This document shows, one piece after another, positions 1 through 64,000 of a stretch of 64,000 nt of DNA (positions within the stretch are counted from its first letter, which is position 1; each line of letters opens with the position of its first letter). The position numbers and the translations under genes are program-made. The DNA lies in assembly GCF_016862935.1 (NCBI RefSeq), contig NZ_BONX01000057.1:1-64000 (forward strand), written 5' to 3'. Source of the DNA: Plantactinospora mayteni. Its GTDB lineage: Bacteria; Actinomycetota; Actinomycetes; Mycobacteriales; Micromonosporaceae. The notes beneath the pieces were generated by a model. It was given only the letters and a program-made list of their open reading frames with translations, was not told the DNA's origin and ran no database searches.

Positions 1-354
1 TGGATTCTCCCGCGACCGACCACCAACCACCACCCGGAAGCAACGCGGAAACCGCCACAGGACCGGCCCGGCATGCCGCGACCAGATGGCTGGAGTTTCG
101 CCGACCTCCAGAACAGTGGAGGGACGGGGCGAGGCGATCGGGCGGCTTTTCTTCGGGCGGCTCGACGCAGTTATTCGGCCCGCCGAGAATACCGTCTTGC
201 GGTCCCTGTCGCCGACGATATATGTTCGCGCTCACATAGGCGTCGATCCATGGGCACAGGGTGCGTGTCACACCCGGGGATGGCGCCGGCCCGGCGCGGG
301 ACCTGTCAACTGCCGCCCTCTGCGGCGATACCACCGCGACTGTAAGGAGTCCCA
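1..354. other. Upstream region of the arabinofuranosidase gene
   Basis: No convincing gene lies in these first 354 bases; the open frames here have poor codon structure and run into the next gene in other frames. A purine-rich ribosome site (AAGGAG, 344-349) fixes the start of the following gene. A weak inverted repeat (TATGT at 221-225, ACATA at 234-238) is the only possible operator seen. The gene to the left is outside the window. Confidence 0.5.
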
Positions 355-1815
355 GTGCGTCAACCAGTCAGACTACGAGCCGGGTTGCTCGTGGCGGTCA
401 TCGGAATGGGCGCCATCGGAACGGCAGCGGTCCTCCCCGCGCACGCCGCCGCGCCCGGCTGCTCGGTGAACTACTCGATATCGTCCCAGTGGCAGGGCGG
501 ATTCGGCGCCAACGTCACCGTGACCAACCTGGGTGACCCGATCAACGGCTGGACCCTCACCTGGACGTACGGTGCGGGCCAGCAGGTCACCCAGGCATGG
601 AACGCGTCGGTGACCCAGAGCGGTAGCCAGGTCACCGCGAGGAACGTCGGTTACAACGCCTCGATCGCCACCAATGCCAGTGCGTCGTTCGGCTTCAACG
701 GATCGTGGACCGGCAGCAACCCGGTGCCCTCGTCGTTCACCCTCAACGGCACGACGTGCACCGGCGGCGTCACCAACCCGCCCACCAACCCGCCCACCAA
801 CCCACCCACCAACCCACCCACGAACCCACCGACCAACCCGCCCACGGACCCGCCGACCGGGAACCTGCCGAGCAGCTTCCGCTGGAACTCCAGCGGCGCG
901 CTGGTCGGACCCAAAGCCGACAGCCGGAACATCGCCGGCATCAAGGATCCCTCGGTGGTCTACCACAACGGCCGCTACCACGTCTTCGCGAGCACGGCGA
1001 AGTCGGCAGGCTACAACCTGGTCTACCTCAACTTCACCGACTGGTCGCAGGCCAACAACGCCACCTTCCACTACCTCGACCAGGCACCGCTCGGCACCGG
1101 ATACCGGGCCGCACCGCAGGTGTTCTACTTCGCCCCGCACCGGCTGTGGTACCTGGTCTACCAGACCGGCAACGCGTCGTACTCCACCAACCCGGACATC
1201 GGCAACCCGAACGGGTGGAGCGCGCCGAAGCACTTCTACAGCGGCATGCCACAGATCATCCGGGACAACATCGGCAACGGTTACTGGGTCGACATGTGGG
1301 TCATCTGCGACAGCGCGAACTGCCACCTGTTCTCCTCGGACGACAACGGCCACCTCTACCGGTCGCAGACCTCGGTGGCGAACTTCCCCAACGGCATGAA
1401 CCAGCCGGTGATCGCGATGCAGGACGCCAACCGCAACCGGCTCTTCGAGGCCGCCAACGTGTACAAGGTGGCCGGCCGGAACCAGTACCTTCTCATCCAC
1501 GAGGCGATCGGCACCGACGGCCGCCGCTGGTTCCGGTCCTGGACCGCACCTGCCGTCGCCGGCCCCTGGCAGGCGCTGGCCGACACCGAGAGCAACCCCT
1601 TCGCCCGCGCCAACAACGTGACCTTCCCCGCCGGCGCCTGGACCCGGGACATCAGCCACGGCGAGATGATCCGCGACCAGGTCGACCAGACCCTCACCCT
1701 CAGCCCCTGCAACCTGCGGTACGCCTACCAGGGCCTGGACCCCAACGCCGGAGGCGAATACAACAGCCTCCCCTGGCGCCTCGGCCTGCTGACCCAGACC
1801 AACTCCACCTGCTGA
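355..1815 (+). CDS. Secreted GH62 alpha-L-arabinofuranosidase with CBM2
   Basis: Exported enzyme expected to remove arabinose side chains from arabinoxylan or arabinan while anchored to cellulose or xylan. The 486 residues show a signal peptide (about 1-32, cut after a PAHA-type site), a family 2 carbohydrate-binding module (about 33-135, with the conserved cysteine pair and W residues), a Pro/Thr linker made of repeated NPPT units (about 138-168), and a GH62 catalytic domain to the C-terminus. Family hallmarks include IKDPS carrying the likely catalytic base Asp, and NRLFEAANVYKV carrying the likely acid Glu. The GTG start is set by AAGGAG nine bases upstream. It is a single gene closed by a strong hairpin. 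Domain calls are firm; precise substrate is inferred from family. Confidence 0.93.
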   Translation: MRQPVRLRAGLLVAVIGMGAIGTAAVLPAHAAAPGCSVNYSISSQWQGGFGANVTVTNLGDPINGWTLTWTYGAGQQVTQAWNASVTQSGSQVTARNVGYNASIATNASASFGFNGSWTGSNPVPSSFTLNGTTCTGGVTNPPTNPPTNPPTNPPTNPPTNPPTDPPTGNLPSSFRWNSSGALVGPKADSRNIAGIKDPSVVYHNGRYHVFASTAKSAGYNLVYLNFTDWSQANNATFHYLDQAPLGTGYRAAPQVFYFAPHRLWYLVYQTGNASYSTNPDIGNPNGWSAPKHFYSGMPQIIRDNIGNGYWVDMWVICDSANCHLFSSDDNGHLYRSQTSVANFPNGMNQPVIAMQDANRNRLFEAANVYKVAGRNQYLLIHEAIGTDGRRWFRSWTAPAVAGPWQALADTESNPFARANNVTFPAGAWTRDISHGEMIRDQVDQTLTLSPCNLRYAYQGLDPNAGGEYNSLPWRLGLLTQTNSTC

Positions 1816-1867
1816 CGGCTCTCCACCGAGGCGGGCCGGGCTCGTCCGACCCAGTGGTACGCGCGGC

Positions 1868-1904
1868 CCGGCGGCCCCGCCGCACGATGGTGCGGGGCCG
1901 CCGG
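1868..1904. terminator. GC-rich terminator between convergent genes
   Basis: Perfect 13-bp arms (1868-1880 and 1892-1904) around an 11-base loop, located about 50 bp after the arabinofuranosidase stop and before the 3' end of the convergent gene at 2082. It has no T-tract, as is usual for actinomycete hairpins. It can serve both directions. Confidence 0.7.
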
Positions 1905-2081
1905 ACCGGTGCGGAACTCCTCGATGCCGAGGACCCGCGCGGCTGACATGTCGTCGTTGCAACGGGTCGCCACCACATGGACCTTCGGCGACGCCCGACT
2001 GACGGACCGTCGCGCTCGCCGGGCCGGGGCCAGCGCTGGGGCGGTGGACCCGGCCCGGCCGAGGCGGCAGCCGACGGGCGC

Positions 2082-2531
2082 TCAGCCCTTGACGACCTCG
2101 GTGAGCTGGTCGATGAACTCCTGCTCGTTGTCGCTGATCTTGACGCCGCCGCTCTTCGCGGCCTCGCTGATCTTGACGGCGATCTCGACCAGCCACGCCC
2201 CGTACGCCCGCGCGTCGTCCTCGGTGGCCTTGGTCCGCAACAGCTCCAGGGCGGGCGGAACCAGCTCAAGCGCGCGGGCGATCTCCTGCGCCCGGTCACT
2301 CGAACCCTTGTCGCTCGGGAGGTGGTCGTCGAGGTTCATCGCGGCGAGGCTCGCCACGAGCTGGTTGTCGCTCTTCTCCGCCTCGACGATCGCCTTGCCG
2401 ACCCCCGCCATCTCTTTGAAGAACGCGATGATGCCCCCATCCTCGGCGGCCATCGCCGCGACTGCCACCTGCCGCAGAGGTGCCAGCAACTGCACGAGTT
2501 CTTCAGGAGAGAACGCTGATTGGTCCGTCAT
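2082..2531 (-). CDS. Conserved hypothetical helical protein
   Basis: 149-residue acidic, soluble, mostly helical protein with no signal peptide or membrane segment; I do not recognise its family. It starts MTDQSAFSPEELVQLLAPLR and ends with a helical VKISDNEQEFIDQLTEVVKG tail, which resembles small actinomycete proteins of unknown role. The start was placed at the ATG at 2531 because a GAGG ribosome site lies just upstream; a longer reading frame to 2669 has no such site and poor composition. It is transcribed away from the large secreted protein gene, so 2532-2804 is a divergent promoter region with an A/T-rich patch around 2650-2725. Confidence 0.7.
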   Translation of the reverse strand: MTDQSAFSPEELVQLLAPLRQVAVAAMAAEDGGIIAFFKEMAGVGKAIVEAEKSDNQLVASLAAMNLDDHLPSDKGSSDRAQEIARALELVPPALELLRTKATEDDARAYGAWLVEIAVKISEAAKSGGVKISDNEQEFIDQLTEVVKG

Positions 2532-2804
2532 AGCCTCAAATCCCGCTCGAAGGTCCAGATTGGATGATCCTAGCGAACCGGGAAACCCGGGCGGGACCCC
2601 GAACGTCCAACGCCGAGCGCTGGAGGACGGCGACCGGGGTAGCCGAGGGACTTTTATTCGTTCGTGCAAAAGTTTCGCTAGATCAATACAAAGTGTTAGT
2701 GTCAGCGATCGATCTTTTGTGTTGCGAGATCGAACCGACCGGCCTGTGAGGAGGAAGTGGCCCGACTGCTTCCAGGCCGGGATCCGCGCTCATCAGGAGG
2801 AACC

Positions 2805-5800
2805 GTGACCGCACCGAACCGACGGCACCCGCGCCGTCGAGCCGCGCTCGCGGCTGCGGGTGCCGCGCTGGCGACCCTGCTCGCCCCAGCCGCCGTCGCC
2901 CCTGCCACGGCCGCGCCCGTCGCCGCCGATGTCCCGCCACAGGAACCCGGCGTCACGCTGCGCTCGTTCGACATGGGCGTCCCGCTGTCGACGCTCTGCA
3001 CCCTCAAGCCCGCACAGACGCCGAACGTCGACAAGCTCATGCCGCAGATCAACTGGACCACCACGGACGAGTTCGGCCTCTCCGACCGGTTCATCAGCCA
3101 CGTCGTCGGCAACCTCGCCGCGCCCGTCGACGGCACGTACACGTTCCGGCTCACCAGCGACGACGGGTCACGGCTGACCATCGGCGACCAGCGTGTCGTC
3201 GACCACGACGGCCTGCACGGCGAGACCTCCAAGGAAGGGTCGGTCACCCTGAGCGCCGGCCTTCACCCGTTGTTCGTCGAGTTCTTCGAAAACGGCGGCG
3301 GCCAGGTACTGCGGCTCGAGTGGCGTACCCCCGGTGCCGACACCTTCGAGGTGGTGCCGACCGCCGCGCTGAGTACCGACGCGGGCGTCGTGCGCGTCAC
3401 GGCGCCAGGCTGGAAGTACTGCGAGGGCGCCACCGACTCGGCCGGGGACGGGCTGCCGCTCGACCGGGTGCACCCCGGGTACACCCTCACCGACCTGCGT
3501 CCCGAGGGGACCCAGCCACAGGTCACCGGCATGGCCTTCATGCCCGACGGCGACCTGGTGATCTCGACCTGGGGCGGCACGGACAACGCGACCGGCGAGG
3601 TCTACGTCGTCGACGGCGTCACCGGCCAGACCGGCCCCGAACAGGTGACCTACCGCAAGTTCGCGGAGGGGCTGCGCGAACCCCAAGGCGTCGCCGTGGT
3701 CGACGGCACCGTGTACGTCAGCCAGAAGCACGAGCTGACGGCCCTGCGCGACACCGACGGCGACGGCACGGCGGACGACCGTCGGACGGTTGCCACCTGG
3801 CCGTGGGGCGGCAACTTCCACGAGTTCGCGTTCGGCCTGCTCTATCGGGACGGATACTTCTACCTCAACCTCTCGGTCGCGATCAACCTCGGTGGCGCCA
3901 CCACGGTGCCCCAGCCGGCGCCGAACCGCGGTACCTCGATCAAGGTGAACGCCAGGACCGGGAAGATCACGTACGTCGCCGGCGGGCTGCGCACACCCAA
4001 CGGAATCGGGTGGGGTCCGCAGGGCGAGGTCCTGGTCACCGACAACCAGGGAGGCTGGCTGCCCGCCTCCAAGCTGGTCGAGATCAAGCAGGGGGCGTTC
4101 TACAACCACTACACCACCCCGGCGGGCCCGTTCGACGACAATCCGGTGACCCGGCCCATCGTCTGGCTGCCGCAGAACGAGATCGCCAACTCGCCGTCCA
4201 CCCCGGTGCTCCTGAAGCAGGGGCCGTACAAGGGGCAACTGGTCGTCGGGGATGTGACGTACGGCGGCCTACAGCGCGTGTTCCTCGAGAAGATCGAGGG
4301 CCAGTACCAGGGCGCGGTGTTCCGGCACACGCAGGGCCTGGAGTCCGGCATCAACGAGGTGGCACTCGGCCCCGACGGCGCACTCTACGTGGGTGGTCTG
4401 GGCGCCGGCGGCAACTGGGGCCAGGAGGGCAAGCTCAGCTACGGCCTGCAAAAACTCACGCCCACCGGCACTTCGGTGTTCGAGGTCAAGCAGATGCGCG
4501 CGTCGCATGGTGGGTTCGAACTGGAGTACACCGAGCCGTTGTCGGCTGAGACCGCGCAGGAACTCGCCGACGCCTACCAGGTGACGCAGTGGCGCTACGG
4601 CGCGACGAGCCAGTACGGCGGGCCCAAGCTCGACCTGGAGACCCTCGACGTCACCAGGGCAGAGCTGTCGCGGGACCGGCGCACCGTCAAGCTCAAGATC
4701 CCGGGCCTGAAGGAGAACCGCGTGGTGCACGTACGCTCACCTCGCCCGTTCAGCTCGGCGGGCGGTGAGGAGCTGTGGAACACTGAGGCCTGGTACACGC
4801 TCAACGAGATCCCGGGGCGCGTGGTGCAGCCGGAGACGTTCTTCGAGGCCGAGGAGGGCCGGACGGTCGGCGTCGGCATGGCGACCGACCACGCCGCCTA
4901 CTCCGGTGCCGGCTTCGCCGCCGGGTTCGCCCAGGACGGCTCGTCAACCAGGATCGCCGTCGATGTCCCGGAGAGCGGGAAGTACGACCTGGCGATGCGC
5001 TACAGCAACGGTCCGAACCCCTACTCGGGCGAGAAGCAGCTCAGTCTCTACGTCAACGGTGATCGGGTGGAGCAGACGGTCTTCCCCTCCACCGTGACCT
5101 GGAAGGAGTGGGGCACGGTCATCACGACCGTACGGCTGGGCAGGGGCCGTAACGTGGTCGAGTACCGCAAGGAGGCCGCGGACTCCGGACACGTGAACCT
5201 CGACGTGCTCGCCGTCCGGCCGCACGGCAAGCGCATCACCCTGTTCAACGGCCGTGAACTCACCGAATGGCAGCACACCGACGGACGCGAACCCGGGTGG
5301 ACGATCGCCGACGGTGCCATGACGGTACGCAACGGAGACCTGCGTACGGTGCAGGCCTTCGGCGACTTCCGCCTGCACGTCGAGTTCAACCTGCCGCTGT
5401 ACCCGCCGGACGTGACCGGCCAGGCCCGCGCCAACAGCGGCGTGTACCTCCAGGACCGCTACGAGATCCAGGTGCTGGACTCGTTCGGCATCAACCCGCC
5501 GCAGACCAACGACTCCGCAGCCATCTACCTCCAGAAGGCTCCGGACGTGAACGCGGCGCTGCCGCCCGAGCGCTGGCAGACGTACGACATCGTCTACCGG
5601 CAGGCCCGCTACGACGCGGCCGGCAACAAGGTCGAGAACCCGCGCGTCACCGTGGTGTGGAACGGCGTCACCGTGCACGACGACGTCGAGATCCTCGGCC
5701 CCACCGGCGGCAGCCGGCCCGAGGGTCCGGCCTCGGGCGCCATTCGGCTGCAAGACCACGGCAACCCGGTGCAGTACCGCAACATCTGGGTCGAGCCGCT

Positions 5801-5810
5801 CGACCTGTAG
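2805..5810 (+). CDS. Secreted PA14 / sorbosone-dehydrogenase-like / CBM / DUF1080 protein
   Basis: Exported 1001-residue protein. After a Tat-like leader (RRHPRRRAALAAAG, then a hydrophobic stretch) come a PA14 domain (about 45-175, binding sugars in other proteins), a glucose/sorbosone-dehydrogenase-type beta-propeller (about 225-575, with repeated PDGDLVIS, LREPQGVAV and GPDGALYVGG blades), a CBM6/35-like beta-sandwich (about 680-805, beginning FFEAEEG), and a DUF1080 / 3-keto-disaccharide hydrolase domain (about 810-1001, from LFNGRELTEWQ, with the NSGVYLQDRYEIQVLDS core). The combination suggests oxidation and cleavage of a glycoside through a 3-keto intermediate; this is inference. GTG at 2805 is preferred because AGGAGG ends four bases before it; an in-frame ATG at 2757 has no ribosome site. 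Monocistronic. Confidence 0.85.
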   Translation: MTAPNRRHPRRRAALAAAGAALATLLAPAAVAPATAAPVAADVPPQEPGVTLRSFDMGVPLSTLCTLKPAQTPNVDKLMPQINWTTTDEFGLSDRFISHVVGNLAAPVDGTYTFRLTSDDGSRLTIGDQRVVDHDGLHGETSKEGSVTLSAGLHPLFVEFFENGGGQVLRLEWRTPGADTFEVVPTAALSTDAGVVRVTAPGWKYCEGATDSAGDGLPLDRVHPGYTLTDLRPEGTQPQVTGMAFMPDGDLVISTWGGTDNATGEVYVVDGVTGQTGPEQVTYRKFAEGLREPQGVAVVDGTVYVSQKHELTALRDTDGDGTADDRRTVATWPWGGNFHEFAFGLLYRDGYFYLNLSVAINLGGATTVPQPAPNRGTSIKVNARTGKITYVAGGLRTPNGIGWGPQGEVLVTDNQGGWLPASKLVEIKQGAFYNHYTTPAGPFDDNPVTRPIVWLPQNEIANSPSTPVLLKQGPYKGQLVVGDVTYGGLQRVFLEKIEGQYQGAVFRHTQGLESGINEVALGPDGALYVGGLGAGGNWGQEGKLSYGLQKLTPTGTSVFEVKQMRASHGGFELEYTEPLSAETAQELADAYQVTQWRYGATSQYGGPKLDLETLDVTRAELSRDRRTVKLKIPGLKENRVVHVRSPRPFSSAGGEELWNTEAWYTLNEIPGRVVQPETFFEAEEGRTVGVGMATDHAAYSGAGFAAGFAQDGSSTRIAVDVPESGKYDLAMRYSNGPNPYSGEKQLSLYVNGDRVEQTVFPSTVTWKEWGTVITTVRLGRGRNVVEYRKEAADSGHVNLDVLAVRPHGKRITLFNGRELTEWQHTDGREPGWTIADGAMTVRNGDLRTVQAFGDFRLHVEFNLPLYPPDVTGQARANSGVYLQDRYEIQVLDSFGINPPQTNDSAAIYLQKAPDVNAALPPERWQTYDIVYRQARYDAAGNKVENPRVTVVWNGVTVHDDVEILGPTGGSRPEGPASGAIRLQDHGNPVQYRNIWVEPLDL

Positions 5811-5829
5811 CACCGCCTGCGGCCACGAC

Positions 5830-5868
5830 ACGGGCGGCCGGGACCGGTTCGCCGGCCCGGCCGCCCGT
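5830..5868 (+). terminator. Hairpin terminator after the PA14/DUF1080 gene
   Basis: Perfect 13-bp arms at 5830-5842 and 5856-5868 enclose a 13-base loop that itself contains CCGG pairs. It begins 20 bp after the stop codon, so it very likely ends the upstream transcript. Confidence 0.75.
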
Positions 5869-5927
5869 CGTCGTGACGCCTTCTGACCTCGGTTGGTCGA
5901 TCAAAGCCAAAAAACTTCCGGCGGCGA

Positions 5928-5954
5928 TGTCGAGAATCGGTGACCGGCTCCGTC
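5928..5954 (+). promoter_or_regulatory. Putative ECF42 sigma-factor promoter
   Basis: TGTCGA (5928-5933), 17 bases, then CGTC (5951-5954), placed about 50 bp before the DGPF gene. As I recall, ECF42-group sigma factors recognise a TGTCGA -35 and a CGA/TC-type -10 in front of their DGPF genes. The sequence therefore predicts that the sigma factor encoded just downstream drives this operon. Confidence 0.6.
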
Positions 5955-6006
5955 CCCGCGGTGGAGGTGACCAGAATGGGTCGCACCAGCACCGAGGAGA
6001 AACACG

Positions 6007-6414
6007 ATGGCCAAGTACCTGCTGCTCAAGCACTACCGCGGCGCTCCGGCCGCGGTCAACGACGTACCGATGGACCAGTGGACGCCGGAGGAGATCTCGG
6101 CACATATGAAGTACATGCACGACTTCGCGGCCCGGCTGGAGGGGACCGGCGAGTTCGTCGACGGTCAGGCGCTCGCCCCCGAGGGGACGTTCGTCCGGTA
6201 CGACGGTGAGGGGCGCCCGCCGGTCACCGACGGCCCGTTCGCCGAGACCAAGGACCTGATCGCCGGCTGGATGGTGATCGACGTCGACAGCTACGAGCGC
6301 GCCGTCGAGTTGGCCGGGGAGCTGTCCGCCGCTCCCGGTGCTGGTGGCAAGCCGATCCACGAGTGGCTCGAGGTACGCCCGTTCCTGACCGAGCCGCCCA
6401 CCATCACGGAGTGA
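6007..6414 (+). CDS. DGPF / YCII-related domain protein
   Basis: Small cytoplasmic protein of 135 residues in the YCII superfamily (ferredoxin-like fold). It carries the DGPF signature in the stretch VTDGPFAETKDLIAGW, followed by a helix and a terminal strand. In other bacteria such proteins are genetic partners of ECF42 sigma factors; their molecular role is not established. A ribosome site (GAGGAG at 5994-5999) precedes the ATG at 6007. The stop codon overlaps the next start (GTGA at 6411-6414), so the two genes are translationally coupled. A candidate ECF42 promoter sits at 5928-5954, pointing to autoregulation by the product of the next gene. Confidence 0.9.
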   Translation: MAKYLLLKHYRGAPAAVNDVPMDQWTPEEISAHMKYMHDFAARLEGTGEFVDGQALAPEGTFVRYDGEGRPPVTDGPFAETKDLIAGWMVIDVDSYERAVELAGELSAAPGAGGKPIHEWLEVRPFLTEPPTITE

Positions 6415-7568
6415 CCGCTCAACTGACCGAGGCCCTCCTGCGGAGCCTCACGCCGAGCGTGCTCGGGATCCTCGTCCGCCGTGGAGCCGATTTCGCGGCG
6501 GCCGAGGACGCGGTGCAGGACGCGCTGGTCGAGGCGATCCGCGTCTGGCCGGCCGACCCGCCCCGCGACCCGAAGGGCTGGCTGGTCAGCGTGGCCTGGC
6601 GCCGGTTCCTCGACGCGACCCGGGCGGACGCCGCCCGCCGTCGACGTGAGGACCTCGTCGACGAGGAGCCGGCGCCCGGGCCCGTACCCGCCGTCGACGA
6701 CACGCTCCAGCTCTACTTCCTGTGCGCCCACCCGTCGCTGACGCCGTCGTCCGCCGTCGCGCTCACGCTGCGCGCCGTCGGCGGACTGACCACCCGGCAG
6801 ATCGCCCAGGCGTACCTGGTGCCCGAGGCGACCATGGCACAGCGGATCAGCCGGGCCAAACGCACCGTCTCCGGCGTACGGTTCGACCAGCCCGGCGACC
6901 TCGCCACCGTGCTGCGCGTCCTCTACCTGGTCTTCAACGAGGGCTACTCCGGCGACATCGACCTCGCCGCCGAGGCCATCCGGCTCACCCGGCAGCTCGC
7001 GGCCTCGATCGACCACCCCGAGGTGGCGGGGCTGCTCGCCCTGATGCTGCTCCACCACGCCCGGCGCGCCACCCGGACCGCGCCCGACGGCAGCCTGGTG
7101 CCGCTCGCCGAGCAGGACCGCGGCCGGTGGGACACCGAGTCGATCGCCGAGGGCGTCGAACTCCTGCAGGCGGCCCTCGCCCGCGACCGGCTGGGCGAGT
7201 TTCAGGCCCAGGCCGCCATTGCGGCACTCCACGCCGACGCCCCCACCGCCGAGGAGACCGACTGGGTGCAGATCGTCGAGTGGTACGACGAACTCGCCCG
7301 CCTGACCGACAGCCCGGTCGTCCGGCTCAACCGCGCGGTGGCCGTCGGGGAGGCCGACGGGCCGCGCGCCGGGCTGGCGGCGCTCGCGGCGCTGGACGAC
7401 TCACTCCCCCGGCACACGGCGGTGGCGGCGTACCTCCACGAGCGCGACGGCGACCTGGCGAGGGCGGCACGGCTCTACGCCGAAGCGGCCCAGAAGGCAC
7501 CCAACCTTGCCGAGCGCGACCACCTGACCCGGCAGGCCGCCCGACTCAACACCCGCAGGCGTCGCTGA
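6411..7568 (+). CDS. ECF42-type RNA polymerase sigma factor
   Basis: 385-residue extracytoplasmic-function sigma factor. The N-terminal half has region 2 (about 15-75, including DAVQDALVEAIRVWP) and region 4 (about 115-165, with TTRQIAQAYLVPEATMAQR as the DNA-binding helices). The C-terminal 200 residues form a long helical, TPR-like extension typical of the ECF42 group and absent from ordinary ECF factors; it includes the conserved NEGYSG segment. No anti-sigma gene is adjacent, in keeping with control through the C-terminal extension. GTG at 6411 overlaps the DGPF stop; a longer frame to 6363 would overlap that gene by 52 bp and lacks a ribosome site. The signal sensed is unknown. Confidence 0.88.
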   Translation: MTAQLTEALLRSLTPSVLGILVRRGADFAAAEDAVQDALVEAIRVWPADPPRDPKGWLVSVAWRRFLDATRADAARRRREDLVDEEPAPGPVPAVDDTLQLYFLCAHPSLTPSSAVALTLRAVGGLTTRQIAQAYLVPEATMAQRISRAKRTVSGVRFDQPGDLATVLRVLYLVFNEGYSGDIDLAAEAIRLTRQLAASIDHPEVAGLLALMLLHHARRATRTAPDGSLVPLAEQDRGRWDTESIAEGVELLQAALARDRLGEFQAQAAIAALHADAPTAEETDWVQIVEWYDELARLTDSPVVRLNRAVAVGEADGPRAGLAALAALDDSLPRHTAVAAYLHERDGDLARAARLYAEAAQKAPNLAERDHLTRQAARLNTRRRR

Positions 7569-7694
7569 CAGGTCGCGCGCGAAGTCTCCCCCGCACTCGG
7601 CACGGCCCGGTGACCAGGGCGGTTGCCGCACAGCGAGCGAGATCAGGGCTGACGCCGATGCCGGCCGCGCCCTGACCATCGAATGCAGTGGATA

Positions 7695-7743
7695 TTGACA
7701 GCCGCCTGGTAATTAGTAAACTTTCCTCCCAGAGAGCGCTCTC
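7695..7743 (+). promoter_or_regulatory. Promoter and LacI-like palindromes before the protease gene
   Basis: TTGACA (7695-7700), 16 bases, then TAAACT (7717-7722) form a good -35/-10 pair. The -10 is covered by an imperfect palindrome (AGTAAACTTTCCT, 7715-7727). A perfect 12-bp palindrome GAGAGCGCTCTC (7732-7743) lies just downstream, where the transcript should begin. Its core resembles LacI-family operators such as the CebR box (GAGCGCTC), suggesting repression by a sugar-responsive regulator. Confidence 0.55.
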
Positions 7744-7780
7744 GCCCCTGCCTTCCGTCACGCCTCCTGGAGGTATGCAG

Positions 7781-9340
7781 ATGAACCGCAAGCTGAGCGC
7801 GCTGCTCGGCCTGACCTTGGGCGTCAGCCTGCTCACCGCGCCGACACCGGCCTCGGCGGGTGCCACGACGCCCGCGAGCGCCACGAACCCGGCCGTGACC
7901 GTGGCCGCGCCGCCCGCCGGCGACCCGGCCGCCCTCCCCGCCGACCAACTCGCCGCGCTGCGCCGGGACCTCGGCCTCACCGCCGGCCAGCTCACCGCCC
8001 GGCTCGCCGTCGAGGCGAGCGCCGCGTCCGTCGAGCTGCGGGTGCGGGCCGAACTCGCCGACGTGTACGCCGGTACCTGGGTGGCCGCCGACGGCAGAAC
8101 AGTGGTCGTCGGGGTGACAGACCCGGCGCGGGCCGACCGGGTCCGCGCGGCCGGTGCCGAACCCCGGACCGTCACCCGCAACCTCGCCGAACTGGAACGC
8201 CTCGCCGCCGGCCTGGACCGTCGGGCGGTGCTGGCCGGCGACGCCGTGCACGCCTGGTACGTCGACCCGGTGCACAACAGCGTCTCGATCCAGACCGCCA
8301 GCGCGGCGGCGGCCACCGGGTTCGCCCGGGCCGCCGGGCTACCCGCCGACGCGGTGACCGTGGTCCGCGCCGACGACGCCTACCGCCCGGTCTACGACAC
8401 CCGGGGCGGCGACCAGTACGTGATCAACAACAGCGTGCTCTGCTCGGTCGGCTTCGCCGTCGCCGGCGGGTTCGTCACGGCCGGACACTGCGGCGGCGTC
8501 GGTGCCACCACCTCCGGCAGCGGGGTGGCGCAGGGGACCTTCCGCGGCTCCTCCTTCCCGGGCGACGACTACGCCTGGGTGCAGACCAACGCCAACTGGG
8601 TGTCCCGGCCGTGGGTGAACAACTACAGCGGCGGCACCGTCAACGTGGCCGGCTCCCAGGAGGCGGCGGTCGGCGCCTCGATCTGCCGGTCCGGCCGGAC
8701 CACCGGGTGGCGGTGCGGCACCATCACCGCGAAGAACGTCACCGTCAACTACTCCGGTCAACTGGTCTACGGGCTGGTCTCCAGCACCGCGTGCGCCCAG
8801 CCCGGCGACTCCGGCGGGTCGTTCCTCGCCGGCAACCAGGCCCAGGGCGTCACCTCGGGAGCGGGCGGCGACTGCGCCTCCGGCGGTACGACCGTCTACC
8901 AGCCGGTCAACGAGATCCTGAACCGGTACGGGCTGTCGCTGACCACCACCGGCGGCGGGTCGACCCGCCGGATCGTCGGGTACGCCGACAAGTGCATCGA
9001 CGTGCCGAACTCCAACGGGGTCGACGGCCAGTACCTGCAACTGTGGACCTGCAACGGAACCAACGCGCAGAGCTGGACCTTCCCCGGCGACGGAACGATC
9101 CGGGCGTTCGGCCTCTGCATGGACGTCGCCTGGGGCTCCACCGCCAACGGTGCGGTGGTCCAGCTCGCGAACTGTAGTGGCAACCCGGCCCAGCAGTGGG
9201 TACTCAGCGGCGCCGGAGACCTGGTCAACCCGCAGGCGAACAAGTGCGTCGACGTGGTCGACTGGAACAGCGCCGACGGCGCCCGGCTGATCATCTACGA
9301 GTGCCACGGCGGGGCCAACCAGAAGTGGCGGCTCGGCTGA
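7781..9340 (+). CDS. Secreted streptogrisin-like serine protease with ricin-type lectin domain
   Basis: 519-residue exported protease of the S1 (chymotrypsin) fold. Order: signal peptide (1-26, cut after ASA), a pro-region of the alpha-lytic/streptogrisin type (about 45-200), the catalytic domain (about 205-385) with His in TAGHCG (near 235), Asp in DDYAWVQ and Ser in GDSGGS (near 343), then a C-terminal ricin B / CBM13 beta-trefoil with three QxW-like motifs (QSWTF, QQWVL, QKWRL). The lectin probably tethers the protease to polysaccharide. ATG at 7781 follows GGAGG (7769-7773) by seven bases; an ATG at 7775 is too close and an in-frame GTG at 7688 lies inside the promoter. A strong hairpin follows. 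Confidence 0.92.
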   Translation: MNRKLSALLGLTLGVSLLTAPTPASAGATTPASATNPAVTVAAPPAGDPAALPADQLAALRRDLGLTAGQLTARLAVEASAASVELRVRAELADVYAGTWVAADGRTVVVGVTDPARADRVRAAGAEPRTVTRNLAELERLAAGLDRRAVLAGDAVHAWYVDPVHNSVSIQTASAAAATGFARAAGLPADAVTVVRADDAYRPVYDTRGGDQYVINNSVLCSVGFAVAGGFVTAGHCGGVGATTSGSGVAQGTFRGSSFPGDDYAWVQTNANWVSRPWVNNYSGGTVNVAGSQEAAVGASICRSGRTTGWRCGTITAKNVTVNYSGQLVYGLVSSTACAQPGDSGGSFLAGNQAQGVTSGAGGDCASGGTTVYQPVNEILNRYGLSLTTTGGGSTRRIVGYADKCIDVPNSNGVDGQYLQLWTCNGTNAQSWTFPGDGTIRAFGLCMDVAWGSTANGAVVQLANCSGNPAQQWVLSGAGDLVNPQANKCVDVVDWNSADGARLIIYECHGGANQKWRLG

Positions 9341-9370
9341 CCAACTGACCGTCCCAGCGGTGGGATCGAT

Positions 9371-9402
9371 GCTGGCCCGGCGCAACGACGCGCCGGGCCA
9401 GC
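9371..9402 (+). terminator. Hairpin terminator after the protease gene
   Basis: Perfect 13-bp arms (9371-9383 and 9390-9402) with a six-base loop (AACGAC), 30 bp past the protease stop. It separates that gene from the riboswitch leader downstream. Confidence 0.8.
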
Positions 9403-9639
9403 GGGCCGGCCCAGTCCGGCCGACGTTCCGTCATCACCTGGCTGCCGCGCACCTGGCGGGGTTGCGAGCGGGGTGCGCCGACGAGGGCGTTCCGATCACG
9501 CTCGGGACCGACTGGGCTGGCGGTCCCAACGACCGGCCGCGCAACCACCGGGTGACCGTCCACTCCGATGGCGTGCTGTTGAGATGTGCGACACGCCCGA
9601 CACACCATCTGGTGTTGCCTGTTCCTACCCGTACCCAGA

Positions 9640-9850
9640 TATGGTGTTGACCGCAGCTGGTTCGGCCCGTCCGCACGGTATGGCCGAGGCAACAGGGAAC
9701 CCGGTGGGAGTCCGGGACTGCCCCGCAGCGGTGAGTGGGAACGACCGCCGTCATCGAGCACTGGAGCCCGTACGGGTTCTGGGAAGCGACGGCCAGTAGG
9801 CGACGCCCCGGCGTCACGCCCGCGAGTCCGAAGACCTGCCAGCGCGCCGT
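9640..9850 (+). promoter_or_regulatory. Cobalamin (adenosylcobalamin) riboswitch in the nrdAB leader
   Basis: The leader contains the conserved B12-riboswitch elements in order: GGGAACCCGGTG (9695-9706), the CTGCCCCGCAGCGGTGA-type core (9718-9734), and a B12 box AGTCCGAAGACCTGCC (9825-9840). Outer boundaries are approximate. A B12 riboswitch before class Ia nrdAB is known from Streptomyces, where cobalamin shuts off this reductase so that a B12-dependent class II enzyme can serve instead. The same logic is expected here and implies an nrdJ gene elsewhere in the genome. Confidence 0.9.
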
Positions 9851-9986
9851 ACGCCGACCGGTGTACGGCGGTCGGAGGCCGCGCGGGACGGCCGACGCCA
9901 GCGCCGGACGATCGCGGTGTCGCGGTGGGCCGGCGGCGTCTTCCCGCGTGCCCGACGACCTTCGGGTGAGGCGTGAGGAGGGGGCC

Positions 9987-12362
9987 ATGACGGTCACGCA
10001 GGAGCAGACCGCCGTGCCGGAGCAGCGCCGGCACGTCATGCAGGTCCGCAAGCGTAACGGCGACCTGGAGACGGTGGACGTCAACAAGATCGTCCGGGCG
10101 GTGCAGCGGTGGGTCGCCGACCTGGACGAGGTCGACCCGCTGCGGGTGGCGACGAAGACGATCAGCGGGTTGTACGACGGGGCGACCACCGCCGAGTTGG
10201 ACAAGCTGTCGATCCAGACGGCGGCGGAGTTGATCAGTGCGGAGCCGCAGTACTCGAGGCTGGCGGCGCGGCTGCTGGCCGCGTACGTGGAGAAGGAGGT
10301 CAGGGGTCAGGGGGTCGCCAGCTTCAGCCAGTCCATCCGGTACGCGCACGAGCTGGGTCTGATCGGAGACGACACGGCCGCGTTCGTGGCCGGTAACGCG
10401 CGCAAGCTCGACGATGCCGTCGACCCGGATGGTGATCGGCGGTTCGAGTACTTCGGGCTGCGCACCGTGGCCGATCGGTATCTGTTGCGGCACCCGGAGA
10501 CCCGCCTCGTGGTGGAGACGCCCCAGCACTGGCTGTTGCGGGTCGCCTGCGGACTGTCGCAGACGCCGGGCGAGGCGATCGGCTTCTACCGGCTGATGTC
10601 CAGCCTGGCGTACCTGCCGAGTTCCCCGACCCTGTTCAACTCCGGAACCCGGCACACCCAGATGTCGTCGTGCTTCCTGGTCGACTCGCCGAAGGACGAG
10701 TTGGACTCGATCTACGAGCGGTACCACCAGGTGGCGAGGTTGTCGAAGTTCTCCGGCGGCATCGGCATCTCCTGGTCGCGGGTGCGCGGTCGCGGCGCGC
10801 TGATCCGGGGCACGAACGGCAGGTCGAACGGCATCGTGCCGTTCCTGAAGACACTCGACGCCGGCGTGGCGGCCGTCAACCAGGGCGGTCGGCGCAAGGG
10901 CGCGGCCTGCGTCTACCTCGAACCGTGGCATCCGGACATCGAGGAGTTCCTGGAGTTGCGGGACAACACCGGTGAGGAGTCCCGCCGTACGCACAACCTG
11001 AACCTGGCGAACTGGATCCCGGACGAGTTCATGCGGCGGGTCGAGGCGGACGGCGACTGGTCGTTGATCGACCCGTCCGACGCGCCCGAGCTGCCCGATC
11101 TCTTCGGGGACGCCTTCGACGAGGCGTACCGGGCGGCCGAGAAGAAGGCCGTCCGGACGGTCAGGGCCCGCGACCTGTACGGGCGGATGATGCGTACCCT
11201 GGCGCAGACCGGCAACGGGTGGATGACGTTCAAGGACGCCTCGAACCGGCTGTCGAACCAGACCGGGGCGCCGGGCAACACGATCCACCTCTCCAACCTC
11301 TGCACGGAGATCCTGGAGGTCAACAGCGACACCGAGACCGCGGTCTGCAACCTGGGATCGATCAACCTGGGCGCGCACGTCACGGCGGACGGCGTCGACT
11401 GGGAGAAACTGCGTGCCACGGTACGCACGGCGGTGGTCTTCCTCGACCGGGTGATCGACATCAACTACTACCCGGCCGGGCAGGCGGCGGCGTCGAACCC
11501 CCGCTGGCGGCCGGTCGGGCTCGGGTTGATGGGCCTACAGGACGTGTTCTTCACCCTGCGGCTGCCGTTCGACTCGGCGCGGGCCCGGGAGTTGTCGACC
11601 CGGGTACAGGAGGAGATCTTCCTGACCGCGTTGGAGACCTCGGCGGGGCTCGCCGAACAGTTCGGTCCACACCCCGGATATCCGGAGACCCGCGCGGCCC
11701 GCGGTGAGCTGCACCCGGACCTGTGGGGCGCCGAGCCCACCCAGGTCGAGCGGTGGGCCGCGCTGCGGTCGACGATCGCCGCGCACGGCCTGCGCAACTC
11801 GCTGCTGGTGGCGATCGCGCCGACGGCGACGATCGCGTCGATCGCCGGTTGCTACGAGTGCATCGAGCCGCAGGTGTCCAACCTGTTCAAGCGGGAGACC
11901 ATGTCCGGGGAGTTCCTCCAGATCAACACGTACCTGGTCCGCGAACTGAAGGCACGGGGGCTGTGGACGGCGCCGATCCGCGAACAGATCACCCGGGCCG
12001 AGGGGTCGGTGCAGGGGCTGTCGGACCTGCCCGCGGACGTACGGGAGCTGTTCCGTACCGCCTGGGAACTCCCGCAGCGGGCGCTGATCGACCTGGCCGC
12101 CGCCCGCGCCCCGTACGTCGACCAGTCGCAGTCGCTCAACCTGTTCATGAGCGCGCCGACCATCGGCAAGCTCTCCTCGATGTACCTGCATGCCTGGAAG
12201 TCCGGGCTCAAGACCACCTACTACCTGCGCTCGCGTCCCGCGACCCGCATCCAGCAGGCGACCGTCGCCGTGACCCCGGTGGTCACGCCGGTCATCGCGG
12301 TGGGCGACGAGGCGTTGGCCTGTTCCCTGGAAAACCCCGAGAGCTGCGAGGCCTGCCAGTGA
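9987..12362 (+). CDS. nrdA: Class Ia ribonucleotide reductase large subunit
   Basis: Reduces ribonucleoside diphosphates to deoxyribonucleotides together with NrdB. The 791 residues show an N-terminal ATP-cone (from RKRNGDLETVDVNKI) for allosteric control, then the ten-stranded barrel. Visible key residues: redox cysteines in MSSCFL (about 228) and AVCNLGS (about 454), the active-site NLCTE (Cys about 439, Glu about 441), the paired tyrosines in TTYYLRS (about 745) for radical transfer, and a C-terminal CEAC pair for re-reduction. ATG at 9987 follows GAGGAGGGG. It overlaps nrdB by four bases (GTGA) and is controlled by the upstream cobalamin riboswitch. Apparently full length. Confidence 0.95.
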   Translation: MTVTQEQTAVPEQRRHVMQVRKRNGDLETVDVNKIVRAVQRWVADLDEVDPLRVATKTISGLYDGATTAELDKLSIQTAAELISAEPQYSRLAARLLAAYVEKEVRGQGVASFSQSIRYAHELGLIGDDTAAFVAGNARKLDDAVDPDGDRRFEYFGLRTVADRYLLRHPETRLVVETPQHWLLRVACGLSQTPGEAIGFYRLMSSLAYLPSSPTLFNSGTRHTQMSSCFLVDSPKDELDSIYERYHQVARLSKFSGGIGISWSRVRGRGALIRGTNGRSNGIVPFLKTLDAGVAAVNQGGRRKGAACVYLEPWHPDIEEFLELRDNTGEESRRTHNLNLANWIPDEFMRRVEADGDWSLIDPSDAPELPDLFGDAFDEAYRAAEKKAVRTVRARDLYGRMMRTLAQTGNGWMTFKDASNRLSNQTGAPGNTIHLSNLCTEILEVNSDTETAVCNLGSINLGAHVTADGVDWEKLRATVRTAVVFLDRVIDINYYPAGQAAASNPRWRPVGLGLMGLQDVFFTLRLPFDSARARELSTRVQEEIFLTALETSAGLAEQFGPHPGYPETRAARGELHPDLWGAEPTQVERWAALRSTIAAHGLRNSLLVAIAPTATIASIAGCYECIEPQVSNLFKRETMSGEFLQINTYLVRELKARGLWTAPIREQITRAEGSVQGLSDLPADVRELFRTAWELPQRALIDLAAARAPYVDQSQSLNLFMSAPTIGKLSSMYLHAWKSGLKTTYYLRSRPATRIQQATVAVTPVVTPVIAVGDEALACSLENPESCEACQ

Positions 12363-13402
12363 ACCTCTCTCGACCTGAACCGCGCGACGCGTCAGAGCGG
12401 CAGCACATGCTGCTCGACCCGGGCATGGATCTGACGCTCCGGCCGATGCGCTACCCGCGGTTCTTCGACCGGTTCCGGGACGCGATCAAGAACACCTGGA
12501 CCGTGGAGGAGGTCGACCTGCACTCCGACCTCGCCGACCTGGCCAGGCTCTCCCCGGCCGAGCGGCATCTGGTGTCCCGGCTGGTCGCGTTCTTCGCCAC
12601 CGGCGACACGATCGTCGCGAACAATCTCGTGCTCAACCTCTACCAGCACGTCAACTCCCCGGAGGGCCGGCTCTATCTCTCCCGGCAACTCTTCGAGGAA
12701 GCCGTGCACGTCCAGTTCTACCTGAACCTGCTCGACACGTACGTGCCGGACGAGAAGGAACGGTTCGCGGCGTTCGCGGCGGTGGAGAACATCCCGTCGA
12801 TCGCCCGCAAGGCCGAGTTCTGCTTCAGGTGGATCGATTCCGTCTTCGAGTTGCGCGAGCTGACGACCCGCGAGGACCGGCGGGCGTTCCTGCTCAACCT
12901 GATCTGCTTCGCCGCCTGCATCGAGGGGCTGTTCTTCTACGGTGCCTTCGCCTACGTCTACTTCTTGCGTTCCCGAGGGCTCCTGCACGGCCTCGCGTCG
13001 GGTACGAACTGGGTGTTCCGGGACGAGTCCATGCACATGGCCTTCGCCTTCGACGTCGTGGACACCGTACGCGCCGAAGAGCCGGACCTCTTCGACGCCG
13101 ACCTGGAACAGCAGGTCAAGGACATGCTGGCCGAAGCGGTGGAGTGTGAGGTCCAGTTCGCCGAGGACCTGCTCGGGCAGGGGGTGTCCGGGATGTCGCT
13201 GGCCGACATGCGCGAGTACCTCCAGCACGTCGCCGACCGGCGCCTGGCCATGCTCGGCATCGCGCCGACGTACGGCAGCCGCAACCCGTTCGCGTTCATG
13301 GAGTTGCAGGACGTCCAGGAACTGTCGAACTTCTTCGAGCGGCGGGTGTCGGCCTATCAGGTCGGGGTGACCGGCTCGGTCAGCTTCGACGACGACTTCT
13401 GA
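12359..13402 (+). CDS. nrdB: Class Ia ribonucleotide reductase radical (small) subunit
   Basis: 347-residue ferritin-like R2 subunit that makes the radical used by NrdA. Metal ligands are visible as Asp in VDLHSDL, the EEAVH pair (about 113-117), Glu in CIEGLFF and Glu/His in RDESMHM. Four residues after the EEAVH histidine a tyrosine (HVQFY) stands where the radical Tyr of E. coli NrdB is found, so it should be a tyrosyl-radical enzyme and not a Phe-type class Ic. The C-terminal acidic tail (SFDDDF) fits docking onto NrdA. GTG start overlaps the nrdA stop. A terminator follows at once. Confidence 0.94.
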   Translation: MNLSRPEPRDASERQHMLLDPGMDLTLRPMRYPRFFDRFRDAIKNTWTVEEVDLHSDLADLARLSPAERHLVSRLVAFFATGDTIVANNLVLNLYQHVNSPEGRLYLSRQLFEEAVHVQFYLNLLDTYVPDEKERFAAFAAVENIPSIARKAEFCFRWIDSVFELRELTTREDRRAFLLNLICFAACIEGLFFYGAFAYVYFLRSRGLLHGLASGTNWVFRDESMHMAFAFDVVDTVRAEEPDLFDADLEQQVKDMLAEAVECEVQFAEDLLGQGVSGMSLADMREYLQHVADRRLAMLGIAPTYGSRNPFAFMELQDVQELSNFFERRVSAYQVGVTGSVSFDDDF

Positions 13403-13406
13403 CCGG

Positions 13407-13432
13407 CCGGGCCGGGCTGCGGCCCGGCCCGG
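13407..13432 (+). terminator. Hairpin terminator after nrdB
   Basis: Perfect 11-bp arms (13407-13417 and 13422-13432) with a four-base loop TGCG, five bases past the nrdB stop. It ends the nrdAB transcript. Confidence 0.8.
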
Positions 13433-13511
13433 TGCCGGCGGGTGGCTCGGCTGGGATGTGCGGTCGGTAGGCTTCCGCTCCGCACCATCGATCAGGATCC
13501 TGAGGAGCCAC

Positions 13512-14054
13512 ATGCTTGCCGAGCACGTCCGCGACGCCGCGATGACTGCGGTCATCTTCGGGTTCTTCGCGTCGAGTTGGTTCGGCTGGGCTCAGGAGGC
13601 GCCGCCGCCGAGGTGGCGCAAGCCGCTGATCGCCGGCTCGGTCGGCTCGCTCCTCGTCGCCGTGGCCGGTGGACTCCTCGCCTGGCAGGACTGGTCGACC
13701 GGCTCCGTGTTCGACTCCGCGGAGACCGCGCGGAACTTCGGCATCCTGGTCGGGATCGAGTTCGGCCTCGCCGGTCTCGGCGCCGGTCTGCTCTCGATCC
13801 GCAAACGTGGCCGCGAGCTGGTCTCCGCCTGGATCGCCCTGGTCGTCGGAGTGCACTTCTTCCCGCTCGCCGAGATGATCAACTTTCCGCTGGTCCACGT
13901 CGCGGGGGTACTGGTCACCCTGGCGGCGCTGGTCGCGGTTCCGGTGGCCCGGAAGCGGGCCCTGCGGGTAAGCGCGGTCACCGGTCTCGGTACCGGCGCC
14001 GGACTGCTGGTGGCCGCGGTCGCCGCACTGGCCATAGCGCTGTTCGGCTACTGA
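13512..14054 (+). CDS. Integral membrane protein of unknown function
   Basis: 180 residues with about five hydrophobic segments separated by short basic loops (PPPRWRKP, SIRKRGRE, ARKRALR), so an inner-membrane protein with positive-inside topology. I cannot assign a family. The ATG at 13512 follows TGAGGAG (13501-13507). The nrdB terminator and a gap of 80 bp separate it from the reductase operon, and it probably has its own promoter. Confidence 0.75.
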   Translation: MLAEHVRDAAMTAVIFGFFASSWFGWAQEAPPPRWRKPLIAGSVGSLLVAVAGGLLAWQDWSTGSVFDSAETARNFGILVGIEFGLAGLGAGLLSIRKRGRELVSAWIALVVGVHFFPLAEMINFPLVHVAGVLVTLAALVAVPVARKRALRVSAVTGLGTGAGLLVAAVAALAIALFGY

Positions 14055-14202
14055 GCCGCGCCCCACGCCCACGTCCAGCCGGCACCGAGGACGCGCCCGG
14101 CTGACGCACAGCCCGGCTCCGTGGCGGAGGTGTGGAAATCTGTGGACGAATTGTGGTGGTGGCGGGGCTGCGTTTCGGCGGCCGAGATAACACACTGCGT
14201 AC

Positions 14203-15213
14203 ATGGCTTATGACGGTAAGCAGGTACCCGATCACCTGCTGATCAAGATCGAACAGCCGGACGACCCCGTGTCGGCGGTCTGCGAGGACGACGCCCGACG
14301 CCGTTCGGTCGCCTATCCGACGATCATGTGGGGCACCCCGATCTTCGGCTTCGCCGAGGAGGTGGGCGGCCGGTGGCGGATCCTGCGGCTCAACGCCGAC
14401 GAGCCGCAGTCCGCCCGCGACGGCCTCGCGTCCCACTTCCGGAGGCTGTTCAGCGAAACCCCGGAGACCGCCGAGCACGCCGCCGAACGGGCGGAGTACG
14501 AGACGACGTACGAGCTGCTCGACTGGGAACCGGTCGACGAACGCACCGTCAACGGCCGCCGCTACCGGATCATCCGGGCCCAACCGTTCATCCGGATGGG
14601 CCCGGACGGACCCGAGCCGCCCCGACCCACCGACCCGGACCCGGACCCGCCCGGTCAAGCGGACCGGAGCACGTCGCAGATGGACGGATTCGTCATCGAC
14701 CCGACCACCGCCACCGGGCTCACCGACGGACTCGTCCGGATGGAGATGATCTCGGCGTCCTACCAGCCGACGACCGTCCCCGACGACGTGCACGCCGACT
14801 CCCGCCAGGCGCTGACCACCCACCCGAACGTGGTACTGCTCCCGGTCGCCTACACCATCGGGCAGCATGTCGGCGGCAGTTGGCGGCCCCGATCGGCCAC
14901 CACCTATCCGACGCCGCAGGCCGCCCGGGACGCCGGGTCCTTCTCCATCGCGGACATCATGCCGGACGAGAACACCCCGATGGAGGAGTTCATGGCGGCG
15001 TACGAGCGTGCCCGCGCGGCGCACCGGCCGCCCCGTACCGACGACTTCGAGATGCGGGGCGTGCCGTGCCGGGTGACCCGGGTCGAAACCTTCGTCCGGG
15101 TCGGTCCCGACGGCCCGGAAGGACCCCGCCCCTCCGACCGGGACCCGCACCCGCCACCCGCGCGACACGTCCAGGAACTCCGTGCGCAGGGCCTGATGCC
15201 CGACCCGGACTGA
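14203..15213 (+). CDS. DUF5954-like protein with internal duplication
   Basis: 336-residue soluble, acidic, proline-rich protein. It resembles actinomycete DUF5954 proteins; the role is unknown. Two halves of about 150 residues repeat the same layout: an Ala/Glu-rich helical part (PETAEHAAERAEYETTYELL; EFMAAYERARAAHR), a strand with the R-x3-R-x2-P/E-FIR/FVR pattern, and then GPDGPE(P/G)PRP(T/S)D followed by a DPDPP or DPHPP tail. The duplication is plain in the sequence. It stands alone, starts at an ATG at 14203 and is closed by a 15-bp-stem terminator. Confidence 0.7.
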   Translation: MAYDGKQVPDHLLIKIEQPDDPVSAVCEDDARRRSVAYPTIMWGTPIFGFAEEVGGRWRILRLNADEPQSARDGLASHFRRLFSETPETAEHAAERAEYETTYELLDWEPVDERTVNGRRYRIIRAQPFIRMGPDGPEPPRPTDPDPDPPGQADRSTSQMDGFVIDPTTATGLTDGLVRMEMISASYQPTTVPDDVHADSRQALTTHPNVVLLPVAYTIGQHVGGSWRPRSATTYPTPQAARDAGSFSIADIMPDENTPMEEFMAAYERARAAHRPPRTDDFEMRGVPCRVTRVETFVRVGPDGPEGPRPSDRDPHPPPARHVQELRAQGLMPDPD

Positions 15214-15221
15214 GCCGACCG

Positions 15222-15259
15222 GGGCGGGCGTACGGCCTCGGCACGCCGTACGCCCGCCC
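15222..15259. terminator. Bidirectional terminator between convergent genes
   Basis: Perfect 15-bp arms (15222-15236 and 15245-15259) around an eight-base loop, nine bases after the stop of the DUF5954-like gene and upstream of the 3' end of the convergent membrane-protein gene. Confidence 0.8.
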
Positions 15260-15336
15260 GGCTCGGCCGAACGCCGCCGCCTCCTGCCCAGCCCTCGTCG
15301 AGGGGTGACCCGTGCTCGGCATCGCGCCGGAGGACC

Positions 15337-15996
15337 TCATCCGGCGACGACACGCGGCCGGCGGCCCGGTCGAGAACCCGCGGTGCGGGGCGGGCGGCGC
15401 AGGTACCACTCGGCGACGGCGAGGTTGATCACCCAACCGGCGAGGACCAGCACCGCCCGGACGTTCCCGTCGGGCTGTTCACCGGTCACCGCGAAGTACG
15501 GCGCGTGGGTGAACGCCTGGGTGCCGGCGCCGAGGCCGATCGCGTAGCCGCGCACCATCCACGCCCGGTGCCGGGTGAAGTCGCGGCGCAGCGCGGCGGC
15601 GAGGCCGAGCAGGATCGAGGCGGCCATGGCCGAGCCGAAGACGAGCCGCAGGCCGGCGAGCACGTCGTTGTCGTGGGCCGGCAGGTCGTACGCGAACGCC
15701 ATCCAGACGCCGGAGAGGGCGACCGTCAGTCCACAGGGGACGAGTACCCGGCCGGCGAGGCGGTGCCAGCGGCGGCGGCGCAGGCTGGGTACGAACTGGA
15801 AGGCGCCGAGGATCGTGTAGACCACCGCGCCGACGATGTGCAGCACCACCGGTAGCGGGTCGGCGACGAAGCGGGCGTTCGCCGGGGTGACCTCCGGGCC
15901 GCCGCCCAGCTCGGTCAACCGGGTCGCGCCGGCGATCATCGGTATCAGCCCCAACAGGATCAACGCGGCCGGCAGCCGCCATTCACGCCTGGTCAT
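15337..15996 (-). CDS. DUF2306-type membrane protein
   Basis: 219-residue integral membrane protein with about six transmembrane segments. The middle part (LHIVGAVVYTILGAFQF, then RRRRWHRLAGRVLV and FTRHRAWMVRGYAIGLGAGTQ) matches the DUF2306 family, whose histidine-rich motifs in membrane helices hint at heme or metal binding; function is not established. The C-terminus is basic and disordered. Single gene, convergent with the DUF5954-like gene. Confidence 0.75.
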   Translation of the reverse strand: MTRREWRLPAALILLGLIPMIAGATRLTELGGGPEVTPANARFVADPLPVVLHIVGAVVYTILGAFQFVPSLRRRRWHRLAGRVLVPCGLTVALSGVWMAFAYDLPAHDNDVLAGLRLVFGSAMAASILLGLAAALRRDFTRHRAWMVRGYAIGLGAGTQAFTHAPYFAVTGEQPDGNVRAVLVLAGWVINLAVAEWYLRRPPRTAGSRPGRRPRVVAG

Positions 15997-16194
15997 GCCA
16001 TCGATGGTGGCCGCCGTACCCGCCCCGGCTCATCGGCAGATGGGCCGCGATCGGGCCGACCCATGGTCGTACGCCGTCGTCGTACTTTCAGCGGTCACCG
16101 GCCACGGCGGGTTTCCGGCTCCGGCCCGTACGGCTCCGTGGTCAGTGGGCGGGCGAGTTCGCAGTCGCCGGTGGGGTGTGGGCCCGGCGGGGCG

Positions 16195-16857
16195 TCACCG
16201 GCGCGTCCGGTTGCGGTTGGTCTCGTACGCCCACATCGCGATCTCGACCCGGTTACGCACGCCGAGCTTGGTCATCAGGCTGGTGATGTGCGATTTGACG
16301 GTGCTCAGCGTGATGTAGAGCTCGTCGGCGATCTCCTTGTTGGTACGCCCCCGCGCGACCGCGACCAGCACCTGCTCCTCCCGGTCGGTGAGCGCCTCGA
16401 TCGGCTGCTTCGGCGGCGCGGCGGGACCCGCGTCGGCGAACGCCTTCAACAGCCGCGTGGTGACGCTGGGCGCGATCAGCGCGTCCCCGTTGGCAGCCGC
16501 GTGCACGGCCTGGGCGAGCAGGTTTGGGCCGGCCTCCTTGAGCAGGAAGCCGCGGGCGCCGGCGCGCAGTGCCGCGTACACGTAGTCGTCGAGATCGAAG
16601 GTCGTGATGACGACCACCGCGAGCGGCTCCGCGACCGATGGCCCGGCGAGCGCCCGGGTGGCCTCGATGCCGTCCATTCCGGGCATCCGGATGTCGAAGA
16701 GGCAGACGTCGGGGCGGAGTCGCCGGGCGAGTTCGACCGCCCGGCGGCCGTCGCCGGCCTCCCCGACGACCTCGATGCCGGGCTGCGCGTTCAAGATCAT
16801 GGTGAGGCCGGTACGGACGATCTCCTGGTCGTCCGCGACGAGCACGCGAACCGTCAC
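16195..16857 (-). CDS. NarL/FixJ-family response regulator
   Basis: 220-residue transcription factor of a two-component system. The receiver domain (1-120) has the acidic pair DD at 9-10, phospho-acceptor Asp about 55 (CLFDIRMPG), and the conserved Thr and Lys (ITTFDLDD, FLLKEA). A LuxR-type helix-turn-helix follows (about 150-210; LTDREEQVLVAVARGRTNKEIA). GTG at 16857 overlaps the stop of the sensor kinase gene by four bases, so it is coupled to its partner. Target genes are unknown. Confidence 0.9.
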   Translation of the reverse strand: MTVRVLVADDQEIVRTGLTMILNAQPGIEVVGEAGDGRRAVELARRLRPDVCLFDIRMPGMDGIEATRALAGPSVAEPLAVVVITTFDLDDYVYAALRAGARGFLLKEAGPNLLAQAVHAAANGDALIAPSVTTRLLKAFADAGPAAPPKQPIEALTDREEQVLVAVARGRTNKEIADELYITLSTVKSHITSLMTKLGVRNRVEIAMWAYETNRNRTRR

Positions 16858-17993
16858 GCGCCAACCCCCGCGCGCGGGAGCACGGCCGTCACGGTCCAGC
16901 CGCGGTCGGGGTTGGGGCCGGCCTCGCAGGTACCGCCGAGCAGGTCGGCGCGCTCCATCATGCCCATCAGGCCGAACCCGGGCGAGCCGGCCGGGCGGAT
17001 GGTGCCGGCCTCGCCGTCGTCGCTGACCCGCAGGCGCACGGAGGTGTCGTCGGCCGCGACGCTGACCTCGATCCGGGTGGCGTGCCGGGCGTGCCGGCGG
17101 GCGTTGGTGACCGACTCCTGGGCCAGGCGGTAGAGCGCGGAGCCGACGGTGGGCGGGAGGTCCCCGAGGTCGCCGCGGATCTCCACGTCGACGGCCGGCC
17201 CGGCGCGGAAACGCCCGGCGAGCCGCTCGATGTCGGCGACCCGTGGGCTGGGCGCCAGGTCGGCGGGCTGGTCGCGGCGCAGCACGCGGACCATCGCGCG
17301 CATCTCGGTGAGCGCGCGGGACGCCTCGGCCTCGATCACGCGGAGCGCCTCGACGGCGGCGCCCGGTTGGCTGGCCGAGGCGGCGATGCCGGCCTGGGCG
17401 CGGATCGCCATCGCCGACACGTGGTGGGCCACGGTGTCGTGCAGGTCGCGGGCGAGCCGCTCGCGCTCCAGCAGCTTGACCCGGTCGAACTCGCGCAGCC
17501 GGGCGGCGGCGCGGAACCGGACCGCGGCGCCCAGCGTGGCGGCGGCGAACATCACCGCGAAGCCGGCGACCACCTCGCCGCCGCTGATCGAGCCGGCCAG
17601 GCCGGCGACGGCCACCTTGGCCGCCACGAACGCCGAACCGAGCACGGCATCCCGGCCGGAGCCCCAGCGGAACAGCGTGTAGGAGAGCAGGACCAGGAAG
17701 CTCGTCGCGTACATCTGGCAGGCGTCGCCAGGCAGCACGAGCGGGGCGACCGTCGTGAAGCCGAACGCGATGGCCACGGTCGCGAGCGGCTGGGTGCGCC
17801 GCCACAGCAGCGTGGGCAGCAGCGCGAGCGCGACGACGACGCAGCCCACCCGCCACGGCAGGTCGGGCCGGAAGATCCCCTCCAGCACGATCGCCGGCGC
17901 GAAGACCGCGATCAGCGCCCAGTCGCGCCACACCCGGGCCGGGGCATCTGGGGCGCGCGGCTCGGCCAGCACGGCGCGCAGACGAGGGTGCAC
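16854..17993 (-). CDS. NarL-type sensor histidine kinase
   Basis: 379 residues. The N-terminal 160 residues hold four or five membrane helices without a large external domain, then a HisKA_3 dimerisation region with the phosphorylated His at about 185 (ARDLHDTVAHHV), and a HATPase_c domain (N-box QESVTNARRHARHATRI; G-boxes VSDDGEAG and GFGLMGMMER). It should phosphorylate the response regulator encoded immediately after it with a four-base overlap. Start is GTG at 17993. The signal is not evident. Confidence 0.9.
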   Translation of the reverse strand: MHPRLRAVLAEPRAPDAPARVWRDWALIAVFAPAIVLEGIFRPDLPWRVGCVVVALALLPTLLWRRTQPLATVAIAFGFTTVAPLVLPGDACQMYATSFLVLLSYTLFRWGSGRDAVLGSAFVAAKVAVAGLAGSISGGEVVAGFAVMFAAATLGAAVRFRAAARLREFDRVKLLERERLARDLHDTVAHHVSAMAIRAQAGIAASASQPGAAVEALRVIEAEASRALTEMRAMVRVLRRDQPADLAPSPRVADIERLAGRFRAGPAVDVEIRGDLGDLPPTVGSALYRLAQESVTNARRHARHATRIEVSVAADDTSVRLRVSDDGEAGTIRPAGSPGFGLMGMMERADLLGGTCEAGPNPDRGWTVTAVLPRAGVGA

Positions 17994-18014
17994 GAGACCA
18001 TCGTACGAACGGTG

Positions 18015-18401
18015 GTGCGACTTCAGATCAGCCCAAAGTACGACCGATTCGTCCCACCGGAATACCGCTGCTTCGCACCCGGTCGGTCGACCCTGGGTCC
18101 GATCGTGGATGCGGTACGACGGGCCTGCGACGAGGTGACCGGACTCGGCTTGAGCGGGCTGGCCGATGCGCTACGGCCGCCGGGCGGTGGCTCGGGTACT
18201 CAGCGGAGCGGCCACCCCGAACCGGCCTCGACGTTCACCATCACCGGACTGGTCGATCCGATCCCCGGCACGGTCACCGTCCACGCCGGACACGTCACGT
18301 TCCCGGTCAAGGTCCGGCTGGACACCCCACGCGAGGTCGAGTATCACCAGCACGGCGGGATCATGCCGTACGTCCTGCGCCACCGACTCCACGCCGGATA
18401 G
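18015..18401 (+). pseudogene. C-terminal remnant of an aconitase (acnA) gene
   Basis: The frame ending at 18401 encodes FTITGLVDP, then TVTVHAGHVTFPVKV and RLDTPREVEYHQHGGIMPY followed by VLRHRL. This is the typical end of aconitate hydratase (VRIDTP-x-E-x2-YY-x2-GGI-x-QYVLR in intact enzymes). Only about the last 60 residues align by eye; sequence before about 18200 is not recognisably aconitase, and none of the cluster-binding cysteines are present. The piece is oriented against both flanking two-component systems. I read it as a decayed, detached fragment; the GTG at 18015 is only a formal start. Confidence 0.6.
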
Positions 18402-18459
18402 CGCGGCCCCTCGGACCTGCGCTGCCGATCGGAACCGGTTGACGGGACGCCAGGGTCGG

Positions 18460-19110
18460 TTACTGCACGAGTCCGGCGCGGTGGGCCAGCACGACGAGTT
18501 GGGCGCGGTCGCGGGCGGAGAGCTTGGCCAGCAGTCGGCTGACGTACGTGCGTGCGGTCTCCGGGCTCAGGAACAGGACGCGTCCGATCTCTTCGTTGGA
18601 CAGACCTCGGCCGACCTGGGTGAGGACCTCCCGTTCGCGCGGGGTGAGGGTGGCGAGTTGCCGGTCGCCGACCCGGCGCGGCGGCATCCGTGCGATCCGG
18701 GACATCATCTGCCGGGCAATGGCGGGGGTGACGGGTGATTCGCCGGCGGCGGCCGTACGGACGGCGGCGCGCAGCGCGTCGGCGCCGATGTCCTTGAGCA
18801 GGTATCCGGTGGCGCCGGCCTGGATGGCGTCCAGCACGTCGTCCTGGTCGTCGAAGGTGGTCAGGACCAGCACGGGTGTGTCGCGGAGCAGCGGGTCGGC
18901 CCGGATGGCCGCGGTGGCGGTGATCCCGTCCATCACCGGCATCTTCAGGTCCATGAGGAACAGGTCGGGGCGGAGTGCGCGTCCCTGTGTCATCGCGTCG
19001 CGGCCATGGGCGGCTTCGCCCACCACGGTGATGTCGTCGGTGTTCTCGACGAGCGCACGCAGACCCGCCCGGACGAGTTCCTGGTCGTCGACGATGAGCA
19101 GTCGGATCAT
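18460..19110 (-). CDS. NarL/FixJ-family response regulator
   Basis: 216 residues: receiver domain with DD at 8-9, phospho-acceptor Asp about 54 (LFLMDLKMP), Thr (VLTTFDDQ) and Lys (YLLKDIG); LuxR-type DNA-binding domain from LTPREREVLTQVGRGLSNEEIG. The ATG at 19110 is chosen because the receiver begins there (MIRLLIVDDQ); a longer frame to 19203 overlaps the kinase gene end and has poor composition. It lies 73 bp downstream of its likely kinase on the same strand. Confidence 0.9.
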   Translation of the reverse strand: MIRLLIVDDQELVRAGLRALVENTDDITVVGEAAHGRDAMTQGRALRPDLFLMDLKMPVMDGITATAAIRADPLLRDTPVLVLTTFDDQDDVLDAIQAGATGYLLKDIGADALRAAVRTAAAGESPVTPAIARQMMSRIARMPPRRVGDRQLATLTPREREVLTQVGRGLSNEEIGRVLFLSPETARTYVSRLLAKLSARDRAQLVVLAHRAGLVQ

Positions 19111-19183
19111 CGAACCTTTGCCACCTCCCTCCTGCGGTCCGGCGGACCGCAGGGTCGGAGGCGGTGTCCGAGCACTCCGCGGT

Positions 19184-20347
19184 TCAGGTGGGAGAAGGTT
19201 CATCGTCAGCCTTTGCGGGGAGCCGGGCCCGGACCCGCCATCCGGCGGGTCCGGGATGTACGTCGAAGGAACCGGAGAGCTGCTCGACGCGTTCCCGCAT
19301 GCCGCGAAGTCCGTGGCCGGGCGCGGAGCGCGGCAGCCGGGTACCGGTTCCGTTGTCGTGCACGGTCACCTCGACGGTCTCCTCCTCGCCGTGCACCGCC
19401 ACCTCGATCCGGGAGGCGTCGGAGTGCCGCATCGTGTTGGTGACCGACTCCTGGACGACGCGGTATACGCACGCCTCGACCTCGCGGCTCGCGGAGAGTT
19501 CGTCGACGGTCAGCGTCACGTCGTAGCCGGCGGCGGCTGGCGCTTCCAGCAGCCGGTGCAGGTCGCCGAGCGTGGGGTGCTGGGGCGGCGGTTCGCCACC
19601 GGTGGAGCGCAGCAGCGCGACCGTCGACCGGAGCTGGGCCATGGCGTCGGAGACGGCTGTCTTCACGCGTTGCAGGGCGGTGGCCCGGGTGGTGTCGTCC
19701 GTGCCGTCCACCTCGCGGGCGACATCGGTGAATAGCGACGCGACCGACAGCGAGTGGCCGATGGAGTCGTGGAGTTCGCGGGCCAGTCGGAGCTGCTGCT
19801 CGCGGGTGTGTGCCGTGGTCTCCATGGCGGTCTGCCGGGCCACCAGCCGGACCACCTGTTCGCTCCTGCGCTGGATGTCGCGGCGCGCCCGAACGCTGTA
19901 GCCGAGCGCGATGACGGCGACGATCAGCGCGACGTGGCCGGCCAACTCGTATCCCAGGACGAACGACGCCGACTGCCCCGACGCGACACGGAAGGCGGTC
20001 GAGACGGCCAGGACGGCGGCGCCGGTCAACACCGAGGCACGCACGTAGCCGGCCTCGGCCGCCGAGAAGAGCGCGGCCGAGATCGGCACCGCGACGCCGA
20101 TCGCGGGAAACCCGGCGAGATAGTACGTGAAGAAGCCGAGCGCGGTGAGGCCGAGCACGAGCCGCGGCATCGTGCGGCGTACCAGCATGAGCGCGCCCAG
20201 TCCGACGGCCCACAGGTAGGCGACGACATCCGGTGGTCGTGAGCCGGCCTGGTCTGCGGAGACGACGACCGACAGCACCAGCGTGACGCCGACGAACAGC
20301 GCCACGTCGACGAACCGGGCGTTGGGAGAACGCCAGCTCACGGCCAT
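19184..20347 (-). CDS. NarL-type sensor histidine kinase
   Basis: 387 residues with about five membrane helices up to residue 155, a HisKA_3 region with phospho-His about 193 (ARELHDSIGHSLS), and a HATPase_c domain (QESVTNTMRHSDASRI; VHDNGTGT; GHGLRGMRER). It pairs with the response regulator gene just downstream. The domain plan is the same as for the kinase at 16854-17993, and the two systems may be old paralogues. Confidence 0.9.
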   Translation of the reverse strand: MAVSWRSPNARFVDVALFVGVTLVLSVVVSADQAGSRPPDVVAYLWAVGLGALMLVRRTMPRLVLGLTALGFFTYYLAGFPAIGVAVPISAALFSAAEAGYVRASVLTGAAVLAVSTAFRVASGQSASFVLGYELAGHVALIVAVIALGYSVRARRDIQRRSEQVVRLVARQTAMETTAHTREQQLRLARELHDSIGHSLSVASLFTDVAREVDGTDDTTRATALQRVKTAVSDAMAQLRSTVALLRSTGGEPPPQHPTLGDLHRLLEAPAAAGYDVTLTVDELSASREVEACVYRVVQESVTNTMRHSDASRIEVAVHGEEETVEVTVHDNGTGTRLPRSAPGHGLRGMRERVEQLSGSFDVHPGPAGWRVRARLPAKADDEPSPT

Positions 20348-20667
20348 GTTCGAATGGTATTCGGGTCAGCCGTGGCCCGACGTCCCGCCCGGCGCGACCC
20401 GATGGCGGTGGTGCGGCCGCCGACGCCCGCGCCGACGGCGAGCGCCCTGCGTGGTCCGTTCTCCTGTGTCACCCGCATCCGCCCTTTCCGGCCCGTTGTC
20501 GAGCCCCCTCGGCACCGTAGGGTCGGCGACGGTGCACCCGCGTTCCCCGCAGAGCGTCACCGATGTCGCCGAAAGGCGTAGGCACCCCCGCCGGTCGCTC
20601 GGGAGCGAACGGGCTGACGCTTTTCGCGGGATGGACCGGCCCGGCCACGCTCCTACCGTCGGTTCCC
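20348..20667. other. Divergent intergenic region
   Basis: 320 bp between a kinase gene and a small membrane-protein gene transcribed the other way. It must contain both promoters, but I see no clear -35/-10 pair, no long palindrome and no believable short gene. Confidence 0.4.
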
Positions 20668-21141
20668 ATGAATACCGACCGTTCCCACGTCCCGCCGCGA
20701 TACCGGCTCGGCCTGCCCCTCTGGCAGATCGCCGGGCTCGCCGCGCTGGCCATGCCGAGGGTATTCCTGCACGACGCGGGCGTCTCCGTCCCGGGGCCGG
20801 TGCAGGGCCTGCTGGTGTTCGGCCCACCCCTGGTCTGGGTGATCGTGACCGTCGTACGCCGGATCCCCTCCCCCGTCGTGCCGCTGCTGACGATCGGCGG
20901 CCTCTACGGGCTGGGCCTCGCGCTGGTGCACAACCTCTACTGGGCGGACGCCTTCCGCGACCAACCGCCGCGTCTCGGCGGCAACCTCGCCGGTCAGCTC
21001 TCGCCCGCCACGGAGGAACTGCTGTTCCGGATGGCGACGACCGCGAGCAGCCTGCTCACCGGCCTCGTCGTCGGGCTGATCTGCGGCCTGCTCGCCACCC
21101 TCGTCCGGCGATTGACGGGGCGACGGTCCGACGCTCGGTGA
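20668..21141 (+). CDS. Small membrane protein, unknown function
   Basis: 157 residues with about four hydrophobic segments (QIAGLAALAMPRVF; VQGLLVFGPPLVWVIVTVV; LLTIGGLYGLGLALVH; LLTGLVVGLICGLLATLV). I do not recognise the family. ATG at 20668 was chosen as the first start that gives a plausible membrane-protein N-terminus; there is no clear ribosome site, so it may be translated from a very short leader. It is divergent from the two-component system at 18460-20347. Confidence 0.65.
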   Translation: MNTDRSHVPPRYRLGLPLWQIAGLAALAMPRVFLHDAGVSVPGPVQGLLVFGPPLVWVIVTVVRRIPSPVVPLLTIGGLYGLGLALVHNLYWADAFRDQPPRLGGNLAGQLSPATEELLFRMATTASSLLTGLVVGLICGLLATLVRRLTGRRSDAR

Positions 21142-21229
21142 CGCCCTGAGACGATCAGGGAGCGGAACCCCGGGTCACCGCGCCGCTTCGCCGCCCGCGC
21201 GGCGGGGCGGCCGTGGCGGCTTCGGGGCT

Positions 21230-22084
21230 TCACCCGAACAACCAATCGAGCGCGGTGAGGGACTTGTCGACGTAGCGGAGGTCGTCGGTGTCGAGCCCGT
21301 ACGCGAGGTCCTCGAAGACCGAGCAGCGGGCGTAGCAGACGGCCCGTTGTCGTAGCGCCGCGTGCTCGGCGTGGTATGCGCGTAGCGCCGCGTCCAGGGC
21401 GACCGGGCCGAGGTCGCGGTAGAGGAGGCCGAAGTCGCGGGCCGGGTCGACGAACGCGGCGTCGCTCCAGTCGATGACACCGGTCACCGCGCCGTGCGCG
21501 GGATCGACGAGCAGGTGCTCGATGCCCAGGTCGTTGTGGGAGAAGACCAGCGGGTACTCACCCGCCGGCGGTGTGCTGGCCAGGAACGCCTCCACGGCAG
21601 GACGGTGGACCTCCGGTACCCGTGCGGACACCGACCGGTAGGCCGCACCGGCCTCCGCCAGCCATTCGGGCAGGGAGTATTCGTCCGGCCCGGCCAGCGA
21701 CGCCAGTCGCTCCGTGCCGGTCGTGTGCAGCGCGGTGAGCAGTTGTCCGACGGTGGCGCCGACCGACGCTCCGTGCGTCGAGCGCCAGGACGGGGCAAGC
21801 TCCAGCAGGGGGCGGCCGCGCAGCTTGAAGTAGGCCAGGCAACCCAGCTCGGGGACGGCGAACGCCGGTTCGGGTACCGGCAGCGGAGAGACCCCGGCGA
21901 CGGCGGTCAACAGCCGCACCTCGCGGGCGACCTCGGCGGCGTCCTGGGGCGTCTTGGCGAGCCGGACCACCAGCTCCCCGTTGACCTCGTACGCGACGTT
22001 GTCGCCACCCTGCCCCAGCACGGATACCGTCCGGGGAACGTACCCGGGCAGATGTGCCGTCACCAGCTCACGGACGTCGCCCAT
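21230..22084 (-). CDS. Aminoglycoside-phosphotransferase-like kinase
   Basis: 284-residue small-molecule kinase of the APH/choline-kinase fold. Visible parts: an N-lobe with a GQGGDNVAYEV loop and the ATP-binding lysine region VVRLAKT, a catalytic loop SHNDLGIEHLL with the catalytic Asp, and the metal-binding Asp in VIDWSDAAFVDP. The usual Asn of the loop (HxDxxxxN) is His here, a variant also met in other actinomycete members. Substrate unknown; antibiotic inactivation is possible but not shown. It lies 28 bp downstream of the flavin-reductase/GntR gene on the same strand and may be co-transcribed. Confidence 0.82.
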   Translation of the reverse strand: MGDVRELVTAHLPGYVPRTVSVLGQGGDNVAYEVNGELVVRLAKTPQDAAEVAREVRLLTAVAGVSPLPVPEPAFAVPELGCLAYFKLRGRPLLELAPSWRSTHGASVGATVGQLLTALHTTGTERLASLAGPDEYSLPEWLAEAGAAYRSVSARVPEVHRPAVEAFLASTPPAGEYPLVFSHNDLGIEHLLVDPAHGAVTGVIDWSDAAFVDPARDFGLLYRDLGPVALDAALRAYHAEHAALRQRAVCYARCSVFEDLAYGLDTDDLRYVDKSLTALDWLFG

Positions 22085-22111
22085 ATGATCATCCTATCGT
22101 CCGTTCTCCGA

Positions 22112-23260
22112 CTAGAGCCGTCCGCCGGTGAACGCCAGGATCTCGCGGACCCGCTCCTTCGCCAGCTCGCAGTAGTCGACGGCGGCCCGCGTCGCCGCCT
22201 CCGGGTCGCGTCGCTCGAACGCGTCCACGAGGCGACCCTGTGCCGCCACGAACTTCTGCGAGGTCCCGGGCGTCGAGCCGAACGAGCGGGTCATCACGCT
22301 CTTGATGCTGAGCCGACCGAACGTCGAGGTGAGCAACGGATTGCGGGCCAGCGACACGAGATATTCGTGCATCGCGTAGTTGGCGTCGAGATAGCCGTGG
22401 AAGTCCACGAACCGGTCGCCGACGAGCAGCGCGGCCATCACCTCGAAGCGGCGCCGTAGTTCGGCCACCTCGTCGTCGGTCACCCGCCCGAGCGCGAGCG
22501 CGATGACGCCGAGTTCGATCGCGAGTCGGGCGTCGAAGGTCTCGTCCGAGGTGCGTACGTCGAACGGCGCGATCACGTAGCCCCGGTCCGGGTCGCGGCG
22601 GACCAGCCCGTCCGAGGAGAGCCGGGTGAGTGCGTAGAACGCGGCGGCCTGGTCGACCTCGAGCCGATTCGCCAGCTCCTCCAGCGGCAACGCGTGGTCG
22701 GCCGGGTATACCCGGCTGAGCAGCAGTTCGCGCACCCGGCCGTAGACCTCGTCGTCGCGGGCGAACTCGAACCGGCCGAACCCGCCGCGGAAGTAGGTCA
22801 GCGGCTGGCCCCGGCCCGCGCTCGCGGACGCCACCCGACCGAGGAAGATCGTGTGGGTACCGCCGGTGACCGTCTCGACCACCTCGCACTCGAGGTGCGC
22901 GAGCGCGTCGTCGAGCAGCGGCAGCCCGAGGGTACCGGTGCTGACGGCGACGTCCCGGAACTTGTCGCTGCTCGCCGTGGCGAACTGCCGGGCTAGTTCG
23001 CCCTGCCCCTCGCCGAGCACGTTGACGGCGTACCGCCCGGACATCGACACCGCCCTGGCGGTGGGAACGGCGTTGTTGATGCAGGCGAGCATCATCGGCG
23101 GGTCGACCGAGAGCGACGTCACCGAACTCGCCGTCATGCCGTGCCGCCTGGCCCCCGTCTCGGTCGTGATCACGGTGACCCCGCTGGCGAGGTGCCCGAC
23201 GACGTGCCGGAAGTGCGCCGCGTCCACCGAGCCCGCCGTGCCGGTGCTGCCCGGGTTCAT
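22112..23260 (-). CDS. Flavin reductase domain fused to GntR/FCD regulator
   Basis: 382-residue fusion. Residues about 15-165 form a flavin-reductase-like FMN-binding split barrel (FRHVVGHLASGVTVITT; GMTASSVTSLSVDPPMML; YFRGGFGRFE), as in reductase components of two-component monooxygenases. Residues about 172-235 are a GntR-type winged helix (LEELANRLEVDQAAAFYALT, then GLVRRDPDRGYVIAPF), and 240-380 an FCD ligand-binding domain. It may be a redox- or flavin-sensing regulator, or a reductase that serves the luciferase-like monooxygenase at 27195-28298 and controls its gene; both are inference. ATG at 23260 follows GAGGGAGG. It is divergent from the Gfo/Idh gene. Confidence 0.85.
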   Translation of the reverse strand: MNPGSTGTAGSVDAAHFRHVVGHLASGVTVITTETGARRHGMTASSVTSLSVDPPMMLACINNAVPTARAVSMSGRYAVNVLGEGQGELARQFATASSDKFRDVAVSTGTLGLPLLDDALAHLECEVVETVTGGTHTIFLGRVASASAGRGQPLTYFRGGFGRFEFARDDEVYGRVRELLLSRVYPADHALPLEELANRLEVDQAAAFYALTRLSSDGLVRRDPDRGYVIAPFDVRTSDETFDARLAIELGVIALALGRVTDDEVAELRRRFEVMAALLVGDRFVDFHGYLDANYAMHEYLVSLARNPLLTSTFGRLSIKSVMTRSFGSTPGTSQKFVAAQGRLVDAFERRDPEAATRAAVDYCELAKERVREILAFTGGRL

Positions 23261-23535
23261 CCCCTACCTCCCTCACCTGCCGGACCGGTTGGCGACGACG
23301 CGCCCGACCAGCCCTTCCCGCCGGTACCGCTCATCGAACAACGTGGTTCGAGGGCGCGCACTGGCGCGAGCCGTGAAAGTGCGCGATCCGGGGTGCCGGG
23401 GACCGTAACGGGCCGCCGACCGCTCCGTACCTCGGCACGCCCGCCGGCGGGACTGACGGATTCCGTGATCGCGGCAGCCGAGATTCATGTCCCCGGACAG
23501 TCCGCCTGCCAGCTCCCGGCGGCTTGACTGCGGGG

Positions 23536-24528
23536 GTGACCAACGCAGCGGTGGTGGGCCTCGGATGGTGGGGCCAGAAGATCGTCGCCGATCTGGCCGA
23601 CAGCGAACATCTCCGGGTCGTCCTCGGCGTGGACGTCGCCGAGTCCGCCCGGGCGCGGGTGGCCGGGCGCGGCATCCGGGTCGCGGCCACGCTCGCGGAC
23701 GCGCTCACGGACGCGGCCGTCGAGGCGGTGATCCTCTGCACGCCACACCGGCTGCACGCGGAACAGATCATCGCGGCGGCCCGGGCCGGGCGGCACGTCT
23801 TCTGCGAGAAGCCGCTGACCACCAACGGCCGGGAGGCCCGGGCGGCGATCGCGGCGGTACGGGAGGCGGGTGTGCAGCTCGGCATCGGCCACGAGCGTCG
23901 CTTCGAGCCGGCCGTCGCGCGGCTCCGCGAGATGTGCCGCAACGGGGAACTCGGTACGCCGCTGGTCTTCGAGGGGAACTTCAGCCAGGACAAGTTCCTG
24001 GACCTGCCGGCCGACAACTGGCGGCTCTCCGCCACCGACGCGCCGGTCGGCCCGCTGTCGGCCACCGGCATCCACCTGGTCGACCTCGCGATCGCGATCT
24101 TCGGCCGCCCCGTCGAGGTGTGGGCCCGGCTCGGCACCCACGCGACGACGTTCGAGAACGGGGACACCCTCACCATCACGATGGGCTTCGAGGCGGGACG
24201 CACCGCGTTGATCACGGCCGTGCTCACCACACCGTTCGCGGGCCGGGTGACGGTGCTCGGCTCGACGGCGTGGGTGGAGATCCGGGACCGCAACCACCCC
24301 GAGCTGCCACGCGGCTGGGACGTCACCACCGTACGCCGGGGCGAGGAGCCCGGCACCGTCTTCTTCCCGCCGCATCCGAGCGTCCGGGAGAACATCGAGG
24401 CGTTCGCCCGCTCCGCCGCAGGTGAAGCAGCGTACCCGGTGTCGTACGAGGAGATGCTCGCCAACGTCGACGCGTTCGAGGCGATCACCCGTTCGGCGCA
24501 GACCGGCCTCGTGGAACCCGTGGGATGA
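23536..24528 (+). CDS. Gfo/Idh/MocA-family NAD(P)-dependent oxidoreductase
   Basis: About 330 residues. N-terminal Rossmann fold (AVVVGLGWWGQKI, then ILCTPHRLH) and the family motif EKPLTTNGREA with the catalytic Lys; C-terminal alpha/beta domain with the GIHLVDLAIAIFGRP segment carrying the usual His. Such enzymes oxidise or reduce hydroxyl groups on sugars, cyclitols or ring-cleavage semialdehydes. The start is uncertain: TTG at 23524 or GTG at 23536; I prefer the latter because it gives MTNAAVVGLG. The PucR gene begins six bases after its stop, so the two form an operon. Confidence 0.85.
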   Translation: MTNAAVVGLGWWGQKIVADLADSEHLRVVLGVDVAESARARVAGRGIRVAATLADALTDAAVEAVILCTPHRLHAEQIIAAARAGRHVFCEKPLTTNGREARAAIAAVREAGVQLGIGHERRFEPAVARLREMCRNGELGTPLVFEGNFSQDKFLDLPADNWRLSATDAPVGPLSATGIHLVDLAIAIFGRPVEVWARLGTHATTFENGDTLTITMGFEAGRTALITAVLTTPFAGRVTVLGSTAWVEIRDRNHPELPRGWDVTTVRRGEEPGTVFFPPHPSVRENIEAFARSAAGEAAYPVSYEEMLANVDAFEAITRSAQTGLVEPVG

Positions 24529-24534
24529 TGCCCC

Positions 24535-25779
24535 ATGACCAGCGGCGACCCCTCGTGGTTCGACAGTAGCCCCCTGCCCGAGTCGGTACGCCGGTGCGTC
24601 GACAGCCTCCCGATCGAGGAGTTGATCGACACCGTTCTCGAACGGTGCGTCTCCACCGCGTTCCCGCAGCACGCCCACGACGAGGAGTTCGTCGGCCGGC
24701 TGCGGGCGAGCGTCTCGCAGAACGCGTACGCGCTGCGCGACGTGCTCGCCGGCCGGATCGCCCTCGACGACGTGCCGCTCGCCAAGGTGCTCGGCTTCGC
24801 GACCGTCCAGGCCCAGTTGAGCATCCCGCAGAAGGCGATGCAGCGCTCCTACCGGGTCAGCTTCTACACCCAGTGGGAGCGGTGGGCCGCCCACCTGCAC
24901 GAGGTACTGGTCGCCGGCGAGATCCCCCGCGACGAGGCACTGGAGATCCAGGCACAGCTCACCCGGGGCATCCTCAGCTACCAGGACCATGTCGCCTCGC
25001 GGGTCGCCGAGACCTACACCCGGGACTACGAGGCGCTCAACCGCTCCCGGGGACACGTACGCAAGGGTCTGGTCCGGGACGTCCTGCGCGGCCAGGGCCG
25101 GTCGCTGACCGCCAGCGACCTCGCGATCCTGGCCTACCCGCTCGACGGACACCACGTCGCCGTCCTGCTCCCGCAGATGGCGGAGGGCGCCGCCTCGCAT
25201 CTCGCCGACGGCCTCCGCGCGGCGAGCCGGAGCCACCAGTCACTGCCCTACGCGCTCACCCTCGGCAGTACGGTGGTGTGGCTGTGCCGGCTGGACCCGT
25301 GGCCGGCATCCTCGCTGGAGTCGACCGTCGACGTGCTGCGCAAGGTGGGCGCCACGGCCACCGTGAGCAACCCGGGCAGGGGTGTCGACGGCTTCGTCGC
25401 GGCGCTGCGCCAGGCCGAGGACGCCGAACGGATCCGTGCCGCGTGGGGGGAGGCCGACGCGCCCACCGTGGTCCGGTACGCCGACGCGGGCCTGGAGATC
25501 CTGCTGCTCCAGGACCACGAGCTGGCCCGTACGTTCCTGGAGACGGAGCTGGGGCCGCTGGCGCGGCACACCAACGAGATGGCCCGGCTCCGGGAGACGC
25601 TGGAGGCGTCGTTCCGGTTCGGCAGCCATGTCGCGGCAGCGGAATACCTGCAACTGCACGAGCACACGGTGCGCAACCGGTTACACAAGGCCGAGGCGAT
25701 GCTCGGGCACTCGCTCCAGGAGCGACGCACCGAACTCCAGGTCGCCGTACGGCTGTTCCGGCTGTTCCGGGAGAGCTGA
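24535..25779 (+). CDS. PucR/CdaR-type transcriptional regulator
   Basis: 414 residues. An N-terminal helical region (about 1-165) precedes a middle GGDEF-like/CdaR domain, and the C-terminus has the PucR-type helix-turn-helix (AEYLQLHEHTVRNRLHKAEAMLG). Such regulators usually activate catabolic genes in response to a pathway metabolite. The start codon is five bases from the Gfo/Idh stop. A set of short direct repeats begins within its last codons and continues past the stop. Confidence 0.85.
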   Translation: MTSGDPSWFDSSPLPESVRRCVDSLPIEELIDTVLERCVSTAFPQHAHDEEFVGRLRASVSQNAYALRDVLAGRIALDDVPLAKVLGFATVQAQLSIPQKAMQRSYRVSFYTQWERWAAHLHEVLVAGEIPRDEALEIQAQLTRGILSYQDHVASRVAETYTRDYEALNRSRGHVRKGLVRDVLRGQGRSLTASDLAILAYPLDGHHVAVLLPQMAEGAASHLADGLRAASRSHQSLPYALTLGSTVVWLCRLDPWPASSLESTVDVLRKVGATATVSNPGRGVDGFVAALRQAEDAERIRAAWGEADAPTVVRYADAGLEILLLQDHELARTFLETELGPLARHTNEMARLRETLEASFRFGSHVAAAEYLQLHEHTVRNRLHKAEAMLGHSLQERRTELQVAVRLFRLFRES

Positions 25780-25850
25780 TCCGGCTGCTCTCGGAGAGCT
25801 GATCCGGCTGCTCTCGGAGAGCTGATCTGGGAGAGCTGTTCCGGGAGAGC
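25771..25850. repeat. Short tandem repeat at the 3' end of the PucR gene
   Basis: A 23-bp unit beginning GAGAGCTGATCCGG occurs at 25771-25793 and again, identical, at 25794-25816. It is followed by a third partial copy (25817-25831, one change) and shortened GAGAGCTG echoes up to 25850. The first copy contains the PucR stop codon, so the array probably grew from the gene end. It lies between convergent genes. Confidence 0.85.
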
Positions 25851-25891
25851 TGACGCCGGGCGGGTGGATGCCGCGCGGACCCGCCGCACGG

Positions 25892-26614
25892 TCAGCGGAG
25901 GAAGGCCGCCACCGCCTCGGCGAACGACCGTGGGTGTTCGTAGGCCGTGGCGTGCCGGCCCGGCAGCCACCCGAGCGTCGCCTCGGGGAGCGTCGCGGCG
26001 AACCACTCGGCCGCCAACCGGAACGGCGGCGCGTCGTCCGCCCCGCACGTCACCAGCGTCGGCGCCACGATCGAGCCGACCCGGTCGGTCGTGTCCGCGA
26101 CGGCCAACGCCTCGCAGGTGCGGGCGTAACCCTCGGGGTCACCGGCGAGCACCATCCGGCGTACCCGTGCGACCGTCTCGGCCGCGTCGCGGCGGAACGC
26201 CTCGGAGAACCACAGCGCCTCCATCGGTTCGACGGCCGCCGCGAGGCCGTCCCGGCGTACCGTCTCCGCGCGGTCCCGCCACATCGCGCGCATGGCCTCC
26301 GGGTACACGGCGACGGCGTCGGCCACGACGAGCCGCCGTACCAGGTCGGGCCGGCGGGCGGCGAGCACCTGGGCGACGATGCCACCGAGCGACACCCCGA
26401 CGAGGTGCACCGGCCCGTGCCCGGCGAGCAGTTCCTCGACGGCGTCGGCGAAGTCCTCGACCGTGGCGTCGCGCGCCGGCAGCGGGGCGGACCCGTGCCC
26501 GGGCAGGTCGGGCACGACCGGCTCGCCGAGTACGTCGGGCAGGGCCCGGACCACCGGCTCCCAGAACCGGTGGTCGACGCCGAGCGGGTGCAGGAGCATC
26601 AATGGAGTCGTCAT
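25892..26614 (-). CDS. Alpha/beta hydrolase
   Basis: 240-residue alpha/beta-hydrolase of the 3-oxoadipate enol-lactonase / esterase type. Visible: oxyanion HPLG (8-11), nucleophile elbow GVSLGG, acid region GADDAPPF, and catalytic His in PGRHATAYEHP. It could open a lactone or ester made by the luciferase-like monooxygenase two genes upstream. Its ATG overlaps the stop of the preceding CMD-like gene (ATGA), and it is the last gene of a three-gene operon. Confidence 0.87.
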   Translation of the reverse strand: MTTPLMLLHPLGVDHRFWEPVVRALPDVLGEPVVPDLPGHGSAPLPARDATVEDFADAVEELLAGHGPVHLVGVSLGGIVAQVLAARRPDLVRRLVVADAVAVYPEAMRAMWRDRAETVRRDGLAAAVEPMEALWFSEAFRRDAAETVARVRRMVLAGDPEGYARTCEALAVADTTDRVGSIVAPTLVTCGADDAPPFRLAAEWFAATLPEATLGWLPGRHATAYEHPRSFAEAVAAFLR

Positions 26615-27198
26615 GCGACCTCCCGCGCCGGCAGTCGTGGTGCCCCGTCCGGCGGCGGCGTCCGCGCGGCGTTCATCGTCATCGCCAGCGTCGTGTAGTA
26701 GCCGGCGGTGGCGACGGCCTCGACGACGCGTACCTCGCCGAGTGCCGCCACCGCGGCCGTGTAGACCGGGTCGGAGACCTGGCGGGTGGTGTGCAGCTCG
26801 TCGACCAGGTCGTAGACGAGCCCGACCTCGGGCCGACCGGCCGTCGGCCGCACTCCCCGGGCGACGGCCTCGACGACGGCCGGGGGAAGCCCGGCCCGCA
26901 ACGCCAGCGGGTGGTGGTAGCCGAACTCGAAGTCCTGGTCCCAGGCCCGGGCGACGTAGAGGATCACCAGCTCCACCAGGTCGTCGTCGAGCACGCTGTC
27001 GAAACGCAGGTACTCCCCCACCAACTGGAGCCGGGTCATCAGCTCCGGGCTGCGCAGCAGCGGCACGAACGGCCCGACGAGCCCGCCCCGGGGACCGGCC
27101 GCGATCCGCGCGACGGCCGCGCGCTGCGCGTCGCTGAGCGCGGCGTCGGCCAGCGGTGGCAGCAGATCGGGCGGCAGCGGGGGCAGCCGGTCGGTCAC
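26611..27198 (-). CDS. Carboxymuconolactone decarboxylase (CMD/AhpD)-like protein
   Basis: 195 residues of the AhpD-like all-helical fold (FVPLLRSPELMTRLQLVGEYL, then LVELVILYVARAWDQDFEFGYH). The classical CxxC of AhpD is absent; the EFGYHHPLALRAGLP segment instead resembles CMD-family proteins without redox cysteines. Likely a decarboxylase or isomerase in a ring-degradation route; inference. GTG at 27198 overlaps the stop of the monooxygenase gene, and its own stop overlaps the hydrolase start. Confidence 0.82.
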   Translation of the reverse strand: MTDRLPPLPPDLLPPLADAALSDAQRAAVARIAAGPRGGLVGPFVPLLRSPELMTRLQLVGEYLRFDSVLDDDLVELVILYVARAWDQDFEFGYHHPLALRAGLPPAVVEAVARGVRPTAGRPEVGLVYDLVDELHTTRQVSDPVYTAAVAALGEVRVVEAVATAGYYTTLAMTMNAARTPPPDGAPRLPAREVA

Positions 27199-28298
27199 GC
27201 CTCGGCGCCCAGCGCCGCGTTGACGTCCGGGATGACCTTCTGGGCCATCAGCTCCATCGAGCGGCGCGCCAGCGTCGGGTCCACCCAGTCCAGCCCGGCG
27301 TAGACGAGTTCGCCGAACGCGCCGACCTGCTCGCGGAAGGCCAGGATCTGCTCGGTGACCGACTCCGGCGTGCCCGTGATGACCAGGCTGTCGAGCACGT
27401 AATCGAGGGTGATCTCGTCGTCGGGCTGGTCCCGGCGGGTCTTGAACAGCTCCAGCCGGCCGAGCTTGCGCATCTTCTTGAGCATCTGCGAGTAGTAGAA
27501 GCGGTACGGGCTCGCCTCGTCGTCGCGGCCGTACGCCCGCGCCACGGCGGCGTCCTCGGCGACGAAGACGGTACGCGCGACCCGCCAGTCCGCCGGGTCG
27601 GCCAGCTCGCCGACCGTCTCCTTGCCCTGCACATAGTTGGGCCAGTGCGTGGCGACCCACTGCGGCAGCAGGAAGTTGGCCGAGAGCGGGTGGAAGTCGC
27701 GCCGCCCCATCGCGATGACGCCCTTGGAGAACGGCGCCACCACGGTGCCGACGATCTCGGGACGGGGCTGCTGGAGCGGCTTCGGCAGGAACCCGACCCC
27801 GAGTTCGCGGTCGAGAGTGGTCGCGGTACTGACCGTGAAGCGGTTGTCCGGCAGGTCGATCGCGTACGGCGGGTCCAGCTCCCAGATCTTGAGGATCACG
27901 TCGATCGCCTCGGCGAAGATCTTGTTCCGGTCCTCGTCCAGGATGCCGAGCGCCTCCGCGTCCGAGGCCAGTGCACCCGGGCTGATGCCGAGGATGAACC
28001 GGCCGTCGCTGAGATGGTCGAACATCGCCGAGTTCGCCGCGACGAGTACGGGATGCTGCTGCGACAGGTTCGTGGTGCCGGTCGCCAGCCGGATCTGCCG
28101 GGTGTCGCCGATCAGCGTCGCGAGGAAGAGCAGGCTGTTGGTGATGTTCTCGTGCCGGTCGGTGAGGTGCTCACCGATGAACGCGTCGTGGAAACCGAGC
28201 GAGTCCGCCAGTACGACGGCGGCCCGGTCCTCCTCGAGCGTCTCGGCCCAGGTCCGGCCGAGCGGGTGCAGGGGCATGGCGAAGTAACCCAGTCTCAC
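27195..28298 (-). CDS. LLM-class flavin-dependent monooxygenase
   Basis: 367-residue luciferase-like TIM-barrel oxidoreductase that would use FMNH2 (or F420H2) and oxygen. Typical segments: RLGYFAMPLHPLGR at the N-terminus, GFHDAFIGEHL, IRLATGTTNLSQQHPV, GRFILGISPGALASDAEALG. Closest by eye to limonene/alkane-type monooxygenases. GTG at 28298 is chosen because it begins the barrel (MRLGYF) and follows an AGGAAG-like site; a longer frame lacks sense. First gene of the operon with the CMD-like protein and hydrolase. The FMNH2 source could be the reductase domain encoded at 22112-23260. Confidence 0.9.
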   Translation of the reverse strand: MRLGYFAMPLHPLGRTWAETLEEDRAAVVLADSLGFHDAFIGEHLTDRHENITNSLLFLATLIGDTRQIRLATGTTNLSQQHPVLVAANSAMFDHLSDGRFILGISPGALASDAEALGILDEDRNKIFAEAIDVILKIWELDPPYAIDLPDNRFTVSTATTLDRELGVGFLPKPLQQPRPEIVGTVVAPFSKGVIAMGRRDFHPLSANFLLPQWVATHWPNYVQGKETVGELADPADWRVARTVFVAEDAAVARAYGRDDEASPYRFYYSQMLKKMRKLGRLELFKTRRDQPDDEITLDYVLDSLVITGTPESVTEQILAFREQVGAFGELVYAGLDWVDPTLARRSMELMAQKVIPDVNAALGAEA

Positions 28299-28764
28299 GG
28301 CGTGCTCTCGCTTCCTGTGCCTTCCCGGGGTCGGTCTGGCCCCGCATATCGCGCAGTCTCGTCGGCGATCCGGGTCCGGGCAGTGGCGCGCGCTGTGAAT
28401 CTCTCCGCAGTGGATGACGCGAGCCGTCAGTGCCGCTGCACGGGACGTTTCGGTATATCTACCGCGCCACCGGCGGCCGGAAGCTACGCCGCCGCCAGCA
28501 CGGCGGCGCCGGTGACGAGCGGCCGGAGGTCCGGCGATGCCCTGTCCGGCCAGCGTGCCCCGCCCGGTCGTCCGGACTCGCGGACCGGCCCCCACCGGCC
28601 CGGCGCGGCAGGTTCCGGGCCGGGTTACCGGTGTGTTACAGCCTCCGCCACCAGCTTCGGCGAAAAATCACGGCCTCTGACATCGCGGGTACCCGGCGTC
28701 GCCAATGTAATGAGTGATCAGAGTCACTCCGCCGAAGGGCTCCGTAGAAGAAGGGCAGGACACG
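28299..28764. other. Divergent control region of monooxygenase operon and ABC operon
   Basis: 466 bp without a believable gene. Two inverted repeats stand out: CGGTA/TACCG (28451-28464, four-base spacer) and GAGTGA/TCACTC (28712-28729, six-base spacer). The second lies 35 bp before the binding-protein start, a good place for an operator. A GAAGGGC-type purine run near 28748 may be the ribosome site. Confidence 0.5.
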
Positions 28765-29832
28765 GTGCATCTCACACGACGACTACGGCTGACAGCACTC
28801 GGCACGACCGTGGCGGTGCTGGCGCTGGCCGGCTGCGGCGGTGACGGGGCCGGCACCTCGGGTGACGGCGATACGAAGGTCATCCGCTTCGCGTTCGCCC
28901 CGGACCCGGTGTGGGACCTGATGGACGACGCGGGCGTGATCAAGAAGTGGGAACGGGAGAACAACGTCCGGATCGAGACCAGCACCACCTGGGACGAGTT
29001 CACCTACTTCGCCGGCGGACACGGCGACATCGTGTCGATGTCGACCCAGGAGACCCCGGTGCTGGAGGCCGAGACCGGTATCAAGACGGTCACCTTCGGC
29101 AAGTACAACTACCAGCGGGTGCCGCTGCTGCGCCGGGCCGGTGACTCCTACGAAACCCTCGCCGACATCCCGAAGGGCTCGAAGATCTGCGTCTCCGGCC
29201 CGACGTCCAACACGGCCTTCTGGACCGTACTGGCCAAGGAGATGCACGGGCTCGACTACCGGGTCGGCGGCGGCGACTTCCAGTTGGTCGTCAACGACCA
29301 CTTCGTGAACCCGACCAACCTGCTGCGCGGCGACTGCGCGGCAGCGGCGGTGATCCCCGAGGCCGCCGTGCCCCAGCTCCGGAAGGGCCAACTCGAAATC
29401 ATGTACGGCGGCAAGCTCCCCTTCCAGCTCTACGACGAGTTCGCACCGAAACGCGACGGCAAGCTGCACGTCCTCGGCAACAACTTCACCGCCACCGAGA
29501 AGTGGTTCGACGCCAACCAGGACCTCGCCGTGAAGTTCCTCGAACTCTGGCAGGTCGGCATCGAGATGTGGAAGAAGAGCAAGGCCACGACCGTGACGAA
29601 GTACCCGCAGCACTTCTCGGTCGAGAGCAAGGAGGACATCGAGTTCATGACCGAGTTCGTCAACGGCGCCAACGACTGGTTCGTCGACAGCCCGTTCCTG
29701 GAGAGCCAGGAGTGGATCGACTCCGAGCAGGCGATCTGGGAAATCATGAAGAACTTGAATCCCGGCAACGCCAACTACCTGGCGGCGGACGCCCCGACTC
29801 CCCGGTTCGTGGCCCTCACCCCGCGCGGCTGA
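28765..29832 (+). CDS. NitT/TauT-type ABC importer, substrate-binding lipoprotein
   Basis: 355 residues, exported and lipid-anchored: signal peptide with lipobox LALAGCGG. The mature part has the periplasmic-binding-protein type II fold of the SsuA/TauA/ThiY group (FAPDPVWDLMDD, TTWDEFTYFAGGHGDIV, a C-terminal EFVNGANDWFVDSPFLESQ stretch). It is clearly paralogous to the protein at 56588-57652. First gene of a four-gene importer operon. GTG at 28765 was chosen to give a proper signal peptide. Confidence 0.9.
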   Translation: MHLTRRLRLTALGTTVAVLALAGCGGDGAGTSGDGDTKVIRFAFAPDPVWDLMDDAGVIKKWERENNVRIETSTTWDEFTYFAGGHGDIVSMSTQETPVLEAETGIKTVTFGKYNYQRVPLLRRAGDSYETLADIPKGSKICVSGPTSNTAFWTVLAKEMHGLDYRVGGGDFQLVVNDHFVNPTNLLRGDCAAAAVIPEAAVPQLRKGQLEIMYGGKLPFQLYDEFAPKRDGKLHVLGNNFTATEKWFDANQDLAVKFLELWQVGIEMWKKSKATTVTKYPQHFSVESKEDIEFMTEFVNGANDWFVDSPFLESQEWIDSEQAIWEIMKNLNPGNANYLAADAPTPRFVALTPRG

Positions 29833-29884
29833 CCGGCTAGCGGCCCGCCCCACGTCCACGCCATCCGAGCAGAGGAGATCTCCC

Positions 29885-30727
29885 GTGGCAACCGCAGTTG
29901 CCTCACCCCCGACCTCCGCCCCACCGCGTACCAGCGAGGAGGAGCGAGTCCGGGCCGCCAGACGCCGGGACCGGATCAACGCCGTCGCCTGGCGGCTCGC
30001 CGGCTACGCGTTCTTCCTCGGCCTCTGGGAGTTCGCCTCGGGCCGCCTCATGGACGAGCGGCTGCTGCCCGGGCCGGTCGACGTACTCCGCACCTTCGGC
30101 GAACTCTGGGCCTCCGGCAAGGTACCCGGGGCGTTCGCCGACACGCTGACCCGGATCGGCATCGGTTTCGCCATCGCGTTCGTCGTCGGCGCCGCGATCG
30201 GGATCCTGATGCAGAACCGCCTGCTCAACGGCTTCTTCCGGGACGCCGTCACGATCGGTGTCACCACTCCCGGCCTGATCTGGGCCCTGATCACGGCGAT
30301 CATCTTCGGCAACCGGCCCTGGGGGCCGCTGATCGCCATCGTGCTCACGACGTTCGCACTGATCAGCGTCAACGTCGCCGAGGGCATCAAGGCACTGCCG
30401 AAGGACCTCATCGACATGGCGAAGTCCTTCGGGGTCGGCGTGGTACGCCGCAACCGGCAGATCGTGATCCCGCACCTGGCGCCGTACATCTTCACCGGGG
30501 TCCGGTTCGGCTTCTCCATCGCATGGAAGGTCACCGTGCTGACCGAGGTCTTCTCCTCGTCCAGCGGGATCGGCTTCGAGATGCGTACGGCCAGCCAACT
30601 GTTCCGGCTGCCGGAGTTCCTCACCTGGATCCTCGCGTTCTACGTCTTCGCGCTGCTGCTGGAGAAGGTCGTCCTCGAAGTGATCGAGCGCCGGTTCTTC
30701 GCCTGGAGGGACACGATCAAGTCATGA
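29885..30727 (+). CDS. ABC importer permease 1 (SsuC/TauC type)
   Basis: 280-residue membrane protein with six predicted helices of the BPD_transp_1 type. The cytoplasmic EAA-type loop that docks the ATPase reads DLIDMAKSFGVGVVRRNRQIVIPHLAP. GTG at 29885 follows AGAGGAGATC. The stop overlaps the next permease start (ATGA), suggesting a heterodimer with it. Confidence 0.9.
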   Translation: MATAVASPPTSAPPRTSEEERVRAARRRDRINAVAWRLAGYAFFLGLWEFASGRLMDERLLPGPVDVLRTFGELWASGKVPGAFADTLTRIGIGFAIAFVVGAAIGILMQNRLLNGFFRDAVTIGVTTPGLIWALITAIIFGNRPWGPLIAIVLTTFALISVNVAEGIKALPKDLIDMAKSFGVGVVRRNRQIVIPHLAPYIFTGVRFGFSIAWKVTVLTEVFSSSSGIGFEMRTASQLFRLPEFLTWILAFYVFALLLEKVVLEVIERRFFAWRDTIKS

Positions 30728-31770
30728 GCGCCACCGACACCCGCCGCGACACCGGCCCGGCCGACACCGCCGCGCCCGACACCGTCGACGAGCTGCCTCG
30801 GCGCCGGCGGTCCCACCCCGTGGTCCGGGTCCTCCGCAGCTCGCTGGCCGGTCGCATCGCCTTCCCGATCGTCTGCCTGCTCGTCTGGCTGCTGGCGATC
30901 AGGATCGTCACGTCGATCTGGCCGTTCGCGGTCGACGTACTGCCGACGCCGACCCAGGTGTTCAGCTTCATGTGGGACGAGCTGACCGGCGAGACCCTGG
31001 CGCCGCGCAACGTCTACGAGACGTTCGGCATCTCGCTGCGGCGCCTCGGCATCGGCATGGCCATCGCGATGGCGATCGGCACGGTCATCGGCCTCGGCAT
31101 GGGGCTCTCGAAGCGGGTCAACGCCTTCTTCAACGACTGGGTGGTGGCCATCCTGGCGATGCCCAACCTGGCCTGGGCGCTCTTCTGTAGCCTGGCGTTC
31201 GGCTTCGGCGACGTCGGCCCGATCGTCACCGTGGTACTCACCGGCATCCCGTTCGTGATCATCAACGTCCGGGAGGGGGTCCGCAACGCGCCGACCGACC
31301 TGTACGACATGGCCCGGGCGTTCGGGGTCAGCCGTGCCGACACCATCCGGCACGTGCTGCTCCCCTCCCTGATGCCGTTCATGTTCGCCGCCGCCCGCTA
31401 CGCGTTCGCGCTGGGCTGGAAGGGCCTGGTCGTCGCCGAGGTGTTCGGCGGCGAGGACGGTGCCGGATGGACGATCAAGTTCTGGTACGACGCCCACCGG
31501 GCCTACGGCGTCATCGGCTACGCGCTGCTGTTCGTCGTCTTCGCCCTGCTGTTCGAGAAGTTCCTGTTCGACCGCCTCTCCGGCTACTTCTTCCGGTGGC
31601 GGCCCGAGGTGAACGCCGCCGACGTGGTGGAGCAGCGGTTCGACGCGCCGGGCGTCGCCACCGCCACCGCCACCGCCGACAGCGGCAACGGCACGCACGC
31701 GACGACCACCGGCCCGAAGCCAGAGCGCGGCGCGGGCGGCGACGAGACGAGGAGAAGCCACGATGGCTGA
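30724..31770 (+). CDS. ABC importer permease 2 (SsuC/TauC type)
   Basis: 348 residues. Six-helix BPD_transp_1 core with the docking loop DLYDMARAFGVSRADTIRHVLLP. It has an N-terminal cytoplasmic tail of about 45 residues and a C-terminal tail of about 45 residues rich in Ala/Thr/Gly (GVATATATADSGNGTHATTT), longer than usual. ATG at 30724 overlaps the preceding stop, and its end overlaps the ATPase gene by eight bases. Confidence 0.9.
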   Translation: MSATDTRRDTGPADTAAPDTVDELPRRRRSHPVVRVLRSSLAGRIAFPIVCLLVWLLAIRIVTSIWPFAVDVLPTPTQVFSFMWDELTGETLAPRNVYETFGISLRRLGIGMAIAMAIGTVIGLGMGLSKRVNAFFNDWVVAILAMPNLAWALFCSLAFGFGDVGPIVTVVLTGIPFVIINVREGVRNAPTDLYDMARAFGVSRADTIRHVLLPSLMPFMFAAARYAFALGWKGLVVAEVFGGEDGAGWTIKFWYDAHRAYGVIGYALLFVVFALLFEKFLFDRLSGYFFRWRPEVNAADVVEQRFDAPGVATATATADSGNGTHATTTGPKPERGAGGDETRRSHDG

Positions 31771-32506
31771 GATCACGGTACGCAACCTGCACAAGGAGTT
31801 CGGCGTCGGCGCGGACAAGATCGTCGCCCTCGACGACGTCAACCTCGACATCAGCGGACACGTGTTCGTCTCGATCGTCGGCGCCTCCGGCTGCGGCAAG
31901 TCGACGCTGCTCAACATCCTCTCCGGGATCGAGACGCCGAGCCACGGCCAGGTGCAGATCACCGAGGACGGCAGGCCCGCGGCCAAGGGCTACGTCTTCC
32001 AGGCCGCCCGGCTGCTGCCGTGGCGTACGGTGATGGACAACCTGCTCTTCGTCCAGAAGGACCGCTCGGAGCAGACCCGGGCCCGCTGCCAGCGCTACCT
32101 CGACATGGTGCAGCTCGGCGACAAGGGCCGGAAGTACCCCGGTGAACTCTCCGGCGGCATGCAGCAGCGGGTCGGCATCGCGCGGGCCTTCTCCACCGAG
32201 CCGGACGTGCTCTTCATGGACGAGCCGTTCAGCCACCTCGACGCGATCACGGCGCGGTCGCTGCGGGCCGAGCTACAGAACATGTGGCAGGAGACCAGGA
32301 AGACCGTCATCTTCGTCACCCACGACGTGGGCGAGGCGGTGGAGCTCTCCAACCGGATCCTGGTCTTCGCCAAGGGCGGTCACCTGGCCGACGACATCGA
32401 CATGCCGCTGCCCTTCCCGCGCGACGTGGCGGACCCGGAGGTCGCGGTGGCGAAGGCGAACGTCTTCCGGACCTTCGAGCAGATCGGGGCGCTCGCGGTC
32501 AGCTGA
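31763..32506 (+). CDS. ABC importer ATPase (SsuB/TauB type)
   Basis: 247-residue nucleotide-binding subunit: Walker A GASGCGKST (about 36-44), Q-loop VFQAARLLPW, signature LSGGMQQR, Walker [13 protein letters not shown], switch His in VTHDVGEA. It powers the importer formed by the three upstream genes. AGGAGAAG (31751-31757) is its ribosome site, inside the end of the permease gene. A strong terminator follows. Confidence 0.95.
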   Translation: MAEITVRNLHKEFGVGADKIVALDDVNLDISGHVFVSIVGASGCGKSTLLNILSGIETPSHGQVQITEDGRPAAKGYVFQAARLLPWRTVMDNLLFVQKDRSEQTRARCQRYLDMVQLGDKGRKYPGELSGGMQQRVGIARAFSTEPDVLFMDEPFSHLDAITARSLRAELQNMWQETRKTVIFVTHDVGEAVELSNRILVFAKGGHLADDIDMPLPFPRDVADPEVAVAKANVFRTFEQIGALAVS

Positions 32507-32565
32507 CCCGACGACCTTGGCCGCGCCGACCCGCTCCTGGAGCGACGCGGACGCGACGAGGACGC

Positions 32566-32601
32566 GACGAGCGGGGGCGATCCGGACCGCCCCCGCTCGT
32601 C
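32566..32601. terminator. Terminator between ABC operon and FAH gene
   Basis: 14-bp perfect arms (32566-32579 and 32588-32601), eight-base loop, 60 bp after the ATPase stop and before the convergent fumarylacetoacetase-family gene. It probably works in both directions. Confidence 0.8.
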
Positions 32602-32667
32602 CTCCCCGGTCGGCCAACCGGGGGCAACAGCACGGTGCCGACCGGGACCACTTCCGGGATCAGCCGG

Positions 32668-33537
32668 TCACACCAGCGGGTTCGTGAGGGTGCCGAGGCC
32701 GTCGACGCTCACCTCGACGACGTCGCCGGCCCGCAGGTAGCGCGGCGGGGTGAACCCGATGCCCACCCCCGCCGGCGTACCGGTGGCGATCACGTCGCCC
32801 GGTTCGAGGAGTACCGACACCGAGATCGTGGCGATCAGGGTCGGGATGTCGAAGATCAGGTCTGCCACCGGGGCGGCCTGGCGCTGCTCGCCGTTGACGG
32901 TGGTACGCACCCACAGCTTGGTCACGTCGACGATCTCGTCCCGGGTGACCAGGGCCGGGCCCATCGGGCAGTACGTCGCCGCGCTCTTGCCGAGGAAGAA
33001 CTGCACGTGCTGCCGCTGTAGCCTGCGTACCGTCATGTCGTTGACGATCGTGTAGCCGAAGACGTGCGCGTACGCGTCCTCCGCGGCGATACCTCGACCG
33101 CCCTGGCCGATCACGACGGCGAGTTCGCCCTCGTAGTCGCTGGTGCCGGTCGAGTCCGCCGATACGTGGACCGGGTCGCCGGAGGCGACGACCGACGACA
33201 GCGCCTTGGTGAACACCACCGGGTGGTCGGGTACCGCCTGCTGCTGCGATGCGTCGAAGCCGCTGCCGGCGAACTCGGCGGCGTGCTCCAGGTAGTTCTT
33301 GCCGATGCACATGATGTTGTTGCGGGGGCGGATCGGCGGCAGCAGGCGTACCTCGGTCAGTGGGACGCCGGCGCCGGACCCGAGCTGCGCCGCGGCCCGG
33401 TCCAGCGCGGCGTCGCCCGCGGCGACCAGGTCGACCATCGACGTGGGCAGCCCGGCGTCGAACGGCACCACCTCGTCTTCGCCACGCAGGGCACCGATCC
33501 TGGTCCGACCGCCGTACTCGAAGGTGACCAGCCTCAT
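32668..33537 (-). CDS. Fumarylacetoacetate hydrolase (FAH)-family enzyme
   Basis: 289 residues: a small N-terminal domain, then the FAH catalytic fold from IMCIGKNYLEHAAE. Metal ligands are visible in DYEGELAVVIG (two Glu) and the following Asp in YTIVNDMTVR; the substrate-gating segment is FFLGKSAATYCPMGPALV, and the end has ATGTPAGVGIGF. Family members cleave C-C bonds of acylpyruvates or hydrate/decarboxylate ring-cleavage oxoacids. Its start overlaps the stop of the Ldh gene (ATGA), so both belong to one operon. Confidence 0.9.
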   Translation of the reverse strand: MRLVTFEYGGRTRIGALRGEDEVVPFDAGLPTSMVDLVAAGDAALDRAAAQLGSGAGVPLTEVRLLPPIRPRNNIMCIGKNYLEHAAEFAGSGFDASQQQAVPDHPVVFTKALSSVVASGDPVHVSADSTGTSDYEGELAVVIGQGGRGIAAEDAYAHVFGYTIVNDMTVRRLQRQHVQFFLGKSAATYCPMGPALVTRDEIVDVTKLWVRTTVNGEQRQAAPVADLIFDIPTLIATISVSVLLEPGDVIATGTPAGVGIGFTPPRYLRAGDVVEVSVDGLGTLTNPLV

Positions 33538-34619
33538 CGAACTCCTCCTTCTCCCGCCGGGGCGGGGACGTCGTCGTACCCGGGCAGCGGCGGGACGCCG
33601 AGCCGGCGCCCGCGCTCGACCAGCCCGGCCAGTACGGTCGGCTCCGGGTCGTAGCCGTGCGCGCGATGGTGCTGCCACGCCCGTGCGGCCCGGTCGCCCG
33701 GAAGCCGGACCGCGTCGCCGCGCAGCGGGTCGGCCGCGCGCAGCTCGTCGAGGTGCCCGGTCAGGTCCGCGAGCACCTCCGCCAGCGGCCGGAAGAGGTC
33801 GACCCGGAACGCCACCAGAAGTTGCCCGGTGTTGGTCGGCGTCACCGTGTCCACCCGGTGGTCGACCACGGCGCGGCCGAAGGCGGCGCCGTTGAGGACC
33901 CCGGCGAGCAGGCCGATCGCCATGGTCAGCCCGGAGCCCTTGTGGCCGCCGATCGGCACCAGCAGGCCCTCGTCGGCACGGTGCGGATCGGTGATCGGCG
34001 CGCCCTCGGCGTCGACCAGCCAGCCGACCGGTAACGGTTCGCCGGCCAGCCGGGCGACCTTGATGGCGCCGTGCGAGGCGGCCGTGGTGGCGATGTCGAG
34101 CAGGTACGGGTGGCCGCCCGCCGCCGGGATCGCGACCGCGACCGGATTGGTGCCGAGCAGGGGTTCCCGGCCACCCCACGGCGGCATGCCGTTGGCGTTC
34201 GCGACCGCGAAGTAGAGCCCGACCAGACCCCGTTCGGCCAGCATCAGCGGATAGAGCCCGGCCGCGCCGGCGTGGTTGGAGCGTACGGTGCCGACCACGG
34301 CCACCCCTGCGGCGAGCGCCTTCTCGGCGGCGATCTCGGCGGCCCGGGTCACCGCCACCTGCCCGAGCCCGTTGTCGGCGTCGACCTGGGCGGCGACCGG
34401 CGTCTCCGACCGCACCCGGAGGTCGGGCCGGACGTTGATGCCACCGGCCGCGATCCGGTCCAGGTACGGCACGACCCGGATCAGCCCGTGCCCGGCGCGG
34501 CCCCGGAAGTCCGCCTCCACCAGCCGGCGGGCCGTCGTCTCCGCGTGCTCGGCCGGCACGTCGTACGCCGTGAAGAGGGAAGCGGTGAAGCCCACGAGTG
34601 CGTCGAAGGAGAACGGCAT
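33534..34619 (-). CDS. Ldh-type-2 malate/L-lactate dehydrogenase family protein
   Basis: 361-residue NAD(P)-dependent 2-hydroxyacid oxidoreductase of the YlbC/ComC/DpkA fold (not the classical Rossmann type). Typical stretches: RLVEADFRGRAGHGLIRV (with the catalytic His), VRSNHAGAAGLYPLMLAE, GGREPLLGTNPVAVAIP and IGGHKGSGLTMAIGLLAG. Substrates in the family include malate, lactate, ureidoglycolate and cyclic imino acids. Operon with the FAH gene; divergent from the amidohydrolase at 34722 with only 102 bp between. Confidence 0.9.
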   Translation of the reverse strand: MPFSFDALVGFTASLFTAYDVPAEHAETTARRLVEADFRGRAGHGLIRVVPYLDRIAAGGINVRPDLRVRSETPVAAQVDADNGLGQVAVTRAAEIAAEKALAAGVAVVGTVRSNHAGAAGLYPLMLAERGLVGLYFAVANANGMPPWGGREPLLGTNPVAVAIPAAGGHPYLLDIATTAASHGAIKVARLAGEPLPVGWLVDAEGAPITDPHRADEGLLVPIGGHKGSGLTMAIGLLAGVLNGAAFGRAVVDHRVDTVTPTNTGQLLVAFRVDLFRPLAEVLADLTGHLDELRAADPLRGDAVRLPGDRAARAWQHHRAHGYDPEPTVLAGLVERGRRLGVPPLPGYDDVPAPAGEGGVR

Positions 34620-34721
34620 GCCAGGTCAGCCCCTGTCAATCGTGGAAACCATCAGGTTTGCCGCCCGCCCACCCGCACGCGCGCATGTCACGGTCGTCGG
34701 GCCGTGGCTAGGGTCGGCGCC

Positions 34722-35810
34722 ATGACGACGGAGACCCCGACCGAGCGGCCCGGCGAGTGGTGGCCGGAGCTCGCTCCGGTGGTACGGCCGACCACGGCCA
34801 CGAAGCCGGCGTACCGGACGGTCGACGTGCACACGCACCTGTCCGTACCGGCGGCGGGCGCGCTCGCGGCCCCGCACCTCCGGCCGGAGTACGAGCCGCG
34901 GATCCGCTACTCGTCCGCCGAGACGCTCGCCTACAACCGGGAGTACCGGGCCAGCGCGCGGCAGACCGGCCAGTTCGAGGACGCCGACGTACGGCTCGCC
35001 GACATGGACCGGCAGGGCATCGACGTGCAGGTGCTGTCGGTGCCGCCGACGGAGTACTTCTACTGGCTCGACGAGGACGAGGCGCTCGCCGCCTGCCGGC
35101 TCCAGCACGACCGGTTCGCCGAGGTCGTCGCCGCGCACCCGACCCGGTTCACCGCCGTCGCCAACCTGCCGATGCGGCACCCCCGGCTCGCGGTCGAGGT
35201 GCTGCGGGAGGCCCGCCGCGACCACGGGTTCCACGGCTTCGAGCTGAGCGCCGACGTCGTCGGGCTCGACCTCGACGACCCGCGCTACGACGTCGTCTGG
35301 GAGGCGGCGGTCGAACTCGGCATGACCGCCATCATGCACCCGCAGGGCTTCACCCACGGGGAGCGGTTCACCGACTACTACCTGGTCAACGTCATGTGCA
35401 TGCCGCTCGCCTCGACGCTGGCGGTCACCCGGATGATCCTCGGCGGCGTCTGGCGGCGGCACCCCGAGCTGGCGATGGTCGTGGTGCACGGCGGCGGCTA
35501 CCTGCCGTTCTACTCCGCCCGCACCGACCACGCGTACGCGGTGCGGCCCGAGCTGCGCCGGCACATCGACCGGCCGCCGAGCGAGTACCTGCGCCGGCTC
35601 TACTTCGACACGAACGTCTTCGACCCGGCGATGGTGCGCCAACTCGTCGACCGGTTCGGTGCCGACCACGTGCTGCTCGGCACCGACTACCCGTTCGACA
35701 TGGGCACCGTCGACCCGCTCGGCTTCCTGGAGCGGGTCGAGTTGACCGAGCACGAGCGACGGTTGGTGCTCGGCGGCAACGCCGTACGGCTGCTGGGGAT
35801 CCCCGGCTGA
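34722..35810 (+). CDS. ACMSD-like amidohydrolase / decarboxylase (paralogue 1)
   Basis: 362 residues of the amidohydrolase-2 (TIM-barrel, metal-dependent) family. N-terminal VDVHTH gives two metal His; MHPQGFTH, VVHGGGYLPFY and LLGTDYPFDMG supply the further His and the catalytic Asp. Such enzymes decarboxylate or hydrate ring acids (ACMSD, gamma-resorcylate decarboxylase, LigW, LigJ). It has two clear paralogues in this window (38051-39067, 51578-52585), sharing the Y-x-FYW(L/A)DE-type and GGGYLPFYS motifs. ATG at 34722 begins MTTETPTERP. Confidence 0.9.
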   Translation: MTTETPTERPGEWWPELAPVVRPTTATKPAYRTVDVHTHLSVPAAGALAAPHLRPEYEPRIRYSSAETLAYNREYRASARQTGQFEDADVRLADMDRQGIDVQVLSVPPTEYFYWLDEDEALAACRLQHDRFAEVVAAHPTRFTAVANLPMRHPRLAVEVLREARRDHGFHGFELSADVVGLDLDDPRYDVVWEAAVELGMTAIMHPQGFTHGERFTDYYLVNVMCMPLASTLAVTRMILGGVWRRHPELAMVVVHGGGYLPFYSARTDHAYAVRPELRRHIDRPPSEYLRRLYFDTNVFDPAMVRQLVDRFGADHVLLGTDYPFDMGTVDPLGFLERVELTEHERRLVLGGNAVRLLGIPG

Positions 35811-35836
35811 CCCGGCGTCGGGTGGCGGCACGGGCG

Positions 35837-36916
35837 TCAGCCCCGGTCGACGTACGGCTCTGCCAGCGCGAGCTTCACCTGCTCGCTGGTCAGCGGCAGC
35901 GAGACGACCTCGTTGGTCTCCGCCGACAGGTCGGCGGCGAGGTAGACCTCCATCGTCACCCGGGCCAGGTGCGGGTCGACCATCACCGGTCGGTCGTGGG
36001 CGACGGCCTCCAGGAAGTGCGTGGTCTCCCGCTCCATCGGGCCGGCGTAGACGTGGTCGACGTATTCGCCGGGCATCGTCGAGAGTGGGAACCGCACGCC
36101 GTTCGCCACCGTGTTGACGACGATGTCGCGGTGGCTGGCGTCGGCGATGACCGCCCCGTCGGTGCCGAGCACCTCGATCCAGGTCGTCGACTGGTTGGGA
36201 TAGCCGGGCGGCAGCGACATGCCGGCGCCGACGGTGACGACGGTGCCGTCGTCCATGGTGACCAGGATGTACTGCGTGTCCGGCACCCCGAGGGTGGCCT
36301 CCCGGACGCCCCAGGCGTTCTGCGAGTAGACCCGGACCGGGCGGCGCGGCTCCAGGCACCAGAACGCGAAGTCGAGATCGTGGGTGGCCTCCATCGCCGC
36401 CGGCGAGAGCTTGGTACGCGTGCTGATCTTGGCGCCCAGCGAGCGGGTGATGTGCCGGCTCACCAGGATGCTCGTCACCCGGCCGAGGGTCCCGTCGCCG
36501 ATCGCCCGCTTCACCATCGCCTGCTTGGCGTTGAACCGCTGGGAGTAGCCGATGGTGAACTTCAGGCCGCCCTCGTCGGCCAGCCGGATCAGCTCGTCGG
36601 CCTCGTCGAGGGTGAGCGCGATCGGCTTCTCCAGCAGTACGTGCTTGCCGGCCTCCAGCGCCGCCCTGGCCATCGGGTAGTGCAGGTGCTCCGGAGTCGT
36701 GGAGACCATCACCGCGTCGACCGCAGGGTTGCCGACGACCGCCTCCCAGTCGGCCGACGCGGTCGTCGGTGACGTAGCCGCGACCAGCTCGCGGAGCCGG
36801 TCCGGGTTGGTCTCGGCCAGGTGCAGTTCGTGCACGAGCGCGCTGCGGGAGCAGGCGACGGCGCGGATGCCGCCGCACCAGCCGGTACCGATGATGCCGA
36901 CGTTGAGCTGCTTCAC
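35837..36916 (-). CDS. Gfo/Idh/MocA-family oxidoreductase
   Basis: 359 residues: Rossmann motif VGIIGTGWCGGIRAVA, family motif LLEKPIALTLDEADEL with the catalytic Lys, and a C-terminal domain with EATHDLDFAFWCLE where the usual HxxD pair sits. Likely dehydrogenase for a cyclic or polyol intermediate. GTG at 36916 overlaps the stop of the next gene upstream; it is the last gene of an amidohydrolase-Gfo/Idh-Gfo/Idh operon. It is paralogous to the neighbour at 36913-38049. Confidence 0.88.
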   Translation of the reverse strand: MKQLNVGIIGTGWCGGIRAVACSRSALVHELHLAETNPDRLRELVAATSPTTASADWEAVVGNPAVDAVMVSTTPEHLHYPMARAALEAGKHVLLEKPIALTLDEADELIRLADEGGLKFTIGYSQRFNAKQAMVKRAIGDGTLGRVTSILVSRHITRSLGAKISTRTKLSPAAMEATHDLDFAFWCLEPRRPVRVYSQNAWGVREATLGVPDTQYILVTMDDGTVVTVGAGMSLPPGYPNQSTTWIEVLGTDGAVIADASHRDIVVNTVANGVRFPLSTMPGEYVDHVYAGPMERETTHFLEAVAHDRPVMVDPHLARVTMEVYLAADLSAETNEVVSLPLTSEQVKLALAEPYVDRG

Positions 36917-38049
36917 GACGCGTCCTCTCGTAGGCCCTCGCGGAGTTCTTCGGGGGTGACGGGGAGGGCGACGGCACGGCCGCGCCGGGCGGACAGGTCC
37001 ATCGCCATGGTGAGCAGGAGGTTCGAGTGCCCCTCGGCGGCCGTGGCGTGCGGGGTACGCACCCCCATGCCGAGCCGCCCGAACCAGGACATCGTCTCCT
37101 CGCGCATCGGTCCCCAGAGCAGCCCGTCGGAGAGGTCACCGGGCGGGTAGCTGCCGAGGAAGTCGACGTTGCGTACGGCAGGTGCCTGGAAGCCCCGGCT
37201 GTCGTAGCCGGCCGGCTGGCCGTGTTCGGAGGCGACGATGACGTCCCGGTGGGTGTCCTCGATGTCGATGACGCCCTCGGTGCCGACGATGCCGATCTCC
37301 AGCCCGTAGACCGCGCCCGGCCAGATCGCCGGCAGCGCCCAGCTGATGTTCATGCTGAAGATCGTGCCGTCGTCCATGGTGAAGACCCCGAACGTGGCGT
37401 CCTTGGTGCCCAGCGGGCCGAGCAGCACGTCGGTGGAGCGGGCGTACACCTCCACCGGGGTACGCCCCTCCAGCAGCCACATGCTCATGTCCAGGCTGTG
37501 CGTGCCGGAGACGACCATCGGGGTCAGGTTGGTGGTGTCGGTGACCTTGCGCAGCGTCGCGTCCGGGACCATCCGGTTCATGAACGCCCGGGTGACCACG
37601 GAGGTGACCCGGCCGATCTGCTGGTCGCGGAGCCGCTGCTTGACCGCCAGGAACCGGCGGCGGAACCGCTGCGTGTAGCCGACCACCGCGTCCACCCCGG
37701 CGGCCTCGATGGCGCGCAGCACCCGCGCGGACTCGACCGGGTCGGTGGCGAGCGGCTTCTCGATGAACAGGTCGTGGCCGTGGTCGACCGCCCGCAGGAT
37801 CGGGTCGACGTGCTCCCGCTCGTCGGTCGCCACGATCACCGCCGTCACCTCCGGGCGGGCGAGCAGTTCGGCCACGTCGGTGGTGGCGAGGTCGGCCCGG
37901 GTGTCGGTGGCGAGCCGGTCCAGGGTCGGCCGATGTACGTCGCAGAGGCCGAGCCAGCCGACTCCCGGGTACTCCCGCGCCAGCACCGCACGGATCCGGC
38001 CGATCGCCCCGCAGCCGATCACGGCGAGGCCGATTCCCTCCCCGGCCAT
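36913..38049 (-). CDS. Gfo/Idh/MocA-family oxidoreductase
   Basis: 378 residues: Rossmann motif LAVIGCGAIGRIRAVLA, family motif FIEKPLATDPVESARV, and SGTHSLDMSMWLLEG in the C-terminal domain. The two adjacent Gfo/Idh genes share layout (YTQRF versus YSQRF, then RVTSxx) and may form a heteromer or act on consecutive steps. ATG at 38049 lies one base after the amidohydrolase stop, so translation is probably coupled; an upstream in-frame start at 38085 would lie inside that gene. Confidence 0.88.
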   Translation of the reverse strand: MAGEGIGLAVIGCGAIGRIRAVLAREYPGVGWLGLCDVHRPTLDRLATDTRADLATTDVAELLARPEVTAVIVATDEREHVDPILRAVDHGHDLFIEKPLATDPVESARVLRAIEAAGVDAVVGYTQRFRRRFLAVKQRLRDQQIGRVTSVVTRAFMNRMVPDATLRKVTDTTNLTPMVVSGTHSLDMSMWLLEGRTPVEVYARSTDVLLGPLGTKDATFGVFTMDDGTIFSMNISWALPAIWPGAVYGLEIGIVGTEGVIDIEDTHRDVIVASEHGQPAGYDSRGFQAPAVRNVDFLGSYPPGDLSDGLLWGPMREETMSWFGRLGMGVRTPHATAAEGHSNLLLTMAMDLSARRGRAVALPVTPEELREGLREDAS

Positions 38050-38050
38050 C

Positions 38051-39067
38051 TCAGGCCAGTCCGAGCAGCCGGGCGGCGTTTCCACCGCTGATCAGGTCGA
38101 GCTGCCGCTGGCTGAGCCCCGGTGTCGCCCCGAGCAGCGCCAACGGGTCCTCGTCGCCCATGTCGTACGGGTAGTCGGTGCCGAGCAGGACGTGCTCGGC
38201 GCCGTACCGGTCGACGAGGAACCGGAGCTGCTCGGGCTCGAACACCATCGTGTCGAAGTAGAAGTTGCGCAGATAGCTGCCGGGTTGCCGGGGTACGCCC
38301 TCGCTGATGTCCTCCCGGGCCCGCCAGCCGTGGTCGATCCGGCCCGGGTACGCCGGCAGGTACCCCCCGCCGTGCACCACCAGGATCTTCAACCCCGGGT
38401 ACCGCTCGACGACCCCGTTGAAGATGAGGTGCGCCTGCGCGAGGGTCGCCTCGAACGGGTGCCCGATGATGTTGACGAAGTTGTGTCCCTGTAGCCGGTC
38501 GGCATGGGTGGTGCCCTGGGTGTGGACCACCACGACGACGCCGAGCCGCTCCACCTCGGCCCAGAACGGGTCGAGCCGGGGCGAGGCGATCTCCTCCCCC
38601 TCGACATGGGTGCCGATCTCGATGCCCCGCATCCCGAGCACGGTCGCCAGGTGGCGCAGCTCCCGCACCGCCGCCTCGGTGTCCTGCAACGGTACGGTGC
38701 CCAGCGGCAGGAACCGGTCGGGATGCCTCGCGGTGGCCTCGACGAGTTCCTCGTTCATCAGCCGGGCGACCTTGGCCCCGAGTTCGGCATCGGCCCAGTA
38801 GTAGTACTGGTAGACGGCGATCGCGACCGCCTGGACGTCGACACCCATCGCGTCCATGTCGGCGAGCCGGACGTCGAGCACGTCCATCTTCGGCCTGATC
38901 GCCGCGAGCTGGCGCTCGTTGACCCGGCGGGTGGTGGCGTTGCCGTGCCCGAGCGCGACCCGGCCGGCGGCCAGCGCGGCGGCCTTCATGAAATCGGCCG
39001 CCGGTCCGCACTCCCGGTGGCAGTGGATGTCGATCACGGGTCCGTCGGTGCGTTGTGCCCTGGTCAT
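38051..39067 (-). CDS. ACMSD-like amidohydrolase / decarboxylase (paralogue 2)
   Basis: 338 residues. Metal-binding VIDIHCH at the N-terminus, VVHTQGTTHADR, VVHGGGYLPAYPGRIDHGW and LLGTDYPYDMG as in the paralogue at 34722. Start placed at ATG 39067, where a GGGAGGG site precedes MTRAQRTDG; upstream in-frame sequence is repeat-rich and unlikely to be coding. First gene of the operon with the two Gfo/Idh genes. Confidence 0.9.
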   Translation of the reverse strand: MTRAQRTDGPVIDIHCHRECGPAADFMKAAALAAGRVALGHGNATTRRVNERQLAAIRPKMDVLDVRLADMDAMGVDVQAVAIAVYQYYYWADAELGAKVARLMNEELVEATARHPDRFLPLGTVPLQDTEAAVRELRHLATVLGMRGIEIGTHVEGEEIASPRLDPFWAEVERLGVVVVVHTQGTTHADRLQGHNFVNIIGHPFEATLAQAHLIFNGVVERYPGLKILVVHGGGYLPAYPGRIDHGWRAREDISEGVPRQPGSYLRNFYFDTMVFEPEQLRFLVDRYGAEHVLLGTDYPYDMGDEDPLALLGATPGLSQRQLDLISGGNAARLLGLA

Positions 39068-39253
39068 CTCTTCGGTCCCTCCCACCGCTGCGGACTCGTC
39101 GCGCCCGACGCTAAATCCGGCACCGACGCGCCACAATGTGGGTTTCCGGCAATCTCGGCCGGGCCGGATGCCATGTCGGAAGAGGCACCCGCGTGGCGCG
39201 GGCAGCGGCCCGAGTCGGCCCGGCTGCGACACGCGGCCCAGCACGAGGCCAGC

Positions 39254-39403
39254 GGCGTAATGCCGGGAGAGGGAACTGGGCGTCATGCCGGCAGCGGCAG
39301 CGGCGCGCCTGGGGAGCCGCAGCGGCGTGATGCCGAGCAGCACTGGCGCGGCGTGGGGAGCCGCAGCGGCGTGATGCCGGCAACGGCACTGGCGTGGATG
39401 CCG
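39254..39403. repeat. Interspersed GGCGTnATGCCG repeats with a 44-bp period
   Basis: The near-palindromic core GGCGTnATGCCG occurs at 39254-39265, 39279-39290, 39324-39335, 39368-39379 and, with one extra base, 39391-39403. Around the third and fourth copies a 26-bp block (39310-39335 and 39354-39379) is identical, giving a 44-bp period. The array fills most of the 360-bp space between the SDR gene end and the amidohydrolase start. No gene fits here. Confidence 0.85.
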
Positions 39404-39427
39404 GGAGCGGCTGCGGCGTGGCCGGGT

Positions 39428-40174
39428 TCAGCGTCCGCCCGACACGTCGAGGACGGTGCCGGTGACGTACGACGCGGCGGGCGAGAGCAGCCAGACGACC
39501 GCCTCCGCGACCTCGACCGCGGAGCCGGGGCGCCCCATCGGCTGTCCGGTGCCGAGCCGTGCCACCCGCCCCGGGTCACCACCGGCCGCGTGGATGTCGG
39601 TGTCGATGATGCCCGGGCGGACCGCGTTGACCCGGATGCCGTAGCCGGCCACCTCCAGGGCGAGTCCCCGGGTCATCGTGTCGAGCGCGGCCTTGCTGGC
39701 GGCGTAGTCGACGTACTCGTGCGGCGAGCCGAGCTGGGCGGCCCGGGACGACAGGTTGACGATCGCGCCACCGGCGGCACCGCTGGCGGTGGACATCCGG
39801 CGGACCGCGGCGCGGCTGCACGCGGCGGCCCCGAAGACGTTGACGGCGAAGACCCGGGCCCAGCGGGCGGTGTCGATCTCGACCATCGATCGTTGCGTTT
39901 CGAGGATTCCGGCGTTGTTGACCAGCGCGGTCAGTGGCCCGAGTTCGTCGGCGACGGCGAAGAGCCGCGCGACGTCGGCGTCGTCCGCCACGTCGGCGCG
40001 TACCGTGCGTGCCTCGACGCCGCGCTCCGACAGCCGCGCCGCCAGCGCGGCGGCCTCCGCGTCGCGCGACCGGTAGCCCAGCACCAGGTCGTGGCCCCGG
40101 TCGGCGAGCAACTCGGCGACGGCGGCGCCGATCCCTCGGGTGCCGCCGGTGACGACGGCGACCGGGCGGCTCAC
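39428..40174 (-). CDS. SDR-family oxidoreductase
   Basis: 248-residue classical short-chain dehydrogenase: cofactor motif TGGTRGIG, NNAGILE, catalytic Ser in NLSSRAA, YAASK (Tyr/Lys), and C-terminal LLSPAASYVTGTVLDVSGG. Closest in style to FabG-like 3-oxoacyl reductases, but it sits in a catabolic operon. GTG at 40174 overlaps the stop of the upstream hydroxyisobutyrate-dehydrogenase-like gene. Confidence 0.9.
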   Translation of the reverse strand: MSRPVAVVTGGTRGIGAAVAELLADRGHDLVLGYRSRDAEAAALAARLSERGVEARTVRADVADDADVARLFAVADELGPLTALVNNAGILETQRSMVEIDTARWARVFAVNVFGAAACSRAAVRRMSTASGAAGGAIVNLSSRAAQLGSPHEYVDYAASKAALDTMTRGLALEVAGYGIRVNAVRPGIIDTDIHAAGGDPGRVARLGTGQPMGRPGSAVEVAEAVVWLLSPAASYVTGTVLDVSGGR

Positions 40175-41148
40175 CGGGCGCCCTCCGGGCGGGGTACGGC
40201 GTGGGCGAGCGCGGCGATGTCGTCGTCGCCGTGCCCCGCCGCCGAGGCGGCCCGGAGCAGGTCGAGGGTGACGGCGGTCAGCGGCGCCGCGGCGCCGGCC
40301 TCGGCGACGACGAACCCGGCGTCCTTGACCCCGCCGTCGACGGCGAAGGAGGCCGGATAGTCGCCGGCCGCCATCAGCGCGCCCTTGGCCGCGACGAACG
40401 GCGACTCCATCGGGCCGCCCTGGATCGCCTGGAGGAACTCCGCCGGGGCGAGGCCGAGCGCGCCGGCCACCGCCATCGACTCGGCGACGGCCGCCGTCAC
40501 GTTGAGCACGAACGCGTTGGCCGCGAGCTTGAGCCGCGACGCCGCTCCCGCCTCGCCCAGCCAGACGGTCCGGGAGCCGATCGCGGCGAAGACCGGGGCG
40601 AGCACGGCCCGGGCCTCCTCGGGCCCGGACGCCAGGACGACGAGAGTGCCCTGCTCGGCCGGGTACTTCGTGCCGAGTACCGGCGCGTCGACGTAGCGCA
40701 GCCCGAGGTCGGCCGCCACCTCGGCCAGCCGCGCCGCTCCGGCGACGCCGACGGTGCTGGTCTGGAGCAGCACCGCGCCCGGCGCGAACGCGCCGTCCGC
40801 GTCGCGGAGCACCGTCTCGACGGTGTCGGCGTCCCACAACATCGTCAGTACGACGTCCGCGCCCCGGACCGCGTCGGCGACCGTCGCCACGACCCGGGCG
40901 CCGGCCTCGGCAAGGGGGGCCGCCCGTTCGGGTGTGCGGTTCCAGACGGTCAGCGGCAGCCCGGCGGCGGCGATGTTGCGGGCCATCCCGGCACCCATCA
41001 CGCCGGTACCGAGCAGGCCGACACGCGGAGCGAGCCCCGGAGCGCCAAGCGGCTCAAGCCCTGAAGCGCCAAGCGGATCAAGCCCCGGAGCACCGCGCGG
41101 AGCGAGCCCCGGAACATTGACCTCGGCGGGGCCTCTGTATACCGTCAC
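40171..41148 (-). CDS. 3-hydroxyisobutyrate-dehydrogenase-like oxidoreductase with repeat N-terminus
   Basis: 325 residues. After a 41-residue extension built from an eight-residue repeat (GLxPxGAx, about 3.5 copies), the Rossmann domain begins RVGLLGTGVMGAGMARN. Substrate-binding segment TSTVGVAGAARL, catalytic Lys in SRLKLAANAFVLN. Beta-hydroxyacid dehydrogenases of this type act on hydroxyisobutyrate, tartronate semialdehyde or related acids. No start codon exists near the true domain start, so the repeat really appears to be translated. GTG at 41148 has a TATACA hexamer a few bases upstream and could be a leaderless start. Divergent from the aldehyde dehydrogenase. Confidence 0.85.
   Translation of the reverse strand: MTVYRGPAEVNVPGLAPRGAPGLDPLGASGLEPLGAPGLAPRVGLLGTGVMGAGMARNIAAAGLPLTVWNRTPERAAPLAEAGARVVATVADAVRGADVVLTMLWDADTVETVLRDADGAFAPGAVLLQTSTVGVAGAARLAEVAADLGLRYVDAPVLGTKYPAEQGTLVVLASGPEEARAVLAPVFAAIGSRTVWLGEAGAASRLKLAANAFVLNVTAAVAESMAVAGALGLAPAEFLQAIQGGPMESPFVAAKGALMAAGDYPASFAVDGGVKDAGFVVAEAGAAAPLTAVTLDLLRAASAAGHGDDDIAALAHAVPRPEGAR
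41021..41111. repeat. 24-bp in-frame tandem repeat
   Basis: Three full 24-bp units (41040-41063, 41064-41087, 41088-41111) plus a 19-base partial unit (41021-41039) encode the eight-residue repeat at the N-terminus of the hydroxyisobutyrate-dehydrogenase-like protein. The unit length keeps the reading frame. Confidence 0.85.
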
Positions 41149-41163
41149 GCCAGTATGTATACC
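41136..41163. promoter_or_regulatory. TGTATACC direct repeat in a divergent promoter
   Basis: TGTATACC occurs at 41136-41143 and 41156-41163, exactly 20 bp (two helical turns) apart, between divergent start codons at 41148 and 41178. The palindromic core GTATAC resembles operators of FCD-type GntR regulators such as UxuR; one such regulator is encoded at 44987-45682. The same bases could instead be -10 elements for the two genes. Confidence 0.5.
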
Positions 41164-41177
41164 AAGCGGGAGGCGCC

Positions 41178-42713
41178 ATGACCACGGCCGACATCCGTCC
41201 GACGGTGCGGCTCACGGCCGGCCCGCTCGCGACCGGGCTGCGTATCGGCGGCCGGGTCGTCGCGGGACGCGGGCCCCGGCTCGACGTCGTCAACCCGGCC
41301 ACCGGTGGCCTGCTCGCGATCGCCGACAGCGCCGACCGGGCCGACGTCGAGGAGGCCGTCCGGGTCGCGCAGGCGGCGTTCGACTCCGGCGTGTGGAGCC
41401 GGATGCCGATCCACGAGCGGTCCCGGATCCTGCACCGGTTCGCCGACGGGATCGCGGCCCGGATGGCCGACCTCTACCGGCTGGAGACCGCCAACAACGG
41501 CCGGCCGCTGACCGAGACGAAGGCACAGATCACCCGGCTGCCGGAGTGGTACCGCTACAACGCCGCGCTGCTGCTCGCCGACCGCGACGCGGTGGTACCG
41601 ATGCCCGGCCCCTACCACTCCTACACCAGCCGGCTCCCGCTCGGCGTGGTCACGATCCTCGCGTCGTTCAACCACCCGATGATGATCGCGTCGAAGTCCC
41701 TCGCCCCCGCGCTCGCGACCGGCAACTCGGTGGTACTGAAGCCCTCCGAGCAGACTCCGCTGACCGCGATGCTGCTCGCCGACATCGCCCACGAGGCCGG
41801 CATTCCCGCCGGGGTACTCAACGTCGTCAACGGGCTCGGCCCGGTGGTCGGGGCCGCCCTCACCGAACACCCGCTGGTGAAGAAGGTGGTGTTCACCGGC
41901 GGCACCGAACCCGGCCGGTCGATCGCGCTCGCGGCGGCGCGGCGCTTCGCCAAGACCACCCTGGAACTCGGCGGCAGGTCGCCGGTCCTCGTCTTCGCGG
42001 ACACCCCGGTCGAGGTGGCCGCGCGCGGCGCCGCGTTCGGCGGCTTCGTCGGGGCCGGCCAGACCTGCATCGCGGGCGGCCGGCTGGTGGTGCACCGCAG
42101 CATCCACGACGAGTTCCTCGCCGCGCTGACCACCGTCGCCGAGGGAATCCGGATCGGCGACCCGGGCGACGAGGCCACCCAGTTGGGTCCGGTGATCTCC
42201 GCCCGGGCCAGGGACCGGATCCTGGACCGCATCCACGACGGCGTACTGTCCGGGGCCCGGGTGGTGACCGGTGGCGGCGCGGCGACGGTACCCGGGCTGG
42301 AGGGCGGCTTCTTCGTGCAGCCGACCGTACTGGCCGGGGTCACGAACGACATGCCGGTGGCCCGCGAGGAGATCTTCGGGCCGGTCGTCGTGGTGATCCC
42401 CTTCGACGGCGAGGACGAGGCCGTGGCGATCGCCAACGACTCGCCGTACGCCCTCGGCGCCGCGATCTGGACCCGCGACCTCGCCCGCGCCCACCGGGTC
42501 GCGTCCCGGATCGAGGCCGGGATGGTCTGGGTCAACGACCACCACCGCCTCGACCCGTCCTCGCCGTGGGGCGGCCTCAAGGAGAGTGGCATCGGTCGGG
42601 AGGGCGGCTGGGAGTCCTTCCACGACTTCACCCAGGTACGCGCGGTGACCGTCCGGACCGCCCCCGACGACGTGGACTGGTACGGCGGCACAGCGACCGG
42701 AAGGCTGAACTGA
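41178..42713 (+). CDS. Aldehyde dehydrogenase family protein
   Basis: 511-residue NAD(P)-dependent aldehyde dehydrogenase. Visible: SFNHPMMIASKSLAPALATGNSVVLKPSE region, general base Glu in TLELGGRSP (about 260), catalytic Cys in GQTCIAGGR (about 296), and EEIFGPVVVV. It should oxidise a semialdehyde from the pathway. ATG at 41178 follows GGGAGG. Its stop overlaps the start of the enoyl-CoA hydratase-like gene (TGATG). Confidence 0.93.
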   Translation: MTTADIRPTVRLTAGPLATGLRIGGRVVAGRGPRLDVVNPATGGLLAIADSADRADVEEAVRVAQAAFDSGVWSRMPIHERSRILHRFADGIAARMADLYRLETANNGRPLTETKAQITRLPEWYRYNAALLLADRDAVVPMPGPYHSYTSRLPLGVVTILASFNHPMMIASKSLAPALATGNSVVLKPSEQTPLTAMLLADIAHEAGIPAGVLNVVNGLGPVVGAALTEHPLVKKVVFTGGTEPGRSIALAAARRFAKTTLELGGRSPVLVFADTPVEVAARGAAFGGFVGAGQTCIAGGRLVVHRSIHDEFLAALTTVAEGIRIGDPGDEATQLGPVISARARDRILDRIHDGVLSGARVVTGGGAATVPGLEGGFFVQPTVLAGVTNDMPVAREEIFGPVVVVIPFDGEDEAVAIANDSPYALGAAIWTRDLARAHRVASRIEAGMVWVNDHHRLDPSSPWGGLKESGIGREGGWESFHDFTQVRAVTVRTAPDDVDWYGGTATGRLN

Positions 42714-43423
42714 TGAGCAGTGACCTGGTCATCCACTCCGTGCGGGACGGCGTGATCCTGGCCGAGCTCTCCCGGCCGCCGGACAACCTGTTCAGCATCG
42801 AGCTGTGCCGGCGGTTGGCCGCCGTGCTCGACGACCCACCAGCGGGTGCACACGTGCTGCGGCTCCGGGCCGCCGGTGAGGTGTTCTGCCTCGGCCGCGA
42901 CCGGGGCGGCTCGACCCCGGCCGAGGTACGCGCCGAGGCCGAGGCGCTGGCCGGGCTCACCCGCTCGGCGCAGCGGACCAGGCTGGTCACCGTCGCCGAG
43001 GTGCAGGGCGACGCGGCCGGCTTCGGCGTCGGCCTGGTCGCCGCCTTCGACGTCTCGGTGGCGGTACGCGAGGCGACCTTCCGGTTCCCCGAGGTCGGGA
43101 TCGGCCTCGCCCCGGCCCTGGTCCTCGCCTGGCTGCCCCGGGTGGTCGGCCGCCGGGAGGCGTTCTGGCTCACCGCCACCGGAGAGCCGCTGCCCGCCGG
43201 GCGGGCGGCCGACCTCGGCCTGCTCAACGAGGTCGTCGACACCCGCGACGCCCTGACCGAGCGGGTCGACGACATCGTCGCCCGGCTGCGCACCCGCAGC
43301 CCCCGGGTGCACGGCGACATCAAGGAGATGCTCCGGGTCTTCGCCGACCTCGGCGACGAACGCGCGCTCGACGTGAGCATCGACCGGCTCGTGGTCGGGT
43401 CGCTGCGCCGGGGCGAGAGCTGA
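42713..43423 (+). CDS. Enoyl-CoA hydratase/isomerase-like protein
   Basis: 236-residue crotonase-fold protein. Oxyanion-hole segments are VFCLGRDRGG (first) and VQGDAAGFGVGLVAAFDVSVA (second), followed by FRFPEVGIGLAPA. The glutamate usual in hydratases is partly replaced (PEVGIG retained), so hydratase, isomerase or hydrolase activity cannot be told apart. Translationally coupled to the aldehyde dehydrogenase; last gene before the TnpB element. Confidence 0.85.
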   Translation: MSSDLVIHSVRDGVILAELSRPPDNLFSIELCRRLAAVLDDPPAGAHVLRLRAAGEVFCLGRDRGGSTPAEVRAEAEALAGLTRSAQRTRLVTVAEVQGDAAGFGVGLVAAFDVSVAVREATFRFPEVGIGLAPALVLAWLPRVVGRREAFWLTATGEPLPAGRAADLGLLNEVVDTRDALTERVDDIVARLRTRSPRVHGDIKEMLRVFADLGDERALDVSIDRLVVGSLRRGES

Positions 43424-43606
43424 CGGCGCGACGCCCGGCATCGCGGAGATGCTGTCGTGGGCACCGGATGACCGACCGGGTGAGGTTGGTCCGCTACTCG
43501 CCGGGCGGGTTCGACCCGGCCGTCGTCGCGAACAAGGCGCGGCCGACCGCAGCGGAGCAGGGGGCGGGATCGCCTGCCGGCGAGGAGGTGGTACCGCTTG
43601 ACTTCC

Positions 43607-43650
43607 TCCCCCTCCTGAAGGAGGGGGATTCCTACGGCTCGCGCCGTAGG
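43607..43650 (-). repeat. Right-end hairpins of the TnpB element
   Basis: Two adjacent stem-loops: 43607-43615 with 43620-43628 (loop TGAA), and 43631-43638 with 43643-43650 (loop TCGC). The second overlaps the last codons of tnpB. In TnpB systems this region gives rise to the 3' part of the guide (omega) RNA, which may be the case here. Confidence 0.7.
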
Positions 43651-44828
43651 GGTTTCTGGTTCATCGCCGACTGCCCGCCTGGAGTACTCCGTTGAGGTCT
43701 TACACCAGCTCCACAGACAGACGCCGTCAGCCCGACGGCCAGGATGTTCTTCGCCGCGTTCACGTCCCGGTCGTGGGTCGTTCCGCAGTCGCACGTCCAG
43801 GTGCGGACGTTCAGCGGCATCTTGCCCTGCGAGGTGCCGCAGACGGAGCACAGCTTGGAGGAGGGGAACCAGCGGTCGATCGCGATCACTTCGCGCCCGT
43901 ACCACTGGGCCTTGTACTCCAGCATGCTCCGAAGTTCCGACCATGCCGCGTCACTGATGGCGCGGGCCACGCTGCCGTTCTTCACCATGTTCCGAACGGT
44001 GAGGTCCTCGATCACGATCGTTTGGTTTTCACGAACGAGCCGAGTGGTGAGCTTGTGCAGGTGGTCACGCCTGCGGTCGGTAATGCGGGCGTAGACCTTG
44101 GCGGCCTTCCGGCGGGCCTTGGCCCGGTTCGCCCCGTCACCCTTGGCCTTGCGGGCAAGCTGCCGCTGGGCTTTGGCCAGGTGCTCGCGGTCGCGGCGCT
44201 CGTGCCGGGGGTTGGCGATCTTCTCCCCGGTCGAGAGGGTCAGCAGGTGGTCGAGCCCGACGTCGATGCCGACGGCCGTGTCGGTGGCGGAGAGCGGCTG
44301 GACGGACGGGTCCTCGCACAGCAGGGACACGTACCAGCGGCCCGCAGCGTCCTGGGACACGGTCACCGTAGACGGGGACGCGCCCTCGGGGAGCGGACGG
44401 GACCACACGATGTCGAGCGGCCCCGCCATCTTCGCCAGGGTCAGTGTGCCCTCCCGGAACCGGAACGCGCTGGTGGTGTACTCCGCCGACTTCCGCGACT
44501 TCTTCCGCGACTTGAAGCGCGGGTACTTCGCGCGCTTGCCGAAGAAGTTCGTGAACGCCGTCTGAAGGTGCCGCAGTGCCTGTTGGAGCGGGACGGAGGA
44601 GACATCGTTGAGGTACGCGAGTTCCTCGGTCTTCTTCCAGGCCGTCAGCATCGCCGACGTCTGGTTGTAGTTCACCCGCTCCTGCCGCGTCCACGCTTCC
44701 GTGCGCGCCGCGAGGGCGAGGTTGTAGACCTTCCGCACGCAGCCGAACGTGCGGGACAGCTCTGCTGCCTGCGCATCGGTCGGATAGAAGCGGTACTTGA
44801 ACGCCCGCTTCACGTGGGTGGCCCTCAC
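43632..44828 (-). CDS. tnpB: TnpB RNA-guided nuclease-like transposon protein
   Basis: 398 residues of the OrfB/TnpB family, ancestors of Cas12. Helical N-terminal domain (KYRFYPTDAQ, then FGCVRKVYNLAL), RuvC-like core with Asp about 189 (GIDVGLD), Glu about 274 (VIEDL) and Asp about 355 (HDRDVNAAKNI), all three catalytic acids kept, and a zinc ribbon CSVC...CDC between the last two. So the nuclease looks intact. It is encoded on the minus strand inside an element with hairpin ends and without tnpA. The guide RNA would come from the 3' end of the gene and beyond. The C-terminal 35 residues after the last motif are basic and variable. Confidence 0.93.
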   Translation of the reverse strand: MRATHVKRAFKYRFYPTDAQAAELSRTFGCVRKVYNLALAARTEAWTRQERVNYNQTSAMLTAWKKTEELAYLNDVSSVPLQQALRHLQTAFTNFFGKRAKYPRFKSRKKSRKSAEYTTSAFRFREGTLTLAKMAGPLDIVWSRPLPEGASPSTVTVSQDAAGRWYVSLLCEDPSVQPLSATDTAVGIDVGLDHLLTLSTGEKIANPRHERRDREHLAKAQRQLARKAKGDGANRAKARRKAAKVYARITDRRRDHLHKLTTRLVRENQTIVIEDLTVRNMVKNGSVARAISDAAWSELRSMLEYKAQWYGREVIAIDRWFPSSKLCSVCGTSQGKMPLNVRTWTCDCGTTHDRDVNAAKNILAVGLTASVCGAGVRPQRSTPGGQSAMNQKPLRREP

Positions 44829-44945
44829 AGTTCACATACTACCCCACCAGCTTGTGACGGAGTACGGGTCGTTGGGGGTAGACGCCGGTCCGCCCTGGCA
44901 GCGAACCGGCTTTCCCCGCCCTGCTCCGCAGGAGCTTCGTTCCCT

Positions 44946-44965
44946 CCCCGCCCTAGAGGGCGGGG
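44946..44965 (-). repeat. Left-end hairpin of the TnpB element
   Basis: Nine-base arms (44946-44954 and 44957-44965) separated by AG. It lies 118 bp upstream of tnpB and only 21 bp before the GntR gene, whose ribosome site (GAAGGAGAG, 44973-44981) abuts the element. Confidence 0.7.
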
Positions 44966-44986
44966 TATCCACGAAGGAGAGACCCG

Positions 44987-45682
44987 ATGACCAGTTCATC
45001 CGGGGTACGGCAGACTGCTCGGGTGTCCACCGACTCGGCCGCCACGCGGGTGGCGGAGAGCCTGCGCGAGCGCGTCTCCAGCGGGCAACTCGGCCCGGGA
45101 ACCGCACTGTCGCAGGCCGGCCTCGCCGAGGAGTACGGCGTCAGCCGCATTCCGGTCCGCGACGCCCTCCAGCAACTCGCCGGCGAGGGGCTGGTCGAGG
45201 TACGCGGCTCGACCTCGGTGGTGACCCCGCTCTCCATCGACGACCTCCAGGAGCTCTACGAGCTGCGCGAGGCGGTCGAACCCGTCGCCACCCGGCTCGC
45301 CGTACCCCGGGTGGGCCGGGCCGGCGTCGCGCGGATGACCCGGTCGCTCGCGGTGATGGACGACCCGACCATCGGGCCGGGTACCTGGGTGCGGACCAAC
45401 GCGGCCTTCCACGCGGAGGTCTACACGCTGGCCGGGCGACCGCGCATGATCGCGCTGGTCGAGCAGCTCCGGCGGCTCACCGACCGCTACGTCTACTTCC
45501 ATCTCGACGTCGTCGGGCGGGTCGGGCACCTCCAGGAGGAGCACCGGCAGATCCTCGACGCGGTACGGGCGCAGGACGCCTCGGCCGCCGCCGAACTCAC
45601 CCGCGCCCACCTCGCGTCGTCACACGCCGTCGTGCTCGACTACCTCCTCGCCCAGGAGCGGGACTCGGGGGTCGACGCCTGA
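44987..45682 (+). CDS. GntR-family regulator with FCD domain
   Basis: 231 residues: winged helix (about 15-80; LAEEYGVSRIPVRDALQQLAGEGLVEVR is split over the recognition region) and an all-helical FCD effector domain (ELYELREAVEPVATRLA; NAAFHAEVYTLAG; EEHRQILDAVRAQD) with the metal-binding His residues. It is a good candidate regulator for the adjacent SDR/cyclase operon or for the ALDH operon across the insertion element. Its native promoter was probably displaced by that element. Convergent with the SDR gene, stops adjoining. Confidence 0.9.
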   Translation: MTSSSGVRQTARVSTDSAATRVAESLRERVSSGQLGPGTALSQAGLAEEYGVSRIPVRDALQQLAGEGLVEVRGSTSVVTPLSIDDLQELYELREAVEPVATRLAVPRVGRAGVARMTRSLAVMDDPTIGPGTWVRTNAAFHAEVYTLAGRPRMIALVEQLRRLTDRYVYFHLDVVGRVGHLQEEHRQILDAVRAQDASAAAELTRAHLASSHAVVLDYLLAQERDSGVDA

Positions 45683-46504
45683 CTAGCGGGCCACCATCCC
45701 GGCCGACAGGTCGATGTCGGCCGCGCAGAGGCCGGGCATGTGCAGCATCGCGACGACGGCGGCGGCGACCTCCTCCGCCGTGAGCATCCGGTGCAGCGCG
45801 GCCCGCGACACGAACGCCTCCTCCGCCTCCGCGTACGTCTTCCCGGTGCGCTCCGCCTCCAGCGTGAAGTTGCGGGTCATCCGGGGCCCCTGCACCGGCC
45901 CCGGCGACAGGCAGTTCACCGAGACGCCTGCCGGGCCCACCTCGTACGCCAGGGTCGTGGTCAACCCGATCACCGCCATCTTCGAGGCGGTGTACGGCGT
46001 ACGGCGGGTCAGCGGGCGCTTGCCGCTCACCGATGCCAGGTTGATCACGTCTCCGGCGCCCCGCTCGACCATGCCGGGTAGGAACGCCCGGCACATCAGG
46101 TAGATGCCCCGCACGTTGGTCGCGAAGACCTCGTCCCACTCGTCGGGCGCGATGTCGACCAGCGCCGCGACGGGGCCCGGGATGCCGGCGTTGTTGACCA
46201 GGATCTCCACCGTCTCGTCGGCCAGGTCCCCGGTGAGCGCCGCCACGCTCGCCGGGTCGCTCACGTCCGCCGCCGCGACCCGGACCCCGCCGGCCAGCCC
46301 GTCGGCATCGGCCGCGACGGCGTCGAGCCGCTCGCGGTTCCGCCCGACCGCGACCACCCGGGCGCCCCGGGCGACCAGGGCGAGCGTGATGGCCCGGCCG
46401 AGCCCGTTGCCGGCCCCGGTCACCACGGCGGTACGCCCCGCCACCCGATCGCCGGGGAAGGCGGGCCGGTCGGCGGGGATGGCGGGCCGGTCAGGGGCGG
46501 TCAC
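45683..46504 (-). CDS. SDR-family oxidoreductase
   Basis: 273-residue short-chain dehydrogenase: VVTGAGNGLGRAIT, NNAGIPGP, NLASVSGKRP, catalytic YTASK, then NCLSPGPV. An N-terminal tail of about 30 residues (repeated PDRPA/PADRPA) precedes the Rossmann fold. GTG at 46504 overlaps the stop of the cyclase-family gene, so both are one operon. Confidence 0.88.
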   Translation of the reverse strand: MTAPDRPAIPADRPAFPGDRVAGRTAVVTGAGNGLGRAITLALVARGARVVAVGRNRERLDAVAADADGLAGGVRVAAADVSDPASVAALTGDLADETVEILVNNAGIPGPVAALVDIAPDEWDEVFATNVRGIYLMCRAFLPGMVERGAGDVINLASVSGKRPLTRRTPYTASKMAVIGLTTTLAYEVGPAGVSVNCLSPGPVQGPRMTRNFTLEAERTGKTYAEAEEAFVSRAALHRMLTAEEVAAAVVAMLHMPGLCAADIDLSAGMVAR

Positions 46505-47196
46505 GCCGGACCGTCGAGCAGCGCGACCGCGCGGGTGGGGCCGCCGTGTGCGCCGAGCACCTTGAGCGGGAAGCCGACGAAGGTGAACCTCCGGCCGATC
46601 AACTGGTCGAGGTTGGTGAGGTTCTCGTAGTGGGTGATGTGGTGGCGGCGGCACATCATGTGGCACGGGTACGACTTGCTGGTCGGGTTGTCCGGGGTCG
46701 GGCTGTCCACCCCGAACGTCTTCACGCCGTGCGCGACGATCCACTCGCTGCCGGTCTCCCCGAGGCCCGGGAAGTCGGTGAGATACTGCGGCTGCCCGGC
46801 GTACCGGCCGTGCGTGCCGGTGTGCAGCAGCAGGATGTCGCCGCGCTCGACGGTCACGCCGTCGGCGTCCTGTGCCGTGTCGAGGTGCTCGGCGGTGATG
46901 TCCTCGCCCGCGCGGACGTGCGAGACGTCGAGGCAGACCGCCGGGCCGTAGAACAGGTCGAGCGGCATCTGGTCGATGGTCTGCGCCGACGGGTCGGGGT
47001 CGAGATGTGAGAACGAGTCGACGTGGGTCGGGCCGTTGTCGTTCATGACGATGCCCTTGGTCTGGAACGAGAAGCCGCCCACGAAGCGCGGCGCGGTCTC
47101 CTCGTGCGTGGCGTGGTCGAAGACGACGGTCTTCAGGTGGCCGGGATATACCTGCATGCCCTGGTAGATGTCCTGCGACAGGTCGACGAGACGCAC
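46501..47196 (-). CDS. Cyclase-family metal-dependent hydrolase
   Basis: 231 residues of the Cyclase / kynurenine-formamidase (KynB-like) superfamily. The metal site HxxxDxxxH-type pattern is visible in THVDSFSHLD, with further residues in GDILLLHTG and FGVDSPTPD. Such enzymes hydrolyse formamides or dehydrate/lactonise isatin- or hydroxyacid-type compounds. GTG at 47196 follows GAAGGGAG. Divergent from the PucR-type regulator gene; a perfect palindrome stands between (47285-47296). Confidence 0.85.
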   Translation of the reverse strand: MRLVDLSQDIYQGMQVYPGHLKTVVFDHATHEETAPRFVGGFSFQTKGIVMNDNGPTHVDSFSHLDPDPSAQTIDQMPLDLFYGPAVCLDVSHVRAGEDITAEHLDTAQDADGVTVERGDILLLHTGTHGRYAGQPQYLTDFPGLGETGSEWIVAHGVKTFGVDSPTPDNPTSKSYPCHMMCRRHHITHYENLTNLDQLIGRRFTFVGFPLKVLGAHGGPTRAVALLDGPA

Positions 47197-47284
47197 GTCG
47201 GACTCCCTTCCTCGACGGCCGGCCGGGGTCGGGCCGGGACGGCTGGGTCCCGGAACTCTAGGACCGTGGCGAACGCCATGGACG

Positions 47285-47296
47285 CTCCGATCGGAG
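47285..47296. promoter_or_regulatory. Perfect 12-bp palindrome CTCCGATCGGAG
   Basis: Located 14 bp before the PucR-type regulator start and 89 bp before the cyclase-family start, in a 113-bp divergent region. Position and symmetry suit an operator, possibly for autoregulation by the PucR-type protein. Confidence 0.45.
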
Positions 47297-47309
47297 TAGG
47301 TTCGCGGTC

Positions 47310-48596
47310 ATGAGTGCACCGATCGGCGAACGCGTTCACCGTCCCGGCTCGACGGCGACGCCCCGGCCGGGGGCAACCGCGTCGCCGCTCGACACCGCGT
47401 CATCGTTCGACACCGCGTCGCCGTTCGACGTCGCGGACCGGGTCGCCGAGCAGGTGGGCGGACCGGTCATCGTCGAGGACGCCAACTTCCGGGTCCTCGG
47501 CTACTCCGCCTTCGTCGGTCCGATGGACCGTGGCCGCGCGGAGGCGATCCTCGGCCGCCGGATTCCGGCCGTCTGGCTCGAACACCTGACCCGCACCGGC
47601 AGCCTCGACCGGCTCCGCCGCGGCACGGACGTCGTCGACCTGCCCGACGGCCCGTGGAAGGCGCACCGCCGGCTGATCACCGCGTTCCGGGCCGGAGACC
47701 GCCTGCTCGGGTTCGCCTGGGTCGCGGAGGGCGAGCGGCCGCTCGGCGACGGGGCGGCCGGCGTCTTCCGGCGGGCCGTCGACGAGGAGACGCCGGCGCT
47801 GCTGCGGCACCTCGAACGGATCGACGCCGAGGAGGCGCACCGGTCCCGGCTCGCCGCCGTACTGCTCGACGGGCTGCCCGGGGCGCCGGCCGCCGCCGAC
47901 CGGCTCGGCTTCGACCGGGGCGGCCGGTTCGTGGTGCTCTCCGTCGCCGCCCCCACCCGGACGCCGGCCGGACCGGCGGAAGGAGAATCCGGGGGTACCC
48001 GCCTGCTGGAGCACCTCCGGCTCTGTCTCGACTCGTTCCAGTGCCGCTGGGCGGTGGCGCCCTGGGGCGACGGCGGGCTCGCCCTGGTGGCCCTGCGCGC
48101 CGACGAGTCCGGAAAGGCCGCCGCACGCCTCGGGCAGGAGGTACTCAGGCTCGCCGGTGACGGCCCGCTCCGGATGACCCGGGTCGCGGCCAGCTCGGTC
48201 GGCATCGGGCTCGCCGCGCTACCCCGGCTGCGTACCGAGGCGACGGCCGCGATCGTGGTGGCGGGCGGCGACGGTGCGTTCGTCGCGTACCCCGACGTGG
48301 ACGCCGAGGTGCTGGTCGCCGAGGTGGTGGCGGCGCTCCCGGCGGACGTACGGCTCGCCGGGCTGGACCGGCTGCGGGCGGCCGACCGAGGTACCGGCCC
48401 GGGCGGCGGCGAGCTGGAACGCACTCTCCGGGCCTTCCTCGCCGCCTGCGGCAGCGCCTCGGCGACCGCCCGCGCACTCGGCGTGCACGTCACCACCGTT
48501 CGGCACCGGCTCGACCGGATCGCCGCCGTCTCGGGGCTCCGGCTCGACCGTCCCGACGTCCGCATCGCCTGCGACCTCGTACTGCGCTGCCGCTGA
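47310..48596 (+). CDS. PucR/CdaR-type transcriptional regulator
   Basis: 428 residues. The N-terminus has a low-complexity stretch (DTASSFDTASPFD repeat), then a GAF/PAS-like sensory part (VADRVAEQVGGPVIVEDANFRVLGYS), a CdaR-like middle, and a C-terminal PucR helix-turn-helix (ACGSASATARALGVHVTTVRHRLDRI is the region, about 385-410). Probably controls the divergent cyclase/SDR operon. ATG at 47310; the ribosome site is weak. Confidence 0.85.
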   Translation: MSAPIGERVHRPGSTATPRPGATASPLDTASSFDTASPFDVADRVAEQVGGPVIVEDANFRVLGYSAFVGPMDRGRAEAILGRRIPAVWLEHLTRTGSLDRLRRGTDVVDLPDGPWKAHRRLITAFRAGDRLLGFAWVAEGERPLGDGAAGVFRRAVDEETPALLRHLERIDAEEAHRSRLAAVLLDGLPGAPAAADRLGFDRGGRFVVLSVAAPTRTPAGPAEGESGGTRLLEHLRLCLDSFQCRWAVAPWGDGGLALVALRADESGKAAARLGQEVLRLAGDGPLRMTRVAASSVGIGLAALPRLRTEATAAIVVAGGDGAFVAYPDVDAEVLVAEVVAALPADVRLAGLDRLRAADRGTGPGGGELERTLRAFLAACGSASATARALGVHVTTVRHRLDRIAAVSGLRLDRPDVRIACDLVLRCR

Positions 48597-48902
48597 CCCT
48601 CGTGCCCCGCCGCCGGTGAGCCGCACGGCTCCCGCCCGGGGCGCTCGGACTGCCGCCGTGCGGACTCGGGGTGCCGTTGACGAACGTGTCACCAGTCGCC
48701 ATAAGCCTGCGAGAGCTTCGTCGTTCCGACTTCTTGGCCGGCACGATGCGAGGCCGTGAGCCGCGAGCCGATAGGCATGGACGAGCTGGTTGAGCACTGG
48801 ACGGCACGACCCCGCTCTTCTGGAGCCATATCCGCCCCTACGGCAGTCCAGTCATCGGAAGCTACTCGACGAGATCTCGCAACGACTCCGGCAACGCATC
48901 GA
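48597..48902. other. Intergenic region holding the left inverted repeat
   Basis: 306 bp between the 3' ends of the PucR-type gene and the LRR gene. It contains a short hairpin (GAGCCG/CGGCTC near 48618), the left 33-bp inverted repeat (48671-48703), and, on the minus strand, what looks like an out-of-frame continuation of the LRR gene (to a stop at 48862). Confidence 0.5.
48671..48703 (+). repeat. Left copy of 33-bp inverted repeat flanking the LRR segment
   Basis: 33 bases matching the reverse complement of 50132-50164 at 32 positions; the one difference is GTTGACG here against GTTAACG there. It lies 75 bp after the PucR-type stop. Together with the right copy it encloses the LRR gene and a recombinase remnant. 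Confidence 0.85.
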
Positions 48903-49886
48903 TCACCTCGTCATCCACGAAAGTTCCTCGAGCTCGGTGAGGTTTCCGATCGTGTCCGGCAGCGCGGTGAGCCGGTTGCCGTTCAGGCGAAGCGCGGTGA
49001 GGTTGGTCAGGTTTCCGATCGTGTCCGGCAACACCGTGAGCTGATTGCCGTTCAGGTTGAGCCTGGTGAGGTGGGTCAGGTTCCCGATCGTGTCCGGCAA
49101 CACCGTGAGCTGATTGCCGGACAGGTTGAGCTCGGTGAGGTGGGTCAGGTTTCCGATCGTGTCCGGCAACACCGTGAGCTGATTGCCGTACAGAATGAGC
49201 GTGGTCAGGTTGGTGAGGTTTCCGATCGTGTCCGGCAACGCCGCGAGCTTGTTGCCGTCCAGGTAAAGCTCGGTGAGGTTGGTCAGGTTCCCGATCGTGC
49301 CTGGCAGCGTGGCGAGCTTGTTGTTGGGCAGGTTGAGCTCGGTGAGTTCGGTGAGGTTTCCGATCGTGCCTGGCAGCGTGGTGAGCCGGTTGCCTTTCAG
49401 GCGAAGCGTGGTGAGGTTGGTGAGGTTCCCGATCGTGTCCGGCAACGCCGCGAGCTTGTTGCGGTCCAGGTTGAGCCCGGTGAGGTTGGTCAGGTTCCCG
49501 ATCGTGCCTGGCAGCGTAGTGAGCTTGTTGTTGGCCAGGTTGAGCCAGTCGAGGTTGGTGAGGTTCTCGATCGTGCCTGGCAGCGTGGTGAGCTTGTTTT
49601 CGTACAGCAAGAGCTTGATGAGCTCGGTGAGGTTCCCGATCGTGCCTGGCAGCACCGTGAGCTGATTGTTGGACAGGTCGAGCTCGGTGAGGTTGGTGAG
49701 ATTCCCGATCGTGTCAGGCAGCGTGGTGAGCTTGTTGCCGGACAGGTCGAGGGTGGTGACGGTGGTGAAGTCAGGAAGAGTCGCCAATGACTCGTGCAGT
49801 GTCTCCAACCCCAGACCGGCCAGGTTCAACTCCCAACCGTAAAAACCAGCCGCTTCCCCACCACGATCGTCCACACCCACACCCAT
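48903..49886 (-). CDS. Leucine-rich repeat protein (12 near-identical repeats)
   Basis: 327 residues. A 44-residue N-terminal cap (GFYGWELNLAGLGLETL...) leads into exactly 12 leucine-rich repeats of 23 residues (45-320) with consensus LxLxxNxLxxLPxTIGNL, ending in a short seven-residue tail. No signal peptide or membrane helix, so presumably cytoplasmic and protein-binding. The repeats differ mainly at the exposed positions. ATG at 49886 follows GGAGG; an in-frame start at 49916 has none. The abrupt tail and a good out-of-frame continuation (DALPESLRDLVE, ending at 48862) suggest a recent 3' frameshift. Base composition is lower in GC than its neighbours. Function unknown. Confidence 0.88.
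   Translation of the reverse strand: MGVGVDDRGGEAAGFYGWELNLAGLGLETLHESLATLPDFTTVTTLDLSGNKLTTLPDTIGNLTNLTELDLSNNQLTVLPGTIGNLTELIKLLLYENKLTTLPGTIENLTNLDWLNLANNKLTTLPGTIGNLTNLTGLNLDRNKLAALPDTIGNLTNLTTLRLKGNRLTTLPGTIGNLTELTELNLPNNKLATLPGTIGNLTNLTELYLDGNKLAALPDTIGNLTNLTTLILYGNQLTVLPDTIGNLTHLTELNLSGNQLTVLPDTIGNLTHLTRLNLNGNQLTVLPDTIGNLTNLTALRLNGNRLTALPDTIGNLTELEELSWMTR
48927..49754 (-). repeat. 12 x 69-bp tandem repeat array (LRR coding)
   Basis: Twelve in-frame 69-bp units encode the LRR domain. The segment for the IGNLT part is nearly invariant in DNA, including synonymous positions, while the concave-face codons vary. Such DNA-level uniformity indicates recent unequal crossing-over or gene conversion. 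Confidence 0.92.
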
Positions 49887-49967
49887 CACGCCCCTCCCCG
49901 GACCACTGCCAGTCAAGATCCGAGAAAGCTACCCCGGGACTGGCGAAGCTGCGGGGGCCGCACCGTA

Positions 49968-50081
49968 GCCCGGTGTTTGTCCGGTTGGGGTGAACCCAAG
50001 TCCGCGCTGGCCAAGGAGTTCGGCATCAGCCGCGAGACCGTCTACGGCTACCTGCGCGCCGTCCCCGCCCCGGCCTCATGA
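49968..50081 (+). pseudogene. C-terminal helix-turn-helix of a serine recombinase (remnant)
   Basis: The frame ending at 50081 encodes SALAKEFGISRETVYGYLRA, the typical C-terminal DNA-binding helices of resolvase/invertase-type serine recombinases. No catalytic Ser domain is present upstream, where the sequence belongs to the LRR promoter region. A short fragment of a recombinase gene is the simplest reading. It sits 50 bp inside the right inverted repeat. Confidence 0.6.
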
Positions 50082-50131
50082 TGCGTCGCCTTCCGGCGGC
50101 CCGCGCTCACCGAGCGACCCGCCGCCGGTCC

Positions 50132-50164
50132 TATGGCGACTGGTGACACGTTCGTTAACGGCAC
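50132..50164 (-). repeat. Right copy of 33-bp inverted repeat flanking the LRR segment
   Basis: Reverse-complement partner of 48671-48703 (32/33). It lies 88 bp before the hydroxyisobutyrate-dehydrogenase-like gene at 50252. Confidence 0.85.
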
Positions 50165-50251
50165 CCGGCTCCTGTCGAGCAGCAGTTCGGCGGCCCCGCA
50201 CTGACGCCTTCGGACAACCCTGGCCGGGGCGGGACGCCCTAGGCTGGCCGG

Positions 50252-51142
50252 ATGGCGACAGCCCAGACGGACGTGACGACGGTCGGCGTGGTCGGCCTCG
50301 GAATCATGGGATCGGCGATCTCCGGTCACCTGCTGGCGGCCGGCTTCGACGTGACCGGCACCGACCTGGCCCGGCCCGCGGTCGACGAGCTGGTCGCCCG
50401 GGGCGGCCGCCCCGCCCCCGACCTCGGCACCCTGGCGCGCGAATCGGCGATCGTAATCACCTCGCTTCCGTCCGCCGAGGCGGCCCGTGAGGTGTGTCGG
50501 GGGATCGCCGCCGCACGACCGGCCGACCTCGTCGTCGTCGAGACGTCCACCCTGTCGCTGGCCGCGAAGCAGGAGTGCCGTGAGCTGCTCGCCACGGTCG
50601 GCGTACCGCTGCTCGACTGCCCGCTCAGCGGCACCGGCGCCCAGGCCCGCGACCGTGACCTGGTGGTACTCGGCAGCGGTGATCCGGCGGCGTTCGAACG
50701 GACCCGTCCGGTGCTGGCGGCATTCGCCCGGTCGGTACGCCATCTCGGCCCCTTCGGCCACGGCACCACGACGAAGCTGGTCGCCAACCTGCTGGTGTCG
50801 ATCCACAACGCGGCCACGGCGGAGGCGTTCGCGCTCGGCGTGGCCGCCGGTCTCGACCCGTCGGTCCTGTTCGAGGCGGTACGCGACGGGGCCGGCGGCT
50901 CGGTCATCTTCGACAAGCGCGGACCGCTGATGGTCGACCGCGCCTACCGCCCGGCGACCGCGCGGGTGTCGATGTTCGTCAAGGACGTCTCACTGGTCCA
51001 GGAGCTGGCCGCCTCGGTCGGCGTCGCCACACCGGTGCTCGACGCGACGCTGCCGCTCTACGCGAAGGCGGTGGAGGCGGGCTGGGCCGACGCCGACGCG
51101 GCCGCGCTGCTGGAGGTCGTCGAGGCGGAGGGGCGGGCGTGA
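50252..51142 (+). CDS. 3-hydroxyisobutyrate-dehydrogenase-like oxidoreductase
   Basis: 296 residues: Rossmann motif VGVVGLGIMGSAISGHLL, substrate loop ETSTLSLAAKQE, DCPLSGTGAQARD, catalytic Lys in TTKLVANLLVSIHNAATAEA. Beta-hydroxyacid dehydrogenase family, paralogous to the protein at 40171-41148. Its stop overlaps the start of the HbpS-like gene. Confidence 0.9.
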   Translation: MATAQTDVTTVGVVGLGIMGSAISGHLLAAGFDVTGTDLARPAVDELVARGGRPAPDLGTLARESAIVITSLPSAEAAREVCRGIAAARPADLVVVETSTLSLAAKQECRELLATVGVPLLDCPLSGTGAQARDRDLVVLGSGDPAAFERTRPVLAAFARSVRHLGPFGHGTTTKLVANLLVSIHNAATAEAFALGVAAGLDPSVLFEAVRDGAGGSVIFDKRGPLMVDRAYRPATARVSMFVKDVSLVQELAASVGVATPVLDATLPLYAKAVEAGWADADAAALLEVVEAEGRA

Positions 51143-51561
51143 CCGGGCTGACCCTGGCGCAGGCCGAGGCGATCGCCGACGGGGCGCTGCGACACGCCCG
51201 GGCGACCGGGGCGGCGCCACTCGCGGTGGCCGTGCTGGACCCGGGCGGTCACGTGGTCGTGTTGAAGCGCGCGGACGGCGCCGGCATCCTGCGCCCCGAG
51301 ATCGCCAGGGCCAAGGCGTACGGCGCGCTCGGCATGGGCATGTCGTCCCGGGCGATCGCCGAGCGGGCCGAGGCGCAGCCGACCTTCTTCGCCTCGCTCG
51401 CCGCGGTGACCGGCGGCCGGCTGGCGCCCGCCGCCGGTGGCGTGCTGGTCCGCGACGCCGACGGCACCCTGCTGGGCGCCACCGGCGCGAGTGGCGACCT
51501 GTCGGACGTCGACGAGGCGTGCGTACTGGCCGGGATCGCGTCCGCCGCTCTCGCCACCTGA
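51139..51561 (+). CDS. GlcG/HbpS-family protein
   Basis: 140 residues of the GlcG/HbpS (DUF336) fold: LTLAQAEAIADGALRHAR, then VAVLDPGGHVVVLKRADGA, TGGRLAPAAGGVLVRD, IGATGASGD-like end (LLGATGASGDLSDVDE). Members bind heme or occur next to dehydrogenases in glycolate, propanediol and aromatic-acid pathways, often with unclear function. No secretion signal, unlike Streptomyces HbpS. GTG at 51139 overlaps the preceding stop. Confidence 0.85.
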   Translation: MTGLTLAQAEAIADGALRHARATGAAPLAVAVLDPGGHVVVLKRADGAGILRPEIARAKAYGALGMGMSSRAIAERAEAQPTFFASLAAVTGGRLAPAAGGVLVRDADGTLLGATGASGDLSDVDEACVLAGIASAALAT

Positions 51562-51577
51562 CGGCTGCGCCCCGGCT

Positions 51578-52585
51578 TCAGCCGTCGAGTTTGAGCAGCC
51601 GTGCCGCCGTCCCACCCCGGATGGCCGCCCGCTCGTCCTCGCCGAGCCGGGTCGCGTCGAGCTGGCCGAGCGGGTCGTAGTGGCCCATGTCGAACGGGTA
51701 GTCGGTGCCGACGACGACGTGGTCGGCACCCATCTGCTGCACCAGGAACTCCAGGTGTGGCGCGTCGAAGACCAGGCAGTCGACGTAGACCTGCTTCAGG
51801 TAGCTGCTCGGCGGTCGGGAGATGTGGTGCCGGCCCTCCGGGCGTACCTCGTAGGCGTGGTCCATCCGGGAGGAGTAGAACGGCAGGTAGCCTCCGCCGT
51901 GCACCGCGACCAGCTTGAGGCCGGGGTGCTCCTCCAGGACACCGCCGTGGATGATCCGGGTCAGCGCGACCGTGGTGTCGAGCGGGTTGCCGATGACGTT
52001 GGTCAGGTAGTACTTCCGGAACCGCTCGCCGCCGGTGAACCCGTTGGGGTGCAGCAGCACCACGACGTCCAGCTCCTCCGCCTTGGCGAAGAACGGCCGG
52101 AACCGGCGGTCGTCGAGGTCCATCCCCAGCACGTTGGTGTTGATCTCGACGCCCCGGAAGTCGTACTCGGTGACGCAGCGTTCGAGTTCCTCCACCGCCG
52201 ACCGGACGTCCTGCATCGGTAAGGTGGCCAACCCGACGAACCGCTCCGGGTAGTCACTGACGATCTTGGCGAGGTTGTCGTTCTGCATCTGGGCGAGTTC
52301 GCGGCCGAGTTCCGGATCCGCCCAGTAGAAGAAGCCCGCCGGGGCCACCGAGATGGCCTGGACGTCGATGCCCATCCGGTCCATGTCGGCGATCCGGGTC
52401 TCCGGGTCGGTCGCCTGCGGCATGATCGCCCGGACGTGTTCGACCTGGTAGGCGTTGGTCTCGTCGCCGCCGAAGTAGCTGAACGGCTCCATCTCGGGTG
52501 CCATCAGCCCGTCCACCAGCGGCAGGCAGTCGGGAAGGATCACGTGGGCGTGGATGTCGACGGTGCGGTGGGATCCGGTTGGCAT
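51578..52585 (-). CDS. ACMSD-like amidohydrolase / decarboxylase (paralogue 3)
   Basis: 335 residues. Metal-binding VDIHAHV, LHPNGFTGGERFR, VAVHGGGYLPFYSSRMDHAY and VVGTDYPFDMGHYDPLG, in the same order as paralogues 1 and 2. The segment APAGFFYWADPE matches the Y/FYW(L/A)D(E/P/A) stretch of the others. ATG at 52585. It lies downstream of the HisD-like gene with a short repeat between; convergent with the HbpS-like gene. Confidence 0.9.
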   Translation of the reverse strand: MPTGSHRTVDIHAHVILPDCLPLVDGLMAPEMEPFSYFGGDETNAYQVEHVRAIMPQATDPETRIADMDRMGIDVQAISVAPAGFFYWADPELGRELAQMQNDNLAKIVSDYPERFVGLATLPMQDVRSAVEELERCVTEYDFRGVEINTNVLGMDLDDRRFRPFFAKAEELDVVVLLHPNGFTGGERFRKYYLTNVIGNPLDTTVALTRIIHGGVLEEHPGLKLVAVHGGGYLPFYSSRMDHAYEVRPEGRHHISRPPSSYLKQVYVDCLVFDAPHLEFLVQQMGADHVVVGTDYPFDMGHYDPLGQLDATRLGEDERAAIRGGTAARLLKLDG

Positions 52586-52626
52586 GTATGACCTTCTGTC
52601 CGTTGAAAGTGATGCCGGGGCGGGGA

Positions 52627-52687
52627 CTCAGCCGACGGTCGCGGGGCTCAACCGACGGTCGCCGAGGGCTCAACCGACGGTCGCGGG
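52627..52687. repeat. Three tandem copies of CTCA(A/G)CCGACGGTCGC
   Basis: Units start at 52627, 52647 and 52669 (spacings 20 and 22). The third contains the stop codon of the HisD-like gene, so the array has spread from the gene end into the 84-bp gap before the amidohydrolase. Confidence 0.85.
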
Positions 52688-53980
52688 GGCCCAGGGCAGG
52701 TGCGCGCCGCCGTACTTGGCGGCCCGGACGTCGCCGGAGCGGGCGTGCCCCTCGAAGAGCTCCACCCGGGCCGCCCGGCCGCACAGTTCGCCGAGCCGGG
52801 CGCTGGCGGCGGGGTCGGTGACCTCCTGGTACGTCACCGTGCGCAGGTACTTCCCGACCCAGAGCCCGCCGGTGTACCGGGCGGCGCCCCGGGTCGGCAG
52901 CACGTGGTTGGTGCCGATCACCTTGTCGCCGTACGACACGCAGGTGCCCTCGCCGAGGAAGAGCGCCCCATAGTGCCGCATCCGGTCCAGTGCCTGCCGA
53001 GGGTTCCGGGTGAGGATCTGCACGTGCTCGCTGGCGTAACTGTCGGCGAGCGCGTACGCCGCGTCGAGGTCCTCGACCACGTGCACCTCCCCGTGGTCCC
53101 GCCAGGCCGGCCCGGCCATGTCGTTGGTCGGCATGCCCGGCAGCAGCTCGTCGACGTGCGCCAGTACGGCGCGGGCCAGCTCCGCCGAGGTGGTGATCAG
53201 CACTGCCGGGGAGTCCGGCCCGTGCTCGGCCTGGCTGAGCAGGTCGACGGCGACCACGAACGGGTCGGCGGCGTCGTCGGCCACGACCAGGATCTCGGTC
53301 GGCCCGGCGAACAGGTCGATCCCGACCTCCCCGAAGAGCTGCCGCTTCGCCTCGGCGACGTACGCGTTGCCGGGGCCGGCGATCAGGTCCACCCGGCGGA
53401 TCGACCCGGTGCCGACGGCCATCGCGGCGACCGCCTGCACCCCGCCGAGCAGCAGGATCTCGTCGGCACCGGCCAGGTGCAACGCGGCCACGGTGGCCGC
53501 CGGGATCCTCCCGCGCAGCGGCGGGGTGCAGGCGGTGACCCGTTCGACCCCGGCGACCTTCGCCGTCACCACGGTCATGTGCGCCGAGGCGGTCAGCGGA
53601 TAGCGGCCGCCGGGCACGTAGGCGCCGGCCGCCGCGATCGGCAGGTGCTTCTGGCCCAGGAAGACGCCCGGCTGGGTCTCCACCTCCAGATCCTGGAGGG
53701 TGTCCCGCTGCCGCCGGGCGAAGTCGCGGACGTTCGCCTGCACCGTCCGGAGGTCGTCGACGACCTCCGGCGGTACCGAGGCGACGAGTTCCTCGATCTG
53801 CTCCGGCCCGAGCCGGAAGGAGTCGGGCGACCACCTGTCGAACTTCTCGGAGTAGCGGCGTACCGCCTCGTCCCCGTGCGCGCGGACGTCCTCGATCACC
53901 TCGCGGACGACGGCGGAGACCTCGTCGTCGCGCGCGGCGGTGGGCGCGCCGACGGCCGGCGACTTCAGGGGTGTACTCAT
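52670..53980 (-). CDS. HisD-family (histidinol dehydrogenase-like) NAD-dependent dehydrogenase
   Basis: 436 residues, full-length HisD fold: AGAYVPGGRYPLTASAHM, VDLIAGPGNAYVAEAKRQLFG, AGPTEILVVADD, LLSQAEHGPDSPA with Gln/His zinc ligands, and THVLPT-like loop (NHVLPTRGAARYTGGL). No other histidine gene is near, and it sits between an amidohydrolase and an ABC importer, so it is more likely a dehydrogenase for another hydroxy compound, as in sulfopropanediol 3-dehydrogenase, than the biosynthetic enzyme. ATG at 53980 follows CAGGAG. Confidence 0.88.
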   Translation of the reverse strand: MSTPLKSPAVGAPTAARDDEVSAVVREVIEDVRAHGDEAVRRYSEKFDRWSPDSFRLGPEQIEELVASVPPEVVDDLRTVQANVRDFARRQRDTLQDLEVETQPGVFLGQKHLPIAAAGAYVPGGRYPLTASAHMTVVTAKVAGVERVTACTPPLRGRIPAATVAALHLAGADEILLLGGVQAVAAMAVGTGSIRRVDLIAGPGNAYVAEAKRQLFGEVGIDLFAGPTEILVVADDAADPFVVAVDLLSQAEHGPDSPAVLITTSAELARAVLAHVDELLPGMPTNDMAGPAWRDHGEVHVVEDLDAAYALADSYASEHVQILTRNPRQALDRMRHYGALFLGEGTCVSYGDKVIGTNHVLPTRGAARYTGGLWVGKYLRTVTYQEVTDPAASARLGELCGRAARVELFEGHARSGDVRAAKYGGAHLPWAPATVG

Positions 53981-54005
53981 GGCGCTCCTGTCCTGGCTGG
54001 TGCGG

Positions 54006-54770
54006 TCAGGCCACGGGCTCGGTGGTGCGGCCCAGTTCCTTCATGGCTTCGAGCCGGGCGAGCACCTCGGCTTGCAGGGTGGCCACCGTGGGGTCGGTCT
54101 GCCGGCGCGGGCGGGGCAGGTCGATGCCGATGTCCTCGTAGATCCGGCCGCCGGGCTGGAGCACGATGATCCGGTCGGACAGCTCGACCGCCTCGACGAC
54201 GTCGTGGGTGACGAAGACGACGGTCTTCTTCGACTGGGCCCAGATGTCCTGTAGCTGGGCGCGCAGTCCCCTGGCGGTGATCGCGTCCAGGTGGCTGAAC
54301 GGTTCGTCCATCAGCAGCAGGTCGGGCTCGACCGCGAAGGCGCGGGCGATGCCGACGCGCTGCTGCATGCCGCCGGAGAGCTGGCCGGGATAGAAGTCGG
54401 CGTTCTTCGCCAGGCCCACCATGTCGAGGTACCGCCTGGCCCGGGCGACGGTCGCCTCGCCCTGGTCGTCCTGGACGTACATCATGTTGCGCAGCACGCT
54501 GCGCCAGGGCAGCAGCCGTGGATCCTGGAAGACGTAGCCCATCCGGGCCGGGCGGCCCTCGTCACTGGTCAGGCTGATCTCGCCGGAGGTGTGCTCCTCC
54601 ACCCCGGAGATGATGTTGAGCAGGGTGCTCTTGCCGCAGCCCGAGGGTCCGACGATGGAGACGAAGGTCTGGCCACGTACCTCGAAGGTGATGTCGTCCA
54701 GGACCCGGCTCGCCCGTGGGGTGCCCAGGTTGAAGGTCTTGGCGAGGTTCTTGACGGTCAGGACTGCCAC
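54006..54770 (-). CDS. ABC importer ATPase (SsuB/TauB type), second system
   Basis: 254 residues: Walker [11 protein letters not shown]-loop [10 protein letters not shown], signature LSGGMQQR, Walker [13 protein letters not shown], switch His in VTHDVVEA. Paralogous to the ATPase at 31763-32506. Last gene of a binding protein-permease-permease-ATPase operon; GTG at 54770, 58 bp after the permease stop. Confidence 0.94.
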
Positions 54771-54828
54771 GGGAACTCCCTCGGACTGGGGATGTACGGA
54801 GTCTGGTCGGATCCGGTGGTGGTGGCCA

Positions 54829-55653
54829 TCAGCTGTCCCGCCAGCGGAAGGCGCGCCTGATCGCGCGGTCGAGCACGAAGCGGTCGAGTAGCACGATGAA
54901 GCCCACGAAGAGCACCACCCAGGCGGCGAAGCCGCCGAACCGGTTGGCGTCGTACCACCAGCGGGCCCGGTAGCCGACGCCCCCGCCGCCGCCGAACCAC
55001 TCGGCGAGCAGTACGCCGTTCCAGCCGATGATGATCGCGAAGCGCACCCCGGCCGCGATGTAGCCGGCGACGGCCGGGAGGACGAGGTCGCGGACCTGCC
55101 GGGAGACCGGCACGTGGTACGTCGACGACATGTCCCGCAGGTCGCGGGAGACTCCCCGGACGCCCTGCGCGACGTTGACGACCACGAACGGCACCGAGGT
55201 CAGGAACGTGGTGACGATCGGGCTCAGGTCGCCGAAGCCGAACCACATCACGGTGAGGAACGCCCAGATGATCGCCGGGATCGAGAGGGCGACCAGGACG
55301 GGGCTCTCGAAGAACGCCCGGGAGAGCGAGGAGAGGCCCATCAGCACGCCGATCGCGATGCCGACCACCGTGGCGAGGGCCACCCCGATGCCGAACCGGT
55401 AGAGGGTCGAGCCGAAGTTGCCGAAGACCTCGCCGCGGGCGAACTCCTCGCCGAGCCGCTGCACCACCTCGACCGGGCCGGGCACGCGGCGGAAGAGCAG
55501 CGACAGCAGGACCCAGACCAGGAGGAAGGAGAGCAGCGCGGCGACCCGGGCCGCCCGGTCGGAGGTGAGCCGTCTGCGCCAGGCCGGCGTACTCCGCTCG
55601 ATCTCGCTGGTCGAGCGGCGCCGGTCGACGGTGGCCTGGGACGCGGTGCTCAT
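54829..55653 (-). CDS. ABC importer permease (SsuC/TauC type), second system
   Basis: 274 residues, six predicted helices, docking loop DLRDMSSTYHVPVSRQVRDLVLP. The usual EAA-loop alanine/glycine core is altered (STYHVP), but overall length is normal. A GGGGGVGYRARWW turn near the end matches GEDGAGWTIKFWY of the permease at 30724-31770. ATG at 55653 overlaps the preceding stop. Confidence 0.9.
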   Translation of the reverse strand: MSTASQATVDRRRSTSEIERSTPAWRRRLTSDRAARVAALLSFLLVWVLLSLLFRRVPGPVEVVQRLGEEFARGEVFGNFGSTLYRFGIGVALATVVGIAIGVLMGLSSLSRAFFESPVLVALSIPAIIWAFLTVMWFGFGDLSPIVTTFLTSVPFVVVNVAQGVRGVSRDLRDMSSTYHVPVSRQVRDLVLPAVAGYIAAGVRFAIIIGWNGVLLAEWFGGGGGVGYRARWWYDANRFGGFAAWVVLFVGFIVLLDRFVLDRAIRRAFRWRDS

Positions 55654-56507
55654 AGCGCGGTACCCCTCTCCTCCGGACGCCAGGCGAGGAGCCGGGCCTC
55701 GGCCCTGAACAGGACCAGCCGCTCGATCACGAGCATGAAGGCGATGAACAGGAACATCCAGGCGAGTACGGCGCCGATGTCGTAGAGCTGGTACTCGGTG
55801 CGGATCTGGAAGCCCACACCGTTGCGACCGCCGAAGACCTCGGTCAGCGCCTCGACCTTCCAGGCGACCGCGAAGCACATCCGGATCGCGGCGAAGACGA
55901 ACGGCACGATCGTCGGGATCAGCACCTCGCGGCGGATCTGCCGGGGCGTCCGCCCGAACGCCTCGCTCATGGTCACCAGGGACCTGTCGACGCCCCGGAT
56001 CCCCTCGGCCACGTTGAGCGCGATGTAGGGCGCGGAGACGAGCGCGACCGCGAGGATCGGGCCGAGGTTCGACAGGCCGAACACGATCAGCGACATCACC
56101 GCGTAGACGATCGCCGGGATGGTGCCGGCGATCGTCACGCCGTCGTGGAAGAACGCCCGCCAGTAGTCGTAGCGGCCCATCAGGTAGCCGACCGGCGCAC
56201 CGACGGCGGCGGCCACCGCGAAGCCGGCGAAGGTCTTCAGCACGCTCGCCGAGAAGTCGGTGACGAAGTTGCCGCTCTCGACGATCTCGACCGCCTTCAG
56301 GAAGACCTCGTGCGGGCGGGGCAGCAGCCGCGATCCGTACCACCAGGAGCCGAACTCCCAGAGCAGCAGCATCGCGAGCCAGCCCAGCACGAGCAGGCCC
56401 CGGCGCCGCCAGCGCCGCAGTTGGGCGGTCCTGCGGGCGCCCGCCTCGCGGCCGTCCCGGTCTGCGGGGGGCGCGGCCGTGGCGGCGCCCACCAACTGCT
56501 CCGTCAT
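55650..56507 (-). CDS. ABC importer permease (SsuC/TauC type), second system
   Basis: 285 residues, six predicted helices, docking loop SLVTMSEAFGRTPRQIRREVLIP. Matches the permease at 29885-30727 in order and in the GGRNGVGFQIRTEYQL turn (SSSSGIGFEMRTASQL there). ATG at 56507 follows GGAGGAGAG. Confidence 0.9.
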   Translation of the reverse strand: MTEQLVGAATAAPPADRDGREAGARRTAQLRRWRRRGLLVLGWLAMLLLWEFGSWWYGSRLLPRPHEVFLKAVEIVESGNFVTDFSASVLKTFAGFAVAAAVGAPVGYLMGRYDYWRAFFHDGVTIAGTIPAIVYAVMSLIVFGLSNLGPILAVALVSAPYIALNVAEGIRGVDRSLVTMSEAFGRTPRQIRREVLIPTIVPFVFAAIRMCFAVAWKVEALTEVFGGRNGVGFQIRTEYQLYDIGAVLAWMFLFIAFMLVIERLVLFRAEARLLAWRPEERGTAL

Positions 56508-56587
56508 CGTCTCTCCTCCACTCGGCCCTGCCGGGCAGCCGCACCCGGCCGGACGTGGCCGGCGGGGATACGTCGGGACCGCACGGC

Positions 56588-57652
56588 TCAGCCCTTCGGG
56601 AGGATGGTGAAGTCGAGGGCCGGGGTGTCCTCCTCGACGAAGCCGGTCTCCTTCATCAGCTCGAACAACCTGGTCTCGCTGTCCACCCACGCCTGGTCGA
56701 GATAGGTGCTGTCGACGAACCAGTCGTACGTGTCGGTCAGCCAGTCCTGGATGAACGCCTTCTCCTCGGGCGACTCGGCGGCGAAGTCCTCGGGGTAGGC
56801 CGCGACGATCTCGTCCCGGTGCTGGGCCCACTCCTGCACGCCCCGGTCCCAGAGCTTGATCAGGAATCCCGCCTCCTCGGGGTTCTTCTCGACCCATGCC
56901 TTGCGGGCGACGAAGACGTTGTTCTGCGGGTGGGTGACGTCCTGCGGATCGGAGGAGAACTTCTCGGCGTAGATCTGCGAGACCGACTTGGAGTCGTAGA
57001 GCGGCTTGACCGCGCCGTTGGAGAGCTGCGGGATCGAGAAGTCGGGCAGCAGCAGGCCGGCGTCGGCGTCGCCCCGCTCGACCAGACCGGCGGCGTTCTG
57101 CGGGTCGGTGACGACGAGCTGGAAGTCGCCGCCCCCGGCGCGCAGGTCGAGGTCGCAGAACTTGCGGGCGTAGACGCCCCACATGATCGTGATCGAGACG
57201 GCGCTGTGCGTCACGATCTTCTTACCCTTGAGGTCGCAGATGGTCTGGGCGTCGCTCCGGGCCGACACGGCCAGGATGCTCCGGTCGGAGTTGAACTTGC
57301 CGAAGATGGTGGTCTTCTCGCCGGTCTGCTTCTCCAGGTCGGGCACCTCGTACGAGGCCGCCGAGACGACGTCCGCGTGGCCGCCGGCGTACACCCCGAA
57401 CTCGTCCCAGGAGGACGAGGTGAGGATCTGGATCCCGGCCGCCTCCTCCAGCTCCTGCTTGATGCCCTTGCTCTCCATCCACTTCCAGACCGGATCGGGA
57501 GCCATCACCATGTTGACGACGCCGTTCGCGTCCTTGGCCTGGCCTTCCTGGGCGGCCGGGCGGGCCCCGCAACCGGAGGCCAGCAGAGCGATCACGCCCG
57601 CGGCGGCCACCGGGCGCCAGCGGTGGGGACGGATGATGCGTGCAGAGTTCAT
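56588..57652 (-). CDS. NitT/TauT-type ABC importer, substrate-binding lipoprotein, second system
   Basis: 354 residues with lipobox LLASGCGA. The mature protein (MAPDPVWKWMESKGIK, SSSWDEFGVYAGGHADVVS, DTYDWFVDSTYLDQAW) aligns along its length with the protein at 28765-29832. First gene of the second importer operon. ATG at 57652 is preceded by GAGAGG. It shares a divergent control region with the LacI-type gene; a half operator (57809-57820) lies 157 bp upstream of its start. Confidence 0.9.
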   Translation of the reverse strand: MNSARIIRPHRWRPVAAAGVIALLASGCGARPAAQEGQAKDANGVVNMVMAPDPVWKWMESKGIKQELEEAAGIQILTSSSWDEFGVYAGGHADVVSAASYEVPDLEKQTGEKTTIFGKFNSDRSILAVSARSDAQTICDLKGKKIVTHSAVSITIMWGVYARKFCDLDLRAGGGDFQLVVTDPQNAAGLVERGDADAGLLLPDFSIPQLSNGAVKPLYDSKSVSQIYAEKFSSDPQDVTHPQNNVFVARKAWVEKNPEEAGFLIKLWDRGVQEWAQHRDEIVAAYPEDFAAESPEEKAFIQDWLTDTYDWFVDSTYLDQAWVDSETRLFELMKETGFVEEDTPALDFTILPKG

Positions 57653-57808
57653 GTCGTGCCTCTCAGAATCGTTCAACCGGTCCGAGGGTGCGATCAGAGA
57701 CAACGTTGCGGCGGACCCGGTGGTGGTGGGTGGTGTACTCGGGGGCCGATGGGTGGTGTGACGCCTGACACTGCCGTGGTGAATCTTGCAAGTCAAGCAT
57801 TTCTCGGA

Positions 57809-57820
57809 AACTTATGCATT
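57809..57820. promoter_or_regulatory. Second AACTTATGCATT site (importer side)
   Basis: Twelve bases identical to 57944-57955 of the palindromic site by the LacI gene. On the minus strand, TTGACT (57790-57795) follows 14 bp downstream and could be the -35 of the importer promoter. The LacI protein may bind both sites, 135 bp apart, and repress both promoters by looping. Confidence 0.5.
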
Positions 57821-57904
57821 CCCCTGCCCTGGACGTACCCGTGGAGACCAGCGGATTCGCCCGAGCCCGATCGGGTTCCAGCAGTTAGCAAGGTAGGCCG
57901 GGCG

Positions 57905-57953
57905 TTGACAGCGTCCCGACGGCCGCCTATCTTCGGCCTGCATAACTTATGCA
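57905..57953 (+). promoter_or_regulatory. Promoter and palindromic operator of the LacI-family gene
   Basis: TTGACA (57905-57910), 17 bases, TATCTT (57928-57933), then a perfect palindrome TGCATAA-C-TTATGCA (57939-57953) that should cover the transcription start. The form is that of LacI/GalR-family operators, so autorepression is likely. Confidence 0.7.
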
Positions 57954-57996
57954 TTGCCGCCCACGATCGGGAGCGGCGCGGGGGATCGAGAAGAGA

Positions 57997-59076
57997 GTGG
58001 GACAGCTTGTGAGCGGAGATCCGGGCACGGCGGACGACCGTCCAGCACGACGGCGACGCGCGCGCCCGGCGGCATCCAGCACGACGGTGGCGCAGGCCGC
58101 CGGGGTCTCCCAGTCGACGGTGTCGCGCGCCCTCCGCGGCGACACCCGGGTACGCGCGGACACCCGGCGCCTGATCGAGGAGACCGCCGAGCGGCTGGGC
58201 TACCGCCCCGGGTGGGCGGTGCCGCCTTCGCCACCCCGCTCGCACACCGTCGGCGTCGTCGTCTCCGACCTGACCAACCCGTTCTTCCCGACGCTGCTCA
58301 CGCCGGTGCACGACGAGTTGCAGATCATGGGCTACCGGGTCGTGTTGTTCGCCGAGCGCACCGACCTGCCCACCGGGCAGGAGGCCCTGGTCAACCTGCT
58401 CAACCGGTCGATCGACGGTGTCCTGGTCACCACGGCCACCCTCGACTCGCGGCTCGGCGAAGCCCTCGTCGGGCGGGACCTGCCGATGGTGCTGCTCAAC
58501 CGGTACGTCGACGGGATGGACGTCGACCGCGTCACCGCGGACAACCACCGGGGTGGCCGTACGGCGGCACGCCATCTGCTGGATCTCGGCCACCGCGACA
58601 TCGGCGTCATCCGTGGCCCGGCCAACACCTCGACCAGCCGGGACCGGCACGCCGGCATCGTCGACAGTCTCGCCGAGGCCGGCGTGGCACTCGACGAGCG
58701 GTTCGTCCGCGAGGGACCGTACTCGCACCAGTCCGGCTACCAGCACGCCCGGGAACTGCTCCGGCTGGCCACGCCGCCGACCGCCCTGGTCTGCGGCAAC
58801 GACGTGATCGCCTTCGGCGCCATCGACGCCGCGAGGTCGCTCGGCCTGGACGTACCGGGCGACGTCTCGGTGCTCGGCTTCGACGACGTCCCGATGGCGT
58901 CCTGGGAGGTGTTCCAACTGACCACGGTCCGGCAGCCGCTCTCCGAGATGGCCCGGACCGCCGCCCGGCTGCTGGTCGAGCGGATCGAGCACGACGGCGA
59001 GATCGGTGCCGGACGCGAGCGGTTGTTCGCCACCAGCCTCGTGCAGCGGGCCACCACCCGGCGGGCGGCCCGCTGA
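57997..59076 (+). CDS. LacI-family transcriptional regulator
   Basis: About 359 residues. Basic N-terminal tail, then the LacI helix-turn-helix (STTVAQAAGVSQSTVSRALR, hinge helix region ETAERLGYRPGWAV), and a periplasmic-binding-protein-like effector domain (VGVVVSDLTNPFFPTLL; ALVCGNDVIAFGAIDAARSLG; VSVLGFDDVPMASW). Starts at GTG 57997 or GTG 58009 are both possible; an ATG at 57949 lies inside the operator. Divergent from the second importer operon, its likely target. Effector unknown. Confidence 0.9.
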   Translation: MGQLVSGDPGTADDRPARRRRARPAASSTTVAQAAGVSQSTVSRALRGDTRVRADTRRLIEETAERLGYRPGWAVPPSPPRSHTVGVVVSDLTNPFFPTLLTPVHDELQIMGYRVVLFAERTDLPTGQEALVNLLNRSIDGVLVTTATLDSRLGEALVGRDLPMVLLNRYVDGMDVDRVTADNHRGGRTAARHLLDLGHRDIGVIRGPANTSTSRDRHAGIVDSLAEAGVALDERFVREGPYSHQSGYQHARELLRLATPPTALVCGNDVIAFGAIDAARSLGLDVPGDVSVLGFDDVPMASWEVFQLTTVRQPLSEMARTAARLLVERIEHDGEIGAGRERLFATSLVQRATTRRAAR

Positions 59077-59411
59077 CACCCGGTGCCCACCGGGCCCGGC
59101 CGTGGCTGGTGACATGCCGACCTCCTCCTCGCCTGGGCGGTAGCGCTGGCACCGCCCACGCGCCACAGCCTCGTCGCGGCACGTGACGCGCCACCATGTG
59201 TGGCCACCCATAACTGACGCGACAGCGTGGTGGACGACACATCGGCAGGGATCCGCGGCCGGCGGCACCGGGGCCGGACGACCTGCACCTTCCGCGCCCT
59301 GACCACGCCGCTCTCGACCGGCCGCCCACCCCCGCTCCGACGTCGACCGGGGCATGTCCCGACGGTGAGGTACGGCAGCCGGTTGCCGGCGCGGCCGAGG
59401 GTCGCCGCCGC
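59077..59411. other. Intergenic region between convergent regulator genes
   Basis: 335 bp with no believable gene. A small hairpin (CCCGGT/ACCGGG, 59079-59094) right after the LacI stop may be its terminator. Nothing else stands out. Confidence 0.5.
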
Positions 59412-61178
59412 TCAGCCGCGCTCCGTACCGCCGTCCTGCCCAGGAGTCCCCAGCGCGTCGGCCACCTCGTCGGCGCTCAGCGCGACCTGGAGTTCGGCGA
59501 GCGACCGGACGTGCGTGGTGGAGACCCCGAGCAGTTGCTCGGCCTTGCGGATGCGCAGGCCGACCGTGTTGGGATGGACGAACAGCGCCGCCGCGGTGGC
59601 GGCGGTGTTGAGGTCGTGGGCGACGTACGCCCGCAGTGTCTGTTCGAGCGCGGTCCCGCGCGCGGCATCGTGGGCGCGGATCGGGGCGAGCGTATCGGCG
59701 GCGAAGCGGCGCAGCTCCGAGACGTCCTCGAGTTGCAGCAGCAGGCCGTGCACGCCCAGTGATCCGAAGCTCGCGACGGTGTCGGACTCCCCGCGCGACT
59801 GGGCGACCGTCGCCGCGCCCCGGGCCCGCCGGTACGCCGCCGGATAGTCGGCGAGCGCCGTGCAGAGCGCCGAGACCGCCACCCCGGAGTCCGCCCCGAG
59901 ACCGATGCGCCGCAACTGGCGCTGGAGCTGATCGGCCCGGTCCACGGCGTCGGCCTGGCTCGTCACCGGCAACAGCAGTACCACGTCGTCCGCGATCGCG
60001 CCGACCAGGGCGCGCGGCTGTGCGGCGGCCACCAGCGACCTCGCGACCGAGAGGACCCGGGCCGACCCGGCACGCGGCGTGCCGCCGTGCACCACGATCA
60101 GGGCGTGCGGGTTCGTCAGGTCGAGACCGAGCCGTCCGGCCCGCTCGGCGGCGGTCACCAGTCCGGCCGGGTTACCGGTGAGCAGGTCCGTGACCACCTC
60201 GCCGGAGAGCCGCCACTCGACCTCCAGCGCGGTGCGGGCCCGCAGCACCTCGAGGGCGCAGACCGTGGCGGCGTGCTCGAGCGCGCGGACGTCGATGGCC
60301 GGCAGGGGCAGCACGGACCGGGGTACCCAGATCCGCGCGACCGTGTCCTGGCCCAGCAGGACCGGCGTCGAGTACGCCTCCGCGTCCTGGCTGGCGAGGG
60401 GATGCGCGCCCCGCCGCACCGTGGCCAGCTCGGCGCCGGACGGTTCCTCGGTCAGCACGACGGAGGTGTCGAGCACCTCGGCCAGTGCCGCCGCGACGCC
60501 GGTCACGCCGCCACCCCTGAGCGCGACCTGGGTGAACTGCTCGTGCACCGCCTCGGCACGACGCAGCAACTCGTGCTGCTCGGCCAGGGCGGTGTTGGCG
60601 GCCAGCAACTCGGCGATGGTCACGGCCTCGCGGTCGCGCAGCCTGGTCGTCTCGATCGCGACGCCGGCCTGTTCGGCGAGGAGCGAGAGCAGGTCCTGCT
60701 CGTCGGGGCCGAACTCGTGCGGAACCCGCTGGTAGCAGTTGAGCGTGCCGACCGGTACGCCCGACGAGGCGACCGGAACCGACATCATCGAGCGGTACCC
60801 CTGCTGGCGCGCCACCCCACCCCAGGGCAGGAAGGTCGCGTCGGCCAGGGTGTCCACCACCTGCACGGTCGTACCGGTGAGGAACGCCTTGCTGGAGGGG
60901 GCCAGCAGGTCGTCGTCCGGATCCAGCACGACCGGGTGGTCGGCGTTGACCTGCTGGATGTAGCTCGGCGACAGTCCGTAGGCGCCGGTGATCACGAGCG
61001 ACCTTCGCTCCTCGTCGACGAGCAGGACGGCGCAGAAGTCGTAGCCGAGCAGCCGGGCGGCGGTCTCGGAGACGAGGTCGAGCACCTCGGGTAGCGAGAC
61101 CGGACGGTTGAGCGCGGTGGCGATGGTCGCGATCGCCTCCAGCCAGGGGCGAAGCTGCCCGGCACCGGTCGGCTGCAT
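59412..61178 (-). CDS. GAF-domain PucR-type transcriptional regulator
   Basis: 588 residues: N-terminal GAF domain (about 25-175; LLGYDFCAVLLVDEERRSLVI, then GYRSMMSVPVASSGVPVGTL), a coiled linker (about 175-215), a CdaR-like middle, and a C-terminal PucR helix-turn-helix (ATAAALFVHPNTVGLRIRKA). Likely senses an aromatic or other small molecule and controls the divergent cupin/monooxygenase operon; two matching operator-like repeats lie between. ATG at 61178. Confidence 0.88.
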   Translation of the reverse strand: MQPTGAGQLRPWLEAIATIATALNRPVSLPEVLDLVSETAARLLGYDFCAVLLVDEERRSLVITGAYGLSPSYIQQVNADHPVVLDPDDDLLAPSSKAFLTGTTVQVVDTLADATFLPWGGVARQQGYRSMMSVPVASSGVPVGTLNCYQRVPHEFGPDEQDLLSLLAEQAGVAIETTRLRDREAVTIAELLAANTALAEQHELLRRAEAVHEQFTQVALRGGGVTGVAAALAEVLDTSVVLTEEPSGAELATVRRGAHPLASQDAEAYSTPVLLGQDTVARIWVPRSVLPLPAIDVRALEHAATVCALEVLRARTALEVEWRLSGEVVTDLLTGNPAGLVTAAERAGRLGLDLTNPHALIVVHGGTPRAGSARVLSVARSLVAAAQPRALVGAIADDVVLLLPVTSQADAVDRADQLQRQLRRIGLGADSGVAVSALCTALADYPAAYRRARGAATVAQSRGESDTVASFGSLGVHGLLLQLEDVSELRRFAADTLAPIRAHDAARGTALEQTLRAYVAHDLNTAATAAALFVHPNTVGLRIRKAEQLLGVSTTHVRSLAELQVALSADEVADALGTPGQDGGTERG

Positions 61179-61186
61179 CGTGTGAC

Positions 61187-61231
61187 TGTGTCACGACACC
61201 TGACTGTGCGCCAGACCTGTGTAGCGACACA
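61187..61231. promoter_or_regulatory. Two TGTGT-N4-ACAC inverted repeats
   Basis: TGTGT-CACG-ACAC (61187-61199) and TGTGT-AGCG-ACACA (61218-61231); centres are 31 bp apart, close to three helical turns. They occupy the 90-bp space between the GAF-PucR gene and the cupin gene. Probable binding sites of the GAF-PucR protein. Confidence 0.55.
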
Positions 61232-61268
61232 TGTCCGAACCTGGCTGGCCCGGGCCACAGTAGGCGCC

Positions 61269-61748
61269 ATGAGCGACCACGAGCTGTCCGACGCCGAACT
61301 GGCCGGGGCGTCCGGCGAGGTCGGCGTGCATGTCGTCCGCGCCGACGAGCTGTCCGACGACACACCCCAGACGTCCGGGCTGAGGCGGTTCGAGGCCGTC
61401 TCCGCCCGTCGCCTCGGGTCGGCGGACCTGTGGATGGGGCTCTCGGTGCTGCCCCCCGGCAGCCGGACCGGCGCGCACCACCACGGCCGGTCCGAGACGG
61501 CGCTCTACGTGCTCAGCGGAGTGGGCCGCTGGTGGGTCGGCGACACCCTCGACGAGGTACGGGAGGCGCACCCCGGCGATTTCGTCTACATCAAGCCGCA
61601 CGTCGTGCACTGGGAGGAGAACGCCAGCGACACCGAGCCGGTACGGATGATCGTCGCGCGTACGACCCAGGACGCCATCGTGGTCAACCTCGAGCACCAC
61701 CCGTACGGCCCCGCGCTCGGGGAGAGCGAGAGGTACGACCATGACTGA
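61269..61748 (+). CDS. Cupin-domain protein
   Basis: 159 residues. Conserved cupin motif 1 (GAHHHGRSETALYVLSG; His, His, Glu metal ligands) and motif 2 (GDFVYIKPHVVHWEEN). May be a metal-dependent dioxygenase, isomerase or a stabilising partner of the monooxygenase that follows. ATG at 61269; the end overlaps the monooxygenase start by eight bases, so the two are made together. Confidence 0.85.
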   Translation: MSDHELSDAELAGASGEVGVHVVRADELSDDTPQTSGLRRFEAVSARRLGSADLWMGLSVLPPGSRTGAHHHGRSETALYVLSGVGRWWVGDTLDEVREAHPGDFVYIKPHVVHWEENASDTEPVRMIVARTTQDAIVVNLEHHPYGPALGESERYDHD

Positions 61749-62928
61749 GGCACGCCGCGCGGTCGTCGTCGGCGGCTCGTTCGCCGGGCTCACCGCCGCC
61801 CTGCTGCTGCGCGAGCAGGGCTTCGACGTCGACGTCTTCGAGCGGACCCCGACGTACCTCGACGGCCGGGGTGGCGGGATCGTCCTGCAACCCGACACCG
61901 TCCGCTGGATCCGCGAACGGCCACACAACTTCGGCGTCGAGGACATCAGCATCGGCTCGTCGGTGACCCGCTATCTCGGGGTCGGGAACAAGGTCGTACA
62001 CGAGGAACCCGCCAGCTGGCGGTTCAGCTCCTGGACGACGATCTACCGCGTGCTGCTGGACGACTTCGGCACCGACCACTACCACCTCGGCGACTACGCG
62101 GTCGGGGTCAGCCAGGACGGCGACGGCGTGGACGTCCGCTTCACCAGCGGCCGGACCGAGCGTGCCGAACTCGTGGTCTTCGCCGACGGGATCTCGTCGG
62201 TCGGGCGCCGTCGCCTTCAGCCTCGGGTCCGGCCGCGCTATTCCGGCTACGTCGGCTGGCGCGGGACGGTACCCGAGCGGGAGGTGTCCGTCGAGACGGC
62301 CAACCTCGTCCACGACGCGACGACGTACGCCGTCGTCGACGCCTCGCACATCTGCATGTACCCGATCCCCGCCGGTGACGGGAGCCTCTCCCGGGGAGAC
62401 CGGCAGCTCAACTACGTCTGGTACCGCAACGTCGCCGAGGGACCGGAACTGGACGAGATGGTCACCGACCAGCGCGGATTCACCGCACCCGTCTCGGTGC
62501 ACCCCGGGACGGTGCAGCAGCGGTACCTGGACCAGATGCGTTCCGAGGCGGTGGACCTGCTGCCCCCCGCGGCGGCCGAGTTGGTGACCCGGACCGCCGA
62601 GCCCTACCTCCAGATCGTCCTCGACATCGCGGTCCGCAACATGGCCTTTGGGCGGGTGGCCCTGATCGGCGACGCCGCGTTCGCCGCGCGTCCGCACGCG
62701 GCGGCCGGTACCGCCAAGGCGGCGGCCGACGCCTGGGCGCTCGCGGAGGCACTCTCCGCCGAGCCCGACGTTCCGCGTGCGCTGGCCGCCTGGGAGCCGG
62801 CCCGGCTGGCGTTGGGCAACGAACTCCTCGGTCGAGTTGCCGAGATGGGCGCACGGTCGCAGTTCACCAACACCTGGGACCCGGCCGACCCCGCGCTGCA
62901 CTTCGGCCTCTACGGCCCCGACCGGTGA
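61741..62928 (+). CDS. FAD-dependent aromatic-type monooxygenase
   Basis: 395-residue class A flavoprotein monooxygenase. N-terminal dinucleotide motif VVVGGSFAGLTAALLLREQG with the ribose-binding Glu in VDVFERTP, middle R-rich NADPH region, and the FAD-pyrophosphate motif ALIGDAAFAARPHAAAGTAK. The last motif style recalls 2,6-dihydroxypyridine 3-hydroxylase (DhpH) and 6-hydroxynicotinate monooxygenase; a hydroxylated N-heteroaromatic substrate is therefore possible but unproven. Operon with the cupin gene. Confidence 0.88.
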   Translation: MTEARRAVVVGGSFAGLTAALLLREQGFDVDVFERTPTYLDGRGGGIVLQPDTVRWIRERPHNFGVEDISIGSSVTRYLGVGNKVVHEEPASWRFSSWTTIYRVLLDDFGTDHYHLGDYAVGVSQDGDGVDVRFTSGRTERAELVVFADGISSVGRRRLQPRVRPRYSGYVGWRGTVPEREVSVETANLVHDATTYAVVDASHICMYPIPAGDGSLSRGDRQLNYVWYRNVAEGPELDEMVTDQRGFTAPVSVHPGTVQQRYLDQMRSEAVDLLPPAAAELVTRTAEPYLQIVLDIAVRNMAFGRVALIGDAAFAARPHAAAGTAKAAADAWALAEALSAEPDVPRALAAWEPARLALGNELLGRVAEMGARSQFTNTWDPADPALHFGLYGPDR

Positions 62929-63014
62929 GCCTGGCGTGCCGGCGACACCCGACCCCGAGCGGGCCGCTCGTCGCCGTCCGGCCAGGAGGCTGAGGTGTCG
63001 GATTGACGAACGAT

Positions 63015-63043
63015 CGAACTGCAACTAGATTAGTTGCGGTTCG
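63015..63043. promoter_or_regulatory. 29-bp inverted repeat before the Rrf2 gene
   Basis: Thirteen-base arms (63015-63027 and 63031-63043; 12 of 13 match) around GAT, with half-site AACTGCAACTA. It ends 35 bp before the Rrf2 start. Rrf2 proteins bind dyads of this size; autoregulation is likely. Confidence 0.65.
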
Positions 63044-63077
63044 ACGGGTGGCGTCACGGTGGCCAAAAGGGGGCGCG

Positions 63078-63521
63078 GTGGGTCTCAGCAGCAGGAGTGC
63101 GGTGGCGATTCACGCGCTCACGATGTTGGCGCGCTGGGACCGCTCGCTGACCTCCGCGGAGATCGCGGAGAGTCTGGCGAGCAATCCGGTTCTCGTCCGG
63201 CGGATCCTCGGCAGCCTGCGGGACGCCGGCCTGGTGTCGTCCACCGAGGGGCGCGGGGGCGGCTGGTCCCTGGCCCGCGGAGCACGCGAGATCACGCTCT
63301 ACGACGCGTACACCGCTGTCGAGGCGGGGCCGATCCTCTCCCGGCACGCCCATCCGCCCAGTGACGCGTGCGAGGTCGGGCGCCACATGCAGAACCTGCT
63401 CGAGACGGAGTTCCGGGACGCGGAACAGGTCATGCAGGAGCGGCTGGGCCGGACGACCATCGCCCACCTGGTGCAACAGGTACTCGCCGCCGAGCGTGGA
63501 GCGGCGCCGGCGAATCACTGA
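63078..63521 (+). CDS. Rrf2-family transcriptional regulator
   Basis: 147 residues: Rrf2 winged helix (SSRSAVAIHALTMLARW, AEIAESLASNPVLVRRILGS, GLVSSTEGRGGGWSLAR). Only one cysteine (SDACEVG) remains, so an iron-sulfur cluster is unlikely; the protein is closer to the YwnA/HypR group of redox or ligand sensors. GTG at 63078 is preferred over an upstream TTG (63003) that would place the operator inside the gene. Probably controls itself and the MFS gene. Confidence 0.85.
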   Translation: MGLSSRSAVAIHALTMLARWDRSLTSAEIAESLASNPVLVRRILGSLRDAGLVSSTEGRGGGWSLARGAREITLYDAYTAVEAGPILSRHAHPPSDACEVGRHMQNLLETEFRDAEQVMQERLGRTTIAHLVQQVLAAERGAAPANH

Positions 63522-63529
63522 CCGAGCAG

Positions 63530-63559
63530 TGGCGGAGGCAGGTCCTCCGCCATTTTCTT
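63530..63559 (+). terminator. Intrinsic terminator after the Rrf2 gene
   Basis: Nine-base perfect stem (63530-63538 and 63544-63552), five-base loop, then TTTTCTT. A textbook Rho-independent terminator, unusual here for having a T-tract. It makes the MFS gene a separate transcription unit. Confidence 0.88.
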
Positions 63560-63565
63560 ACCCAA

Positions 63566-63582
63566 ACTGTAACTACAACAGT
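63566..63582. promoter_or_regulatory. Operator-like dyad before the MFS gene
   Basis: ACTGT (63566-63570) and ACAGT (63578-63582) with a seven-base spacer. Its left part AACTGTAACTA differs by one base from the half-site AACTGCAACTA of the Rrf2 dyad at 63015-63043, so the Rrf2 protein probably binds both. Confidence 0.6.
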
Positions 63583-63613
63583 GGCAGTAAGTGCCACGCG
63601 AAGGGTACGCCGA

Positions 63614-64000
63614 ATGACCTCCGCATCAACCAACACCGAACGGACCGGCTCCGGACCGGCCCTGTTGGCAGTTCTCCTGCCGGCGATGCTCGTCACGGTG
63701 GTCGCCAGCGACATGGTCAACCTCATGCTCCCGTCGATCGGAGCGGAGTTCGGGGCTTCCGAGGCGGAGCTCGCGTGGGTCGTCACCGGCTTCCTGCTGA
63801 TGTTCTCGGTCGGCATCCCCATCTACGGCCGCATCTCGGACCGGGTGAGCCTGCGTCGTCTCTTCAGTCTCGGCCTGCTCAGCTACGCCGCCGGGAGCCT
63901 CGTCTGCGCGCTCGCCCCGGATCTCCTCGTGCTCGTACTCGGGAGGATCGTGATGGGGGCGGGGGCGGCGGCGATACCCGTACTCTCGATCATTGCCGTC
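63614..64000 (+). CDS. MFS transporter, DHA2-like, N-terminal part
   Basis: Only the first 129 residues are in the window; the gene runs off the right edge. After a short hydrophilic tail come the first membrane helices (LLAVLLPAMLVTVVASDMVN; LAWVVTGFLLMFSVGIPIYG), the family motif GRISDRVSLRR in the first inner loop, and a GAGAAAIPVLS turn. Probably a proton-driven drug or metabolite exporter of the 12-14 helix group. Regulated, by inference, by the neighbouring Rrf2 protein. Confidence 0.85.
   Translation, partial: MTSASTNTERTGSGPALLAVLLPAMLVTVVASDMVNLMLPSIGAEFGASEAELAWVVTGFLLMFSVGIPIYGRISDRVSLRRLFSLGLLSYAAGSLVCALAPDLLVLVLGRIVMGAGAAAIPVLSIIAV

Follow-up and report, generated by a model that had tools for sequence, protein, structure and literature searches.

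The segment at positions 48668-50167 of the window (the whole 64,000-nucleotide stretch analysed, contig NZ_BONX01000057.1 of Plantactinospora mayteni) is very probably a Tn3-family transposon derivative that has suffered an internal deletion, is non-autonomous and encloses an LRR gene. The original prediction had described a small non-autonomous cassette, mobile or invertible, with an LRR protein as cargo; its non-autonomous character stands, given two terminal inverted repeats (TIRs), no complete transposase and one passenger, whereas its invertibility does not. Our reading draws on the identity of the TIRs, on two fragments of tnpA and the tail of tnpR, on the layout of these parts and on full-length relatives with 5-bp target duplications, all of which are observed directly.

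The arms of the repeat, predicted at 48671-48703 and 50132-50164, are indeed reverse complements at 32 of 33 positions; taken at full length (48668-48705 and 50130-50167) they match at 35 of 38, and a BLAST alignment of the two gives 34/35 identical bases. The left arm, on the plus strand and on the tnpA side, reads GGGG...TAAG, in keeping with the TIRs of relatives and with the pattern GGGG-N30-TAAG over 38 bases, which we take to be the general TIR format of the Tn3 family. The right arm is a near copy that reads CGGG...TAGG on the minus strand. Inverted repeats of 38 bp are described as conserved among Tn3-family transposons (PMC4133298). Most of the first 33-35 bases are common to the relatives found here, and not all of these end in TAAG. 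The window arms are identified as TIRs of an actinomycete Tn3-family lineage. They are also the only such sites nearby: the 64-kb window holds no further site fitting the arm pattern at ≤3 mismatches (0.00 expected from shuffles), and a 23-bp core searched at ≤3 mismatches in the 9.84-Mb genome has exactly two matches, the arms themselves (reversed control 0), which answers the earlier call for a search for other copies. The exact 23-bp inner pattern gave no match in the genome-contig database, phage records gave no match, and the exact 24-bp core was absent from viral contigs.

Between the arms, only the LRR gene and the helix-turn-helix of a recombinase had been foreseen; both are present, but two tnpA fragments also lie at 48756-48844, and they are the only tnpA sequence inside the TIRs. 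The 5' remnant MSREPIGMDELVEHWT (16 codons, 48756-48804, plus strand) aligns by eye and without gaps to the TnpA start of a relative, VSRSPLDLDALVEHWT, and begins 88 bp from the TIR tip, compared with 96-126 bp in three relatives. Directly after it, in a different reading frame, follows the 3' remnant GTTPLFWSHIRPYG (14 codons, 48802-48844, plus strand), which matches residues 957-970 of a TnpA encoded elsewhere in the same genome at 10 of 14 positions (tblastn E 4e-6 in a database of 508 bp). Scores were compared with those of 2000 randomised copies per test, against the proteins of a relative (genome G198) and of the own genome: the tnpA start reached 69 against a randomised maximum of 34 (G198) and 50 against 38 (own), and the tnpA end reached 69 against maxima of 40 (G198) and 50 (own). 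At the DNA level, the closest left end among the loci compared belongs to a Tn3-like element of Streptosporangium pseudovulgare JCM 3115 (L197/L237), with 80% identity over 147 bp that include the TIR and the tnpA start and end at the break. This element differs from the window in its length of 4.87 kb, its tnpA homology in three pieces and its lack of both an LRR gene and a target duplication. The sequences to either side of the break have counterparts on a plasmid of Kitasatospora cathayae (85% identity over 71 bp, and 84% over the 43 bp of the 3' remnant), with 0.7 kb between the two matches. That plasmid (NZ_CP115452.1, L214 8001-8813) itself carries a broken tnpA of the TIR lineage, with start and end 0.7 kb apart, which has MFS/TetR genes on one side and a tgmAB-type RiPP locus on the other.

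Towards the right arm, on the plus strand, lies the 3' remnant of tnpR (49989-50081), recognised as the HTH_7 domain of a serine resolvase (PF02796, E 2.9e-6). The predicted C-terminal helix-turn-helix of a serine recombinase is thereby borne out, and it is all of the resolvase that the TIRs contain. Its DNA shares 85% identity, over 75 bp, with a gene for a recombinase on a plasmid of Nocardia sputorum; its score exceeds the randomised maximum by 52 to 40 against G198 and, by a narrow margin, 49 to 46 against the own-genome tnpR. The last 81 bp of the segment (50086-50166), which form the transposon end on the non-tnpA side, are 91% identical to a TIR end of Nonomuraea aurantiaca (L204/L239), the closest right end among the loci compared; a search for a second arm to match that end gave none at ≤8 mismatches within 10.5 kb. 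Because the tnpA, tnpR and right-end matches fall in this way, the segment reads as a Tn3 transposon minus roughly 930-940 tnpA codons, which are missing between the two remnants, and minus most of tnpR.

The enclosed LRR gene (48903-49886, minus strand) encodes 327 residues from an ATG at 49886, or 337 from a possible TTG start at 49916. It is a frame with a 69-nt period (LRR_8, E 1.9e-78) and, as predicted, 12 repeats; these have 23 residues each and are open throughout, the last one being cut by the stop. Three-frame translation reveals an out-of-frame LRR continuation, FVDDEVIDALPESLRDLVE, ending in a stop (48862-48924, minus strand); since this further repeat continues in another frame, the gene likely carries a 1-nt frameshift near its C-terminus, as read from the translation. 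The N-terminal stretch resembles, by eye, those of other short actinomycete LRR proteins. Differences among the repeats, summed over all unit pairs, number 386/322/378 at codon positions 1/2/3, a pattern that does not point to strong purifying selection between repeats, in an array that is hard to read in this respect.

The TIR lineage is dispersed among actinomycetes. A 25-bp TIR core at ≤3 mismatches occurs in 18 of 354 genomes of the family, the window genome included (one genome in the reversed control), and at ≤2 mismatches in 13 of 394 genomes drawn evenly from the class, again counting the window genome. A scan of one genome per species placed 18 loci in named actinomycetes, and the genera comprise Nonomuraea, Streptosporangium, Micromonospora, Streptomyces, Planomonospora, Planobispora, Marinactinospora, Actinoplanes, Sphaerisporangium and Nocardiopsis. 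With PF01526, Tn3 transposase sequence was detected in 15 genomes out of a set of 61; the own genome is among them, with one open frame of 1003 residues. Six full-length elements bounded by related TIRs are each flanked by a perfect 5-bp target duplication: CACTC in the own genome, GGCTG in G003 (same genus), GAGTA in G355, GTTCT in G198, ATCGT in G617 (taken to be Marinactinospora thermotolerans) and GGGTT in G160, the last read across a contig end on the assumption of a circle. All six have tnpA homology near a TIR; the match is unbroken in four of them (own genome, G003, G198, G160) and falls into two pieces in G355 and into four in G617; the TIR of G617 is of the same subtype as that of the window (28/28 to the GTTAAC consensus).

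The own-genome element spans 6404 bp (L055 5775-12178, contig C9) between its CACTC copies. Its TnpA, a frame of about 1000 residues, matches PF01526 and NF033527, and efflux-type passengers, genes for an MFS transporter and for a TetR regulator, lie between tnpA and an outward-reading tnpR for a serine resolvase. It shares with the window element a related TIR, a tnpA that reads inward at one end, a tnpR that reads towards the arm at the other, and passengers between them. Unlike the window element, it keeps a full TnpA frame and a perfect duplication, its passengers are the MFS and TetR genes, and its TIR agrees with that of the window at only 26 of 34 positions, so that its TnpA may not recognise the window TIRs. 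Layouts vary within the lineage, since the tnpR of the G198 element reads inward, opposite to both the window and the own-genome element. In the G003 element (L057 5725-12996), both ends show a tnpA start by eye, and between them lie a HEAT-repeat gene and a gene for an HTH_21/rve transposase, presumably IS3-like. A HEAT-repeat gene also stands beside a recombinase on a plasmid of Streptomyces sp. NBC_01213 (L216 12727-14330), where several genes for Tn3 transposases lie in the same region, and the search of plasmids with the HEAT gene returned 5 records, all below 60% identity. Two further observations concern other mobile DNA. In G285 (L195 4708 and 4787), two Tn3-type TIRs of the same orientation follow each other at a distance of 79 bp, as though one end had landed by another, and the window contains a gene for a TnpB-type RNA-guided nuclease (NF040570; 43632-44828, minus strand) about 4 kb from the element.

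Marks of insertion around the segment itself are less clear than in the full-length relatives. With the TIR tips at their canonical places, 2 of 5 flanking positions are the same on both sides; a candidate duplication, GACTC (48663-48667) and GGCTC (50167-50171), agrees at 4 of 5 only if the right tip is set one base short, a match that random flanks would give about 11% of the time with the 4 offsets tried. Looked for as earlier suggested, target duplications are perfect (5/5) at the six relatives and equivocal at the window element. There is no second copy of the segment in the own genome, and no orthologous empty site was found among 61 genomes. The best relative of the neighbouring pucR gene in that set (49% identity, G021) has rearranged surroundings, with the dehydrogenase gene lying beyond the cyclase and SDR genes, which makes a clean empty-site comparison impossible. 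Nor was a duplication found (best 3/5) at seven other TIR pairs that are deleted, miniature or broken in tnpA: the 4870-bp Streptosporangium pair, a 329-bp pair in G298, 197-bp pairs at two places in Planobispora, an 877-bp pair in Planomonospora, a second Streptosporangium pair of 176 bp and an 878-bp pair in Nocardiopsis. The test took in these seven; a few more inverted pairs are visible among the loci, for example in L236. The short pairs may be what a deletion left behind once an element had inserted, or two ends of unrelated origin. The two Planobispora longispora miniatures (L238 3354-3550 and 7012-7208) run from TIR to TIR, lie 3.66 kb apart and are TIME-like, with flanks that show no duplication.

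Transposons of the Tn3 family move replicatively by means of a DDE transposase, TnpA, that works on the TIRs. The ancestor of the window element would have had the order TIR - tnpA - passenger - tnpR - TIR and would have transposed in this manner, with TnpA acting on its 38-bp TIRs. A deletion then probably took out the roughly 930-940 missing codons of tnpA and joined the first 16 to 14 near the end; tnpR was reduced to its C-terminal helix-turn-helix, and the LRR gene persisted in the place of a passenger, on the opposite strand. What is left could presumably be moved only by a related TnpA acting in trans on its TIRs, and it is unable to encode a resolvase of its own. We infer that the LRR gene was carried in by the transposon and not gained after its decay, and that the element is now probably immobile.

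The most serious competing account concerns the passenger: the LRR gene may have never travelled with the transposon and instead have entered a Tn3 remnant that had already decayed. The gene has a G+C content of 61%, compared with 77% and 74% in two flanking genes, and the TIRs and LRR genes do not keep company elsewhere among the loci examined. When no more than 6 candidates were scored in each genome, homologues of the LRR protein at E ≤1e-20 were present in 51 of the 354 genomes of the family, counting the own one, and 40 LRR loci (L151-L190) were compared, being the best-scoring homologues and re-fetches of some of them; one is the window and the other 39 represent about 32 distinct genes. 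Not one of these 39 has a TIR at ≤7 mismatches, the nearest approach being one poor site with 8 mismatches and no GGGG tip, and the notion of a dispersed LRR element was dropped on this count. Conversely, no LRR frame lies near the TIRs in any of 68 rows from outside the window (the flanks measured at most about 1.5 kb in 67 rows and 12 kb in one, and several rows are one place reached twice). Among 51 longer TIR loci, an LRR frame appears in L201 and L238 only, which are the same place in Planobispora, and there it lies beyond the TIR pair by about 2.5 kb. Among the loci examined, the association of TIR and LRR gene is thus seen only at the window locus. The original prediction had named a dispersed repeat with no link to LRR genes as the case that would speak against it, and this is largely what emerges: the repeat is dispersed in actinomycetes and encloses no LRR gene elsewhere in the loci examined. 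Against late entry speaks the position of the LRR gene, cleanly between the tnpA and tnpR remnants, which is the place of the passengers in the own-genome full-length element; in addition, no separate insertion boundary was noticed, although none was systematically sought. On balance we regard late entry as possible but clearly the less probable course. Other LRR matches bear little on the matter: copies in contigs C7 and C8 of G003 look like assembly duplicates, because over 11.5 kb they agree with C1 at every base (100% identity), and the 116 plasmid records matched by the LRR protein, from many unrelated bacteria and all below 60% identity (best row 54%), are what generic LRRs would be expected to give.

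A slightly less favoured alternative, which we consider unlikely, is that of an active mobile insertion cassette, inserted as a TIR-passenger-TIR unit, mobilised by a TnpA in trans and spreading the LRR gene. It would account well for the near identity of the TIRs over 38 bases, for an LRR frame open over 12 repeats and for flanks that almost repeat each other, and elsewhere in the genome there is a full-length Tn3 element whose tnpA frame is unbroken. However, the segment exists in a single copy, its flank match is of the kind that chance supplies about one time in nine, the TIRs of the resident TnpA differ at 8 of 34 positions, the LRR gene has an apparent frameshift, and no other LRR locus examined bears these TIRs. 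Rather improbable, in our estimation, is the more ambitious version in which a still mobilisable Tn3 cassette carries a free-standing LRR protein as selected cargo, within a wider habit of actinomycete Tn3 elements to take up genes for solenoid-repeat proteins, such as the HEAT genes of the G003 element and the Streptomyces plasmid. An invertible cassette, in which a site-specific recombinase would flip the LRR gene between the two repeats, has next to no credibility: inverted repeats do enclose a serine-recombinase fragment, but the repeats are Tn3 TIRs of the sort found at the ends of full-length transposons, only the helix-turn-helix tail of a recombinase was found between them, and the single assembly seen holds one orientation and no second copy; inversion is rejected for the first two of these reasons. 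Tn3 resolvases, moreover, act at res sites and not at TIRs. The preferred reading, a decayed Tn3 derivative with its passenger, makes the locus essentially an ordinary mobile-DNA relic and not an invertible switch.

Non-autonomous Tn3 derivatives of comparable build are known. The mobile insertion cassettes with TALE genes in Xanthomonas are described as having Tn3 TIRs at both ends and no transposition enzymes (PMC6304161), and MIC231 of Bacillus cereus, cited in PMC6542083, is counted in the same class. The window element resembles them in its Tn3-type TIRs around a passenger and in the need for TnpA in trans, with neither a complete tnpA nor a complete tnpR between the arms; it differs in its retained tnpA and tnpR remnants, its LRR passenger, its actinomycete host and a target duplication that is only a candidate. 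TIMEs and TIME-RES are non-autonomous Tn3 derivatives with 38-bp TIRs and lengths of 262-3892 bp, one with a predicted resolvase gene and a res site; they were captured while transposing and made 5- or 6-bp duplications (PMC4133298). The window element shares their non-autonomy and 38-bp TIRs, whereas its movement is putative and its duplication a candidate. Gene-free miniatures are given as about 262 bp for TIMEs and 30-300 bp for MITEs in the same source (PMC4133298), and the window segment, at 1.5 kb and with a frame of 327 residues, lies outside this range. Its TIRs and gene content suggest that the element works, or once worked, like TIMEs and mobile insertion cassettes. No report of a Tn3 element with an LRR passenger was found in searches of an open-access library. 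The earlier statement that no such element had been described holds at most for the combination of passenger and host group, since Tn3 cassettes and TIMEs have been described.

Altogether, TIMEs and mobile insertion cassettes are established kinds of element, and the new details lie in the LRR passenger and in the TIR lineage. What appeared as an odd 'LRR cassette' becomes a documented Tn3 derivative, and a TIR sequence is provided for a Tn3 lineage present in ten actinomycete genera. The locus also illustrates how a Tn3 element can decay while the gene that it encloses stays open. If the LRR gene is a true travelling passenger, such elements would offer one route for the spread of LRR genes between actinomycetes; otherwise the locus is an ordinary one.
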